64,000 bases of DNA. Origin: Asterias amurensis. Its lineage: Eukaryota > Echinodermata > Asteroidea > Forcipulatida > Asteriidae. Below are positions 1-64,000 of this stretch, one piece after another. Made by a program: the position numbers and the translations under genes. The stretch covers positions 1,426,001-1,490,000 of the forward strand of contig NC_092654.1 in the NCBI RefSeq assembly GCF_032118995.1, read 5' to 3'. The notes beneath the pieces were generated by a model. It saw only the letters and a program-made list of their open reading frames with translations, searched no databases and was not told the DNA's origin. Numbering within the stretch: the first letter of the stretch is position 1; each line of letters opens with the position of its first letter.

Positions 1-1805
1 AGAACTTCTTTTCTTACATTTGCTTAGCACTATGAATTTTTTGCTTAGCAGTAAACGAGTGACCAACCAAGTTTGTGATGTTTACTGCTTTGCTTAAAGT
101 TGTCTAAAATAGATGGTTATTGAAGGTGCATTTGATGCAAAGTTTTCCCGAGCGTGGATTTTTAAAGATGTTTTCTCAATCATAAAAAAGTTTAGTTTAG
201 AAAATTTTTGTACTTGTCTGTTTTAATATATTTTGGAAGGGTACTTCTATAACTAAAATGAAAATTAAGATTTTATTTTTGGGTTACCAGTTGACTATAA
301 ATGAATTTGTTTTCTAACTTGGTGTGGTGAACTTTGACCTTCCTGAGGCTGATTTGAATTGAAGTAAACTTAATAAAGGGAAGAAAGTTCTGTGAACTTT
401 TAATGTTGTTATTTGCAATAAATCTTAAAATTCCCTACAAACTTGCTACTTGAGTGTTGATCAACATCCTCAAACGATTGAAAATAGTGTCTAAACATAA
501 ATTGTCGCAACTCCCATTATATGGCTCTAAAAGGGTGAAATTTTATACGCTTTTTTAAATGTTGATGTTTGGCCCGTGAATCAGATTAGTAAAGGGTGCC
601 TCTCATCGGCTCGCTGAGCGTGATGTAAACATCTTATTATTTTGACACTATGTACAGTGGTGGTGCAGAATGATCTGTGCAAATTGACTGGCATGCTTAT
701 CCTAAAAGCTTTTGTTTGTTTATTACCCAATTGTCCTAATTGTTGTTCACGCCCGCTCTGACTACTAATTTGCATGAAATGTTTTCTTTTGTCTTATGTA
801 ACAATGGCTACAAATTGGTTACGTATGCTAAACATATCTTAAAATCATTATTTTACCTTATATACAATCTTGAAAATCAAGACAAAAACTGCATAAGTTA
901 ATCCCTGTTGTACCTTTAAACTAAAATCCTTAATGTATTAAGTGATGAGTTAACCTATTAAATCAACATTCTTGCATGTGTGTATTGTACTGTGCTCGTT
1001 TACGTTTGCGCCTGTTTTGTTTCCCCCTCGATCCTTTGATGCTCCGCCCAACCTAACCCATAATCCCGCCCACAATGACATGTCATTATTCCACTCTAAT
1101 CCCAACCCTTGGATGCAGAGGGTCAGGAAATTCCGTGGAAGTGCAAAAGTTTTCTTCAAATATTGTATTGTTTTTTTCAACTCCCAACTATCAAATATCT
1201 CAAAAGCGGAAGCCTAAACAGTTTTTCCAATCATTTGAAGCAAGTAAGATCACACCTTACTAAAGTTCCATCGAAATAAATACATTAAAAATCAAACGGA
1301 GTATGCACAGGGAAGTGCTTATAATAAATTGAAAATAACAACTCTTATTCAATATGTTAAATATTGATTTGGCAAAGCAATTAATAGATATCTGTTCCTC
1401 GTATATGTGATTTTCTAAAGTATTCTTAAGTTTATGAAATAAATTAAAGCAGTATAGTGTATGAGTATTACATGCAGTGATTAATACTATGACGTCACAC
1501 ACAAACCAGCCAGTATTAGTAGTTACCTTTTTATACAAAAATCACAATAATCTTGGTCATTGTTTACCATGGTTACAGTTAAAATAACCAAGAGATTTTA
1601 CTAAGGTTACAAGTATTACGTAGGCAGTATGAAGTAGAAGGACATTCCAGTATTAGTTTGTCATTAACAGGCATGGTATTATTCCTATTTGACTTTGATT
1701 TCCGATTGTTTCCCCTTTGAAAAAAAAAGACAAATGTGATTAAATAGCCTGGAAAATCTGTTACAGCCTACACCAAGTGGGTCAGGCTTTGTACATTGTT
1801 CCAAC
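1..1805. other. No gene seen; AT-rich non-coding
   Basis: No frame has recognisable protein sequence. AATAAA at 417-422 on the plus strand could end a gene lying left of the window, but nothing else supports it. A TGACGTCA site lies at 1489-1496. Confidence 0.5.
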
Positions 1806-1821
1806 ATTTTTCCAAAGGACC

Positions 1822-2066
1822 AGGACCCAATTTCATAGAGCTGCTAAGCACAAAAATTTGCTTAGCATGAAATATCTGCCTCAATAAAAACAGGATTACC
1901 AACCAAATTTCCACATGATTTTCAGGATGAGCAAGCAACAGCTGAATACCAGTAACAAGCAATATGCAACAGATGGAAATTTGGTTGGTAATCCTGTTTT
2001 TAAGCAAGGAAGAAATTTCATGCTAAGCAAATTTCTGTGCTTAGCAGCTCTATGAAATTGGGCCCA
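1822..2066. mobile_element. 'aatttcat' fold-back element
   Basis: Inverted arms start CCCAATTTCATAGAGCTGCT and contain repeated tgctaagcaaat and ggttaccaaccaaat motifs. The centre is a second, inner palindrome (ggaaatttggttggtaatcc against ggattaccaaccaaatttcc). This is the most frequent fold-back family in the window. Confidence 0.8.
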
Positions 2067-2073
2067 GATATCA

Positions 2074-4020
2074 TGCCTGTAGCCAATTTCTCAAAAAGCT
2101 AGGATTTTGAAAAATCCTATTTTGAGTTAGGATGAGTTTTAGGACGGGTTCTAATAAGTCTTATGCCTTTGGATGCGGAACTCAACTCGTTCCAAGTCCT
2201 AAGATAAATCTTTAGTTAGGAAGAGTTCGGTGAATTCGACGGCTGCATTTAACTTTAAATATGCTATGTCAGATTTTTGGCCCCAATGTTTTTGGGGAAT
2301 TATTGAGACTGACTTTTTGTAAATAAGATTACAAATTTCTATCCTATGAGGAAGTATTAACAAAATCCAAAGAAAATTGGCTCTTCCATTTGTAAACGAC
2401 TACCCTGTGTATTTAACTGGTTACATAGGGCTTACGATGGGGGATGGAATATATAGAAGTCGGCATTTCGACCCAGAGGTATTACTTTTTAAATTTGTAA
2501 CACAATGTGGACTTGAGCATGTCCACACAGTGTTATTTACAGTGTTGAAGAACTGGGTTTCCTGAAGTGCACAGAAAGGAATGTTCACAGAGCGGTTTGT
2601 GATTGTAGAATAGCGAGGTACTTATAATATTCAAATGGATTTGATATAAGTTTCGAGCAAATCTTTCTAAAGATAGTTTCGAACAAATTCCATTTGTTTA
2701 AACTTCGGCTTTGAGCTGTGTCAAGCTTTCAAATTTTTCTACCCAGCCAAGTGGTTCACCAAGGTATTTGATATGTCTACGTCACTCTACTTGCCTGTAG
2801 AGATATTAGGATATTTAGTATATATGCAAAACGCTTAGTTGTCGTTCAAAACTGATATGTCATTGATTGTGAAAAATTTTCCGATTATAAAGATGTCCGC
2901 AGTGGGAATGCTTATCTGCTAGACATAAATATGTAGATTATTTGGCTAATAAAATGTAAACAATATGCACTGTTGCGCAGGATGATTGAATATTATTCAT
3001 GGTATTTAGATCACAAATCAGAAAGCTGGAATGTGTACAAAATCATGATTTATCATCATTTTCATGATTTATCATCATTTGCATGATATTATATGATTGA
3101 TTTGAAAATGTACATTGATGAAAACTTTCTTGTGTTTTGAAGGCTGGATGATATCAATTTTGTTTTGTATTAAATATTGTATTAACAAATTGTCAAAGTA
3201 GCGTCGGACGTTTTCTGTAAAAAAAAGATCACTAAGAAATTTAACAGGCCGAAAATAGTTGAAATCAACATTGGTTGGTCATATTTATTTTCTTTTGGTA
3301 TCCAAGTGCAACTCAAATTCCAGAGCGTGCATCAAATGCACATTAATTTGAATAAAAAGGCGGTAACGTTTCTAAGAATTGCCAATGATTTGCGCTGGAT
3401 CTAAAGGCTTGAAAATTTAAATGATAAATCTTTTAGAATCACAAATAAATAAATATACTTTTGTACTTAGCCTTGTTGAAATGGCCAACTGTAATTGGAT
3501 CACATAATCTGAGAAGTGTTTCATGCACAATCGTTCTCAGATACAAAATGATTATCTTAAAAACCACACTCCCTCAAATACAACATACACAGCTGCAGTG
3601 CTTCTTAAACATCTAAATGGTTATGGTCATAAATTGTTGGAGTAATTATGAAAGGTATACCCTGTATTTCTGATAGATAAGCAGAGATGCAAGGGTTTCC
3701 CATTCTTGTGCAAATTGGTAAACAAACTGTGATGTCATCAGAACTAAGGTCTGTTCCAAAATGGCCTCAGTGGCATTGATGAAGCTAGTTGTGCACAATT
3801 TGGGAGACTATTTTTGTATTATGATTTTTTACCATTCTTTTTCTTTTAAGAGCAGCTAATGTTGATCATGATGCTATGGACAAACCTGTGTAGATTGAGC
3901 AGAACTAATAAATTTGCACTGCTGATTGTGAATTTGTGGGTCTAAATTTGAGTTTATTCTGTGTCAAAAAGTTATTATTATTAAAAAGAAATTCTTCAAC
4001 TAATTGTTTTAATGAGAGTC
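2074..4020. other. No gene seen; AT-rich non-coding
   Basis: It contains a short diverged copy of the 'aggatgggtt' repeat (2130-2240). The rest is unique AT-rich DNA with no domain-like translation. Confidence 0.5.
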
Positions 4021-4023
4021 ACC

Positions 4024-4345
4024 TAACATCACTATGTCACGTACGGCCACTTGGGGTGTAAACCCAAATCATGTGTCGCCAGGGGGACCTACTCCAGGGG
4101 TTGAAACAGGACTACCCCCTTCACAGTCAGTCAGGATGTAGGCATGGCTATCATCCAGCTATCAGCCTGGCTGGTAGAGCACAATACACTACCTCCTCTA
4201 CTTTTTACAAAGCAATTTTGGTCAAGTGCCTTGCTTAAGGGCACAAGTGTCGTGACAAGGATTCGAACCCACACTCTGCTGCGAACAACCAGAGCTAATT
4301 CCTTGGGTTCAATGACCTAGACCGCTCGGCCACGACCCGCCATAC
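4024..4345 (-). mobile_element. tRNA-derived SINE, second tail type
   Basis: Reverse orientation: the tail side ggtgtaaacccaaatcatg comes first, then gacaaggattcgaacccac (B box) and agaccgctcggccacgacc (A box). Confidence 0.75.
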
Positions 4346-5890
4346 TGCACAATAATTAGGATTTATATGAGGTTTTGTCAGAAAAATATGACCAATATGA
4401 CAATCAAACAATCAAAGTGTTTCACTGATCAAGAACTATATGATTTGTTTAGTCTCACACCAATGTAAGAACAACACAGGAGCATCCCTACCACGGACAG
4501 TCCGCCGTATTGATATCTCTTGTCACTAACCCTTCGAAGGGAAGCACTGAAAAACAATGCTGATTGGCTGACCGAAAGTAACTGATTTGCATGCGCGCTT
4601 GTGTGTCGCTTGTAGGACGATCATTATGTGCATGTCAAAATGCAAGTACTTTTACGCAATTCCATTTCAAATGAATCATATTTTACACATCTTCACCCTG
4701 CTCTGCTTACAAGTAGACGTGGTTAGAACCCAGTTACACTTATGGCTAAGAGAAGGGGTTGGCCCCGTGTTTCTGGAAGTGGCTGCCAAGGGCACCGCAG
4801 CACCTTGTAAACCCGTAAGGTGCTACATAAAAGGGTCTCAAAATTCATTTGACAAAAAGTTCTGAAACAAAGATCAAAGTTTCAAGATGCTTGGAATGAT
4901 GACATTTCCACTTATAGTAACCCCCAGAGTAATAGATTTCTATAAGCTTCTAAGAACAGTATCTTCAGTGCAAGAGAAGTAGATCAAAGAGCAGGATTTC
5001 CTCATAAAATATCAAAAATAACAGCTTTATTTTCACCAAGCAAACATAAACAAAAGCTCATACAAGACAAACCGTTTTATATAATCAAAGTTTAATTTAT
5101 TTTCTTTTTGTGTATTCACAGTTGTACAATTACATAAATAATAATAATAATAATAGAAGGCTGCTACAAAAACATTCATGTTCGCCTTTCATACCAGCTC
5201 ACAATTCTTACACATTGGGAATAATATTCATTTCCCAACAAAAAAATCTGTTGGAGTTTTGTTTGTTTTGCTCTCAACAGACACATACATTAACAGTGGA
5301 TTACCAAATATATTCACAAAAAGCCTAACAGGGTCGTCTTTAGTGACCTTTGACACCATGATTGTTCTCCTATACAGACAATCAAATGTATTGTGATATA
5401 GATTTCAAATAATAAAAGAGCTTAAAAAAAAACCCACACAGACTATTAAAAGTTAGGGCCTGCTTTTATGATGTGTCCGGGGCCGGTTTGACATTGAGTT
5501 AAGATTGACCTTAACTGCCAAGCAAAGTGTGACGTGCTTTGAGAAATGGAGCCCTAATTGCTGGCATGGGGGGGGGGGTGTCACAAATATTACTTTTAAA
5601 TAAGGATATTTCACCTCGAAAAACAGATAAAAAAACAATAAAGTTAAAGTAGTGTGAGAAACCGAGTGAGGTAATATATTTCACTACTGAAGATGTTCAA
5701 CGAGACACTTTGGTACTCAGAGAAAAAAATAAGACGGTCATTAAGACGGTCATCTGTCAGAAATAGACACATGAGATGTTATTTTGGTTGGTAATCTTTC
5801 TCCCTGTTATACTGCATGGAGTTGAGGTGCAAAAAGCGCTAAGCTAAGTTAGTTTACTGACAACAGTAGAACTTGCTCTTTGTGCATTTA
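4346..5890. other. No gene seen
   Basis: Short frames only, none recognisable. 4720-4830 resembles part of a SINE body (ttacacttatggctaagag, aagggttggccccgtgttt). Confidence 0.45.
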
Positions 5891-5891
5891 A

Positions 5892-6234
5892 GGTTTTGGT
5901 CCTTCATAGGCCATGTCGAATTAGACGAGTAACAGGCCTGAATTGGGATGGGTTCAATGCGTGCCAACGTCTATGGATACAGAACTTAACTCATCCCAAA
6001 TCCTAAGTTGAGAAGAACTTGGTGAAATCAACGGCAGGTTCACCTAGCCCTATATAGGAAAATGAGGTTTTGCTCCTTCATAGGCCATGTGGAATTAGAC
6101 TAGTAACTCGTCCTAACTTGGGATTGGTTCAATGCGTCCTAACATCTATGGATACAGAACTTCACTCGTCCTAAGTCCTAAGGTTAATCCTAAGTTAAGA
6201 AGAATTGGTGAAATCAACGACAGGTTCACCCTAC
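5892..6234 (+). repeat. Tandem pair of a 170-bp repeat
   Basis: Two units (5892-6060 and 6066-6234), each from ggtccttcataggccatgt to gtgaaatcaacgacaggttc, about 90% alike. Single related copies of this 'cctaacttaggatgggtt' family lie near 2130-2240, 22206-22375 and 26620-26750. Confidence 0.7.
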
Positions 6235-6658
6235 ACTGTGCTATGAAAACGTCTATTAGTAACGAGCGACCATGCCAAGTGCGCTGCTACCAAATACTCC
6301 ACTAGCATAGTCCAACTATCGACCACTTGACAGAGTTCAGACTAACCTAGTCAAACTTCAGTCAATGATAGTTATTGCACGAAATTGGCCCTACGCAGGT
6401 GAGAACAGAGCAATAAATCCAAAGAATGTTTCACATAAATGACATCAAAACAGGAGGTGTGTTGGAGTCCTACTGCGCTTTACAATAAAAAATATATGCA
6501 TGTATAAATATTGCAATATGGATCAATAATCACTTTTAGCCACAGACATTTAGAAGAGATGGACAATAGAGGCAATACTCAAAGCATTTCTGTACAAACC
6601 AATGTGAATGTCAAACTACTCTTACTGTCGGGTTAGATTGTGATGTTAGACCAATGTG

Positions 6659-7008
6659 GGAGTGTCGTGGTCGAGCGGTTAAAGCACAGAGTGTAGGTTC
6701 GAATCCCTTAAGCAAGACACATAACCATTGCTTCGTCCTTCGGATGGGACGTTAAGCCGTTGGTCCCATGTGTTGTGTAAACGCATGTAAAAGAACCCAG
6801 TGCACTTGTCGAAAAGAGAAGGGGTTCGCCCCGGTGTTCCTGGCTGGATTGGCAGCATATTGCGCACAGCACCGTGTAAACCATCACATGGTGCTTAATG
6901 ATTAGGTCTTATATCTCAAAATTCACCCCACTCCTTGCAGTAATAATACCTGGCGCTTTGTATCCTTTGGCAAAAGGCGCGTTATAAATACGGTTATTAT
7001 TATTATGT
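6659..7008 (+). mobile_element. tRNA-derived SINE, (ATT)n tail
   Basis: The head gtgtcgtggtcgagcgg (A box) and ggttcgaatccc (B box) resembles a Leu/Ser-type tRNA. A body with gcgcgttataaatacgg leads to a TTATTATTATT tail. Confidence 0.8.
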
Positions 7009-7009
7009 T

Positions 7010-9196
7010 GCAGGTATGCAGTAGGCGACATCAACACATATTACATAAAGGCAATTGAGTTGTAGAAGTTAAATCTTTGACTAAGAGTGTCTTTTTGTGA
7101 ATTCATGACAAATATCGCAAATGACATATCCACAAATTATGTCCTCTGTCAAATTAAAAGCAACAACAATTTCAGAGCTACAAAAAGTTGGAAAATGTCA
7201 ACATCAAAATTTGCAAATTTTGAATCAACATCAAAAGTCGGTGCTCGATGTTGACAAAATCGAACTAAGAAATTCACTTAAATTGAGCAAATTTAGGGCC
7301 TTTATAAGGACCAAAATTATTAATTGCACTTTTAAGCTGAGCTAAAAACACAGATTTACAGTAAATTTCGTTAAAGAATTACTTGTTATTATTATCATTA
7401 TTATTAGCTCCACGCTTGATTGTTTAAGAAAATAATTGTCTTTTGCACTTTTCTGTTTTTTTTTCTTCTGAATTTGTACACTGTTTCTCCAAGGTTTTTG
7501 GAAAAGGTCTTTAGAACCGTAATCGCCCAATGACAGTTATCAACTTGGGCAACTTGGAGCCTTCCGAATTTGGAATCGGCCAATTCCATTTTGAGCAGGC
7601 ATTGTTCCCAGAGGCTAGGTTAAAGACGCCCAAACTCGAAGGAAACATCGCCCGATCTCCGGATAGACCACTTATTATTTCGTCTATCGAAAAGTGTGCA
7701 GTGTGCTGGAAATAGTTTCTCAAAGTTGAAACATTTGAAGCTTCACAAGGCTGAACATTCTTTCAGGAGTACACCACGCTCCAAAAGGAGCAGTGTAAAT
7801 CCTAGTCTAGAGGCGCCCGATCCCAAAGGAAACATCCCCAATCTCGAGATAGAGCCGAAGTGATATCCCATTTAGAATAATTAGAGTGTCCAACAGAAAG
7901 TATAAAGTTTCTAAGATTGCCCCCAAATCAAGCAGGAGATAATAAGGACAATTGCTTCAATGGCTCTAGTCATTGCCTTGCTGCCCTTTAAAATGTTCCA
8001 GTTTAGTATTTTTCTCCACGAAGGAAAAATTGCCTCCTCCTTATAAGAAAAAATATCAGGGCTGGATAGTACCCCGAACAACGATATTGACAAAATAGGG
8101 AGTCCGCCAACATAGGGCTAAATATAGCTCAGCTGGTGGAACGCCTGCACGTTAATCTGAAGGTCGTTGGTTCAAACTACGCTGTAGTTAATTTTTCTTA
8201 GATCAACCTCGAATCAGGGCTAGATGCATGGTAAATTGCACAGTCCCATTACGGGCATACCAAGTGAATTATTATCACGTTGAAAACCAAGGAAAAAACA
8301 CTTTGCCTTAAACTAAAATACTGTGAAAAAATAATCTCTATTTAAAGCGTTCTTCAGATGCAAGACAAGGACAAACGACATTGTGTCATCAGGTCAATGT
8401 AGTGTGAAGAAACAATTCAAGACTTTCCATTTTTTCTTTAGTAAACCACAAAGGTTAGTTTTCATCAGTGGGTGGTTAGGTTCAACTACGAAAACCCATC
8501 CTAGGTTTATAAAAAAAAAAACCAATAAGAAATGTCAAAATCCCCTGTAAAAACTTGCGTTATAACAAAATTAGCGTATCATTCATGAGTTACCACTGGA
8601 ATATGGTCATAAAAATATTAAATAAATAAAAAAGTGTTGCTTATCGTCTGTTTGAGCAACAGGGAGGATTTAAAAAGCTGTATCAATTTTTTGGGGGGAA
8701 AATGAAACAGTGTTAAAAGTTGAATTGCGGTATACAATTGGCTCCAACAATTTGGGCAGAATCAATTATTGCATTTAGACATAAAATTGTCCTGCCAGCC
8801 ACCCCAGAAAAGACAGTAAGGTAAGTCTGAAAAAAGTAAAATGACCAAGGAAGTTGTGCTTGGTATTAAAAAGACAAATAATAATAAAATAAAAGTGCTC
8901 TTTATTTGGTGAAATCGGATCCAAATTCATAAAAAAAATCTTTTTCTCAAAAACACGACTGCAATTCAGACACAAATATTTCTCACTTGGAAAACTGGCT
9001 CCAGTACAAATTATGCTCAGTGATTAAAATTCATAATTTTTTTGTTGTCTTGTAAAAAAAGGGGGGGGGTTGGTGATTTAGCTGTTGCAACTTCTTACCA
9101 AACAAAATGACCTGTGGTTGAAGTGTAAACGATTGCTTATGACCCTAGTGTAGTCTTTATTCCTTTGAATAAGACTCTGCTCCGGTCACAACCAGG
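7010..9196. other. No gene seen; scattered repeats
   Basis: Apart from the SINE head at 8098, a motif resembling gatgtttccttcgagtttgg recurs on the minus strand near 7625-7680 and 7810-7860. This is probably one degenerate repeat. Any cyclin Y 3' UTR would extend into the right end of this stretch. Confidence 0.45.
8098..8195 (+). mobile_element. tRNA-Asn-like SINE head
   Basis: ccgccaacatagggctaaat, an A box tagctcagctgg and a B box ggtcgttggttcaaac surround cacgttaatct, an Asn-like GTT anticodon context. Upstream bases are shared with the copies at 11490, 43562 and 60241, so it is a repeat and not a single tRNA gene. Confidence 0.65.
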
Positions 9197-9337
9197 CGTG
9201 GAATTTCATCTTGGAGAAAGCAAGGCCATTTTCATTTTGAAAAGGGCACTACCACTAGAAAATCTCAAAGTCTATTGGAAACTTTTACAGGGGCACCAAG
9301 GCCAAGACTAGGGACAACAGAGGCGATGGCCGCCGTC
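9197..9337 (+). repeat. Interspersed repeat 'ggggcaccaaggccaa'
   Basis: It runs from ggaatttcatcttggagaaa to ggggcaccaaggccaagac. Related copies lie at 18966-19105, 23036-23160, 43927-44075, 46795-46880 and 57195-57310. It is non-coding and its class is unclear. Confidence 0.6.
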
Positions 9338-9855
9338 AAATTCTAGGCCTTCAAACAAGAGAACACCTTGTTTACATTTTGTTCATTTTGTGGAAATCTT
9401 GAAGTAACCATTATAATAAATTACAATTCTACATCGGTCGACACATTGCTTTAATAAGTCGTCCTATCTTTCGGTGGCATTGTGAGAGACATCAAGCAGT
9501 TGAATCACAAACTGAAGTGCCACTCAGCATGGTTCCGTTTAAACAAGCTGGCAAGAGAAACCTCCGCTGTATCGACGCTATCCGCCCGTAAGTCTTCATA
9601 GAAGCTTTATGTATCTCCACCTCTTCGACCTTGTAGTCTGTTGTCCGGGGGTTCGCCTCCACACAAGATCGTTCAAAGCGACGAATGCACAAGCCCCTGC
9701 ACCACTGGGATGAGCACGCTGACGTCACTTTGCAAAAACACTTTACTGGGATTACCGTTGTCGTGACACAATAACGGAAAAACAAATAATACAAATACTT
9801 GCACTTTAATGTCCCTGGTTCGAAGCCAGTCCAATGACTCTTCAAACGGCTGGTG

Positions 9856-10281
9856 TCATGAGATGATAGCGGCAGTGAATTTGGGCCCTAAGTGAATGCC
9901 GTCAACGCTGGAGGAACGTTTGAGCTCCTGAAACGTTTGGTCTCGCGCCTTCTCGTCGCATAACCTGGTGATTGCCTGAAAACGTAAACACAAAACATAA
10001 ATGTGAAAACTTTCATCAAGATGAAAAATATGTATTCTGACCCGCACCCACAGCATGAATTCGGCTTTCAAAAATATCAAACATTTATTCAGTTATTTAT
10101 TTATTTCTGGTTTATCATGGGGAATGTTTAAGTGAAAAAAACATTCTTCAAAAGTGACCAGCAATTACAAACCTTCATCAATATAAAAAAAAAAAAAAAA
10201 ACTACGTACAGTTACACATCCCATACCAAGGACAAAGCTATGAGCACTTTTTGTGGATACCGGCGCTATAGAAGACGTCAC

Positions 10282-10351
<70 letters not shown>

Positions 10352-13300
10352 GATTAAATGTCTAACCTAAGGACACAAGTGTCTCCATTGGAATCCACAC
10401 TCTGCTGATCAGGGATCAAAATTCATAGAGCCGCTTAAGCATAAAATATAGCTTAAATATGGTTTCTGCTAAGAAATAGTTAGCAGGATACCTGCCAGAG
10501 ATTGTACATGAAAAATGGCATTTTGGCTGGTAACCATATTTCTGTTAAAGGAACACGTTGCCTTGAATCGGTCGAGTTGGTCTTTGAAAAGCGTTTGAAA
10601 TCGTTTGTTATGAAATGCATATGGGTAGAAAAATGTTGTAAAAGTAGAATACAATGATCCACACAAACATGCCTCGAAATTGCGTGGTTTTCCTTTTACC
10701 TCGTCGACTAACACGCCGGCCATTTATGGGGGTCAAAATTTTGACTCCCATAAATGGCCGACCATGTTAGTTCGCACAGTAGAAGGAAAACCAAGCAAAT
10801 TTGAGGCAAACTTGTGTGGATCATTGTATTCTACTTTTAAAACATCTTTCCAACCATATGCATTGTATAAAAAACGGTTACAAACGCTTTTGTTTTGACC
10901 AACTCGTCCGATCCAAGGCAACGTGTTCCTTTAAGCGTAATTCTGTTGTGCTTAGCTACTATCTGTGCACAAGCAGCTCTATGAAATTGGGCCCTGATAC
11001 ACCAGGCCCCAATTTCATAGAGCTGCTCAAGCAGAGAATATTGCTTAATAGTTTTCTGCTTAGCAGAAATAAGCAGTATACCATTCAAAAATTGTACATG
11101 TGACATGGTATTTTGGCTGGTAACCCTGTTCTGGTAAGCATAATTTTGCTGTGCTTAGTTACTTTTTGTGCTTAAGCAGCTCTATGAAATTGGGCCCAGA
11201 GCTTGAGTCTAGTGTGCTTAACAGCTCAACCATGGCACGTCTTCTTTCCCCAAAAAAGAAATTCACTGGGCTACGTAAAGTAGCGTACCTCTAACGTCTG
11301 TGCTCTGTCCTTGCTAAGTAACTCTGACGGAAATGAGATCTCATAAGCATCGGCCAGGGCACGCAGGTCAAAATAGTACTTAGCATACACGCTGGATTGA
11401 ACGTTGATGTTGAACTGCAACATCTCAAGAAACTGCCTCTCCAGTTCATTCCTGTATTAAATCAAATCAGAATTGTGGGGTTAAACGAAGAAGAATCGAC
11501 TAGAGAGGGATTTGATCCAATCACCTCAAGATTAAATTTCTGGTGCTCTACCTACTAAACTATCTAGGCCTATGTAATCATAATAATACATCAAACAATA
11601 CAACCATATCTTGAGCAAGAACTTCAACATAAATTACTTAGATTTTTTTCAAACATGATTGTTTAGGTAAATTAACAAGCATTTTTCTATCATTCTGAAT
11701 AAAATATTATAGCTATATATTTTGGTTTGTGGTATATTTCAGCTACTTTTTATCACACAGGCAAAAAAGTCTGAACTATAATATTAGTATTATAAAAGAC
11801 TTAACATTTTAATCCCTAGAAGGCTAGATACAATTCACAAAACATCATTTAATTCAATTAACATTTACTTCTAATAACAACACAATAATTCCAATAACAC
11901 TCAGCACTCTGTCCCAAACACTTCAAGTAATAATAATTCTCTTGAAGTACACAAATACGATACATCAAAACAACAACTAAAACTGGGGAATAAACACTGT
12001 TTGATACAGTGGAACATTTATATTTGTTTCTTGGGCAGAAAACAAGTACAATAATGCACACTAGTAAAACAAAAACATGTTAAAAGATACAAGAAGAGCA
12101 ATTAATAAACAGAGGAAGGAAAGAGAACCAGCTAAAGCCTGAAGGAACGCCGGAAAAAACAAAGTTTCTGTCAACAAGCTCTCCTTTCAAGCTGGTTTTA
12201 AAAGGAACAAAAATATCAATGCAACAAAACACACAAATATTATACTTCCAAAGGACAATAAAAACTGGGGAGAAAACACTGGAAAGATGCCCAGCAAGAG
12301 CCCAAAGGATTGCCTGAATGAAATAAAATTCCAGGCTCTCCTTTCAAGCTGGTCTTGGAAAATAGCAAAACATATCATTGCAACAACACACAAATATAGT
12401 AATTCCAATAAAAATGGGGGAGGGGGACAACGGAAAGAGAACCAACTGGAGCCCAAAGAATTGTCTAAAAGAAACAAAGTTCCTTTCTTCAGTCCCTCCA
12501 CTCCAGCTGGCCTTGAAAAGGAGCAACAAATAATTGGCAAAACATACACAAATATCATACTTCAAAAGGCGGTAAAAATTGGGGAAAACACTGGAAAGAG
12601 AACCAACTGGAGCCCAAAGGATTGCCGGAAAGAAACAAAGTTCCTTTCTTCAGGCCCTCCTCTCCAGCTGGTCTTAAAAAGAACAACAAATAATTGGCAA
12701 ATATCATACTTCAAAAGGACAATAATAATTGGGGAAAACACTGGAAAGGGAACCAACTGGAGCCCGAAGGATTGTAGGAAAGAAACAAAGTTCCTTCCTC
12801 TCCAGCTGATCTTAAAAAGAACAACAATGAATTGAACACAAATTCTGCACAAAATTTACAAATATGCATCAATATACATACACAAGATCATTCAAAAGAT
12901 TGTTAACACATTAGTGACAACAAAACTTTAAAAATTGGCATGATTAAGGTTCAGGAAGTACATTGATAAAAACACAGAAAGTTCCAAATAAAAGTAGATC
13001 AGAAAATATATGAAATGCGATTGATTACATACAAAAAGGCTAAAACAATTGAGCAATGGGTGATTTCAAATAAAGAATATCAAATATAGCATTCAAACAC
13101 ATTGACATCATTGGGAAGTAAATACCAAAATCTTTGAAAATAAAAGAAAAAACAAGCGAGATTGGCGGTATACACCATATGAAAATCTCTTTTGAGTAGT
13201 GTCGGTTCTGAAATGCAACGGTGGTTGACAAATTTTCAGAATCAACAATCCTCAAATCTCACGTGGTTTTACCGCAAACCTCTCTTAAGGCCCAGTCCCA

Positions 13301-16300
13301 CTGCAGCAATAACGATAACGATAACGACGCAAAGAGAACGCATTCCATTGGTTGAATGAGCATGCGAGTATTCTGAGTATTTCGACCAATATAATAAGTT
13401 TCTTTGCGTCGTGATCGTTATCACTGCAGTGGGACCAGGCCTTTAGTTTCTCCTCCACCATGCAAAGTTTCAAATTCTACAAGTACTTACATATCGTCTA
13501 CCGTCAAGTCCTTGAGTATTTGACAGTAGTCAACGTTCCACACGGCCTGGTCGTCCCAGACCTTAGAGGCAAGGAGTATTGCTCCAAGAACCATTCGCTT
13601 CCAGTTCGCTGGCGTGATGTCTATTTCAGCATATGTTAATAGTCTTTCTAAATAAACCTGCAATGATTGACAAAATTCATAAATCAAGAAACAACTTTTA
13701 AACCTGTCTTAAAAAGTGTCTCTCTTTATTCAAGTGGCTTGAGCAACTTCTTGGTGGATACATGAGATATTTAAGACCACATTATTATTATTGTTCTCCT
13801 GAAGACATTGGAATATTATACTTACTAAGGTCACAATAGCACACTCTGATGTTAACTGGGCTGCATTGAACAACATACGGATAAATCTGTAGATGTGTTT
13901 GTGTTCAGGATTCACTTTGAAGTAATCGTCAGGCACCGGATCTTTCTGGACGGGACAAAAAAATTTCAACGGTAAGTGAACATTAAACGTAGAGTCAATG
14001 CAGTCAAAAATGCATTCATTTAGTAATGGTTTATTCTTTAAAAACAAATTTCATAAAGCCTGTAAGCATAACAACATGCTAAGCACAGACAAATCTTGCT
14101 TGACAGAAACTGGTTACTGGCCAAAGTTCCATAACATTTACATTGTTTCAACTGGTGCCCAACTCATTTTTCCCTTAGCAAAGACATTTGCTTAGCAGTA
14201 TTTGCTGCTTAACAGCTTTCAATGAAATTGGGCCCTGATCCGGATGCAGTGTGTATTATGAAAACAAAAATCTTTACCGTGAGTTGATGTGATTTCTCGT
14301 CAAATATATCCATCTGTCGATCAGATTCCCTGTTCTTGATGTGATAGTAAACAGCTAAAGCAACGCTGAAAGAAAAAAAGAACAAGAAAACGACGATAAC
14401 TTACTATTTCTACTCTATGGACAACATTAATTCAATATCACGGCAGACTGCAAGGGGACAAATCACAAGGGAGTGTCGGTTTTTTTGTTCTGGGGACATG
14501 GATTGTGAATTGTTAATTTAACTTTGGCTTGTGCATGGACAGAATGTACCAAGTATAAGTTTGACGCTGATCATAATGTAGATGATCGCAATAATTCCAC
14601 AGCTGAAGTTCCTCTATGTTAAAGGAACACATTGCCTTGGATCAGACGAGTTGGTCTATAAAAAGTTTGTAACCGGTTTTTTTTATAGAAAATGCATATG
14701 GTTGGAAAGATGTTTTAAAAAGTAGAATACAATGATCCACACCAATTTGCCTCGAAATTGCGAGGTTTTTCTTTTACTGTGCGAACTAACACTGTCAACC
14801 ATTTATGGGAGTCAAAATTTGTACTTACATATATGGCCGACCATGTTAGTCGACGAGGAAAAAGGAAAACCGTGCAATTTCGAGGCATGTTTGTGTGGAT
14901 CATTGTATTCTACTTTTACAACATCTTTCTAACCATATGCATTTTATAAAAAACGGTTACAAACGCTGTTCAAAGACCAACGCGACCGATCCAAGGCAAC
15001 GTGTTCCTATAAATGTATATATTATAATATGTTGTGTAATGTCGATAAAGTAGAGATTAGATAGTATTGATTTACCAATTATAATGTGTCTAGTATCCAT
15101 TACATGCAGTGGCACTTTACTTCTCGGGCACCAGTACATTACACAAAAAGATCCCCCAGTGAGTGCTAAGTGCGCACATGTTGTGATGCCCCGCGCCAAC
15201 GCCAGTTTTTTTTTGCTTCTTAGAAATTGGCCTCAGGAGTAGGTTGCAATGTGCCCCTGGTGACAGTTGATTTGGGTCGACAGCCCAAATCAGTTAACTG
15301 TAACCCTAGCATTGAAATGGCCGTATGACCTTGTGATGCTGGGCGATATCTCATACAAAAAATCAACAAGCCATGAAAAACATTCAAATCAACGTATTTG
15401 TGATACTGTTTTCTGTTTATCAAGCAATTTTGCACAGCAAAAGATATTTACACTAAACAAATGAGCGCAGAGAACTATTATTGACTCAGAAATGATGTTT
15501 TTCAATTAGCATAGAATTTTGAATATTTCATCAATCTTGATGCTCTTAAATACACACAAGTAGAACTGTCTACAAAGTACAAACAACTTTCAACATACGG
15601 GAAGTTAATACTCAAGTTACATGCTTCAAATAGTTCCTCCTAGTAACTCTACACGACAGGTTATTTTTCTCTTCAGTAACAAGTATTTTCTCCCGCTGAC
15701 ATTTGATCAAAAGACTTTCTGCCTGGGGTTATTATTGAAAAGATCCATTACCCACCAAGCGCTAGAACAGCCCCCCCTATGGACTGAGGGTTCAGTATTC
15801 AAGAAATACCCACGTGGCATCCAGGGAAAGTTGTAAGAACTGAAGCCACTAGCACTCAACATCAGTTGAAATCTCCCATCAAATTTTAACTTAAAGCCAT
15901 TGGACACTTTCGGTAAACAGTATTGTCCAAGGCCCACACTTAGTGTATCACAACTTATATTATAAAAAAAAAACTGTGAAAATTTAGGCTCAAATGGTCA
16001 TCGGAGTCGGGAGAAAATAATGAGAAAACCCACCCTTGTATCCGCACGTTTCGCCGTGTCATGACATGTGTTTAAAATAAATCTGTAATTCTCGATATCG
16101 AGAACTGATATTGTTTTAATGTTTTCTCAAAAAGTAAAGCATTTTATGGAATAATATTTCAAGAGAAGTCTTTCACCATTACTTTCAGTAAACCCTGTAA
16201 GTTAATTGTAAATATGTGAACTTTAAAAAAAAATTCTGTTCCGAAAGTGTCCAATGGCTTTAAAGGCACTGGTAATTGCCAAAGACTAGTATTCTTTTTG

Positions 16301-19300
16301 ATGTATTCCAACGTAAGTATGCATAAAGTAATAAATCTGTGAAATTTGGGCTCAAATGTGTGTGGAGGGAGTTGTTTCTCATAATGTTTTGTACTATCAA
16401 TAGCTCTCTATTGCTCATTACCAAGTAAGTTTTTATGCTAATATCTATTTTGAGTATTTACCAAAAGTGTCTGCAGTTCCTTCAAGCAATAAAACCGTTA
16501 AACAATACCCCCTGGCGCTCTTTTGTATAAATGTGGTATTTGGACCAGCGACAAATACAGGAAGAAAAATATTATCTTCCTCAATGCAGTTGCTATGCCA
16601 ACCAGGAAAGCCAACCGGAAAAGACTCCACTAAAAAATGTCCTTATTATCTAAAAAATAAATCATTATGCGATCAAATGTCTTCCTTAACAGACATTTCC
16701 TGTGTGTTAGAAAGAAAAACAATCACGACGCGGATAAATCCTTCAATATTAATTCTTCGCCACGGTGTAAACACACATTACATTACTTCACTCAATGCAA
16801 TTTTCGCATCCCTGTGGATACATCTTTTCTACATTCCTTTGTCCCTGTACTTAACATCCTGCCATAGGCTTTGTACATGTACATGTACATACAATTCTCC
16901 TCAATTAGAAATCACAGAATTCCCTGCTTCCACAAGGGCTGATATGTTGCTTATGCTAAGCATGGCCCTGTGCCCAATTTATAAAGCCTATAAGCATGTA
17001 AACTTACTAAGCACAACAAAATTTTGCTTAGCAAAATTAGGTTACCAGCCAAAATACTATACAGTGAGTGTCAGGAGTACCCACTCATTCATGTTTATCA
17101 TAGAAATTTGCTAATAAGCAGAAATTTGCTAGACAGCTTTATGAAATTGGGTCATGGATAAAATTCACAGAATGTTTTTCCCATCATTTGTTAACTCGTA
17201 AGACCATGGCCCAATGGTCACATCATACACAGCATGTGTCCTCCCTTGGTATTAGGATAAAAACAAGCGACATGTACTGATGACATATGTTTTTATCATT
17301 CGACTCTACAGGGATTTTAGACCAATTTAATTACATTTTATTTATTGTTTTACAGTATAATCAAAGTCACATGTTTATAAGGCCTAACAGAACAAAAAGT
17401 TGTTTCCTGTAAACCTACAGACTGTTCATAAGCCTGCCCAGAATTCAAGACTAAAATTAAAACATAACTAAAATATTGTATCAAATGTGAAGTCCTAATT
17501 TGTTTCCAGATGTACACACATTCAAATCTCAGAGTTTTTTTTTTCTTTTCGCAAGCATGTTGCAAAATAATTGCAAGCAGATTACTTTCGCCACGTCAAC
17601 AAATTTCATTTCTCAGTTTGCACATTTGTAAAAATTTGTTCCTAAAATGTTATTGTCCCCTACCTACTGACAGCATCTTTTTAACCCCAGCATCAGCAAA
17701 CAAAAAATGATTGATGCTAGGCCCAGTGACCTTTCAGAATATCTATTCATTTCTACACAGATTAATAATAAAACAATAATTTTTTTCTCAGAGTTTTTGA
17801 CTAGTAGATTCTCTCTAATCAATTGACTCGCCATTTTCAGGAAACCCTCTCTAACATGAAACGTGAAATCTCATTTTGTGGATCGGTCTTACTCAATATT
17901 TTGATACAAAAGTGTTGTTTTGTCCCACTCAAAGTGCTTTCTTATTATGCACAATGTCAGTGAAAAGAATTTGTTTTCCGTTTTGACAGGAAACGGGATG
18001 AAAGTTGTGTGTTTTTCCAAAGCAGACAACTGTTTCCTGTTTACAAAGACACAGCATCTGATTGGCAAGGATCCACTATAAGCCAAAATCTTTTATAAGG
18101 AAAATAGGACTCACCATTTTATGGTTGACTTGAGATTAGGCTGAGTGACGGTGCTATCGTCGATATATATCGTTGAGCAGGAGCTAGACTTGGTCAGTCC
18201 CTTGCTTCTTCTGTGGTTGGCTGCCCTGGCGTTCAGTAGCTGCAGCTGGTGCTGTTTTCGTCTTTCACGGACCACTTCTAGGTAATTGATTATAGGAGAA
18301 AAAGATTAACCATTGAAACAGATCGATGTGCAGTTATTCAAAAACTCGATCCACTATACGAAAGGAGTAGTACTGGCCGACTGAAAACTTTTAACTCCTC
18401 ATATTCAGAGGTTGATTTGGGTTACTTAAGTTAAAGGAACACGTTGCCTTGGATCGGTCGAGTTGGTCTTTGAAAAAGCGTTTGTAACCGTTTGTTATAA
18501 AATGCATATGCACTTTCTAGGGCCATGTCCGAATTGTTTGCTTCGGCAGCGGCCCTCGCTGGAATGCCCAAAAGTCATATTTTCCAATGTTGACGTTGAA
18601 GTCATGGCCATAAATGCTTAATTCATACACAGCCCATCAGTGGAAGACTTTAGAATGCTAGGTGGCAGCAAAGTTACCAGATAAGCGTCCATTGTTCTCG
18701 TACTTCTGAGCATGCGCACATTTCCATTAACAGCAAGTCTGCTGCCATCTAGTGTCCCAATAGTCCCATTGAGTCTACATTTGTCTAAAAATTGACAATA
18801 TTTCACAATAATGCTCACCCAATGTTTGTGACTTAGACATAAATAGAGTACTTATTCTTGGGTGCAGTGACGGGTCATCTGTATCCTCTGAAAATATACA
18901 AAAAAATACTAAGTTAAATTTGTAGGATTTCAACAAAGCACTGATAGTTTACATGAACACAGGTCTCAAATTTTATCTTTGAGATGGCAAGGCCATTCTC
19001 ATTTATTAAAAGGCACTACAACTGCACAATGTTAAAATGTATGGAAACTTATGAAGGGGCACCAGGGCCTAGACCAGTGCAAAAGAGGCAACGTTGTCCA
19101 TGGCCTCTGTGTGTATAAACCCAGGGCTAGATTTCACAAGCAGCTAAGACAGATCTGAACTGTCAATCAATCTTAATTCCTAAGTAGAGGTGATGTCACA
19201 ATACAAATCTGTAAATATTGACAACTCATCTTAAGATCAATCTAAGTGCTTCGTGAAATCAAGCCTAAGCCTGTGAACAGATCAGGTTTTTTAACCCTTA

Positions 19301-22300
19301 ACTTTTTTCAGTGACTAACGACCAGTGAAAAATCTAACAACCAATTAAGGAGCTGGTGATCAGTGGAACCAATAAGCTTTTTTAATTGCTCGTTAGCTTT
19401 TTCATTGCTCGTTAGTCACTGAAAAATTCAACAGCAAATCTTGAGCCTAAAAGGTTTCTTTTAACATTTGTATTTGGGGCTTGAGTTTGAAACCATGTAA
19501 ATAATAAACAATCTGTGGCTCCTATCCGTGCATGCAGTGAATTTCATGTAGTAAATAGATTTTCCTGCAAGCAATGACCTAGCTACTAATAGTTATCACA
19601 CAATGAGTAATTACCTGTTCCATATTTAATAATAAATTTGTCTTCGTGCATACTTGACGCCGACTTAAAATAGCGTAATAGGCGGAGTTGATATGGTTGT
19701 GATATGGACCATGCAGTATGGGTTAAAATCACAACGCTGTTGCCATGGCTCGACCAAACGGAATCAGCAAATTTGAAGTTTGCTTTCAGACCACTTTAAT
19801 AGAATTTTGACGGTTCCTCAGCATTTTCTCAGCAGAATCACTGTAAGGAACGAACGCTGACAATACACTACCACTTTATAATTAGATTTCATAATTTTAT
19901 AGGCTCCACTGTGTATGCTGTGCATAATGTGCATTGAATTCCTTTTCAATAGAGCTTTAGATGCATTATGATTATTGTGCAAGAAAACGCATGACGAGGC
20001 AAGTCATATTGTACTACATGATTTAAAACATGGAATAAAATGTCAAATCATTTGACCTGGCAATTGCTTTCTGCGTGTACACATGATCATTAATTAAGAG
20101 TTACCAACTAAAGGGTATGTGCATCTAACTGTACAGTACATGAATGCAATAAGTTATTGTCCTCACTAACATAATTTTGACATCTGTTTTTATTCCTATC
20201 CATGAGAAAACACTGCATTTCAGGCATTCTGTCAGACACGGATCTTGTAAATCACACCAAAAAATAGGGATATGTTTTTAAACAAATATTTGTACAGTGG
20301 GTTTTTTTTCAGAAAAAAAAATGTGATTTACAATGTGTTTGTCAAACACAGAACTTGTAAGCACACCAAAAAAGAGGAAACTGTATTGGACACAAATGTC
20401 ACCAAACCCACAGAAAAACAAATTAAAAACATAATAACAACAAAGACATTTTTAAAGCGTCTAATGCAAACGACTCTAAACGCATAAAGAGAACAATAAA
20501 ATATACAGTGAGTGAAAGATACAATACAAGTAAGCAGCTTACAATCAAGCAGCTTCAAACAAAGGAGTTTCTAACAGAGACTTGAAACAATATAAAAGAG
20601 AAAACCAGATGATTCACTGAAAAATATGCAAGCCTGATACATGTCCAGTGTAGTGATGTACATTATTATGTTGTAGACATTACGATTGGAATACAATAAA
20701 GTCACCCAAGCGTGTCAGTGGCTGGACTGTGCGAGCGGGCCAGCCACGAGGCAGTCTTGAGCCAGCTGCTAACCCTGTAAGACGTTTCGTCCTCTACACT
20801 TTTATCCAGCCTAGGCTCAGGGCCCAACCAATAGCCAAGCGCTATACTACACCAGTATGAATTACATTTCATAATAATGTATTAGTGCGTGTGTACAGTG
20901 GGATTGGCAATCTGCACTGATGAACAGTCATGAATATGCATGACTTACTTATTGACAATCTGCACTGAAGAACATTCATGAATATGCATGACTTACTTAT
21001 TGACAATCTGCACTGATGAACAGTCATGAATATGTATGACTTACTTTACAAACACATTCTTTGTACATGTTCTGTTAATATCACGCACACAAAAAAGTTA
21101 GAGTCCTTACGTTTCGACCTTATGGTGCTTGTTCAAGTAAAATACCTGTAGGTTTATGTGTTCTACTGTGTAGGATGTTGTTGTTGTTGTTGTTTTGATT
21201 CTTGTCTTAAAAACAAAATTCCTGTCCAGTAAAGCATTTTGAGCTACTGAGTCTTGTCGCCTTCTTGCCCCTGTGGCCCCAGTTGGATTGCCAGCTTCGT
21301 GTAAGTCCGTTGTGAGTAGAGTTGTACTTGGTTCTCTCGTAAATGCCACACAGGTTTTTCTCTGGGCTTTCCCATTTTCTTCCCTCCGGAGAAATAAACC
21401 ACTTTAGATCTTTGCCAGTGTCCTGTGGTCATACGTTATAGAGTGTTTATGGGTCAATGTGGCTGGCTGCCATGACTGCAGCTCAAACACGCTGCAGCCA
21501 CATCCTTCATACATGTATATCATGTTTCTGGATTTATTTGTTTGTCAATCATGATTTGATTTGTTGTCTACAATTTACACAGTGATGAAGAACAGTGAAC
21601 ATGGGGTAGCGACTATTATAACACCCCTTGCAAAGATTCTGCCTGCTCATTGGTTTAGAGCGCGTCACATGACATGTCTTAGTTTTGCTACACGACGGCC
21701 GTCGGTTTGCCATGCGCTAGTCCGAAGACTAGCACATGGCGCCGTGCGCTAGTCCGACAGACTAGCACACGGCGTGCAGTACCCAGACGTCCGTTGCGTG
21801 TACGAGGATCATAAATTAATAGTCTGTAACCATTTCGGATTGCACGACACTACATGCAACACATTCAGCAAAAGTGTTTGCAATCTGTATTCGCATCGTC
21901 CGTGGATTGTAGCATTCAGGTCTGTAACTTAATAATAATAGTACAGTATTTAGAAATGTTTGGGGTGTTATAAAACAAATATTGACTGCTTTTACTCGTG
22001 CAATGGTTAAAAACTATAACTCCCGAGGTGATCCCCGGAGCGTTCTATTTTCCCTCGGCTTCGCCTCGGGAAAACAGAACGCTACGGGGATCACCTCGGG
22101 AGTCATAGTTTTAACCATAGCACTCGAAGCAGTCAATATTCCTCCTACTAGAGAACCTAAACATGTAGCGATGAACACATTATGGACCAACACTCTGCAG
22201 CTGATTTCACGAAACGCTAGGATTAATCCTAACTCGAGTCAGGACGAGTAACCCGTCCTAACTTAGGATGGGTTTAATGCATCCCACGCAATTGGATACG

Positions 22301-24120
22301 GAACTGAACCCGTCCTTAGTCTTAAGATTGATCCTAAATTAGGAAGAGTTTGATGAAATCGACGGCAGGTTACCTAATGGAAGACCTTTCACATTCAGGA
22401 TATTAGTTCCACACGTATGTTCATGTATTTGTAGGTCATGCATATATTCATGAAGGAAGTACTGTACACGTACGTACATTACAACAACCTTCCTGAACTA
22501 GTTTCTGATTCAGTGCAATCAGCAAGTGATTCAGAGTAGTCAAGGTTTGAAAATTTCAACAATTTAAAAAAAAAGTTTGACCCACCCACCCACCCACGCA
22601 CACCAAACATCATTTGTAATTATGACCATGTTTTGACCATGTGGCATATTATCAATGTAACTCCGTCTTTGTTAAACACTGTACCATGTGTACATGACTT
22701 TGTTCACATATATCGTGTACATGATATCGTTTACATGACATCAACACTAGTATTGTACATGTCGTTTCTACTAATACATGAACTTGGATAATGATTTTTT
22801 TATTATATATGTGTTGACCCTGTAGGTCTTTTACATCGATACAAGAATAAGTAGTTGCACATTGGAAGATTGGGTGGAATAGGTGTTAAAGGAGCAGCGG
22901 ATAAAACAGATTATCCTGGGGAGGAAAGAAGGGAAGTTGGAAAGGATGGGTGGAGTAGAAATGTAAGAAAGGTGTTGCTAATTCAATTATCTCCATGTGG
23001 TTTTCTAACAACAAATACATGAGGGGACGTATACAGGCCTGGAATTTCATCTGTACAAGAGTAAGGCCATTTTCATTTTGCAGAGGGCACACTAGGAAAT
23101 CTCAAAGTCTATATGAGAAACTTTTGAAGGGGCACCAAGGCCAAAACCAGGGCAATGGAAGCCTGTGTACAACAATGTACCTGGAAGATGTACACATGTA
23201 CCGGTAATACATGTACCCGAGTGCAATTAAAGGAACACGTTTCCTTGAATCCTCGGACGAGTTGGTCTATAAGAAGCGTGTGTAACCGATTGGTTTAAAG
23301 TGCACATGGTTGGAAAGATGTTGTTAAAGTAGAATACAATGATCCACACAAACATGCCTCGAAATTGCATGGTTTTCTTTTTACCTCGTCGACTAACATG
23401 GTCGCATAAATGGCTGACCATGTTAGTTCGCTAAGTAAAAGGAAAACCACGCAACTTCGAGGCAAACTTGTGTGGATCATTGTATTCTACTTTTAAAACG
23501 TCTTTCTAGCCATATGCATTTTATAACAAACAGTTACAAACGCTTTTTATAGACCAACTCGTCCGATACAAGGCAACTCGTAACTTTAAAAAATAAGTCA
23601 AAATGCCAAGTTAGTGCCATGATGTAGTTACAATCCATATATAGGATTCAAACTGCCTCCAGCTACCGGGCAATCTCGGTGGTCTAGTTGGTATGACACT
23701 GCTCTAGAACCGCAAAGGCCATGGGTTCGAATCCCACCCAAGTATTATGCCTGTGACTTTTTTCTTCTTCACAGAACTCGGGAAAGTACTGAGTATACAG
23801 TGCTAACACACATCGGTGTAAGGGTTGAACCAAAATAAATATGATTGAAAGTGTTATTGTTCTGCATATATTATAAATGACAATTTATTGATACAATAAT
23901 TGAAGTAAAACAAAAACATTCTCCAGCTCTCACCTTCAACAAACTGTTCCCTGTCGCTGATATGTTGTAGGTTTGGGAAGGATTCATTGACCTCTAGCTT
24001 TAGACTGTCTTTCTTAACCGCTTTGTAGCTGGTGTCGTTGTGCTGCGGTCGCTGGATGTTATTTGTCCGCCTAGTCTTATCTTGTCCGTCACTGGTTTTG
24101 CAATCCAGGCAGTTCCCCAT
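9856..24120 (-). CDS. CCNY: Cyclin Y, complete, 8 coding exons, 358 aa
   Basis: Coding exons (plus coordinates, transcription order): 23934-24120, 18819-18887, 18115-18277, 14278-14365, 13826-13945, 13491-13657, 11289-11451, 9856-9975. All junctions are GT-AG and in phase. Cyclin Y is the membrane-tethered cyclin that activates CDK14/CDK16-type kinases; in animals it promotes LRP6 phosphorylation in Wnt signalling. The protein starts MGNCLDC, which gives a myristoylatable Gly2 and nearby cysteines suited to palmitoylation. NLQHISDRE follows near residue 50. The third exon carries the serine-rich [19 protein letters not shown] motif, equivalent to a human 14-3-3/kinase-binding region. The cyclin box spans roughly residues 170-300, with [20 protein letters not shown] and [19 protein letters not shown]. 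The C-terminal KRSSSVDG matches the second phospho-serine site, and the protein ends AAIIS. Human CCNY is 341 aa, so length is normal. The ATG context ACCATGG supports the start. The introns hold many fold-back repeats and a 165-bp-type minisatellite. Confidence 0.96.
10279..10351. repeat. (ATT)n microsatellite
   Basis: About 73 bases of pure TTA/ATT repeat close to the last cyclin Y exon. It probably represents the tail of a lost SINE. Confidence 0.9.
10413..10992. mobile_element. 'aatttcat' fold-back element interrupted by a TTAA element
   Basis: The left part (aaaattcatagagccgctta) lies at 10419-10544 and the right part (cagctctatgaaattgggccc) ends at 10992. The 382-bp family-1 element sits between them, at the point where the intact relative at 11005-11197 reads ttctggtaagcataat. 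Confidence 0.82.
10549..10930. mobile_element. TTAA fold-back element, family 1, full length (382 bp)
   Basis: The element begins AGGAACACGTTGCC, ends in its complement and is flanked by TTAA on both sides. Nearly the whole length is one inverted repeat centred on two opposed copies of ccataaatggccgac. TTAA duplication is typical of piggyBac and Kolobok type transposons. It interrupts an aatttcat-family fold-back (10413-10992). The neighbouring uninterrupted copy at 11005-11197 shows the empty site. Confidence 0.9.
11005..11197. mobile_element. 'aatttcat' fold-back element, intact
   Basis: GGCCCCAATTTCATAGAGCT at the left pairs with agctctatgaaattgggccc at the right. It lies in tandem behind the interrupted copy, in cyclin Y intron 7 about 90 bp from exon 7. 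Confidence 0.82.
11488..11575 (-). mobile_element. tRNA-Asn-like SINE head, degraded
   Basis: Reverse orientation: agagagggatttgatccaat and ctactaaactatctaggcc. It lies 40 bp upstream of cyclin Y exon 7 in transcription direction. Confidence 0.55.
12100..12850. repeat. Minisatellite of ~130-165-bp units in cyclin Y intron 6
   Basis: Roughly five degenerate units share aaccaactggagcccaaag, aaagaaacaaagttcctttc, tctccagctggtcttaaaaa and aatattgggg-type segments. Unit length varies through internal indels. Frames that stay open across it are artefacts of the repeat. Confidence 0.78.
13289..13442. mobile_element. Short fold-back element, family 4
   Basis: The ends GGCCCAGTCCCACTGCAG and ctgcagtgggaccaggcc are inverted. 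The left flank is TTAA and the right flank TTTA. Inner arms gataacgacgcaaagagaa and tttctttgcgtcgtgatcg also pair. It lies in cyclin Y intron 6, 50 bp from exon 6. Confidence 0.8.
14049..14236. mobile_element. 'aatttcat' fold-back element, diverged
   Basis: caaatttcataaagcctgta at the left and ttcaatgaaattgggccc at the right, with tgctaagcac motifs between. It sits in cyclin Y intron 4, about 40 bp from exon 4. Confidence 0.7.
14623..15008. mobile_element. TTAA fold-back element, family 1
   Basis: Same termini and inverted arms as the 10549-10930 copy, with more substitutions. The right flank is ATAA instead of TTAA. It lies in cyclin Y intron 3. Confidence 0.85.
15226..15358 (+). mobile_element. 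SINE tail fragment, second tail type
   Basis: cctcaggagtaggttgcaat to gctgggcgatatctcatac, matching the tail of the 28985 SINE. It lies in cyclin Y intron 3. Confidence 0.7.
15895..16259. mobile_element. TTAA fold-back element, family 3 (365 bp)
   Basis: The termini AGCCATTGGACACTTTCGG and ccgaaagtgtccaatggct are inverted and flanked by TTAA. The interior is less palindromic than in families 1 and 2. It lies in cyclin Y intron 3. Confidence 0.87.
16264..16482. mobile_element. Adjacent element sharing the TTAA of family 3
   Basis: It starts AGGCACTGGTAATTGCC directly after the TTAA that ends the family 3 copy. It seems to end near taccaaaagtgtctgcag and is probably a diverged family-2 relative. 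The right boundary is uncertain. Confidence 0.45.
16968..17155. mobile_element. 'aatttcat' fold-back element, diverged
   Basis: gtgcccaatttataaagcct at the left pairs with gctttatgaaattgggtc at the right; internal cttagcaaaattaggttacc motifs are typical. Confidence 0.7.
18435..18511. mobile_element. TTAA fold-back element, family 1, left-end fragment
   Basis: It begins at a TTAA with AGGAACACGTTGCC and matches family 1 as far as aaaatgcatatg, then diverges. The right arm is absent. It lies about 300 bp from cyclin Y exon 2. Confidence 0.75.
20905..21050. repeat. Three-unit ~52-bp tandem repeat
   Basis: Three units of attgacaatctgcactgatg, aacagtcatgaatatgcat and gacttactt, in cyclin Y intron 1. 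Each unit holds an octamer-like atgcat/atgaatat AT motif. Confidence 0.82.
21978..22140. mobile_element. 163-bp near-perfect fold-back
   Basis: aatattgactgcttttact at the left and its near complement ending gcagtcaatatt at the right. Inner arms aactcccgaggtgatcccc and ggggatcacctcgggagt meet at ctcggcttcgcctcgg. An adjacent segment (21616-21973) is bounded by inverted ttataacacccc. It lies in cyclin Y intron 1. Confidence 0.75.
23231..23585. mobile_element. TTAA fold-back element, family 1, eroded
   Basis: Family 1 arms flanked by TTAA, with a shortened centre (tggtcgcataaatggctgac) and an eroded right terminus. Confidence 0.82.
23641..23832 (+). mobile_element. tRNA-derived SINE, third family
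   Basis: aatctcggtggtctagttgg (A box region) and catgggttcgaatcccacc (B box), followed by gggaaagtactgagtatac and a short tail. An inverted relative lies at 46983-47160. Confidence 0.72.
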
Positions 24121-24530
24121 GGTTTATGAATGCTTGGCGCAATCCTCAGATGTATCTTGATTATGTGTGTGGTTGTATACTCTGCTAGGTTTGGCATATA
24201 TCCCACTTTAATTTTTTTCAGCTCTGTAATTAAATTAATATTCGTATGAAATGTTAACAAGATCACTATTCAAGCCTATCTCACACTCATTTAGGCACTG
24301 CAAGAAGCCTCACAATATTTCATACAATACTAAACACACTGCATCTGTTAAATGTCTAATGTTAAACTAGAGTATCAGAACCAAGAGAAATGATCACAAT
24401 TCACAGTTGGCATTGTGAGTAAAGTCTGCAATATGCAACTTCATTTTTGAAAGAAAATGAAACTGCATTTAGTATTACAGCAATTTTCAGATGTCTAGTA
24501 TGGGAATAACAGGAAATCAGCTGACCACAT

Positions 24531-24725
24531 CCCAATTTCATAAAACCTGTAGGCCTAAGCATAAAAACTTGCTAAGCTTAATTAAACAATCTTGTCTAAC
24601 AAAATTCCATTAGGTTTAAAATCGCGCAACTGGTGCCCCCCCCCCACCCCTTTTTTTTTTTGCTTAGCAAAGAAATTCACTTAGCAGTATTTTCCATGGT
24701 GTAGGCTTCTCAATATCATATATCA
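24531..24725. mobile_element. 'aatttcat' fold-back element, degraded
   Basis: It begins cccaatttcataaaacctgt and keeps internal ttgcttagcaaagaaattc. The right end is eroded and a C/T homopolymer run interrupts it. Confidence 0.55.
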
Positions 24726-24902
24726 TATATCATATATCATAATAATATGTAAAAGAAAAACAAACTCACACAGGCATTTATAAATTGGAGGCATATATGC
24801 ATCACGACGCATGATGCCCAATTCCGTGCTCTCGTGGTTGGGTTCATCCAAGGTGAAAGGGGGAGGGGGAATGTTTTTTACCCTAACCCAACCCCAACCT
24901 TC

Positions 24903-25055
24903 CCCCGGAAAAGTTTCCGTATGACGCCACCGGTGCCCACCACTTTTTCATTCGATATAAAATAATATAGGAACTTATTTACATGATTGATATATCCCTT
25001 TTTGTAAAAATGAGTGAAAAAGTGGTGGCGCCATACGGAAAGTTATCCCTTCCCC
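24903..25055. mobile_element. Short fold-back with 'tggcgccatacggaaa' ends
   Basis: ggaaaagtttccgtatgacg at the left and gtggtggcgccatacggaaa at the right are inverted, enclosing an AT-rich centre. Related copies lie at 63834-63989 and, as a fragment, near 63370-63475. Confidence 0.72.
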
Positions 25056-25984
25056 CGCCCACAATTGTCAATCCTAACCCTACCCCTACCCTACCCCTAA
25101 CCCTATATTCTAACCCTATCCCTACCCCAAACCCTCACCCCCTCCCCCGCGAATCCAGTGTCCCGTGGTTGTGGCTTCAGTATTTGAAGCCACACAACCA
25201 CGGCATAAGGGTGCATGGTTGTTGTGGCTTCACCCGTATGAAGCCAAACATATGTTGCTTCATATGTCGGTTCGTATATATATCTCATAAACTGAGCTCC
25301 TAAGTCCAAATCAATTCAAATGCATGAAAAATCAGAGTGACTGACAGTCTTAATAAAAAGATGGAAACATTAATAACAGGCAAACACTGTGGCTGTGGTA
25401 TTGAAACAAAATGACAAATACAAATGCCAACTGTCCACCCAATATGTCAAATACCACAGCCATCTTTTTAATATTGTTGATGGCCTTAATATAAAACTAC
25501 AAAAATGATATTGAATGAAAGAAACAGCTGATTTCGCCACTTCAATCACACTCTGTTATTCATAAATGAATGAACACACAGCTAGCTCAGGACAGAGCTA
25601 ACCTAAACTGTTCGTTGGAATCACAGTTTTGTATTTTCGTCAAACAAACCAATTTACAAACCTTGAATCTCAAATTACAGCAGAGCATCATCAGTACATT
25701 CCACACTAGCACTCACTGGGTTTCAGGCAATCTGTCTTCACACATTTTGCAGGTAAAAATAGGTGGAAAAGTGTGGTAGTTTTGTGTTAGAAAAAAGACA
25801 GCACACGAACATGCTTCCATTCCCCAGTCAGTGTATTAGAGTGAATCTGGTTTCGCTTCGCCCATACATGATACATAGAGTGCCTTGCATTCGCTTCAGC
25901 ACGAGTGAGGCGTGGACCAGACGAATACACTTTCCGAAAGGGGTCATGTCAAGTTGTCGTAAAGTGAATGTGATTGGCTGGATA

Positions 25985-25992
25985 TGACGTCA
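25985..25992. promoter_or_regulatory. Consensus CRE (TGACGTCA) between divergent genes
   Basis: A perfect palindromic cAMP-response element lies about 1.2 kb upstream of the first CNPase coding exon and 1.9 kb upstream of cyclin Y. CREB/ATF proteins bind this sequence in animals. One 8-bp match is weak evidence; another copy occurs at 1489-1496 away from any gene. Confidence 0.2.
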
Positions 25993-26993
25993 AAGGTGGT
26001 GTATTTTGACCTCTTTTGCCCCCCCCCCCCCCCCCCGAATGGTCCGGCGGAAGAAATAAATAAACAGGTCGATCATCTGATGTGTTACAAATCAGATACA
26101 TTGTTATTAAAAGTATCATTTGGTTGTTTTAGGATGTGATGTTGTGACGAACTTGAACTTTTTCTACTGCCAACTTTGTCTCCGTACTCGGGTCGTGGAG
26201 GGGCGTGTTAGGCGAAGGCTTATACCGGGGGCAGAGGCTCCATTTCACCCACGGGCTAGACCGGTGCAGTTTGGGGTCAGCACGGCGACACCGCCAGATT
26301 TGTCCATATGTTGGTTGATCTTCATTCATGGTTAGTTTTTTGGTTGGAACAAAAAGTGAGTGTGGTAAGTAAAGCATTTTCATCTCCATTAAATAATTAA
26401 TGCTTGGTCACTTTATTTTGGTGTGCCATTTTTTATTAATAAAATAAGGAAACTTTGACTTGGTCATGTTGGTGGTTCTTTGAAAGTTTGAGTTTGTGAA
26501 TACATGTATGGCAGAATGATTTTGATAAAACAATTATTTGGCAAATTTACACCAGCTAGTACTAGTTGTACTTAAGTTACACTAATCATAGGATATTTAA
26601 CCAGCAAGATATGACCTGGGGTCGATTTCACAAAGAGTTAGGACTAGTCCTAGGAGATATACAAATTGCATGGATAGTCCTAAGTTAGGACGAGTAACTG
26701 GTCCTAACTCGAGATAAGACTAGTCTTAACTCTTTGTGAAACCCACCCCTGGAATGCCAATGACCTTTTCTGTTTATAAATGTTGTTCCTTTTTTCAATG
26801 TCCTCCATCCGTGGGAAATTTTCATTCATTATAATTGTCATTCATTTTGGGGAAAACAAGTTTGTGTAATGACCAATGGGGGAAAAGGGACAACTTTGTT
26901 CTCAAACTTTCTTTTACAAAAAAGCAGTGATCAATGAACCAATCTTCTTCGAAAAAACTAGATCTAAAATTTTGTGTTTATACCTGTTTATAG

Positions 26994-27053
26994 TTGCGAT
27001 AACGTAACCCCTCTTCGCCATCGGGAGGAGGGTTGCGTTATCGCAACTAACCC
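26994..27053. repeat. Small hairpin 150 bp upstream of the CNPase coding start
   Basis: tagttgcgataacgtaaccc at the left and gggttgcgttatcgcaacta at the right are inverted. It is a second copy of the 63633 hairpin, so this is a repeat family and not a gene-specific structure. Confidence 0.65.
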
Positions 27054-27213
27054 ATGAACAGGTGTAAAGAGTGAAGAAATGAAATGATGTTCACAACGTT
27101 GGGTCATTAACTATTCTTTGCATTTATACTCTTTTGGTTGTTGTTTGGTAATAAGTTTGCATCAGGTAATTATATTTTCTCATTTTAACAATAATTTTCA
27201 GTGAGGTACTAGG

Positions 27214-30178
27214 ATGTTGCCAAACCCTTCATCTAAGGTCTTGGTGCTGGGCACCATCACCTTAATGGTCCTCCTTCAGATGTTCATCTTTATCTCCAAC
27301 TTGGACTACGAAACCTCAAGCAGGGAAGAAACGACGCTAAGCAAACTAGGCCAGCATTACCCCTTCTTGGAGAACTCAACTACGATCAACTACATCTCTT
27401 CAGAAATACAAGTAAGAGATTGTTGATTTTGCACTTGGAGTGTGTCTGATGGACTTCATACTTAGGCTTGGTTGGAGCATGTGCAAGTTTATCATTTGTA
27501 GGGACTTGGGCCTACTCTTAGAACTATGAGGTTCGTTTCGCTACAATACAGAGTGTAGACAACAGTGGAAACAAATCATAGTTCTAGGAGTATGTTTGGG
27601 GCCTATTATTATCTGATTATTTTTATGTGTGGATTGCCGGGCAATGCCAAAACTTATTAGGGTCGACCTACAGTTGCTCTAAATCTATTTGGTTCATTGT
27701 GACTCTTGAGCTCCTGTTTAAACTGGTTGTTAAAGGCATCTGAAAGCACACCATTTCTTGTGACAAGGGTGTTTTTTCTTTCATAGTTATCTTGTAACTC
27801 CGATTACCAATCAAGGTCAAATTTTCACATGTTTGTTTTTTTATGCATATGTTGAGATACACCAAGTGAGAAGACTGGTCTTTGACAATTACCATTCTTT
27901 AAATATAACACCAAGAAGACTAGAGATTACCATCCATTTTCCCGTTACACAAAACTCAACAAAGAGTAAAACAAGAATGTCTGATGAAGTATTGGTCACT
28001 CTTGTTCACAGATGTGTTGCTGTGTGTCTCGCCAAATGTGATGTTATAAATTACTACATTTCTCCCTGTTTGGTTTAAGGTGATGTTTTTTCTAAGAGGC
28101 GTACCACCTGGCCGAGGGAGGTCTGCTCTTGCTCAAGCCATCGTGGATACCTTCAGTCAGAATTCAGTCTTTTGCTGTTCGAGTCAAACTACCTCAGTTG
28201 ATGTGTCTGATCAAAACTGCCTTCAAGAGGTATGTATGGTTTGTCTGTTAATGTTGTTCAACCTTTGGTTCTGGAAATAACACAGTTTATATTTTTTACT
28301 ATGAAGGGGTAACTCTGTTTCAACTTTCAGCCCCAGGAGTAGGTGGCAACCTGCCCCCTGGTGGCAGTTAATTTGGGTCGATAGCCAAAATCTGTTACGT
28401 GTAGCCCTGACCTTGAATTTGCTGTCCATGTTAGGTGATCTCTCACAAAATACAGTTTTGTATTCTTGTGTCATTCTTCCAAACACAGGTTGAAATAAAC
28501 TGTAAAAAGAACGTCCGGGTTATCGTCGTGGACCACGCGGATAACCCATCCAAAGACCTGAAGAAATACTTTTCCATGGCGCATCAGTACAACTACACAA
28601 CCGTGGTTGTTCAGCCCAACACTACAGTGAGGGAAGACGGAGGGAACGTTTTACAAGTAAGAGAGAGCAACGTGCTACTACAGACGCCCAAGATGCTGTA
28701 TCCTTTGTTCTATGGCTGGTATCTCGGTTATAATATCTCGTTGGACGTCCAAAGACACCGGAAGACACTTTACGATGAATGTTTGCAACAGTCAAAGTTT
28801 GTGGAGATATTCAACAAGTTCGCTCTTCCAGGTTGCCCACACAATTCATCAGGTAATATTTACAGGTTATTTTGGGGAGAGGGCGGTTTTCTTACCCTGT
28901 TCGTCAGTCAATATGAATGATTCAGTCCAGCACATCTCTCAGCTCTTTCAAGACTCACTACAAGAATGTTGCCTACATTATCATGGTGTGTCAAGTGGTT
29001 TAGTTCACTGGACCCAAGCTCTGGTGTTGTCAGCAGCAGAGTGTGGGTTCGAATCCCGGTCATGACGCTTCTGGCTGGCCTTGAGCAAGACACTTAACCA
29101 TATTCGCTTCGTAAAAAGTTGGGAAGGTAGTTCATTCTGCTCTATCAGCCAGGCTCCTAGTGGATGATACCCATGCCTACATCCTTATGGACTGTGAAGG
29201 GAGTAACCCTGTTTCAGCCACAGGAGTAGGTTGCAACAGGCCACTGGTGGCAGTTGATTTTGGTCAATAGCCCAAGTCAGTTAACTTGCCCTTACTTTGA
29301 AGTGGCCGTCGGAGTGCCCCCTTGTGGCGTTAGGCAATATCATTTTTTTGTTTTTATAAACACCCCTGCTTAATTCTTCTGCATTATTGACTGTACAGAC
29401 TAAATGGGTTTTGTCATTTTTTTCTTCTTTTGGAGGACTATGAGCGCCTTTTTGAAGGTAAATGTGCATATTAATATTGTTACTATTATCTTGATCCTTT
29501 TTAAATGTTATTTTTTACGCCTCAGGTGGCTTGGATTTCGGGCGCTACTTCTCCCTCAAAGGGTTATTGACGGGTCCCACATTACTTCATTGTACATCAT
29601 TCTTCAGTAACTACGGCAACCGGACTGGTTCCAAGCAATATGCCACCTCATCAGCCGTGAAGCAGAACACAGGCGGAGCGTACAGCCTATCCATTATAGG
29701 GTTCTTGATAACCCCTCGAACATTTGGGGCACGTCTTCGTCTCACAAAAGATGAACTTGCCCTTTGGGGTAACGATAATAGTAAAGAGGCCAGCAAAACA
29801 CACAGAGAGTCAAATGGCGGCTCAAGGTCGTTGGTCAAGACTAACAAGGTCATCACTGCACATACAAGTGACACGCTCAATGTGGACAAACCGGTTAGTT
29901 GCCCCAAGGGTTGGCGACCTCAGGAATTCTCCCCGACCTGCGGTCCTGGAAGTCGGGCTCACCTTACTCTTGGCACGGGAGTGAACATCTCGGCAGTTCA
30001 GACGGGCATCGATTTAAATACGATCATTCAACAAGAACTGCTGGCTCGTGACAAACCAAAGGACATCCCCACCCTCCAGCTTGCCGGTGGAATAGCCCGT
30101 TGCTATGGAGAAGGTAACTGGGCCATATATTTGGAGAAACCGCTTAAAATTGGGGCATTATTTAGCGGCTGGTATTAG
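27214..30178 (+). CDS. CNP-like: CNPase-like membrane-anchored 2H phosphoesterase, complete, 454 aa
   Basis: Coding exons: 27214-27411, 28080-28229, 28489-28852, 29526-30178, all GT-AG and in phase. The first coding exon begins after an acceptor at 27201, so at least one 5' noncoding exon lies upstream. The protein resembles vertebrate 2',3'-cyclic-nucleotide 3'-phosphodiesterase along its length. A kinase-like domain (residues ~67-235) contains RGVPPGRGRSALAQAIVDTF and VIVVDHADNPSKDLKKYFSM. A 2H phosphoesterase domain (~240-454) has the two catalytic motifs H259-C-T261 (LLHCTSF) and H383-L-T385 (SRAHLTLG), so hydrolysis of 2',3'-cyclic phosphates is likely retained. The P-loop is degenerate: the family's GLPGSGKST has become GVPPGRGRSA, with Lys replaced by Arg and one extra residue, so nucleotide binding is doubtful. 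Residues ~8-29 form a hydrophobic signal-anchor. Seven N-X-S/T sequons suggest a luminal or extracellular domain. There is no C-terminal CaaX box (it ends SGWY), unlike vertebrate CNP. Confidence 0.92.
27734..27898. mobile_element. TTAA fold-back element, family 2, internally deleted
   Basis: It keeps TTAA flanks and the right part (tatgcatatgttgagatac, gaagactggtctttgacaat) but lacks most of the left arm. It lies in intron 1 of the CNPase-like gene. Confidence 0.75.
28318..28450 (+). mobile_element. SINE tail fragment, second tail type
   Basis: ccccaggagtaggtggcaac to gttaggtgatctctcacaaa; no head. It lies immediately before the acceptor of CNPase exon 3. Confidence 0.7.
28985..29345 (+). 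mobile_element. tRNA-derived SINE, second tail type
   Basis: The head contains gtgggttcgaatcccggtc and a degraded A box. The tail is different: ccacaggagtaggttgcaac, ggcagttgattttggtcaat, ggcgttaggcaatatc. It lies in intron 3 of the CNPase-like gene. Confidence 0.78.
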
Positions 30179-30292
30179 GTTTAAAATTTATAGCCTCTCC
30201 TTTTCTGTGAAAGTACCAAACAAATTTGTTTAAGCAACCATCTATTCTCTGTTTAAATATGAGCAATATTGATCACAATGAAACTGTATGCA

Positions 30293-30298
30293 AATAAA
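30293..30298 (+). terminator. Polyadenylation signal of the CNPase-like gene
   Basis: AATAAA lies 115 bases after the stop codon of the CNPase-like gene, in a short AT-rich 3' UTR before repeats begin. Position and sequence fit a poly(A) signal. No transcript evidence is available. Confidence 0.6.
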
Positions 30299-30473
30299 GT
30301 TAACACAAAGTTGAGTGATGCAATATGACTTCAAAAGGGGGGGGGAGATGTTGTGCCATGTAATCAGCACAATGTCCTGAACACCAACTAGTGAAAGTAC
30401 ATGTATCTAAGAAGTAACTATAAATATTAAATAGTAAACTTACGAGTACAACCATGTGTAAGATCTCTTTTAT

Positions 30474-30835
30474 GGGGTGTCGTGGCCGAGCGGATAACAG
30501 CATCGAACTCAAGCTCTGGTGCTTCTGTTCAGCAGAGTGTGGGTTCGAATCCCGGTCGTGACACTTGTGTCCCTGAGCAAGACACTTAACTATAATTGCT
30601 TCTCTCCACCCAGGGGTAAATGGGTACCTGTGAGGGCTGAGATGGTTCTTGTGATTGATTTAGCCGAGTAGCGCATATTAATGTTGCACAGGCTGCATAC
30701 TCCCCACCAGGGAGCTGAGATGGTTTAAGGGGTGATTTAAGGCTCGGTGACCAGGGGTAATAATGTGAAGCGCCTTGGGACGCCCTCCGCGTGTGAAAAG
30801 CGCTATCTAAAAATGGGTTATTATTATTATTATTT
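30474..30835 (+). mobile_element. tRNA-derived SINE, (ATT)n tail
   Basis: A box gtggccgagcgg and B box gggttcgaatcccgg, then gacacttaactat and a body with ctccccaccagggagctgag. It ends gaagcgccttgggacg, aagcgctat and (ATT)n. This is the best-preserved member. Confidence 0.88.
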
Positions 30836-30842
30836 TGTCAGA

Positions 30843-30957
30843 GTGTTCGCTCTGAAAAGAGCTGGTGTGGTCTTGACGTTTCAAACAGTTTACTCTGCTC
30901 GTCTTCAGGAGAAGGGTATACTGTTTGAAACGTCGAGACCACATCGGCTCTTTTCAA
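30843..30957. repeat. Hairpin element with GAAACGTC motif
   Basis: Outer arms gaaaagagctggtgtggtc and gaccacatcggctcttttc, and inner arms acgtttcaaacagt and actgtttgaaacgt, form a long hairpin directly after a SINE tail. Confidence 0.7.
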
Positions 30958-30961
30958 ACCC

Positions 30962-32090
30962 AATTCGCCCTCAAAAGAGATTTTAAACATGGTTGTACCT
31001 GCAGTTTACAATTTAGCCTTTATAGTTCTTATTTGTTCACACTATGCAAAGCTGTGTTTTAATCGTCACCAAAGAAATAAACAGTGGGCATAACTTTTTT
31101 CACTCGATCTTGTGAAATCAATAACAAAGTTCGAAATGGAACTTTTCACCATCTATTTTTTTTGATACCCGGATGGACAGTTGTATGTTTTTAATTAAAA
31201 ACTTTTTGAATGCATGTTTATATATTTAAATACTTAAATATTTATATTAAATGTAATGAGGTCGGTCATGACCTTGGCTTGATCGAAATGCTTCGGGTCA
31301 TTAATTTAATTTGCATATTTGTATTATTTTTTAATGAGGTTAATGCAGATTTCTACAAAAACTCTTTTTGAAGAATAAAAAATACAATTGTAAAGCAATA
31401 TTTATATTTATTCTTATCTTGCCATTTAATAGATGAAAAATTCCCAATTTTTAAATTACCAAAAATTTAGTTTTTAAGTACCTCCAATCTTTGACAAACC
31501 TTTAATTGAATTTTCACACACAAAAAATCAAGCAATTTGCTAAATGCCTTTTTAGAGTAATTTTCTTTTTAGTTTTTAAAACAAATAAATTTTTGATAAG
31601 TTACATTTTGATTCAAACGATTCCAGCATGTAAAACGCATGGCGTTTACTATATTAATGAATATCGAAGCTGATGCAATAAAACTTACTTTGAAACTTTT
31701 TATCAGATCATCCATCGTTTGATTTTCTTATTTAGTTATATACCATTCGTATGCTAGTTTATCATGGTGTCGTGGCCGAGTGAATAAGAGCTCTGGTGAT
31801 TCTGTTCAGGGGAATGTGGGTTTGAATCCCGGTTGTGACACTTGTGTCCCTGAGCAAGAGACTTCACTATATGTGCTTCTCTCCACCCAGGGGTAAATGG
31901 GTACCTGTGAGTTGGTTCTTGTGATTGATTAGCCTTGATTGCGCTACATATTTGGCGGCACAGGCTGTACACTCCCTAGGTAGCTGAGATGGTTTAAGGA
32001 ATGATATAAGGCCCAGTGACCAGGGTTTATAATGTTGAAGCACCATGAGTGTCTCTGCGTGATGGACCTGAGCGCTATATAAGAAGCCAC

Positions 32091-32123
<33 letters not shown>

Positions 32124-33040
32124 CAAAAACATTGCACTTGAAGCCAACACTTAAGTTGAGACAATGTAAAATTGTGAAATTTACAACTTAGCATTGACAT
32201 AGACCTGTTGAAGTTTTAAATGTTGCCAAAAAGATAATTAAAACATCATTGTATCACCAAGCTGTAATATTTCAACTTGATAAAAATACCAAAAGTCCCA
32301 AAAATGTTTATGCCAGAAAAAAAAAAACAAGCCTGAGAAAATTACCCAAACATGGATCTGAGATTGATAAAACAAAATTTTTAAAAAACAAAACCAAACA
32401 TTGAATTTTTTCTTCTACACAATCTATTGTTTCTTTATTGTCCTAATTTAAATGCACCTTCCACTTCTTCCCACATGTATACAAAAAAACTGTAAAAAGA
32501 TTAGAGATAATTTTTTCATAGATTTTTTTCTCACAATGAAATGCCTTCACTAGCTCAAATTTAAAGAAATATAGGTTTGCTGGTATATGTCCAGTTATTG
32601 TTGATATTTATAAAAATTCTTCTGATTTAATTTTTCCCATCACACACAAACACAATACCATACAAATATAGTATATATTTTATATAATATACTTTTAACT
32701 ATAAAATATACTATATAATATACTGCATATAGTACATTATACAATTGCAATAATTTGAAAGTGCACAGGATAGAGGTCTCCAAAAAGCATCGGCCTCTCC
32801 AGAGGTGACCTCATGATTCAAGACCAACACCCAAACAATTAAAAACATAGTATAAAATAGACAACTGAGCTGGTATAAGAAGCAGAATAAAGAAATAAAA
32901 TTTGTTAATGTTAATAGAGAAAGACACATTTGGACAAATTCATCAAAAATCTACTTTTTTCAAAATTAAAAATATACCATTTTTATGCTTAGCATGATCA
33001 AACGAACAGTCTAGCGCACCATACTCAAGTGTATTCCTGT
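30962..33040. other. Intergenic, very AT-rich, no gene seen
   Basis: The stretch lies between the end of the CNPase-like gene and the stop codon of desaturase A, which are transcribed towards each other. Besides one SINE it is AT-rich with homopolymer runs. The desaturase A 3' UTR must lie at its right end. Confidence 0.5.
31764..32123 (+). mobile_element. tRNA-derived SINE, (ATT)n tail
   Basis: Same organisation as the 30474 copy, about 900 bp away in the same orientation. It has more substitutions and a longer ATT tail. Confidence 0.86.
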
Positions 33041-36000
33041 TTAGGTATGGTAATACGCATCATGCCAGATCTCACCCGATCGCTTCAGAGACCTGAAAAA
33101 ATAAACACACATTTTTTTAATTGTTGTTGCATTTTGTAGCATTTCAGCCTTTGAGAAAGACTCTGCTAGTGTTGTAACATCAGGCCAATTAATTTTTTTG
33201 TTTGCATTTAGTGGTTTTTGTAACATACTGGAGTTGTTGGCTCCGCGCCCAACACCAAACCTGGTGGACCAAAAAGAAATAAGGCAGGCCAATGACTTCA
33301 TGAAGTCGAGCCGTAAGAACAAAGCTGGAAGAGATGGGGCATACAGACCCCATGCACAATGCGCAGCGAACTTACACATGCCTATCTTGTCCGCCATTTT
33401 TAGGGTCAAAATTGTGCACTAAGAAATTTACTCTCAAAATGATGGGAATGGTAGTCAAGTTTTCCTAGGAGTTGCGTTCCGCATTGTGAAAGGGGTCTAC
33501 ATAGGGTGAGGCAAAAGCCAAGAAACAAAACAAAAATCTGTAATTTGTGTGTATCGGCCTTATACACTGGAAAAAGCTCAAGAAAAGCAAATACTATACA
33601 CTGATTTCTTAAGAAAATTTCATCAACATGGACAATGATTACTTACCGCACGATGTCAGCAAAAGCACAAAACAGTGTTTTAGTTTGATACGGGAGTCCA
33701 TGTTTTCTACATAGAGCTTTGACGTCTGGCACTATTTTGTGAAAGTTGTGTCTCGGCATGGTGGGGAATAGGCTGAAAAAAGGACAAACGAAACATATAA
33801 AAAATTAGTAGGATTTGAAACTTTGCATGGTGGAAATAGGATATAGACAGGTTTGCGGGAACACCATAACGATAATCTCTAAATGAAATGGGGTGGTTCT
33901 GAGCGTTGGTTTCAACTCGCTTTTTCAATCAGTATGCTCTCAACGACTTCAGGAGAAAGCTGGACTATGATGCTGCACGCTGCAGCAAGTACTGATGATG
34001 CGGATTAGCTTGGTTTCCCATGCATCACAAGCTCCAGTTCCCTCATTCATGCATCACCAACAATCCAATCATACTATAGGTACCAATCAGATGACACTGG
34101 AAAAATGACGACAAAAGGGACAAAACCATCTTGTTGTAAGATGCATTTTTGTTTATAGTATGAAAAACTTACTGGTGTTCGATCTGGTAGTTCAGGTGCC
34201 CGGTGAACCAATCGTTAAAGAACGACGGATCTACATTGCAGGTAGCCTGTAGCTGCATTGGTAACCATTCCTTCTTATCGTCATAGTCAATCTTCATGGG
34301 TATATGGTTCATCTGAGTGACCCACACGAACCAATGACTCTCCATAAACCTGGAAATGAAAACATGCGAAAATAATTCAGAAAATTTACCAATGAGGTAT
34401 AGACAACCCGAGCTACTTCACAAAACCCCAAGATTCATCTTAAGACGGGTTGTCAGTATCGCCATAGTTGTTTGTATTGTGACATCACAGAACCTCACCC
34501 CTTCCCCCGAACCATACACCTTTCCTTTCTCCTAATAGACCCCCTTACTTTGATCACCCATCCCCCAATCAAACCATTCCCTCGCTCCCGTGATCATGCC
34601 CCTCCCTAGCTCATCCCTCCCCTAGCCCATACCCTTCCCCTTAATGATGCTCCCTGCCTACCCAGCAAACACGTAACGTCATCGTAACGTTACTGTGAAA
34701 TTGTATTTTGGTAATGTTGCTTCCCAACTAAAACACAACTAACCTACAACGTTGCCAAAAGGTTGCAGTTTGGTCTTGTTACACAATGACATAAATACAA
34801 CGTTATAAAAACGTTATGTTTTAACATCGTATAAAAAAGTCCTGTGAATATTGTTATGCAACGTTGTCAGAAGGTTTTGGTTTCGTCACGTTACTCCATA
34901 ACTTAGATACAACTTTTGTCTAACGTTTTTTAAACGTCATATACAAACGTTATGTGAATGTTCTGTCAAAACGTTATCTGAGAGTTGTGGCTTTGTGTTT
35001 TCACAACGTTTTAATAAAGTCACTTTAGCTTTGTTTGGCAACGTTGCTTGAATGTTGTACCTTCGTCAGGTTATTTGGCAACGTACAACTAACTTTGCAA
35101 CGACGTAGTTTTCATCGTCTGATAATGGGACGTTGTGGAAACTTGTTTTAACAAAGTTACCGAACAGTGTTTTGACAGTTCACTGGCATGTGTCGCACGA
35201 CGTGTATCCTCGGGGCACGTGGGCAACGTACATATATAACGTTGTATCAACGTTGTACCACGAGGCAGATGACCGCGGTCATGCAGAGATCCTCTACAAA
35301 ACGTTTTCAATAAAAAATAATATTTTTTTATTATAATATTATTTTATGGTAATATTTTACAAATAAAAAAAAATAAAGACATTCATATAGGTATTAGTAA
35401 AGAACAAAAAGATTAATAATAAAAAACTTCATACAATTATTAAAAAAGTAAATTCTCATATAAAGTACGAGGCTACAATCCGCGCGGAGGATTGTGGGGG
35501 ATTGTTCAAATGTTATGCTGCACTTCCGCCGTTCAACCGTCGTATTCTTCTCCTAGCCTGTACGTTACGCCGACCAAATTTACATCGGTTGTTAAGTTGT
35601 CATCTTCTCGACAATGGTAAGTATTCTACATACAAAAACTCACTTTATCTTATTGTGTTTTCCGTAAAAAAACAAGTATTTTCTTTGGTTATCACGATTG
35701 TCTGTATATGTCATCATTCATGTACGTCGTGTGTACATCTCCAGACAACAATACAATGAGACATTTTTACACATACAATGGCAGAGGTAGCTAGAATACG
35801 GCCAACCAATCTTCGTGTTTAGTCTTCCTCCGTGCTCTTTGACACCTGTTTACTGTGTATCCTTTGTCCCCGAGTAGAATAATTGTGAACCACAGATTTT
35901 TGATGAAAATTGACTGCTTTTCGACGCCATGATGTTTAATTTAATATATTATTATGCTTACTTATGAGGGCACAATTTGTGTGTGTTACTATTATTGTTC

Positions 36001-39000
36001 TTTCCACAAATCAGCTACGGTAAAAGGAAAAGTATTTAATCAATTTATATATATAATTAATATTGTTGAAGGAGTAATTAAGGGGTAACTGAAAGGAACC
36101 AACATTTTTTTTTTTCAGAAAGCATATATGGAATAGTGAAGCATGATTGATGCTTTTTTAATGTTGATTGATTTACCTTTTTTTAATGAAACGGCAGCAT
36201 TTAAAAAAAGATTTGTTGATCAATTACAGTTAATTTTGTTAGCTGAGACAAACAATATGTGGGTACTGGGTAGAAGGAATGAAAATGCTTAGTTTTACCA
36301 TTTCGAATGACCACCCCAATTACTTTATGTTTTTCTTAAAAATGTTTTTATTTTACTTTTAGGAGCTTGCTGAAAAAGTTAGAGGAGGCCATCTCATCTT
36401 CTTGACACCTAAAAATTTCCCCACAACAAAAGTTGGGCCCAAGTACAGGTGAGTGAATTACATGTGCATGATGTAGCTTTGTTTGTGAAATACTCTCAAT
36501 GGAAATGTTGGCAACGCCTATTATATTGTAAAAAAAAACTAGATAGCTTGAAGACAAAAGGTATTCACTATCCTATACAAAGATTAATGGAACATGTTTT
36601 CAGTCCATAGACATTTTGATATTGTGCAGGTACATATGGACAGTTATGTTCAGGGGTCGAAATTGCCACTAGCCCGCTAGCCCGGGACTACCAGATTTAC
36701 AGCCGGGCTACTCATTTTTCCAGCTTGATAGCCCGACGGGCTAGTGGAAAAATAATGCAAAAATCATCATCACAAACAATAAAGAACTATGTTATTGGTG
36801 TATTGTAAAGTTTGAGCCGTGACGCGGGACATAATGTGTCTTTCGGGCTACCAAAATCTAATCAGGGCTACTAAAAATTATTGGTCACTAGCCCTGCTGA
36901 CTACCATGGAAATACACTTAATTTCGACCCCTGTATGTTTCACGATGTATACATTAGAAAATAACAATGTCAAACTCGTTCTTGTTGACCCGACATGGAT
37001 GAACCGATATACATGTGTACATTGATAAAGGAAATACATGTACACATTTTGTGGGAAAGGTCAAAATGACTCAATTTTCTCTTTGTTTCACATTTTCTTT
37101 TACATTTAGGAACCTTGTTGAGGAATACCTACCTTTTCGGATGTGGTGACCCTTGGTGATTCTGACTAATCCATCGACAATTTTGCCGTGTACCACTTGC
37201 TGCCTGCTATCCTTTTTTCCCCAAACCCTTTTTAACATTTTATCTCAAAGCTGAGCTTTTGTTACTGATTTAAAAACGTAGATGCACTAAATGAAGAAAT
37301 TTAAACAAGAACAGTATTTAACATTATTCAATATGTTCAAAAAAGTTCTAAATTCAACATTCCTCCTCAACAACTTTGCCATTCACACTGGATTTTGCTC
37401 CATCCAAATGTAAAAAAACCAAAAACAATTTGTGTGGGTATTCATTAAAATGGCACTGTATTTTTACTTTTGAAATCTGAAGACAATTGGAACTGTGTTT
37501 AAAGTTAACTTTAAAAACGTTTGTTTTCAAAGGGTTGTTTATACATTTGGCAATAAAATTACCTGGTAAGAAACATTTTGAGAAACAGTTCACTTTGAAG
37601 TAATGTGGTTTTGGAAAAACATTTTGAAGCTGATGAGTGTTTCTGCCAGAAACGCTTCTCAGATTGGGTGTTCAAATTGCAGACTATATATTCTTCCCAC
37701 ATGAATTTTCACAGGTTAGTTTTATGGTACGATGTATCTACAACTAGATTTGAACAAGCAGTGAGTTTCAGTAACAATGGTATGGAACTTACTGTATGTG
37801 TATATAATATAATATATACATGTAGATAAATACAATAAAACTAACCCTCTGTGAATATTTCACTTCAAAAGATGTTTGTGTTTTGGAGATTTCACCGGGA
37901 AAAAACGGGGCGATTATTTCCACACAGGAAGAATATTTCTTAGATCTAAATTTTGGGGAATAAAAAGTGATCTGTTTTTTCTATAACCGGAGAACTTCGA
38001 AGTTAAACGTTTCTCAAAATGCATTACACTACCTACAGCTGCTGAACTTCTGACAATACAGTTGTTTTTTATTGCCTTGAATTTGTAGAGTCATTGCCAA
38101 ACGTATACAGACCATTTAACTGTAAATCTCCATCTTTGCCATTTTTATTATACAACGCATTTTGAGTTATATTTAACCATGCTTTAAAGTTTTGCAGTCT
38201 TTTCTATGAAATGATTTGTATGCAATTAAAGATGTTAAGAGAGCCAAAAGCACTTTTGGTATGCATGTGTCTTGATTTGTTGTGATAAATTTACATTTAT
38301 TTAAAGCATTTAATAACGTTTTTATAACGTTGGGTTTTTCCTGTTGATGACGTTATATAAATACGTCACAATCACGTTCAGAAATAACTTTATCAAAACG
38401 TGAAGATTTAACGTTTTCACAATGTTATTATATTACGTCATGACGCGACGTTATCTAGACGTTGACAAAACTCCACACTTATCCGTCCGTACAACGTTAA
38501 ATAAAAACGTTCTCCCAACATTCAAATAACGTCATAGCGACGTTCAGGGCACGTTATTATGTTTGCTGGGTAGCTCGCCCTAGCTCATCCCTCCCCCAAT
38601 CATACCCCTTACCTAGCTCGCCCTAGCCCATACCCTTCCCCTTAATGATGCTCCCTGCCTAGCTCGCCCTAGCTCATCCCTCCCCCAATCATACCCCTTA
38701 CCTAGCTCGCCCTAGCCCATACCCTTCCCCTTAATGATGCTCCCTGCCTAGCTCGCCCTAGCTCATCCCTCCCCCAATCATACCCCTTACCTTGCTGCCC
38801 TAGCCCATACCCTTCCCCTTAATGATGCTCCCTGCCTAGCTCGCCCTAGCTCATCCCTCCCCCAATCATACCCCTTACCTAGCTGCCCTAGCCCATACCC
38901 TTCCCCTTAATGATGCTCCCTGCCTAGCTCGCCCTAGCTCATCCCTCCCCCAATCATACCCCTTACCTAGCTCGCCCTAGCCCATACCCTTCCCCTTAAT

Positions 39001-42000
39001 GATGCTCCCTGCCTAGCTCGCCCTAGCTCATCCCTCCCCCAATCATACCCCTTACCTTGCTGCCCTAGCCCATACCCTTCCCCTTCATGATGCTCCCTGC
39101 CTAGCTCGCCCTAGCTCATCCCTCCCCCAATCATACCCCTTACCTTGCTGCCCTAGCCCATACCCTTCCCCTTAATGATGCTCCCTGCCTAGCTCGCCCT
39201 AGCTCATCCCTCCCCCAATCATACCCCTTACCTTGCTGCCCTAGCCCATACCCTTCCCCTTAATGATGCTCCCTGCCTAGCTCGCCCTAGCTCATCCCTC
39301 CCCCAATCATACCCCTTACCTAGCTCGCCCTAGCCCATACCCTTCCCCTTAATGATGCTCCCTGCCTAGCTCGCCCTAGCTCATCCCTCCCCCAATCATA
39401 CCCCTTACCTTGCTGCCCTAGCCCATACCCTTCCCCTTAATGATGCTCCCTGCCTAGCTCGCCCTAGCTCATCCCTCCCCCAATCATACCCCTTACCTAG
39501 CTCGCCCTAGCCCATACCCTTCCCCTTAATGATGCTCCCTGCCTAGCTCGCCCTAGCTCATCCCTCCCCCAATCATACCCCTTACCTTGCTGCCCTAGCC
39601 CATACCCTTCCCCTTAATGATGCTCCCTGCCTAGCTCGCCCTAGCTCATCCCTCCCCCAATCATACCCCTTACCTAGCTCGCCCTAGCCCATACCCTTCC
39701 CCTTAATGATGCTCCCTGCCTAGCTCGCCCTAGCTCATCCCTCCCCCAATCATACCCCTTACCTTGCTGCCCTAGCCCATACCCTTCCCCTTAATGATGC
39801 TCCCTGCCTAGCTCGCCCTAGCTCATCCCTCCCCCAATCATACCCCTTACCTAGCTCGCCCTAGCCCATACCCTTCCCCTTAATGATGCTCCCTGCCTAG
39901 CTCGCCCTAGCTCATCCCTCCCCCAATCATACCCCTTACCTTGCTGCCCTAGCCCATACCCTTCCCCTTCATGATGCTCCCTGCCTAGCTCGCCCTAGCT
40001 CATCCCTCCCCCAATCATACCCCTTACCTTGCTGCCCTAGCCCATACCCTTCCCCTTAATGATGCTCCCTGCCTAGCTCGCCCTAGCTCATCCCTCCCCC
40101 AATCATACCCCTTACCTTGCTGCCCTAGCCCATACCCTTCCCCTTAATGATGCTCCCTGCCTAGCTCGCCCTAGCTCATCCCTCCCCCAATCATACCCCT
40201 TACCTAGCTCGCCCTAGCCCATACCCTTCCCCTTAATGATGCTCCCTGCCTAGCTCGCCCTAGCTCATCCCTCCCCCAATCATACCCCTTACCTTGCTGC
40301 CCTAGCCCATACCCTTCCCCTTAATGATGCTCCCTGCCTAGCTCGCCCTAGCTCATCCCTCCCCCAATCATACCCCTTACCTAGCTCGCCCTAGCCCATA
40401 CCCTTCCCCTTAATGATGCTCCCTGCCTAGCTCGCCCTAGCTCATCCCTCCCCCAATCATACCCCTTACCTTGCTGCCCTAGCCCATACCCTTCCCCTTA
40501 ATGATGCTCCCTGCCTAGCTCGCCCTAGCTCATCCCTCCCCCAATCATACCCCTTACCTAGCTCGCCCTAGCCCATACCCTTCCCCTTAATGATGCTCCC
40601 TGCCTAGCTCGCCCTAGCTCATCCCTCCCCCAATCATACCCCTTACCTTGCTGCCCTAGCCCATACCCTTCCCCTTAATGATGCTCCCTGCCTAGCTCGC
40701 CCTAGCTCATCCCTCCCCCAATCATACCCCTTACCTAGCTCGCCCTAGCCCATACCCTTCCCCTTAATGATGCTCCCTGCCTAGCTCGCCCTAGCTCATC
40801 CCTCCCCCAATCATACCCCTTACCTAGCTCGCCCTAGCCCATACCCTTCCCCTTAATGATGCCCCCTGCCTAGCTCGCCCTAGCTCATCCCTCCCCCAAT
40901 CATACCCCTTACCTAGCTGCCCTAGCCCATACCCTTCCCCTTAATGATGCCCCCTGCCTAGCTCGCCCTAGCTCATCCCTCCCCCAATCATACCCCTTAC
41001 CTAGCTCGCCCTAGCCCATACCCTTCCCCTTAATGATGCTCCCTGCCTAGCTCGCCCTAGCTCATCCCTCCCCCAATCATACCCCTTACCTTGCTGCCCT
41101 AGCCCATACCCTTCCCCTTAATGATGCTCCCTGCCTAGCTCGCCCTAGCTCATCCCTCCCCCAATCATACCCCTTACCTAGCTCGCCCTAGCCCATACCC
41201 TTCCCCTTAATGATGCTCCCTGCCTAGCTCGCCCTAGCTCATCCCTCCCCCAATCATACCCCTTACCTAGCTCGCCCTAGCCCATACCCTTCCCCTTAAT
41301 GATGCCCCCTGCCTAGCTCGCCCTAGCTCATCCCTCCCCCAATCATACCCCTTACCTTGCTGCCCTAGCCCATACCCTTCCCCTTAATGATGCTCCCTGC
41401 CTAGCTCGCCCTAGCTCATCCCTCCCCCAATCATACCCCTTACCTTGCTGCCCTAGCCCATACCCTTCCCCTTAATGATGCTCCCTGCCTAGCTCGCCCT
41501 AGCTCATCCCTCCCCCAATCATACCCCTTACCTTGCTGCCCTAGCCCATACCCTTCCCCTTAATGATGCTCCCTGCCTAGCTCGCCCTAGCTCATCCCTC
41601 CCCCAATCATACCCCTTACCTTGCTGCCCTAGCCCATACCCTTCCCCTTAATGATGCTCCCTGCCTAGCTCGCCCTAGCTCATCCCTCCCCCAATCATAC
41701 CCCTTACCTTGCTGCCCTAGCCCATACCCTTCCCCTTAATGATGCTCCCTGCCTAGCTCGCCCTAGCTCATCCCTCCCCCAATCATACCCCTTACCTAGC
41801 TCGCCCTAGCCCATACCCTTCCCCTTAATGATGCTCCCTGCCTAGCTCGCCCTAGCTCATCCCTCCCCCAATCATACCCCTTACCTAGCTCGCCCTAGCC
41901 CATACCCTTCCCCTTAATGATGCCCCCTGCCTAGCTCGCCCTAGCTCATCCCTCCCCCAATCATACCCCTTACCTAGCTGCCCTAGCCCATACCCTTCCC

Positions 42001-45000
42001 CTTAATGATGCTCCCTGCCTAGCTCGCCCTAGCTCATCCCTCCCCCAATCATACCCCTTACCTTGCTGCCCTAGCCCATACCCTTCCCCTTAATGATGCT
42101 CCCTGCCTAGCTCGCCCTAGCTCATCCCTCCCCCAATCATACCCCTTACCTAGCTCGCCCTAGCCCATACCCTTCCCCTTAATGATGCTCCCTGCCTAGC
42201 TCGCCCTAGCTCATCCCTCCCCCAATCATACCCCTTACCTTGCTGCCCTAGCCCATACCCTTCCCCTTAATGATGCTCCCTGCCTAGCTCGCCCTAGCTC
42301 ATCCCTCCCCCAATCATACCCCTTACCTAGCTCGCCCTAGCCCATACCCTTCCCCTTAATGATGCTCCCTGCCTAGCTCGCCCTAGCTCATCCCTCCCCC
42401 AATCATACCCCTTACCTAGCTCGCCCTAGCCCATACCCTTCCCCTTAATGATGCTCCCTGCCTAGCTCGCCCTAGCTCATCCCTCCCCCAATCATACCCC
42501 TTACCTTGCTGCCCTAGCCCATACCCTTCCCCTTAATGATGCTCCCTGCCTAGCTCGCCCTAGCTCATCCCTCCCCCAATCATACCCCTTACCTAGCTCG
42601 CCCTAGCCCATACCCTTCCCCTTAATGATGCTCCCTGCCTAGCTCGCCCTAGCTCATCTAAGGTAATAGACCGATCCATTAAGCCCCGCCCCATTGCGTA
42701 TTGACCAATCACAACTCAACAAAGGTCCGACACTAAGGTCCGACATGCGTGTGCGTCTGCTTGGCGCGCGCGGCAGAGTTGTGCAGAAAGGCATTGGAGA
42801 GGCCCACGTGTTCTTGCTCACACATGCGTCGTGGGCGGAGCCTACTGGATCCGTCTATTGTAGAAACCAAATAAGACTATCACCAATTGTTGGACCCATT
42901 GCTTCAAGCTAAATTAGGCTTATCAAGAATATCATATCCATATGTTAATATAAAATTGGTGCAACCCTACTTTACAAATCATCTTTTTAAAAATCTCCAA
43001 AGCAGTTGGTCCCAATCCATTTTGACTAAAAATATAAGCACCTGACAAACAAGTAGAAAAAGAAAGCACCAGATACGCCTAAAAGTGGGCCAAAGGTCAC
43101 AAAGAGTTTGGTGAAAAAGAACACCATCCAGAAGACATCCTGAAAAGAGAAATACAAAAAAAACATTAAGTTTCGATGTTGAAACTATTCTAATTCTACT
43201 GTTTTTCTTTAGATACTTTTTTCCAGTTACATTAAAACTTGGAGTACGAGTGCAATATGACTGCATCACAATAACTGAATTGGGCATTGGGCCGTTGTTA
43301 AAAGTGTAGCAATTCCAACTTACGATCCAGACTTTCTTCCTCAGAATGTGCGAAGTGTATTCATAATGAAAGTACAGTGGTAGCAACAACGGTGGTAAAA
43401 CTGTCAGAAAAAGAAGGGAAAAAATGCAGTCATAAGAGTTAGACAGGATAACTTTATTTTGTTGACTTCACAATTGTTTAAATTATATAATGTAATAAAC
43501 CACAAGGAAACCCAACTGGTTAAATTTTAATCAAGTTTGGCTTGAACGAAGAAAGATTAACTAGAGTGGGGCTTGAGTCTGCGACCTCTGGATTAACGTG
43601 TTGGCGCTTAACCAACTGAGCTATCTAGCCCTAATATTGGCAAATCCTATTTTGTCTACTCTATATCTTTGTTTGGGGGTGCCAGGTGGGAAGCCATTCA
43701 ATCTGTGCCTCCTGAAGGTGATCTATCTCCTGCTGCTTCCCAAAGAGTCCACTCCTTAGCAAACTGTAGAGGGTACCCTATTACCAAGGAGGCAGTGAAT
43801 GGAACAACTTCCCTCCCAACCCAAATTCATCATCATCAAAGAAATTAGCAATAGAATAGAATTTGAGCAAAGAAATAGAATTTGAAAAAAGAAATAAAAA
43901 TTCAAAGTAGAAATACTTTCATCAACAGGCCTGATGTTTTATTTTTGAAAGACCAAGTGCACAAAGGCATTTTGCCCTTGATAAACGGCACCTCTATGAC
44001 ACAATTGTAAATTTCTATTGGAATATTTCAAAGGGCACCAAGGCGACCAGAGGCAATTGCCTCCGCCAAGTAACATGGCTGCATGACATTGAGCAAAAGG
44101 GTATATCAAAATGCAACTTACTGAAGAAGAAGTAGCTCTGTTGGTGATCATAAGGCATAAAACCTTTCTTCTTTTTGGCCCACTGAACGGGCTGCTTCTC
44201 ACCCAGCATGAATATATACTCCATCCTGATGTCTGGGTCCTTCATGATGATGTTGGGCTTAGCGTGGTGCTGGAAATGGCGGTAGTTCCACCAGTGAGCG
44301 GACGAGCCCTGAGGGGAAAACAATTAAATATTTCAGGTTTAAATGCTAGTATGATGAAGTTGGATTCATTTGAAATATTGGAAGCCGTTACTGAAAAGTT
44401 GCTGTAATATGAAGCTGAAATTATGAGTTATTATGTCGGAATTGTTTATTTATTATTCTCCTTTTTTAACCAATATGGAAATAAATGTTGATTGGATTGA
44501 AAACAAATTGGATTGAATGGGGGAGAGCTTGGAGAATTTTTAATATGATAAGAAAATATTGTAATCTTATTGTTTGAGTTGTCAGCTCCGAGATTTACAG
44601 GGCGTGTCAGCCAAGGCAGTCTAGCACATCGAATTCAAGCTGTGGTAGCCAAGTCAACACGATGTGGGTTGGAATCATGTTTTTATGAACTAAATCAAAT
44701 TGAAAATAATCTTTACCTTCATTCCACCAAGGATGAAGCCATGCAACGCATGATTCCAGCTGGACTTCTTAAAGACGGAAAGATGACCTAGGTCATGCTG
44801 AAACCATCCTGACTGACCCTATGGAAGAAATTTTCACAAATTGAAGTTTAAAAGACTGGTTGATAATTCCGCAACAAGTGGCCATTTAATACAAGGAATA
44901 GTTTTGAGAATTTCGTTTGCCATAATTATTTGTACTATTACTTTAGAATCACTAGAAAGCAAATATCTTTGTGTCAGTTTACAACGTTGTATCTCCATCT

Positions 45001-48000
45001 TGTAATAAAAATGTGTCTGGCTGCATCCAAAATCTTGGCACCTATAGAATTTTGTATGCACACCCCGGATATTTAAAATATTTTGTTCTGGCACTTTCAA
45101 ACTCTCATGTAGGCCTAGTGAAATTGTTTTTTTTCGGTGATAAGACATTGTTTCACTATGATTTATGTATAATAATAATAATAATATTGAGATTTTATAT
45201 AGCGCTTTTTCACTCCCTACGGGTGTCTCAAAGCACTTCAAGATATTACCCCTGGTCACTGGGCCTTAATTCACTCCTTAAACCATCTCAGCTCCCTGGG
45301 GAGTATACAGCATACAGCCTCGTGCAACAAATACGCTACTCGGCTAAATCAATCACAAGAACCATCTCTGCCCTCACAGGTACCCATTTACCCCTGGGTG
45401 GAGAGAAGCAATAATAGTTAAGTGTCTTGCTCAGGGACACAAGTGTCACGACCCGGATTCGAACTCACACTCTGCTGAACAGAATCAGCAGAGCTTGAAT
45501 TCGGAGCTCTTAACCGCTCGGCCACGACACCCCATCAGAGCACATCTTCTTAAAGCCTTTTGGCAAAACCACTTGCTCTGAGCACAGACAAATATTGCTT
45601 AACAGAAACTGGTTACCAGCCAAAATTCCATAAAGTTTGCAACTGGTGCACTACTAAAGAAATTTGCTAAGCATTGCTTTAACAGCTTTATGAAAGTGGG
45701 CCCAGATGTGATGAGACATTATTTTGAAGAAAAACAAATTTCAGACAAAATATTTCACGTACCTGAACTACAAGAAGTAAAAATGCAGAAGTGAGGTAAG
45801 GGAGCCAGCCAGTACCGAAGTACCACATGACAAACCAACCGAGAACATCAAGGGCAAGAATGTGACCGAGATGAGCTGCGTAGAACCAGAGATTGGGTTT
45901 CAAGAGGTTTAGCTGCTCCACCTTGCTCCGAAGGTTCCTCATGTCTGTGACAATGGAGCTCTGGAAATAAAAACCGATAGAGGCAAAATCAATGGGGAAC
46001 TTTTGAGACGTTGGTGTCAGCAGACATAACGCTCCTTTTTTGCAGCTCTGAACATCCCGGCAAAGGTCCGAGCATGTGCACTATTGGCGATAGACTGTGA
46101 AAAATCCTTGTACCTCGCATTACACAAAATTGGACAAATTCGCAATCTTCTTGACAAATCCACCACGGAAAAACTGGTTCACGCCTTCATTACATCCCGC
46201 CTTGATTTTTGTAATAGTCTTTTTCTCGGTCTACCTGACACCGGAATCTCCAAACTTCAGCGAGTTCAGAACTCAGCAGCCAGATTGGTCACACGATCCA
46301 AAACCTGTGACCACATTTCACCTATTTTCTCGGACTTGCACTGGCTTCCGGTTAGACAACGGATTGCTTACAAAACCCTTCTTCTGACATACAGCTGTAT
46401 CCATGGCCACGCACCTACATACTTGCAAGAACTTGTTCACAAATACCAGCCTTCTCGAAATCTCCGCTCTCAATCACAATCTCTACTTGCCTGTTCATCC
46501 GCTTCTACTAAGTCTTACGGCCAGCGTGCATTTTCTACGTCTTCTCCTACTCTTTGGAACAAACTCCCCCGCAACATCAAAGACGCTAAAACTCTGGATA
46601 AATTCAAACGCCTTCTCAAAACTCACTTGTTAAACTCCAACTAGTTTTGTCTGTTTTTTTCTTTCTGACTTTGCACAGCGCATTGGGACTCCGTGTGTAA
46701 TGCGCTTTAAAAGAACGGTTTATTATTATTATTATTATTAAAAAGGACCATCCAAAAATCTCTTATTAAATAGCAATTGCCTCATTTTTAGGATAAGGCC
46801 ACTTTGGACTTAACAAATGAATATTTAAAGGCCGACTAGGGCATGAGAAAGGGCACCACGGCCAACTGGGGTCTCCAAAAAAGGACCAATCATTTGAAAC
46901 CATTTAACTAATTAATAACAAATAAATTATAATAGATGTTAAATTTGCAGCAGTGATAATAAATATTAATTTTGGTTTTTACCCATACACTGATGTGTGT
47001 TAGCACTGTATGCTCAGTACTTTCCCAAGTCCTGTGAAAAAAATATCACAGGCATGTTACTCAGGTGGGATTCAAACCCACGACCCTTGCAATTCTAGAG
47101 CAGTGTCTTACCAACTAGACTACCGAGGTTGCCTGGCAGCTAGAGGCAGTTCGAATCCTATGTTTTGGCAGCGGGTACCGCAAGAAATTTGGGACGAAGT
47201 TCGACGAGATTGGTTTTTCTACCTTTGGTTTGTTGTCTTTCTCCAAAGATCCAATGCAAAGTGGTTTCAAATACTTGGTAACAAGTTCCTTATCTGGATG
47301 AAAAGCCACAAAGGCATCCTGCAAATCAAAGAAAATAAAACTTTAAAACCTTCAGAGAGCCTATTAGACCCAAGTATATATCTTACATTGTATGTGTACT
47401 ATAAGCAAGACATGTGTGAGACACAATAAACCAAGCAAGCATCAAAGCAACAGCTCTTTTAGAACTCAAGACATTAGCAACAAACTTTAAAGTCAGTGGA
47501 CACTATTGGTAATTACTCAAAATAATTATTAGCATAACACCTTTCTTGGTGACGAGTAATGGGGAGAGGTTGGTGGTATAAAACATTGTGAGAAACAGCT
47601 CCCTCTGAAGTGCCAAAGTTTTCGAGAAAGAAGTAATTTTCCATGAATTTGATTTCGAGACCTCAGGTTTAGAACTTGAGGTCTCAAAATCAACCATCTA
47701 AACGCACACAACTTCGTGTGACAAGGGTGTTTTCTTCTTTCACTATTATCTCGCAACTTTGATGACCGATTGAGCTCAAATTTTCACAGGTTGGTTATTT
47801 TATGCATATGTTGAGATACACCAAGTGAGAAGACTGGTCTTGGACAATTACCAATAGTGTCCACTGTCTTTAAAGCGTATGGAGGTCCATAGCAACAAAC
47901 TTTAAGGGTCAGATTGTGTGCTTGCCTTCCAACCCTAAGAACCCTGGTTTGAATCCTGTTGGAGGCACTATGTGGATTGGGTTTTCAAACCCTATCCCTA

Positions 48001-48903
48001 GATTAATTCATTTGGGTTCTCCTCCCACATCTAAAACTCAAACTTTGACTTCTCTCTAAGGGGTTTTCTAGTACAGTTATGAAATTCCCTTATCTGTGAG
48101 TCATTTGCTTCACAACCAGAATTAAGAAAATAAATAGTAACCAAATATGACATTTCTCACGGACAAATTTCTCAACAGACTGTAACTGCACAAATTATTG
48201 CAGCCTTTAAGGCTTAAAAACGTCACCACCCACTTTTCCCTCTTCCATCGCCCAAAGAAAGATGCCCCAAGAAACTCACCGTTGCATCCTCCCCAGCATA
48301 ATGAGACAGAACCTTGAACCCTCCTGGGTGTCTAGTCACCCACTTTGACACGTCATAAGCCCCATTCTCAATCACCACCCACTTGTCCCCCTTCACCAAC
48401 ACCCTAAGAAACTCACCGTTGCATCCTCCCCAGCATAGTGAGACAGAACCTTGAACCCTCCTGGGTGTCTAGTCACCCACTTTGAGACGTCATAAACCCC
48501 ATTCTCAATCACCAACCACTTGTCCCTCTTCACCAACACCCTAAGAAACTCACCGTTGCATCCTCCCCAGCATAGTGAGACAGAACCTTGAACCCTCCTG
48601 GGTGTCTAGTCACCCACTTTGAGACGTCATAAACCCCATTCTCAATCACAAACCACTTGTCCCTCTTCACTAACACCCCAAGAAACTCACCGTTGCATCC
48701 TCCCCAGCATAATGAGACAGAACCTTGAACCCTCCTGGGTGTCTAGTCACCCACTTTGAGACGTCATAAACCCCATTCTCAATCACCACCCACTTGTCCG
48801 TCTTACTGCTGTGCTCCTTCACTTCATCCCAGGTATAGGTGTTCTTTTTGCTGACCTGGGCTGAACTCTGACCCTGCTGACCTTTACCCATGTTTCCATC
48901 CAA
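33041..48903 (-). CDS. FADS2-like: Front-end fatty-acid desaturase (Fads2-like), downstream tandem copy A, 441 aa
   Basis: Coding exons (transcription order): 48691-48903, 47223-47318, 45763-45960, 44717-44818, 44122-44308, 43324-43400, 43042-43139, 34173-34349, 33647-33772, 33041-33092; total 1,326 bp, open and in phase. This is an ER-membrane acyl-CoA desaturase that inserts a double bond between the carboxyl end and an existing bond in polyunsaturated fatty acids. The N-terminal cytochrome b5 domain has the haem motif HPGG (residues 55-58). The three di-iron histidine boxes are intact: HDLGH (177-181), HFQHH (214-218) and QIEHH (379-383), the last with the Gln typical of front-end desaturases. 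Human FADS2 has 444 aa. The region that separates delta-6/delta-5 from delta-4 fish enzymes reads FHYE, not YxxN, so delta-4 activity is unlikely; true regioselectivity cannot be read here. An acceptor just upstream of the ATG implies a 5' noncoding exon. Introns carry a LINE fragment, a satellite and a 3.9-kb transposon. Confidence 0.95.
33808..33965. repeat. Partial copy of the 58407-type fold-back
   Basis: It matches the left arm of the 58407 element (ggatttgaaactttgcatgg, taatctctaaatgaaatggg) and the centre (tatgctctcaacgacttcag); the right arm is missing. It lies 35 bp upstream of desaturase A exon 9 in transcription direction. Confidence 0.6.
34480..34660. repeat. Degenerate left edge of the 89-bp satellite
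   Basis: C-rich sequence with recognisable but diverged satellite pieces (catcccccaatcaaacc, ctagctcatccctcc, ttccccttaatgatgctcc) runs up to the left end of the transposon. Array homogeneity drops here, as expected at an array border. It shows that the transposon inserted inside the array's first clean unit. Confidence 0.8.
35614..37149 (+). CDS. Putative three-exon 42-aa mini-gene inside a DNA transposon
   Basis: Not recognised. The predicted coding parts are 35614-35616 (ATG directly before a gtaagt donor), 36363-36448 (acceptor tttttacttttag, donor gtgagt) and 37110-37149 (acceptor tacatttag, ending TGA). They join in phase to a 42-residue product starting [15 protein letters not shown] and ending YLPFRMW. 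An in-frame TAA lies 21 bases before the ATG. If the other reading frame of exon 1 is used, splicing produces an early stop (TGA) within exon 2. The model rests only on three good splice signals and frame agreement. It lies wholly inside the 34661-38570 element, on the strand opposite the host desaturase. It could be a captured host gene fragment, a remnant of the element's own gene, or chance. Confidence 0.3.
36651..36933. mobile_element. hAT-like MITE nested in the 3.9-kb transposon
   Basis: The ends CAGGGGTCGAAATT and AATTTCGACCCCTG form inverted repeats of the CAGGGG type common in hAT elements. Flanks share TATGTT, probably a worn target duplication. The interior repeats 'gggcta' and 'agcccg' motifs in inverted orientation. 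It has no coding capacity. Confidence 0.75.
38571..42657. repeat. 89-bp satellite array, about 46 units, in desaturase A intron 7
   Basis: A highly homogeneous C-rich tandem array has a unit of 88-89 bp. It contains tagctcgccctagctcat, cctcccccaatcatacccc and ttccccttaatgatgctcc. Units differ mainly in one segment: tagctcgccc (89 bp), ttgctgccc (88 bp) or tagctgccc. Long stretches alternate the first two types (for example 39320-40735), and other stretches repeat the second type, so amplification also acted on two-unit blocks. The array is strongly strand-asymmetric, C-rich on the plus strand and therefore G-rich in the desaturase pre-mRNA. Confidence 0.97.
42664..42862. mobile_element. GC-rich MITE at the right border of the satellite
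   Basis: Ends read AATAGACCGATCCATTAAGC and, on the other strand, AATAGACGGATCCAGTAGGC, an imperfect inverted repeat continuing into CCCCGCCC. Length is about 200 bp. The body is GC-rich, unlike the surrounding intron. No target duplication is clear. Confidence 0.55.
43562..43700 (-). mobile_element. tRNA-Asn-like SINE
   Basis: Reverse orientation: gtctgcgacctctggattaa, cgtgttggcgcttaacca and actgagctatctagccct. Further upstream ctttgtttgggggtgccagg is shared with the 60241 copy, marking extra family sequence beyond the tRNA part. Confidence 0.68.
44597..44682 (+). mobile_element. Diverged SINE head fragment
   Basis: ggcgtgtcagccaaggcagt, acatcgaattcaagctgtgg and gatgtgggttggaatcatg align with the SINE head. 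It lies 35 bp from desaturase A exon 4. Confidence 0.45.
45170..45535 (-). mobile_element. tRNA-derived SINE, (ATT)n tail
   Basis: Reverse orientation: (ATA)n tail at 45171-45186, then tatagcgctttttcactccc, and the head ctcggccacgacacccc ending near 45535. It lies in intron 3 of desaturase A, in that gene's sense orientation. Confidence 0.86.
45590..45703. mobile_element. 'aatttcat' fold-back element, partial
   Basis: The right arm agctttatgaaagtgggccc and internal aactggttaccagccaaaat are present; the left end is missing. It borders a SINE in intron 3 of desaturase A. Confidence 0.6.
46030..46741 (+). mobile_element. 5'-truncated LINE (L2/CR1-like) 3' end
   Basis: An open frame at 46084-46644 encodes the C-terminal part of a non-LTR retrotransposon ORF2. 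Recognisable stretches are [46 protein letters not shown] and [10 protein letters not shown]. These form the conserved region after the reverse transcriptase palm in L2/CR1-type elements. The endonuclease and catalytic RT motifs are missing, so the copy is a dead 5' truncation. The 3' UTR ends in GCGCTTTAAAAGAACGG followed by (TTA)n. It lies in intron 2 of desaturase A, opposite to that gene's transcription. The left boundary is approximate. Confidence 0.85.
46983..47160 (-). mobile_element. tRNA-derived SINE, third family
   Basis: Reverse orientation: tgctcagtactttcccaagt, gtgggattcaaacccacgac and ccaactagactaccgaggtt. It directly follows desaturase A exon 2, in sense orientation, starting ~60 bp after that exon's donor. 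Confidence 0.72.
47491..47869. mobile_element. TTAA fold-back element, family 2 (379 bp)
   Basis: The termini AGTCAGTGGACACTATTGG and ccaatagtgtccactgtct are inverted and flanked by TTAA. Internal inverted arms include gaggtctcaaaatca and tttgatttcgagacctc. It lies in intron 1 of desaturase A. Confidence 0.88.
48271..48690 (-). repeat. Three partial copies of the cytochrome b5 exon with splice donors (copy A)
   Basis: Immediately downstream of desaturase A exon 1 (48691-48903), the last ~109 exon bases plus ~28 intron bases recur as a tandem unit of exactly 137 bp. Donor-side exon ends fall at 48691, 48554, 48417 and 48280. Each copy keeps an open frame encoding [17 protein letters not shown] then HPGG and HYAGEDAT, followed by an intact GTGAGT. 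The residue after DKW varies: V, F, L and V. Gaps between a donor and the next copy are only ~28 bases, too short to be introns, and read-through meets a stop (TAG or TGA). The copies are therefore either decoy donors or minisatellite by-products. Confidence 0.9.
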
Positions 48904-51900
48904 GCTTCTTTCCTTTGAAATGAAAAAAAGTAAGCATCAAGTCTTAAAAAGTGCTACCACTACCTTTATGAAATCATGACCTACCACTAGTATAGGCCAT
49001 GTAATTTAGTCCAGCTCACTTCCTTGTATCTTAAAGTGCTACACTGGCTACCACTTCCTTTATGTAGGCCCTAATTGGAGATTTTTGGACAGTTCTTTTT
49101 AAAAGTTCTCGCCAGTAGTGCGCATGCTCAGGACTACGCGCGCAATACTTAGCATGTGCATGCAGTGAGCCATAAACCTTTTCGCAAACACCCATTCCGC
49201 AAGCACCAACCGTTGAATGAGGTGCATTGTGGTCTAGCTTATGAGCAAATTTGATCACCAGCTAGACCACAATGCACCTAATTCCACACCTAACGCACAC
49301 ACACCAGCATTTGCGAAAAAGGGACAGTTAATATGTCTGCTGCCACCAGCGTCGCAAAAGTCTCCAATTAGTCTAGAGCTACCACGTCTCTATACCTCTT
49401 GCCTACCTTTGGGCATATGTCATTAAAGTGCTGCCACTACCAACCTTCCTTGTTTTTATATATCACTGATGTCAAAGTGGTAGCACAAGAAAATGAAATC
49501 CCAGGCCTAAAAAGTCAGGCTTGGGGCACGGTACAAAAGCCAAGTGTGTTACCAGAGTACTAAAGTGACAGAGGAGTCCAACCTTACCTGGGCTAAAGTG
49601 ACATAATTTGTGATAATGTGAACAATGGAGAGAGCATTCAACAATAGTTTATCTTATCTCTACTGCCTACAATGGTATCAACAAACAGCTGACATAGAGA
49701 TGAGTAGGTACTTTACTTATTAATTCTGTTATACAATAGTCTAGACATAACTTGGCACTCTTCAGCCATATTTAGTGAGTCACAATTTTAAAAAAGGATT
49801 ACAGCGCCCCATCAGTAATTATGTAAGGTCTAAGGTCTTGTGTTTATTTACAAAACTTGCCCAGCAGCTACAGATTAATTGTCTGAATTATTATCCGCCC
49901 CAAAACCACTGAATTTGTTCTTACCTGAGAAGAAGGGTTACCGCATATATACATCAAGAAAAAGAGAGAAAAATAAGGTAATTAGTTCGAATACTGTTGA
50001 AAAGAAAACACCTTTCATAGCCCGGAAATCACCAGGGCCAGCCTACATCCCTCACCATAGATAAAATGGTTTCACCTTGCTCCACGCATGCAACCACGGG
50101 TAGGTTTTCAATGGAAACTCGCCCAACTGTCACACCCGGTCGCATCCCGGTCAACATCAAAATCCAGCACCGGAAATTATTTAGTTTTTCAGGTTTTAAT
50201 TAACACAAATTGTGATACGAAAACAGGCGCAAACTTACCTTTACCATATACCAGCAGTGCGATGTTTTCTCTCAAGATTTGATGTAGGAAAGATGTTCCC
50301 TTGATCCCAATGATCACCCGCCCGTTCACAGATAGAGCAGTCCACCTGGCACACACGCTGGCTAGCCCCTGGGACTGAGTAGAGACCGGGGTGGGGGGGG
50401 GGGGGGGGGTTGATGGTTGACTGACTAGGCAGCCTCTTGTTATCGCACCTCCTGCAAACACTTCAACAACAACAAAGCGGCCATCCGTCCTTGAATTCTT
50501 ACATAAATCCCTTTTTTTTCATTTGCCAAATAGAGCGAATGTAATTACGCCACCCATCCGATGCGTGATCACGCCATGTTACTATATAAATTAGTTGGTT
50601 TTAATTTTAAAGCGGTAAAACTTTTCCAAAATTAATCGCACATGGTTGTGGAGAAAGGAAATGCAAACTAGATTAAGTTTACTTTTCGAAATGACCATTT
50701 TAACCGGGCACGAATACGTTCTTTGGTATAACATCTGCTCATGAATTTTAATTTTAATTTGAAACCCGACTAAAAAAATTACTAGGTAGTTCAAAGCGCT
50801 CTACCTTCAACCGTTTTTGTTTTCCTCTTGCCGGCCATTTTGTTTTGTCTTCCAATATTCACCCAATACATTGTATCATAATGACACCAAGTCCTTGACT
50901 TTTGTTGTGCTCCCTCCGGAAAACAAAGTTCCCTTTACTGTTTTATTTCTATTTTGTCTATTGTATTTTGCTTTGTAACTTTGCAACAACAACATCGAAT
51001 AAAATAAAGTCAAATGGTCAAAATAAACGTTTTAATCTGGGATAAGAAACCCTGGGAGACAAAAGGGTCTGAAACTGAAATCTAAAAGGTTTTAATTGTA
51101 GTATTTTCACCTTTTGGTAATCCCTGGAGCTTTATATCAAAAAGAACGTTTAGAGGGAATAGGATCCTCAATGCTGGAAAAGTCAGATTAAAGAAGACGG
51201 TTGCCTTTAAAGAAAAAAAAAAAACAGCTATTTTTTTGCATCGGAGACTCCCAACAAAAGTCTAAAATCAGATAACATTCTCCAATGTTTAATCCAAGGT
51301 TAAAAAAAGGCAAACAAATAAACTAAAACATCGTCTGGCCCACAGGGGGATAATCCCCAGACTTAACTGTCAACAATAATTTGCAATTAGACAATTTGCT
51401 TACGATTTCGTAAGGTTTTTAATTACGGCACTTATTATAAAAAAAATGATTTTCACAATTGTTAAACAATTTCCAAATTAATTCTTCCAACTAAACTTCA
51501 AACCAAATGCAAGGGCAAACATACACAAAATCTCTACAAAAACATTTAAAGTACAATAATAAGATTTCATGAAGGTTAAACATATAAAATGGGTTGAGTT
51601 TTAAATACTTTCTTTCTTTAACAATTGGCCCAATTTCATATATCTGCTTAAACACAAAAAGTGGCGAAGACACATGAGTAACTTTTCAAATGTCTTACGA
51701 TCCCCTAAAATGATAAGTGAACATTCAAATGTAAATGGATTCTCTTCTTTGAGATTACCTGAAACTGGTTGCCTGTAAATTGCCCCTTGTGAAATGACCA
51801 ATTTACAAAGACAAAACTCTAACACTTTTATACTTCTAAATATCTTGAGAAACAAAAGCAACAAATTTTCTTGTAAAAAGTGTCCAACTGGTTGGAAAGC

Positions 51901-51979
51901 TGAGTACATTTACACATTATTTAACACCGATAACAGTTATACAATTAACTTATCCCACTAAATTGAAATATAAATTTAA
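48904..51979. other. Between the two desaturases, upstream of copy A
   Basis: It should hold the promoter and 5' noncoding exon of desaturase A. A palindrome around 49205-49290 (gctagaccacaatgcacct with its complement) and a 19-base G run near 50391 are visible. No coding sequence is recognised. Confidence 0.45.
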
Positions 51980-52361
51980 AGGAACACGTTGCCTTGGATC
52001 GGACGAGTTGGTCAAAACAAAAGCGTTTGTGACCGTTTTTTATAAAATGCATATAGTTGGAAAGATGTTTTAAAAGTAGAATACAATGATCCACACAAGT
52101 TTGCCTCGAAATTGCGTGGTTTTCCTTCTACTGTGCGAACTAACATGGTCAGCCATTTATGGGAGTCAAAATTTTGACCCCCATAAATGGCCGACGTGTT
52201 AGTCGACGAGGTAAAAGGAAAACCACGCAATTTTGAGGCATGTTTGTGTGGATCATTATATTCTACTTTTATAACATCTTTCTACCCATATGCATTTTAT
52301 AAAAAACGGTTACAAACGCTTTTCAAAGACCAACTCGACCGATCCAAGGCAACGTGTTCCT
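51980..52361. mobile_element. TTAA fold-back element, family 1, first of a duplicated pair
   Basis: 382 bp, as long as the 10549 copy, with TTAA on both sides. The following ~390 bp are repeated after the next copy, making this the start of a 775-bp tandem duplication between the two desaturases. Confidence 0.9.
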
Positions 52362-52754
52362 TTAATATTTGCACAGTATTTGGGCGGGGATGTCAAAAGC
52401 AATTCATAATATTTACAAACAATTAGAATGTTTTCCGTAAAGGCACCAATTGTTAAAGATAACTTTCTCATTAGTGTCTAGCTGGTGGGAAATAGTACTC
52501 CAAAATTAATAAAATCTGACAAAACTGCATTATTTATTTCTCCCATTTCCAACAAAATATTATTTTTATGTCTGCATAATTTGAGGATTGAGAATTTCAA
52601 AAGGCAAATCATAATATTTACAAAGATCAGAATTTTTCTGTAAAGGCACACACTAAATGTGAAAGACAACTTTGACATGGAGCTGAAATATTACATAATT
52701 TCAAACCTAAGAAACTTTTTCAATAAAGTTGATTGTTTTCTCCGCATACCTAAA

Positions 52755-53133
52755 AGGAACACGTTGCCTTGGATCGGTCGTGTTGGTCTTTAAAAAGCGT
52801 TTGAAACCATTTGTTATAAAATGCATTTTAGAAAGATGTTTTAAAAGTAGAATACAATTATCCACACAAGTTTGCCTCAAAATTGCGTGGTTTTCATTTT
52901 ACTGTGCGAACTAACACGGTCGGCCATTTATGGGAGTCAAAATTTTGACTCCCATAAATGGCCGACCGTGTTAGTCAACGAGGTAAAAGGAAAACCGTGC
53001 AATTTCGAGGCATGTTTGTGTGGATCATTGTGTTCTACTTTTAAAATATCTTTCTAACCATATGCATTTTATAACAAACGGTTACAAGCGCTTTTCAAAG
53101 ACCAACTCGACCGATCCAAGGCAACGTGTTCCT
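52755..53133. mobile_element. TTAA fold-back element, family 1, second of a duplicated pair
   Basis: Begins after CTAA (a worn TTAA) and ends at TTAA. It is flanked on the right by a second copy of the sequence that follows the 51980 element. Confidence 0.88.
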
Positions 53134-54005
53134 TTAATATCTGCACAGTATTTGGGCGGGGATTTCAAAAGCAATTCATAATATTTACAAACAATTGGAA
53201 TGTTTTCCGTAAAGGCACCAACTGTTAAAGATAACTTTCTCATTAGTGTCTAGCTGGTGGGAAATAGTACTCTAAAAATTAATAAAATCTGACAAAAACT
53301 GAATTACTTATTTCTCCCAATTCCAATACAATGTGAATTTAACGTCTGCATAATTTGAGGATTGGGAATTTCAAAAGGCAAATCATAAAATTTACAAAGA
53401 TCAGAATTTTTTTCTGTAAAGGCACATAAGCAATAAGTGTGAAAGACAACTTTTAAATGGAACGGAAATATTACATAATTTCTAACCTAAGAAACTTTTT
53501 CAATAAAGTTGATTGTTTTCTCCGCATACCTTAACCATAAAAATGCACCAATATATTTGATTCATCATAAACTATCACTCGTCAATTTCATAATGGGAAT
53601 AGGTTAAGAGAATTTGCAGGACAATGTTTTAAAAGTAAAATTTTGTTTTTGAAATTGCTTTGAACCACCCACCTCAAATCTCAACTTATTGAGGTATTGC
53701 AGTATGCAACTTTGTAGTTAAAACAGAAGAGGTTATGACCAAACACACACAACTTTGCACACCGTTCTTCAGTTTTCTATTTATCAGATTTGCTACGTAT
53801 TTGTATTTGTTACGTATTTTAGAATTTCTAGTTATTTTGTAAAAATACAAAATGTGACCAGAGTACACAATAACTAGTTGGCACATTGCAATTGAGTTTC
53901 AATTTTTCAGTTATTTCTTTTGACCAACCCAAGAAATTGGTAAACCCAAATAATCTGAATTGCGGACAAGTCGTTTTTAGCAACATTCCACTCTCACAAA
54001 CTTAT

Positions 54006-57000
54006 CTAGGTGTGGTGGTAGGCGTCATACCAAAGCTGACCAGAACTCTTGAGGGAGCTGCAATTAAAAACACACACACAAATTGTTTAAATATAAAGGT
54101 GCAGAAAAATTGAATGTCCTTCTAAAATGGTTTTCACTCGTTTCTCCTACTGTGCGAGTGCTCAACACAAAATGTACTTAACAAAGAGTGTTCAAAATCA
54201 CTGTCATAGTAGAATAGTTTGACAAAGTGTATTGCAAGTGCAGGCCTATATTTCATCAACAATTAGTATGGTATAGGTATCTAGTGATGATTTATAATAA
54301 TAACAACTACTACTTATATAGCCAGTTTTTACAATAATGTATCAGTGAGCTTTATATATGTCCTTGTCATTGTGCCAAAAACATTGCTCTTATCTTTTTC
54401 AGCTCCCTGGGGATTATACAGCCCGAGCTGCCGTGGCACTCTAAAGACTTTTTCATACACAATATCAACCTCTACCCTTAGAGGTAACCTCTACCCTTAG
54501 AGGTACCATAGATTTTAACAATGTATCCCTGACTTCAGGCCTTCAGGGAACCTCAGGTACTCACCGCACAATATCAGTAAAGGCACCGAGTAATGTCTTA
54601 GTCTGGTAGCTGAGACCATGTTTGATACACAGGGACTTGACATGGGGTGCTATCTTTGCGTAGTTGTGTCTGGGCATGGTGGGGAAGAGACTGAAACCAA
54701 AAATAGACAAAATAGAGAGTTATTACAACACAAATCCCCTACAAGTGTTGTTATGATTTAAAACAAATAAAAGAGAAGGTTTTTTAAATTATAGGATTTG
54801 AGGCATTGCATGGTGAGGTATCAATATATATTTGGTTTGCGGTAACACCGTGTGTGTATCTACTTGCCAGGTAGAGTTTGTTCTTAGAGAACTGTCTAGC
54901 TTAATTCTACTACCGCGGAGTAGATTGTTCGGGTGTTCGGGAGACCTCCAGTTCTGAAAAGAATTGCCCTGCTTATTAACTATTACCTGGGCGGATGGTA
55001 ATTAGTCTCCTGACGATGACTAGAGCAAGCTAGTCGAAACGTTGAGACCAACCCAAGAACTGACTCCACGGTAGTACAGTTAATTACGATCCTATAAGCT
55101 AAAGTAGTAGTCCCAGCCTATTTCTTTACCATCCACCCAGGTAATAGTTAATAAGCAGGACAGTTCTTTTCAGAACTTAGTAGTCTCCCGAACACCCAAA
55201 CAATCTACTATGCGGTAGTAGAATTAAGCAAGACAGTTCTCTAAGAACAAACTCTACCTGGCAAGAAGATACACACATGGTGTTACCACAAACCAAATAT
55301 ATATTGTTTTTTAAATTATCATCCATATGAGAAAATGGGGGGAAAAAAAAGTCCCTACACATACACACACAGGGTGCCAGACTATATTTCCTTCCAGCCT
55401 CAGTTTGGTTACACTGAAAGAGAAATAAGATGGAGGCAGTGAAGTTTTATATCTTACTGGTGCTCAATCTGGAAGTTGAGATGTCCGGTGAACCAATCGT
55501 TGAAAGCGGAGGGTTCGACGTTGCAGGTGGCGTGTAGCTGCAGAGACAGCCAGTCTTTCTGGGTATCATTGTCTACCTCCATGGGTATATGGTTCATCTG
55601 GGTCACCCACACGAACCAATGACTCTCAAGAAACCTGGAAGGTTGGGGGAAAACAATCTATCAATCAACCAGATGATAATTATAATAATAACAATTAATA
55701 ATTTGGGAGGCTAATCATCCTTACTCACAGCTAAGAGCTGAATTGCAAAGTTTGAGAAGCACGCATGCAAGGGCGCCTTTGACAGCCAGCCACATCAAGC
55801 CATTATGACCACGGAGCACAGCCAGAGATCGAAAAGGGAGGAAAACCGAATGGTCTGGAAAACCCTTGTGGCACAGCAGAGAACCAACGCACAACTCAAC
55901 TCACATGGCCCTGGCCGGGTATTGAACCAGGGTCACCTGGAAATATTAATTCCATTCTGGAATAAAACATTACATTTTTCTTTTAGACAAGACTTTAGAC
56001 TTACCTCACAAACATATAAAGACCAAGTGCACCGAGTCCACCAAGGAGGGGTCCATAAAAGTAGAACCAACGCACAAAGAAGAAAACAGTCCATGCAAGA
56101 TCCTTAGGAGGAAATAGAAAGACAAAATGTTTAGTTATAAGAAAAATGAAATACAGAAATATCAATACACAGGAAAGATTTTGATTGGATTTGAATCGGT
56201 TTCGTAGGAAACATTCCATCGCAACCAAAGGTCGAATTCTGAAATCTTTAACAATAGTTATCAGCCAATACAAAATCAAATTCAAGAAAGCAAATCAATA
56301 AGCATAAAGTCTCAACAGCATGCTTACAGAGAAAAATTAGAAAAAAGAAGAGGGTCTACGTTTTCAACAGATGCTCTTAGAGTCTAGGAATACTGTTTAG
56401 CAGACGAACTAAATAAAGGACTGTGCTCTTCTTGTAGCGCTCTGTTTTGCAGCAAACTGAAGTGTACCTTAAACTATTGCACAGTAGTGTTCGGTGGAAA
56501 TCTGGTCTAGTTGGAGGAAGCCAGTCACTTGCATGAGCCTTTCCTCATGCCAAAGCAAGGGGGGGGGGCCATGACACTTCTTTTAATTTTCTCAACCCTT
56601 TTTCTCCTTTGTTTGGTAAAAGTTGTTCAGTTTATTGCTTTTACTTACCGTCCATATTCTTTTAGTGATTACGTGATACAGGTTCTCGGTGTGAAAGTAG
56701 ATGGGTAGCAGGAGGGGCGGACCAACTGTCATCAAAACAAAAAATTACATAAATAAATGTTTTATTTTATTTTTATAATTCTCTTGCAACTTCAAGGACC
56801 AAGTGAGTAAAAATGTCCTCATATTTGTTATTTTATGCATATAAGTTGGGATACACCAAGTGAGAATACTTGACTTTGACAATTACCAAAAGTGTCCAGT
56901 GTCTTTAAGCATAAGGCTTGAACTGTAAATAGTTTATCTTGTTAAAAACTTTGTGACTTACTCAGGAAGAAATATCCCTGCTGGTAGTTATACGGCATAA

Positions 57001-60000
57001 AACCTCTCTTCTGAGAGGCCCATTTTATCGGCATCTTCTCCCCAAACAGAAAGAGGTACGGCATCGTGATGTCTGGATCCTTCTTGACAATGTTAGGTTT
57101 AGCGTGGTGCTGGAAATGGCGGTAGTTCCACCAGTGAGCTGAAGCTGCCTGCAAAATAGAAAAAAAAATAAGTTTGTTCCAGTCAAGGGAATTTAGCAAA
57201 CGCCCATTCTCCTTGCTAAAGGGCACCCTATGAGGAAATTGTAAATTTCAAGGGCACCAAGGCAATGACCAGGGGCATAGAGGCAATCGCCTTTGTTGCC
57301 TCCGTGAAGTATCAGGCCTGGGGATATAAATGTCAAGCTTGCAACAACCTTTCTCTTTCATAAAAAACATTGGGTTAACGCCTATATGATTATGAGTTGC
57401 ATAAATATTTTTTTTTAATTTAGTAACTAGACGACAAGACTTTTCTAGTCATTGTGAAATCAGCGGTTAGCTTGATAGGATTCAAACCTACAGCCTTGTG
57501 ATTGCAAGTCCTGCAGTCTAACCATTGGGCCACATTTTGTAACCGTTCAACAATTTTCAAAAAGGATATTTCTTTGTCTAGGTTAGGTTGTTTTATTTGA
57601 TACTACTGATCAAGATAGTAAAATAGTAAAATAGCCTCCACCTTACCAGAAACCATAACCACAGGGATTGGGGTATTGGGGTCAGTGTTGCAGAATGGTG
57701 ATTGGATTGGGGGTTTAGTCTGGTGTCCAGAAAGGGCAGCAGGGATTAGGGATGGTACATGAGCTGAGGACGGTGTTAGACCTAGGGTCAAGTGTTATGA
57801 GGGTTCAGTTTCATGGATTGACAATTTTTTTAAGTCAATGAACCAATGCCTTGCTGATGCCTGTGACTTACTTTTAATCCTCCGATGACAAAGTTATGAA
57901 GCCAGTGATTCCAGCGAGATTGGCTAAAGACGGACAAGTGCCCCAAGTCATGCTGAAACCATCCGGATTGGGCCTAAAAATAAGTACCAAAGAAAAGTGT
58001 TGAGTGAAACGGATTTACAACCATCACTTTATTCTCAACCAAAAAATCCCCGAAGGTGATCATTGTCTGGTCCCCTATATGCAATTAAGAGTCATACATG
58101 TCGATATTGATACACAAAAGGTGGACCAGACTATTTTGCCTTCGAGCCTCAGTTTGGTGATTTTAGACCTTTCTATTGCAACTTCCCGGCCCAAGTTCTT
58201 TGCCAACCAAAGTTTAAAACTTTGGAAAGCCATAAAACAAAAAACCAGATAGTTACTGTTTGTAACAATGTTATACAAATATTCAAACATAGTGTTGAAA
58301 TCATGGGAGGTATTAAATTTCACTGAAAGTTTGCAGAAAACATTGAATTTGGTTAAAATATCAGTTAATATGATTAGTAAGTACGATTTGAAACTTTGCA
58401 TGGTGGAAATACGACATGGAAAGGTTTAAGGTGACACCATGTAATGACTATCTCTAAATAAATTGGGGTAGCTTTGATCAGTTTGCTCTGAACGCCTTCT
58501 TTCTCCAGAAGACGATCAGAGCATACTGATCAAAACGTCGAGTTGAATTAACCAACGGTTGTTTTCAGAACCACCCCAACTCATTAGAGATAGTGATTAC
58601 ATGGTGTTACCACAAACCTTTCCATAACATGATTAGTGTTTTACTAACACTCGGTCGTCTATGAAAAAACCAGCTCGGTTTGTTTATTAACAAAAAACGC
58701 TTTCTCTGTTATCTCAAACATACCTGTGAAGTTGTGAGAATTGCAGCGGCTAGTAAATAAGGTGACCATCCTGTTCCGTAGAACCATAGCACCATCCATC
58801 CAAGGACCTCTAGAGCAAGGATGTGGGCTAGGTGAGCAGCGTAGAACCCCATCCTTGGTTTAAAGAGACCCATCTCCTCAGCCTGGGTGCGGAGACTGCG
58901 CATGTCACTTACTATTTCACTCTGAAACAGAACACAGACTATATTAGTATTGTCTTGTCTTTTTCAATCCACTGCAGGAGGAAAGCCTCTTCACCAATTC
59001 TCCATCTCACTCTATCCTGCGCTGTCTGTTGCCAAGCAGGTCATCTGGGCCCAATTTCAAGAGCTGCTTAAAGGCAGTGGACACTATTGGTCATTACTCA
59101 AAATAATTATTAGCACAAAACCTTACTTGGTAACGAGTAATGGGGAGAGGTTGATAGTATAAAACATTGAGAGAAACGGCTCCCTCTGAAGTGGCGTAGC
59201 TTTCGAGAAAGAAGTAATTTTCATCAAATTTGATTTTGAGACCTCAGATTTAGAACTTGAGGTCTCGAAATCAAGCATCTGAAAGCACACAACTTCTTGT
59301 GACAAGGGTGTTTTTTCTTTCATTATTATCTCGCAACGTCGACCACCAATTAAGCTCAAATTTTCAAAGGTTTGTTTTTTTATGCATATGTTGAGATACA
59401 CCAAGTGAGAAGACTGGTCTTTGACAATTACCGATAGTGTCCACTGTCTTTAAGCGCCAAAGTAGCTCAGCACAACGAATTATAATACCAGAAACCAGCT
59501 AAACTACCATGTCACGTGTACAATTTGTGACTGGTATCATGCTCAATTCTGTTAAGCAGAAACATCTTAAGCAGTATCAAGGAGACAATTTGAAACAAAC
59601 CTTGGTTGATGACTCCGGGGACAGAAACCCGATACGAAGAGGCTTCAGGTACTTCTTGACTTTAGTCTTGTCTGGATGGAAGGCCACAAAAGCATCCTGG
59701 CGTGACAAAATGACAAAAAGTTATGAAACAATTATTGAAAACTCCTATCGAACGCCCCTACAATTCCCACGAACAAGGTTGCATTTTTCCCTCTTCACTA
59801 ACACCCTAAGAAACTCACCGTTGCATCCTCCCCAGCATAATGAGACAGAACCTTGAACCCTCCTGGGTGTCTAGTCACCCACTTTGAGACGTCATAAACC
59901 CCATTCTCAACCACAAACCACTTGTCCCTCTTCACTAACACCCTAAGAAACTCACCGTTGCATCCTCCCCAGCATAGTGAGACAGAACCTTGAACCCTCC

Positions 60001-60156
60001 TGGGTGTCTAGTCACCCACTTTGAGACGTCATAAACCCCATTCTCAATCACCACCCACTTGTCTGTCTTACTGCTGTGTTCCTTCACATCATCCCAGGAG
60101 TAGGTGTCATCTAAGTTGACCTGAGTTGAACTCTGACCTTGCTGACCTTTACCCAT
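54006..60156 (-). CDS. FADS2-like: Front-end fatty-acid desaturase (Fads2-like), upstream tandem copy B, 437 aa
   Basis: Coding exons (transcription order): 59956-60156, 59601-59696, 58724-58921, 57872-57973, 56962-57148, 56649-56725, 56005-56102, 55458-55634, 54565-54690, 54006-54057; total 1,314 bp. Exons 2-10 have exactly the lengths of copy A, with the same phases; only exon 1 differs (201 against 213 bp). HPGG is at residues 51-54, HDLGH at 173-177, HFQHH at 210-214 and QIEHH at 375-379, so the electron-donor domain and di-iron centre look intact. The last exon is small and encodes [16 protein letters not shown] then stop. The regiospecificity segment reads FHTE against FHYE in copy A, a plausible site of functional divergence. 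Outside the cytochrome b5 exon the paralogues differ at many residues. The cytochrome b5 exon itself is nearly identical, which suggests gene conversion or shared minisatellite dynamics. The start ATG lies after an acceptor near 60188, so a 5' noncoding exon lies upstream. Confidence 0.95.
54290..54455 (-). mobile_element. SINE tail fragment
   Basis: The tail part (ataataacaactactactta, tatagcc) and cagctccctggggattatac are recognisable; the tRNA head is lost. Confidence 0.5.
54820..55305. mobile_element. Long fold-back element with hammerhead-like centre
   Basis: The left arm (tttggtttgcggtaacacc, tctacttgccaggtagag) and right arm are near-complete inverted copies over ~150-190 bp each. The central ~140 bp contains CTGACGA, a 6-bp stem and GAAACG at 55010-55041, enclosed by GTCTC/GAGAC. 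It lies in desaturase B intron 8, between exons 8 and 9. Confidence 0.8.
55738..55935 (-). repeat. Interspersed repeat shared with 21240-21490
   Basis: agccagccacatcaagcc, gaaaagggaggaaaaccgaa and gagaaccaacgcacaactca match, with substitutions, the complement of 21240-21490. It lies in intron 7 of desaturase B, between exons 7 and 8, near exon 7. Confidence 0.5.
56778..56904. mobile_element. TTAA fold-back element, family 2, right half
   Basis: Right-arm sequence (tgcatataagttgggatac, accaaaagtgtccagtgtct) ends at TTAA; the left arm is missing. It lies in an intron of desaturase B between exons 5 and 6. Confidence 0.7.
57470..57533 (-). mobile_element. tRNA-like SINE head, fourth type
   Basis: The complement reads tggcccaatggttagactgc and gtaggtttgaatcctatc, a tRNA A and B box spaced as in a tRNA. 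There is no full cloverleaf or terminator, so it is called as a repeat head. Confidence 0.45.
58407..58630. mobile_element. Fold-back element related to the 54820 element
   Basis: The arms gaaaggtttaaggtgacacc and ggtgttaccacaaaccttt share the 'ggtgttacc...aaacc' terminus with the 54820 element. The centre has the related motif cagaagacgatcagagcat. It lies in intron 3 of desaturase B. Confidence 0.72.
59072..59449. mobile_element. TTAA fold-back element, family 2, inserted in another fold-back
   Basis: 378 bp, about 90% like the 47491 copy by eye, flanked by TTAA. The flanks (cccaatttcaagagctgc on the left, gcgccaaagtagctcagc on the right) belong to the aatttcat family, so this is a nested insertion at its GCTTAAGC motif. 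It lies in intron 2 of desaturase B. Confidence 0.87.
59801..59955 (-). repeat. One partial copy of the cytochrome b5 exon with splice donor (copy B)
   Basis: The same 137-bp unit seen in desaturase A occurs once after exon 1 of desaturase B: exon ends with GTGAGT lie at 59956 (true exon) and 59819 (partial copy). The partial copy is nearly identical to those of gene A, including HPGG and the TTAGGGTGTTAGTGAAGAG intron portion. A further very short remnant appears to follow near 59776-59800. Either the repeat began before the gene duplication or the units have been exchanged between genes. Confidence 0.88.
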
Positions 60157-60239
60157 CGTGCTGTATTGAATCCACTCAGCTCATCATATCTAAAATTAAC
60201 AATGGAATTACACAGTTATTCATAAGGTGTGAACAAAGA

Positions 60240-60370
60240 CAAATTTACCGCAGCGAAACTTGAACCAATGACCTCTAGATTAACATACGGGTGCTCTACC
60301 AACTGAGCTATCCAGCCCTATGTTAGCAGTCTCCCTATTTTCAACAACTTTGTTTGGGGTTGCACGTCAT
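60240..60370 (-). mobile_element. tRNA-Asn-like SINE
   Basis: Reverse orientation: cagcgaaacttgaaccaatg, acctctagattaacatacgg and actgagctatccagccctat. It lies about 85 bp upstream of the desaturase B start codon, close to where 5' UTR splicing should occur. Confidence 0.68.
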
Positions 60371-60967
60371 CCAACCTGTAATTGCTATAGAAATAGGGAT
60401 CGTTCAAGTTCAAGTTTTACGATACAACAGGGAAGTGGCAATAGAGGGGTCACCTTAAGGGGATGTAACTTTTTATTTCAAATATCAAGGAACAAACCAG
60501 GGTCTGATTTCATGAGCTGCTAAGAAGATAATATTGCTTACAATTTCCCTCTGTGCAACATTAAGTAAAAAACAGTCACAAATTAGTCTTTTGACTGGTA
60601 CTCGTTTTTTTTTTAGTGAAATTGTTTTGATCTTAGTTATTTCAGGGGTTTTAAGGCTGTGTAATGTTTTGGCCAGAGGGAAATTTATTTTGTTCAACAC
60701 TTGCCTGTTTCCTGTTCACAGGAAACCAAATCTACTGTACCGAGTTTTCCATAATGCCTGGACACAACAAAGTTACACACTGTTGAACAACGATCTTCTA
60801 AAACCCCATTCAATGAGGAAATAGATTATGAAAATACGACTGAACTACACAGGATGTATAACATGGTCCATAGGACTCAGGTTACCCACTAACCTTTACA
60901 CTCTGCAGTAAACGGTAAAAATAGATGCTCGGTACCCTGATTTCAAACAACATAAATTAACAAAAGT

Positions 60968-61135
60968 AACTGCACGTGCACGCCCAAGCTTTATTAACTG
61001 CACGTGCACGCCCAAGCTTTATTAACTGCACGTGCACGCCCAAGCTTTATTAACTGCACGTGCACGCCCAAGCTTTATTAACTGCACGTGCACGCCCAAG
61101 CTTTATTAACTGCACGTGCACGCCCAAGCTTTATA
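60968..61135. repeat. 28-bp E-box minisatellite, six units, upstream of desaturase B
   Basis: Six exact copies of a 28-bp unit (starting at 60968, 60996, 61024, 61052, 61080 and 61108) each contain TGCACGTGCA with a CACGTG E-box, then cgcccaagctttatt. The array lies ~810-980 bp upstream of the start codon. CACGTG binds bHLH(-Zip) factors such as USF, MYC or SREBP-type proteins; a regulatory role is only possible, not shown. Confidence 0.9.
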
Positions 61136-61451
61136 AAGAGGTTAAGCTGCACGTTACCCGAGCAAACACTTGAACGTGAACTTTAAAAATGTTTGTTGTT
61201 TCTATGTGACATCACCACTTTGGGCTTATTTCATGCTCACGTATGACGTCTGCACGTACATACCTGATATGAAAAATGGTAACTTCACGAACTGTATGCT
61301 AAAAACAGGAGACTTTAAACAGCACAATTTTCTGACGTTCACGTTCACGTATTTGCTCGCGTATCGTAAGCTAAACCTCCCTATTGACTGACTGACAGTG
61401 TTTTTCCCTTGTAGTGGTCCGCTGGCAAAATGCTTAAAACACTTGAGGACC

Positions 61452-61713
61452 AGGGCCCAATTTCATAGCGCTACCTAACGGTAAGCAAATTTGCGGACTT
61501 ACTGTAGCAGAAAAATTTGCTTAAGCCTTAGCATATTTCACAGGTTAGCAGAAAAATTGGGTGGCCATATTGCAAGTTTACCGTGGATTTGCATTGTGAC
61601 GTCATTTATTTTCGTGTGGTAAGCACCGGAAGGTTAGCATGCCTTTTTGTGTGCTTACGGTAAGCACAGTAAGCACAAAATCAGCTGCTAAGCAGCGCTA
61701 TGAAATTGGGCCC
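61452..61713. mobile_element. 'aatttcat' fold-back element
   Basis: gggcccaatttcatagcgct at the left pairs with agcgctatgaaattgggccc at the right, a perfect 20-bp terminal inverted repeat. The interior has several cttacggtaagcaca units. It lies upstream of desaturase B. Confidence 0.83.
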
Positions 61714-62737
61714 AGTCAACAAATCTCCCCCAGGCCTTCGGCTGGCTAGATCAGCACTGAAAAGCCCCCATGTTTCATTTGAAATTGACTAGTGGAAAAG
61801 CTCAATCCCATGCCCTTTTGTCTCCCTGTTCAGTGTTTACCGGTACCCCCTTGCTTTTTGGCTCTGTGTGCTTTTGGCCTCACCCTCTCTCTTTGATGTA
61901 TCATCACTTCATTGCTTATGTCACACTTATAAACCTATTCATGTGTGTCGTGTTGTCTTTTAACCTTCGAGTAAGACTGGTCATGACTGGTAGAAAAGAC
62001 TCGCCGAATTGTCAGGCCATTAATTATTTTATTACATATTTTTGTCGCCATGAAATTCCTGCATTTTAGAAGACTTAGCCAGTTGCAGTCACTAAAAGAT
62101 TCAAGGACAATCCCTGTCTGGTGCACTGATGCAGTAATCACATGAGCAGGTGGTAGTGGAATATTTGTCTGACATTAGGGTATTTTTAGCAAAAAACCTA
62201 ATTCCTATGTAGCTAAAGTGCCTGAACTGCCTGTTACTTAAAGTTGATGCCGATGGCGTGACAAAGAGAGAAAAAAAGCTCTTTACACAAAAAATGATAG
62301 AACTACAAAATTGGCTGCTATTAATCAAACTCTAAGTCACTGAGTAGGCTAATCCACAGAAAACTAACTATCAAATGTACTCACAATACAATGAAGATCC
62401 AAAGTCCGTAAGTACAACACTTGACTGCCAGGAAACACATCAAAACAGGCAATAAATGATTTGGTCGTGACCCCTTTTGTCAACATCACAAACAAAAGAG
62501 ATCAAAATGTTGGAATTTCATGAACGCAAACAAATTTGAAAATTTGAATAATTTCTCTCGAAATAATACAGACCTCCGAGGTTCACAATCAAAATAACTA
62601 CTCAAAAGTGATAGGCCCAGTAGTAGTAATAGGCATAGAGTAAGGACAGGGACCTTACTCTATGTAGTAGGCCTATAGCCTAGCCCCATAATAAATACTC
62701 TAGTGCCAATACGCTGGTCTACATTGTACATTTGTAG

Positions 62738-62790
62738 AGTGTCATGGCCGAGTAGTTAAGAGCATCGAATTCAAGTTCTAGTGGATTAAA
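62738..62790 (+). mobile_element. SINE head fragment
   Basis: gagtgtcatggccgagtagt and agagcatcgaattcaagtt match the SINE head; the B box and body are missing. Confidence 0.55.
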
Positions 62791-63632
62791 ACTATTCCTT
62801 GATATGATAAAGTAAAATATTTATACCAAATGTACAAGACTCACCATCATTTAGGTACTGTTTTTATTGCAGTTTTTTTTTTTAGTCGTAGTGGGTTTAG
62901 TGTTGAATATAACAATTGTTGCCGACAGGTACGTTTTGGCGACCCTAACAAGAGACATTGGTCATCAGTTGAGCATTTTCGCGTGTTCGGTAAAGCGCGG
63001 TGACGATGCTGTTCAGACCAACCAGTAACCGACTTGTTCAGTTGGTTGGGCTTTGGTTGGGGGCGCCAAAATGCACTCCTGGAATCACCATTTAATCCCT
63101 CATACTCCATAGACCAATATTGCGATTATCGCCTGGTTGATTTTGCTGAATGGACGAAAAGCACTGTGGGAAGGGGAGGGGGCATACAACAATAGTGTCT
63201 ATTTTTCTTTGTCCATCCCACAATGCCTTTCGGCAAATAGGCAAAAAAAACAGGCAGATCAAGGATGGTCTGTCTAGACTAGAAGAGAGAAACGTTCGTA
63301 CAGCAATTTAACAAGGACCCTTTGTAAACTACTGTAGATGATAAAAGGATAACTTTCCAACACTTTTCAACCAATTTTCACTTATAAATATCAGGATATC
63401 ATTGAGGTAAATTATATACTATAATTTCATATCGATTGAAAAAGTGGTGGTGCCATACGCCTACGGAAATTTTTCCAGATAAAAATAAATAAAATGGTTG
63501 GGTCCAAATGGTTTATTTAAAAAAACTGTCCTCGCATCACAAGTCAAAGGCTGAACTACAACAATTTAACATTTACAAAAATATACAAATTGAAAGTCAG
63601 CCCTGATACTTCACGAAAGCAACGAAGGCGAT

Positions 63633-63693
63633 AGTTGCGATATAACGTAACCCTCCTCCCGACGACGGAGGAGGGTTATGTTATCGCAACTAC
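63633..63693. repeat. Small perfect hairpin, GC-rich
   Basis: atagttgcgatataacgtaac at the left pairs with gttatgttatcgcaacta at the right. The same hairpin occurs at 26994-27053, upstream of the CNPase-like gene. Confidence 0.65.
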
Positions 63694-63833
63694 GAAGGCG
63701 GTTGCCTCAACTCAATGCCCCTGCCTGGTCATGACATGTCACATTGCCTCGCCGTTATCGGTCATCTATCTATTCTAGCTGATCGATAATGTCAAAATTT
63801 TGAAAAAAAAGAATCTCGCGCCCCAGTTACTAG

Positions 63834-63989
63834 GTCGGAAAGGTTTCCGTATGGCGCCACCATTTTTTCATTTGATATAAAATAATATAGTATCTAATTT
63901 ACCTCAATGACATATTAGGCCCCTATCCCTTTTTGTAAATTATTAAAAATGAGTGAAAAAGTGGTGGCGCCATACGGAAAGTTATCCCA
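63834..63989. mobile_element. Short fold-back with 'tggcgccatacggaaa' ends
   Basis: Same arms and spacing as the 24903 copy, with a slightly longer AT-rich centre. A fragment of another copy (gaaaaagtggtggtgccat) lies at 63370-63475. Confidence 0.72.
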
Positions 63990-64000
63990 TTCCCAATCCC

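Follow-up and report, generated by a model that had tools for sequence, protein, structure and literature searches.

A tandem repeat with a 137-nt unit spans the boundary between exon 1 and intron 1 of a predicted desaturase gene (gene A), setting four copies of its first 5' splice site in a row, and the same unit recurs in a neighboring paralog (gene B) and in a desaturase pseudogene (locus C). In our best reading, the array is a mostly passenger tandem repeat of splice donors, similar to that of human IFI6, with some unproductive splicing possible. We give a probability of roughly two-thirds to tandem duplication of the 137-nt segment at this boundary, followed by changes in unit number and conversion between loci, with donor 1 acting as the main donor and the other units being mostly passengers.

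The window, i.e. the whole 64,000-nt stretch of DNA analyzed (bases 1426001–1490000 of contig C7), carries genes A (33041–48891) and B (54006–60156), both on the minus strand, each with 10 exons encoding 437 aa. Their exon lengths in the gene models were identical (201, 96, 198, 102, 187, 77, 98, 177, 126 and 52 nt), and the two proteins share 310 of 437 residues. Intron 1 is 1372 nt long in A and 259 nt in B. Exon 1 of A (48691–48891, minus strand, ATG at 48891) ends with the 109 nt that form the exon part of the first repeat unit, and exon 2 (47223–47318, minus strand) completes the b5 domain. Front-end desaturases are built from a Cyt-b5 and an FA_desaturase domain. Profile searches matched both Pfam domains (PF00173 and PF00487) well above their cut-offs in A and B, with Cyt-b5 at the N-terminus, and the His boxes HDLGH, HFQHH and QIEHH were found by eye in the two translations. 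Both thus appear to be intact front-end fatty-acid desaturase genes, with the activity predicted from these features. Echinoderm front-end desaturases have been described as FadsA/B/C (PMC11750391); A and B resemble them in sharing the Cyt-b5 plus FA_desaturase make-up, and the word intron does not occur in the main text of that report.

Tandem Repeats Finder (TRF) placed the array of gene A at 48265–48804 (period 137, 3.9 copies, 96% matches, no indels, score 996). Each repeat unit corresponds to 109 nt from the end of exon 1 followed by 28 nt of intron 1, and the four units follow each other on the minus strand at an exact spacing of 137 nt. Unit A1 (48663–48799, donor after 48691) contains the genuine exon end, and A2 (48526–48662, donor after 48554), A3 (48389–48525, donor after 48417) and A4 (48280–48388, donor after 48280) lie within intron 1. 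Behind A4 is a diverged tail, which stays open to 48223. In the six pairwise comparisons among the A units, 104–108 of the 109 exon-derived positions were alike. All four donors of A read ACGGTGAGT, and the six units of A and B all retain ACG/GTGAGTTTCTT, with the same score of 9.95 bits in a 9-nt model. Each of the three gaps between units in A is 28 nt long and contains a stop that is in frame with the unit before it. TRF and the unit alignment thus bear out the original prediction that the end of exon 1 and the start of the intron, including the donor, are repeated four times at an exact 137-nt period. Its statements that the gaps are too short for spliced introns, that the donors are near-identical, and that every copy keeps the coding frame and HPGG (4 of 4 in A) also held. 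It had covered gene A; the presence of the array in B and C and the signature of gene conversion described below are additions to it.

The two copies in gene B were found by TRF at 59788–60063 (minus strand): B1 (59928–60064, donor after 59956) comprises the end of B exon 1 and 28 nt of intron, and B2 (59791–59927, donor after 59819) lies within B intron 1. Locus C (C7:412069-413909), a B-like truncated desaturase pseudogene on the strand opposite to A and B, is located ~1 Mb from the window and consists of an exon 1 with an early stop, a deletion, and then parts of exons 8 to 10 (exon 10 identified by eye). Compared with B, its upstream flank and 5' exon part are identical at 196/215 positions and its exon 9 at 122/126. 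It also contains two copies of the unit (C7:412192-412441), the second of which (C2) is degenerate, with a stop, loss of the HPGG histidine and one base change immediately in front of the donor. Locus C may have been functional during part of its history. A search with the unit across the genome (491,506,623 bases in 23 contigs) gave at least nine matches, at the three loci A, B and C. An assembly artefact is an unlikely source of the array, because the copies bear differing diagnostic bases and the repeat was found at three loci. The PacBio HiFi reads of the A. amurensis assembly average 12.5 kb (PMC10625585) and, if they underlie the present sequence, would cover the 0.54-kb array in full. 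Another desaturase-like exon 1, the fourth and a more distant one (locus D, 47% identity over the match), lies on the other strand ~16 kb before the window and appears to stop at the residue homologous to the end of A and B exon 1; a search for direct repeats of at least 25 nt across it found none. A genome search with exon 8 gave five matches, which correspond to A, B, C and two at one place assigned to D by position. The search with exons 1–2 also returned weak b5-like matches on contigs C1 and C3, and further desaturase genes may exist in the genome.

Frame analysis showed that donor 1 alone among the four donors of A gives the full 437-aa desaturase. Every downstream donor (2–4 in A, 2 in B) yields a product of 73 aa ending in VSFLGC, with the stop located 116, 253 and 390 nt before the junction for A donors 2, 3 and 4, respectively, and 116 nt before it for B donor 2. 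The original prediction that every donor past the first reads into a stop was therefore correct, and the product size it gave (~77 aa) needed revision. Use of donor 4 retains three further units in frame (3 × 137 = 411 nt, divisible by 3); this candidate for in-frame read-through was rejected, as the stop in the first gap still yields 73 aa. Nonsense-mediated decay (NMD) usually takes effect when the stop lies 50–55 nt or more before a junction. With stops 116–390 nt before it, the transcripts from donors 2–4 are expected to be NMD targets. No AG inside the arrays scored above 0 in an acceptor model built from the 18 acceptors of A and B themselves, and the sole AG scoring above 0 in the scanned stretches was at 48180, beyond array A. 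This model is weak, since in leave-one-out scoring with its 18 sites one real acceptor received -2.8 and another 0.3, and a weak acceptor inside the array may exist for that reason. The downstream units are intronic copies with intact donors and no recognizable acceptor. We infer that donor 1 is the main donor in use; as the cap-proximal donor, it could be helped by U1 recruitment through the cap-binding complex. In classical experiments with duplicated donors the one closest to the acceptor was often favored, and this rule would favor donor 4. Use of donors 2–4 would produce the 73-aa fragment from an NMD-prone mRNA, at most a drain on desaturase output and no source of soluble cytochrome b5.

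Regulated unproductive splicing, in which donors 2–4 compete with donor 1 and a variable share of transcripts is lost to NMD, thereby setting the output of A versus B, is possible but in our judgment doubtful. It draws on the four identical donors in A and two in B, on the stop 116–390 nt before the junction reached from every non-first donor, and on human IFI6, which is reported to use downstream units as donors (PMC4526556). Against it, the intronic units have amino-acid changes and show no sign of constraint, with changes too few for a test, and the identity of the donors can be explained by conversion alone. The exon copies A1, B1 and C1 differ at only two positions over 109 nt, both silent; among the intronic copies A2, A3, A4 and B2, four variable columns are residue-changing and two are not, a pattern that, in these small numbers, fits neutral drift. 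The proposal that the downstream donors switch the gene from desaturase to free soluble cytochrome b5 was not supported by the comparison with the domain. The open frame does run through HPGG into a short tail ended by a stop, and the 73-aa fragment still matches the Cyt-b5 profile at 70.7 bits, but it covers positions 1–52 of 74, compared to 1–73 for exons 1 and 2 together. Cytochrome b5 holds its haem by two histidines; in the desaturase b5 domain we take these to be His51, in HPGG, and the exon 2-encoded His74, in FHP. When this domain was aligned to the solved b5 chain 4b8n_A, His74 stood opposite a histidine, and in the other two of the three alignments shown a histidine stood opposite the residue before or after it, such that the position of the second haem histidine fell in exon 2 in 3/3. 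A free b5 has a complete domain with two axial haem histidines; the 73-aa product ends before His74, the next native histidine, and exon 2 encodes both this expected second ligand and the last part of the domain. The truncated fragment is probably incapable of holding haem, and its source mRNAs are NMD-prone. We therefore consider the switch highly improbable, and the array would not matter for cytochrome b5 supply. Equally remote is the use of the units as alternative, mutually exclusive exons, spliced from unit to unit across one or more units. The open frame of A2–A4, with single-residue differences (V to F, L or A), would suit such a use, but the gaps measure 28 nt, no in-array AG exceeds 0 in the weak model, and an extra unit would add a second half-domain or shift the frame.

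The near-identity of the units points to conversion as the other component of our preferred reading. A and B differ at 2 of 109 positions in the unit compared to 362 of 1113 in exons 2–10 (Fisher p 4e-15), and at 0 of 18 compared to 60 of 93 four-fold sites (p 1e-7). Synonymous divergence between the paralogs is thus locally reduced, as is characteristic of gene conversion. Along exon 1, successive stretches differed at 1/30, 10/28, 2/34 and 2/109 positions, followed by 37/96 in exon 2, which marks out an identity island reaching from around base 58 of exon 1 into the array. All 109-nt windows outside exon 1 had at least 19 A–B differences, and none of 20000 codon shuffles contained any window with two or fewer. 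C1 and B1 are alike at 108/109 positions, although the flank and 5' exon part of C differ from those of B at 19/215 (p 0.003). In a nearest-unit test with eight units, A1, B1, B2, C1 and C2 each had their closest match solely in another gene, A3 was tied, and A2 and A4 were nearest to their own gene. This is the pattern expected for interlocus conversion combined with exchange inside arrays, and exchange within the array may also be acting because A2 and A4 are nearest to own-gene units. Since A and B resemble each other far more closely in the units than in exons 2–10, gene conversion has probably spread or homogenized the cassette among the loci; the pattern is what the comparison displays, and the process is deduced from it. 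Conversion between the linked paralogs would leave the exon 1 ends and units near-identical while about a third of the other coding bases differ. Strong selection on the sequence, for protein and splicing together, is a quite unlikely cause of this near-identity. The unit does encode the HPGG core of the b5 domain, but against selection stand the contrast at four-fold sites, the intronic copies, which resemble each other between A and B about as closely as the exonic copies do, and the broken paralog C, which shares the unit despite its diverged flank. A bolder version, in which a mobile splice-donor cassette has been copied by conversion among desaturases and its unit number (4 versus 2) determines the amount of each gene's pre-mRNA that is lost through unproductive splicing, seems to us unlikely; if true, the array would be a copy-number dial on desaturase output, able to vary among individuals.

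The ends of the array suggest how it may have arisen. A 22-nt stretch at its upstream edge within exon 1 (48783–48804, minus strand) matches, at 20/22 positions, a direct repeat in the intron just past A4 (48223–48244, minus strand), its likely recombination partner or a remnant of a fifth unit. Of 3000 randomly drawn stretches, 61 overlapped the arrays and were removed; none of the remaining 2939 attained this score. The simplest origin suggested by these features is an exchange between the two short direct repeats: unequal exchange or slippage between the 22-nt imperfect repeats would have duplicated the 137-nt segment across the exon 1–intron 1 boundary, and the unit number would later have changed, to 4 in A, 2 in B and 2 in pseudogene C. 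The intron copy sits at the expected start of a fifth unit, except for 12 extra nt in the tail, and it could be a remnant of such a unit and not the cause of the array. The tails behind A4 and B2 have GGGAAAA in common at a site where the inner junctions of the three arrays (A, B and C) have GGGACAA, which speaks for original intron sequence and against a lost fifth unit. The duplication either preceded the split of A and B and was followed by conversion, or arose later in one gene and was then transferred.

Human IFI6 carries a minisatellite with repeat units of about 12 bp. This minisatellite is reported to provide multiple donors, with two downstream units used and three mRNAs arising (PMC4526556). 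The desaturase array is likewise built from donor-bearing units: they lie in tandem, each with a 5' splice site, and overlap the end of an exon. IFI6 has many short units, and its downstream donors are reportedly used; the desaturase array has few 137-nt units, which encode a half-domain, use of its downstream donors would truncate the protein, and it is common to paralogs. New relative to IFI6 are thus the larger unit, the coding half-domain, the first donor alone being productive, and the sharing among paralogs, probably by conversion. Internal tandem duplications that copy splice signals along with exon sequence have been described in ATP2A1 and potato RdRp (PMC4974935). As in this type of intron gain, splice signals were duplicated here together with exon sequence; unlike it, the desaturase array copies the donor only. 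Intron gain calls for a duplicate that supplies both GT and AG, and with 28-nt gaps and no acceptor above 0 (weak 18-site model) no new intron is expected; the copies remain part of the existing one. Interlocus gene conversion between paralogs typically appears as local near-identity within diverged genes. The tract described here is unlike the usual case in that it holds a tandem array across a splice site and reaches a pseudogene ~1 Mb away. A literature search found no report of this array among the titles and abstract openings listed. When 5' splice sites compete, the cell selects among them, and natural genes in which several identical donors follow one another are useful for testing this selection. 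The apparently intact paralogs A and B form a natural series: A has four donors and B two, their exon 1 ends are nearly the same, and intron 1 measures 1372 nt in A and 259 nt in B. The array also has the look of a repeat that carries a splice site and moves among genes by conversion.

RNA structure predicted for 48250–48891 was less stable than that of shuffled sequences (z 2.27; 20/20 shuffles folded at least as well). An Rfam scan of the window at gathering scores gave three tRNA hits and none within the array; one of the hits (47057–47129) lies in gene A intron 2. Several other repeats were observed in and around the two genes. In gene A, the long intron that separates exons 7 and 8 contains an 88-bp minisatellite (38571–42658, 46 copies, 98% matches) that is strongly C-rich on the plus strand. 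Copies of what appears by eye to be one dispersed element are present in A intron 1 (47490–47874) and B intron 2 (59060–59450). Just upstream of B exon 1 is a dispersed repeat (60227–60300) with at least 37 further matches, tRNA-like by eye and without an Rfam hit, and a 28-bp repeat in six identical copies (60967–61134) is located ~0.8 kb upstream of gene B.
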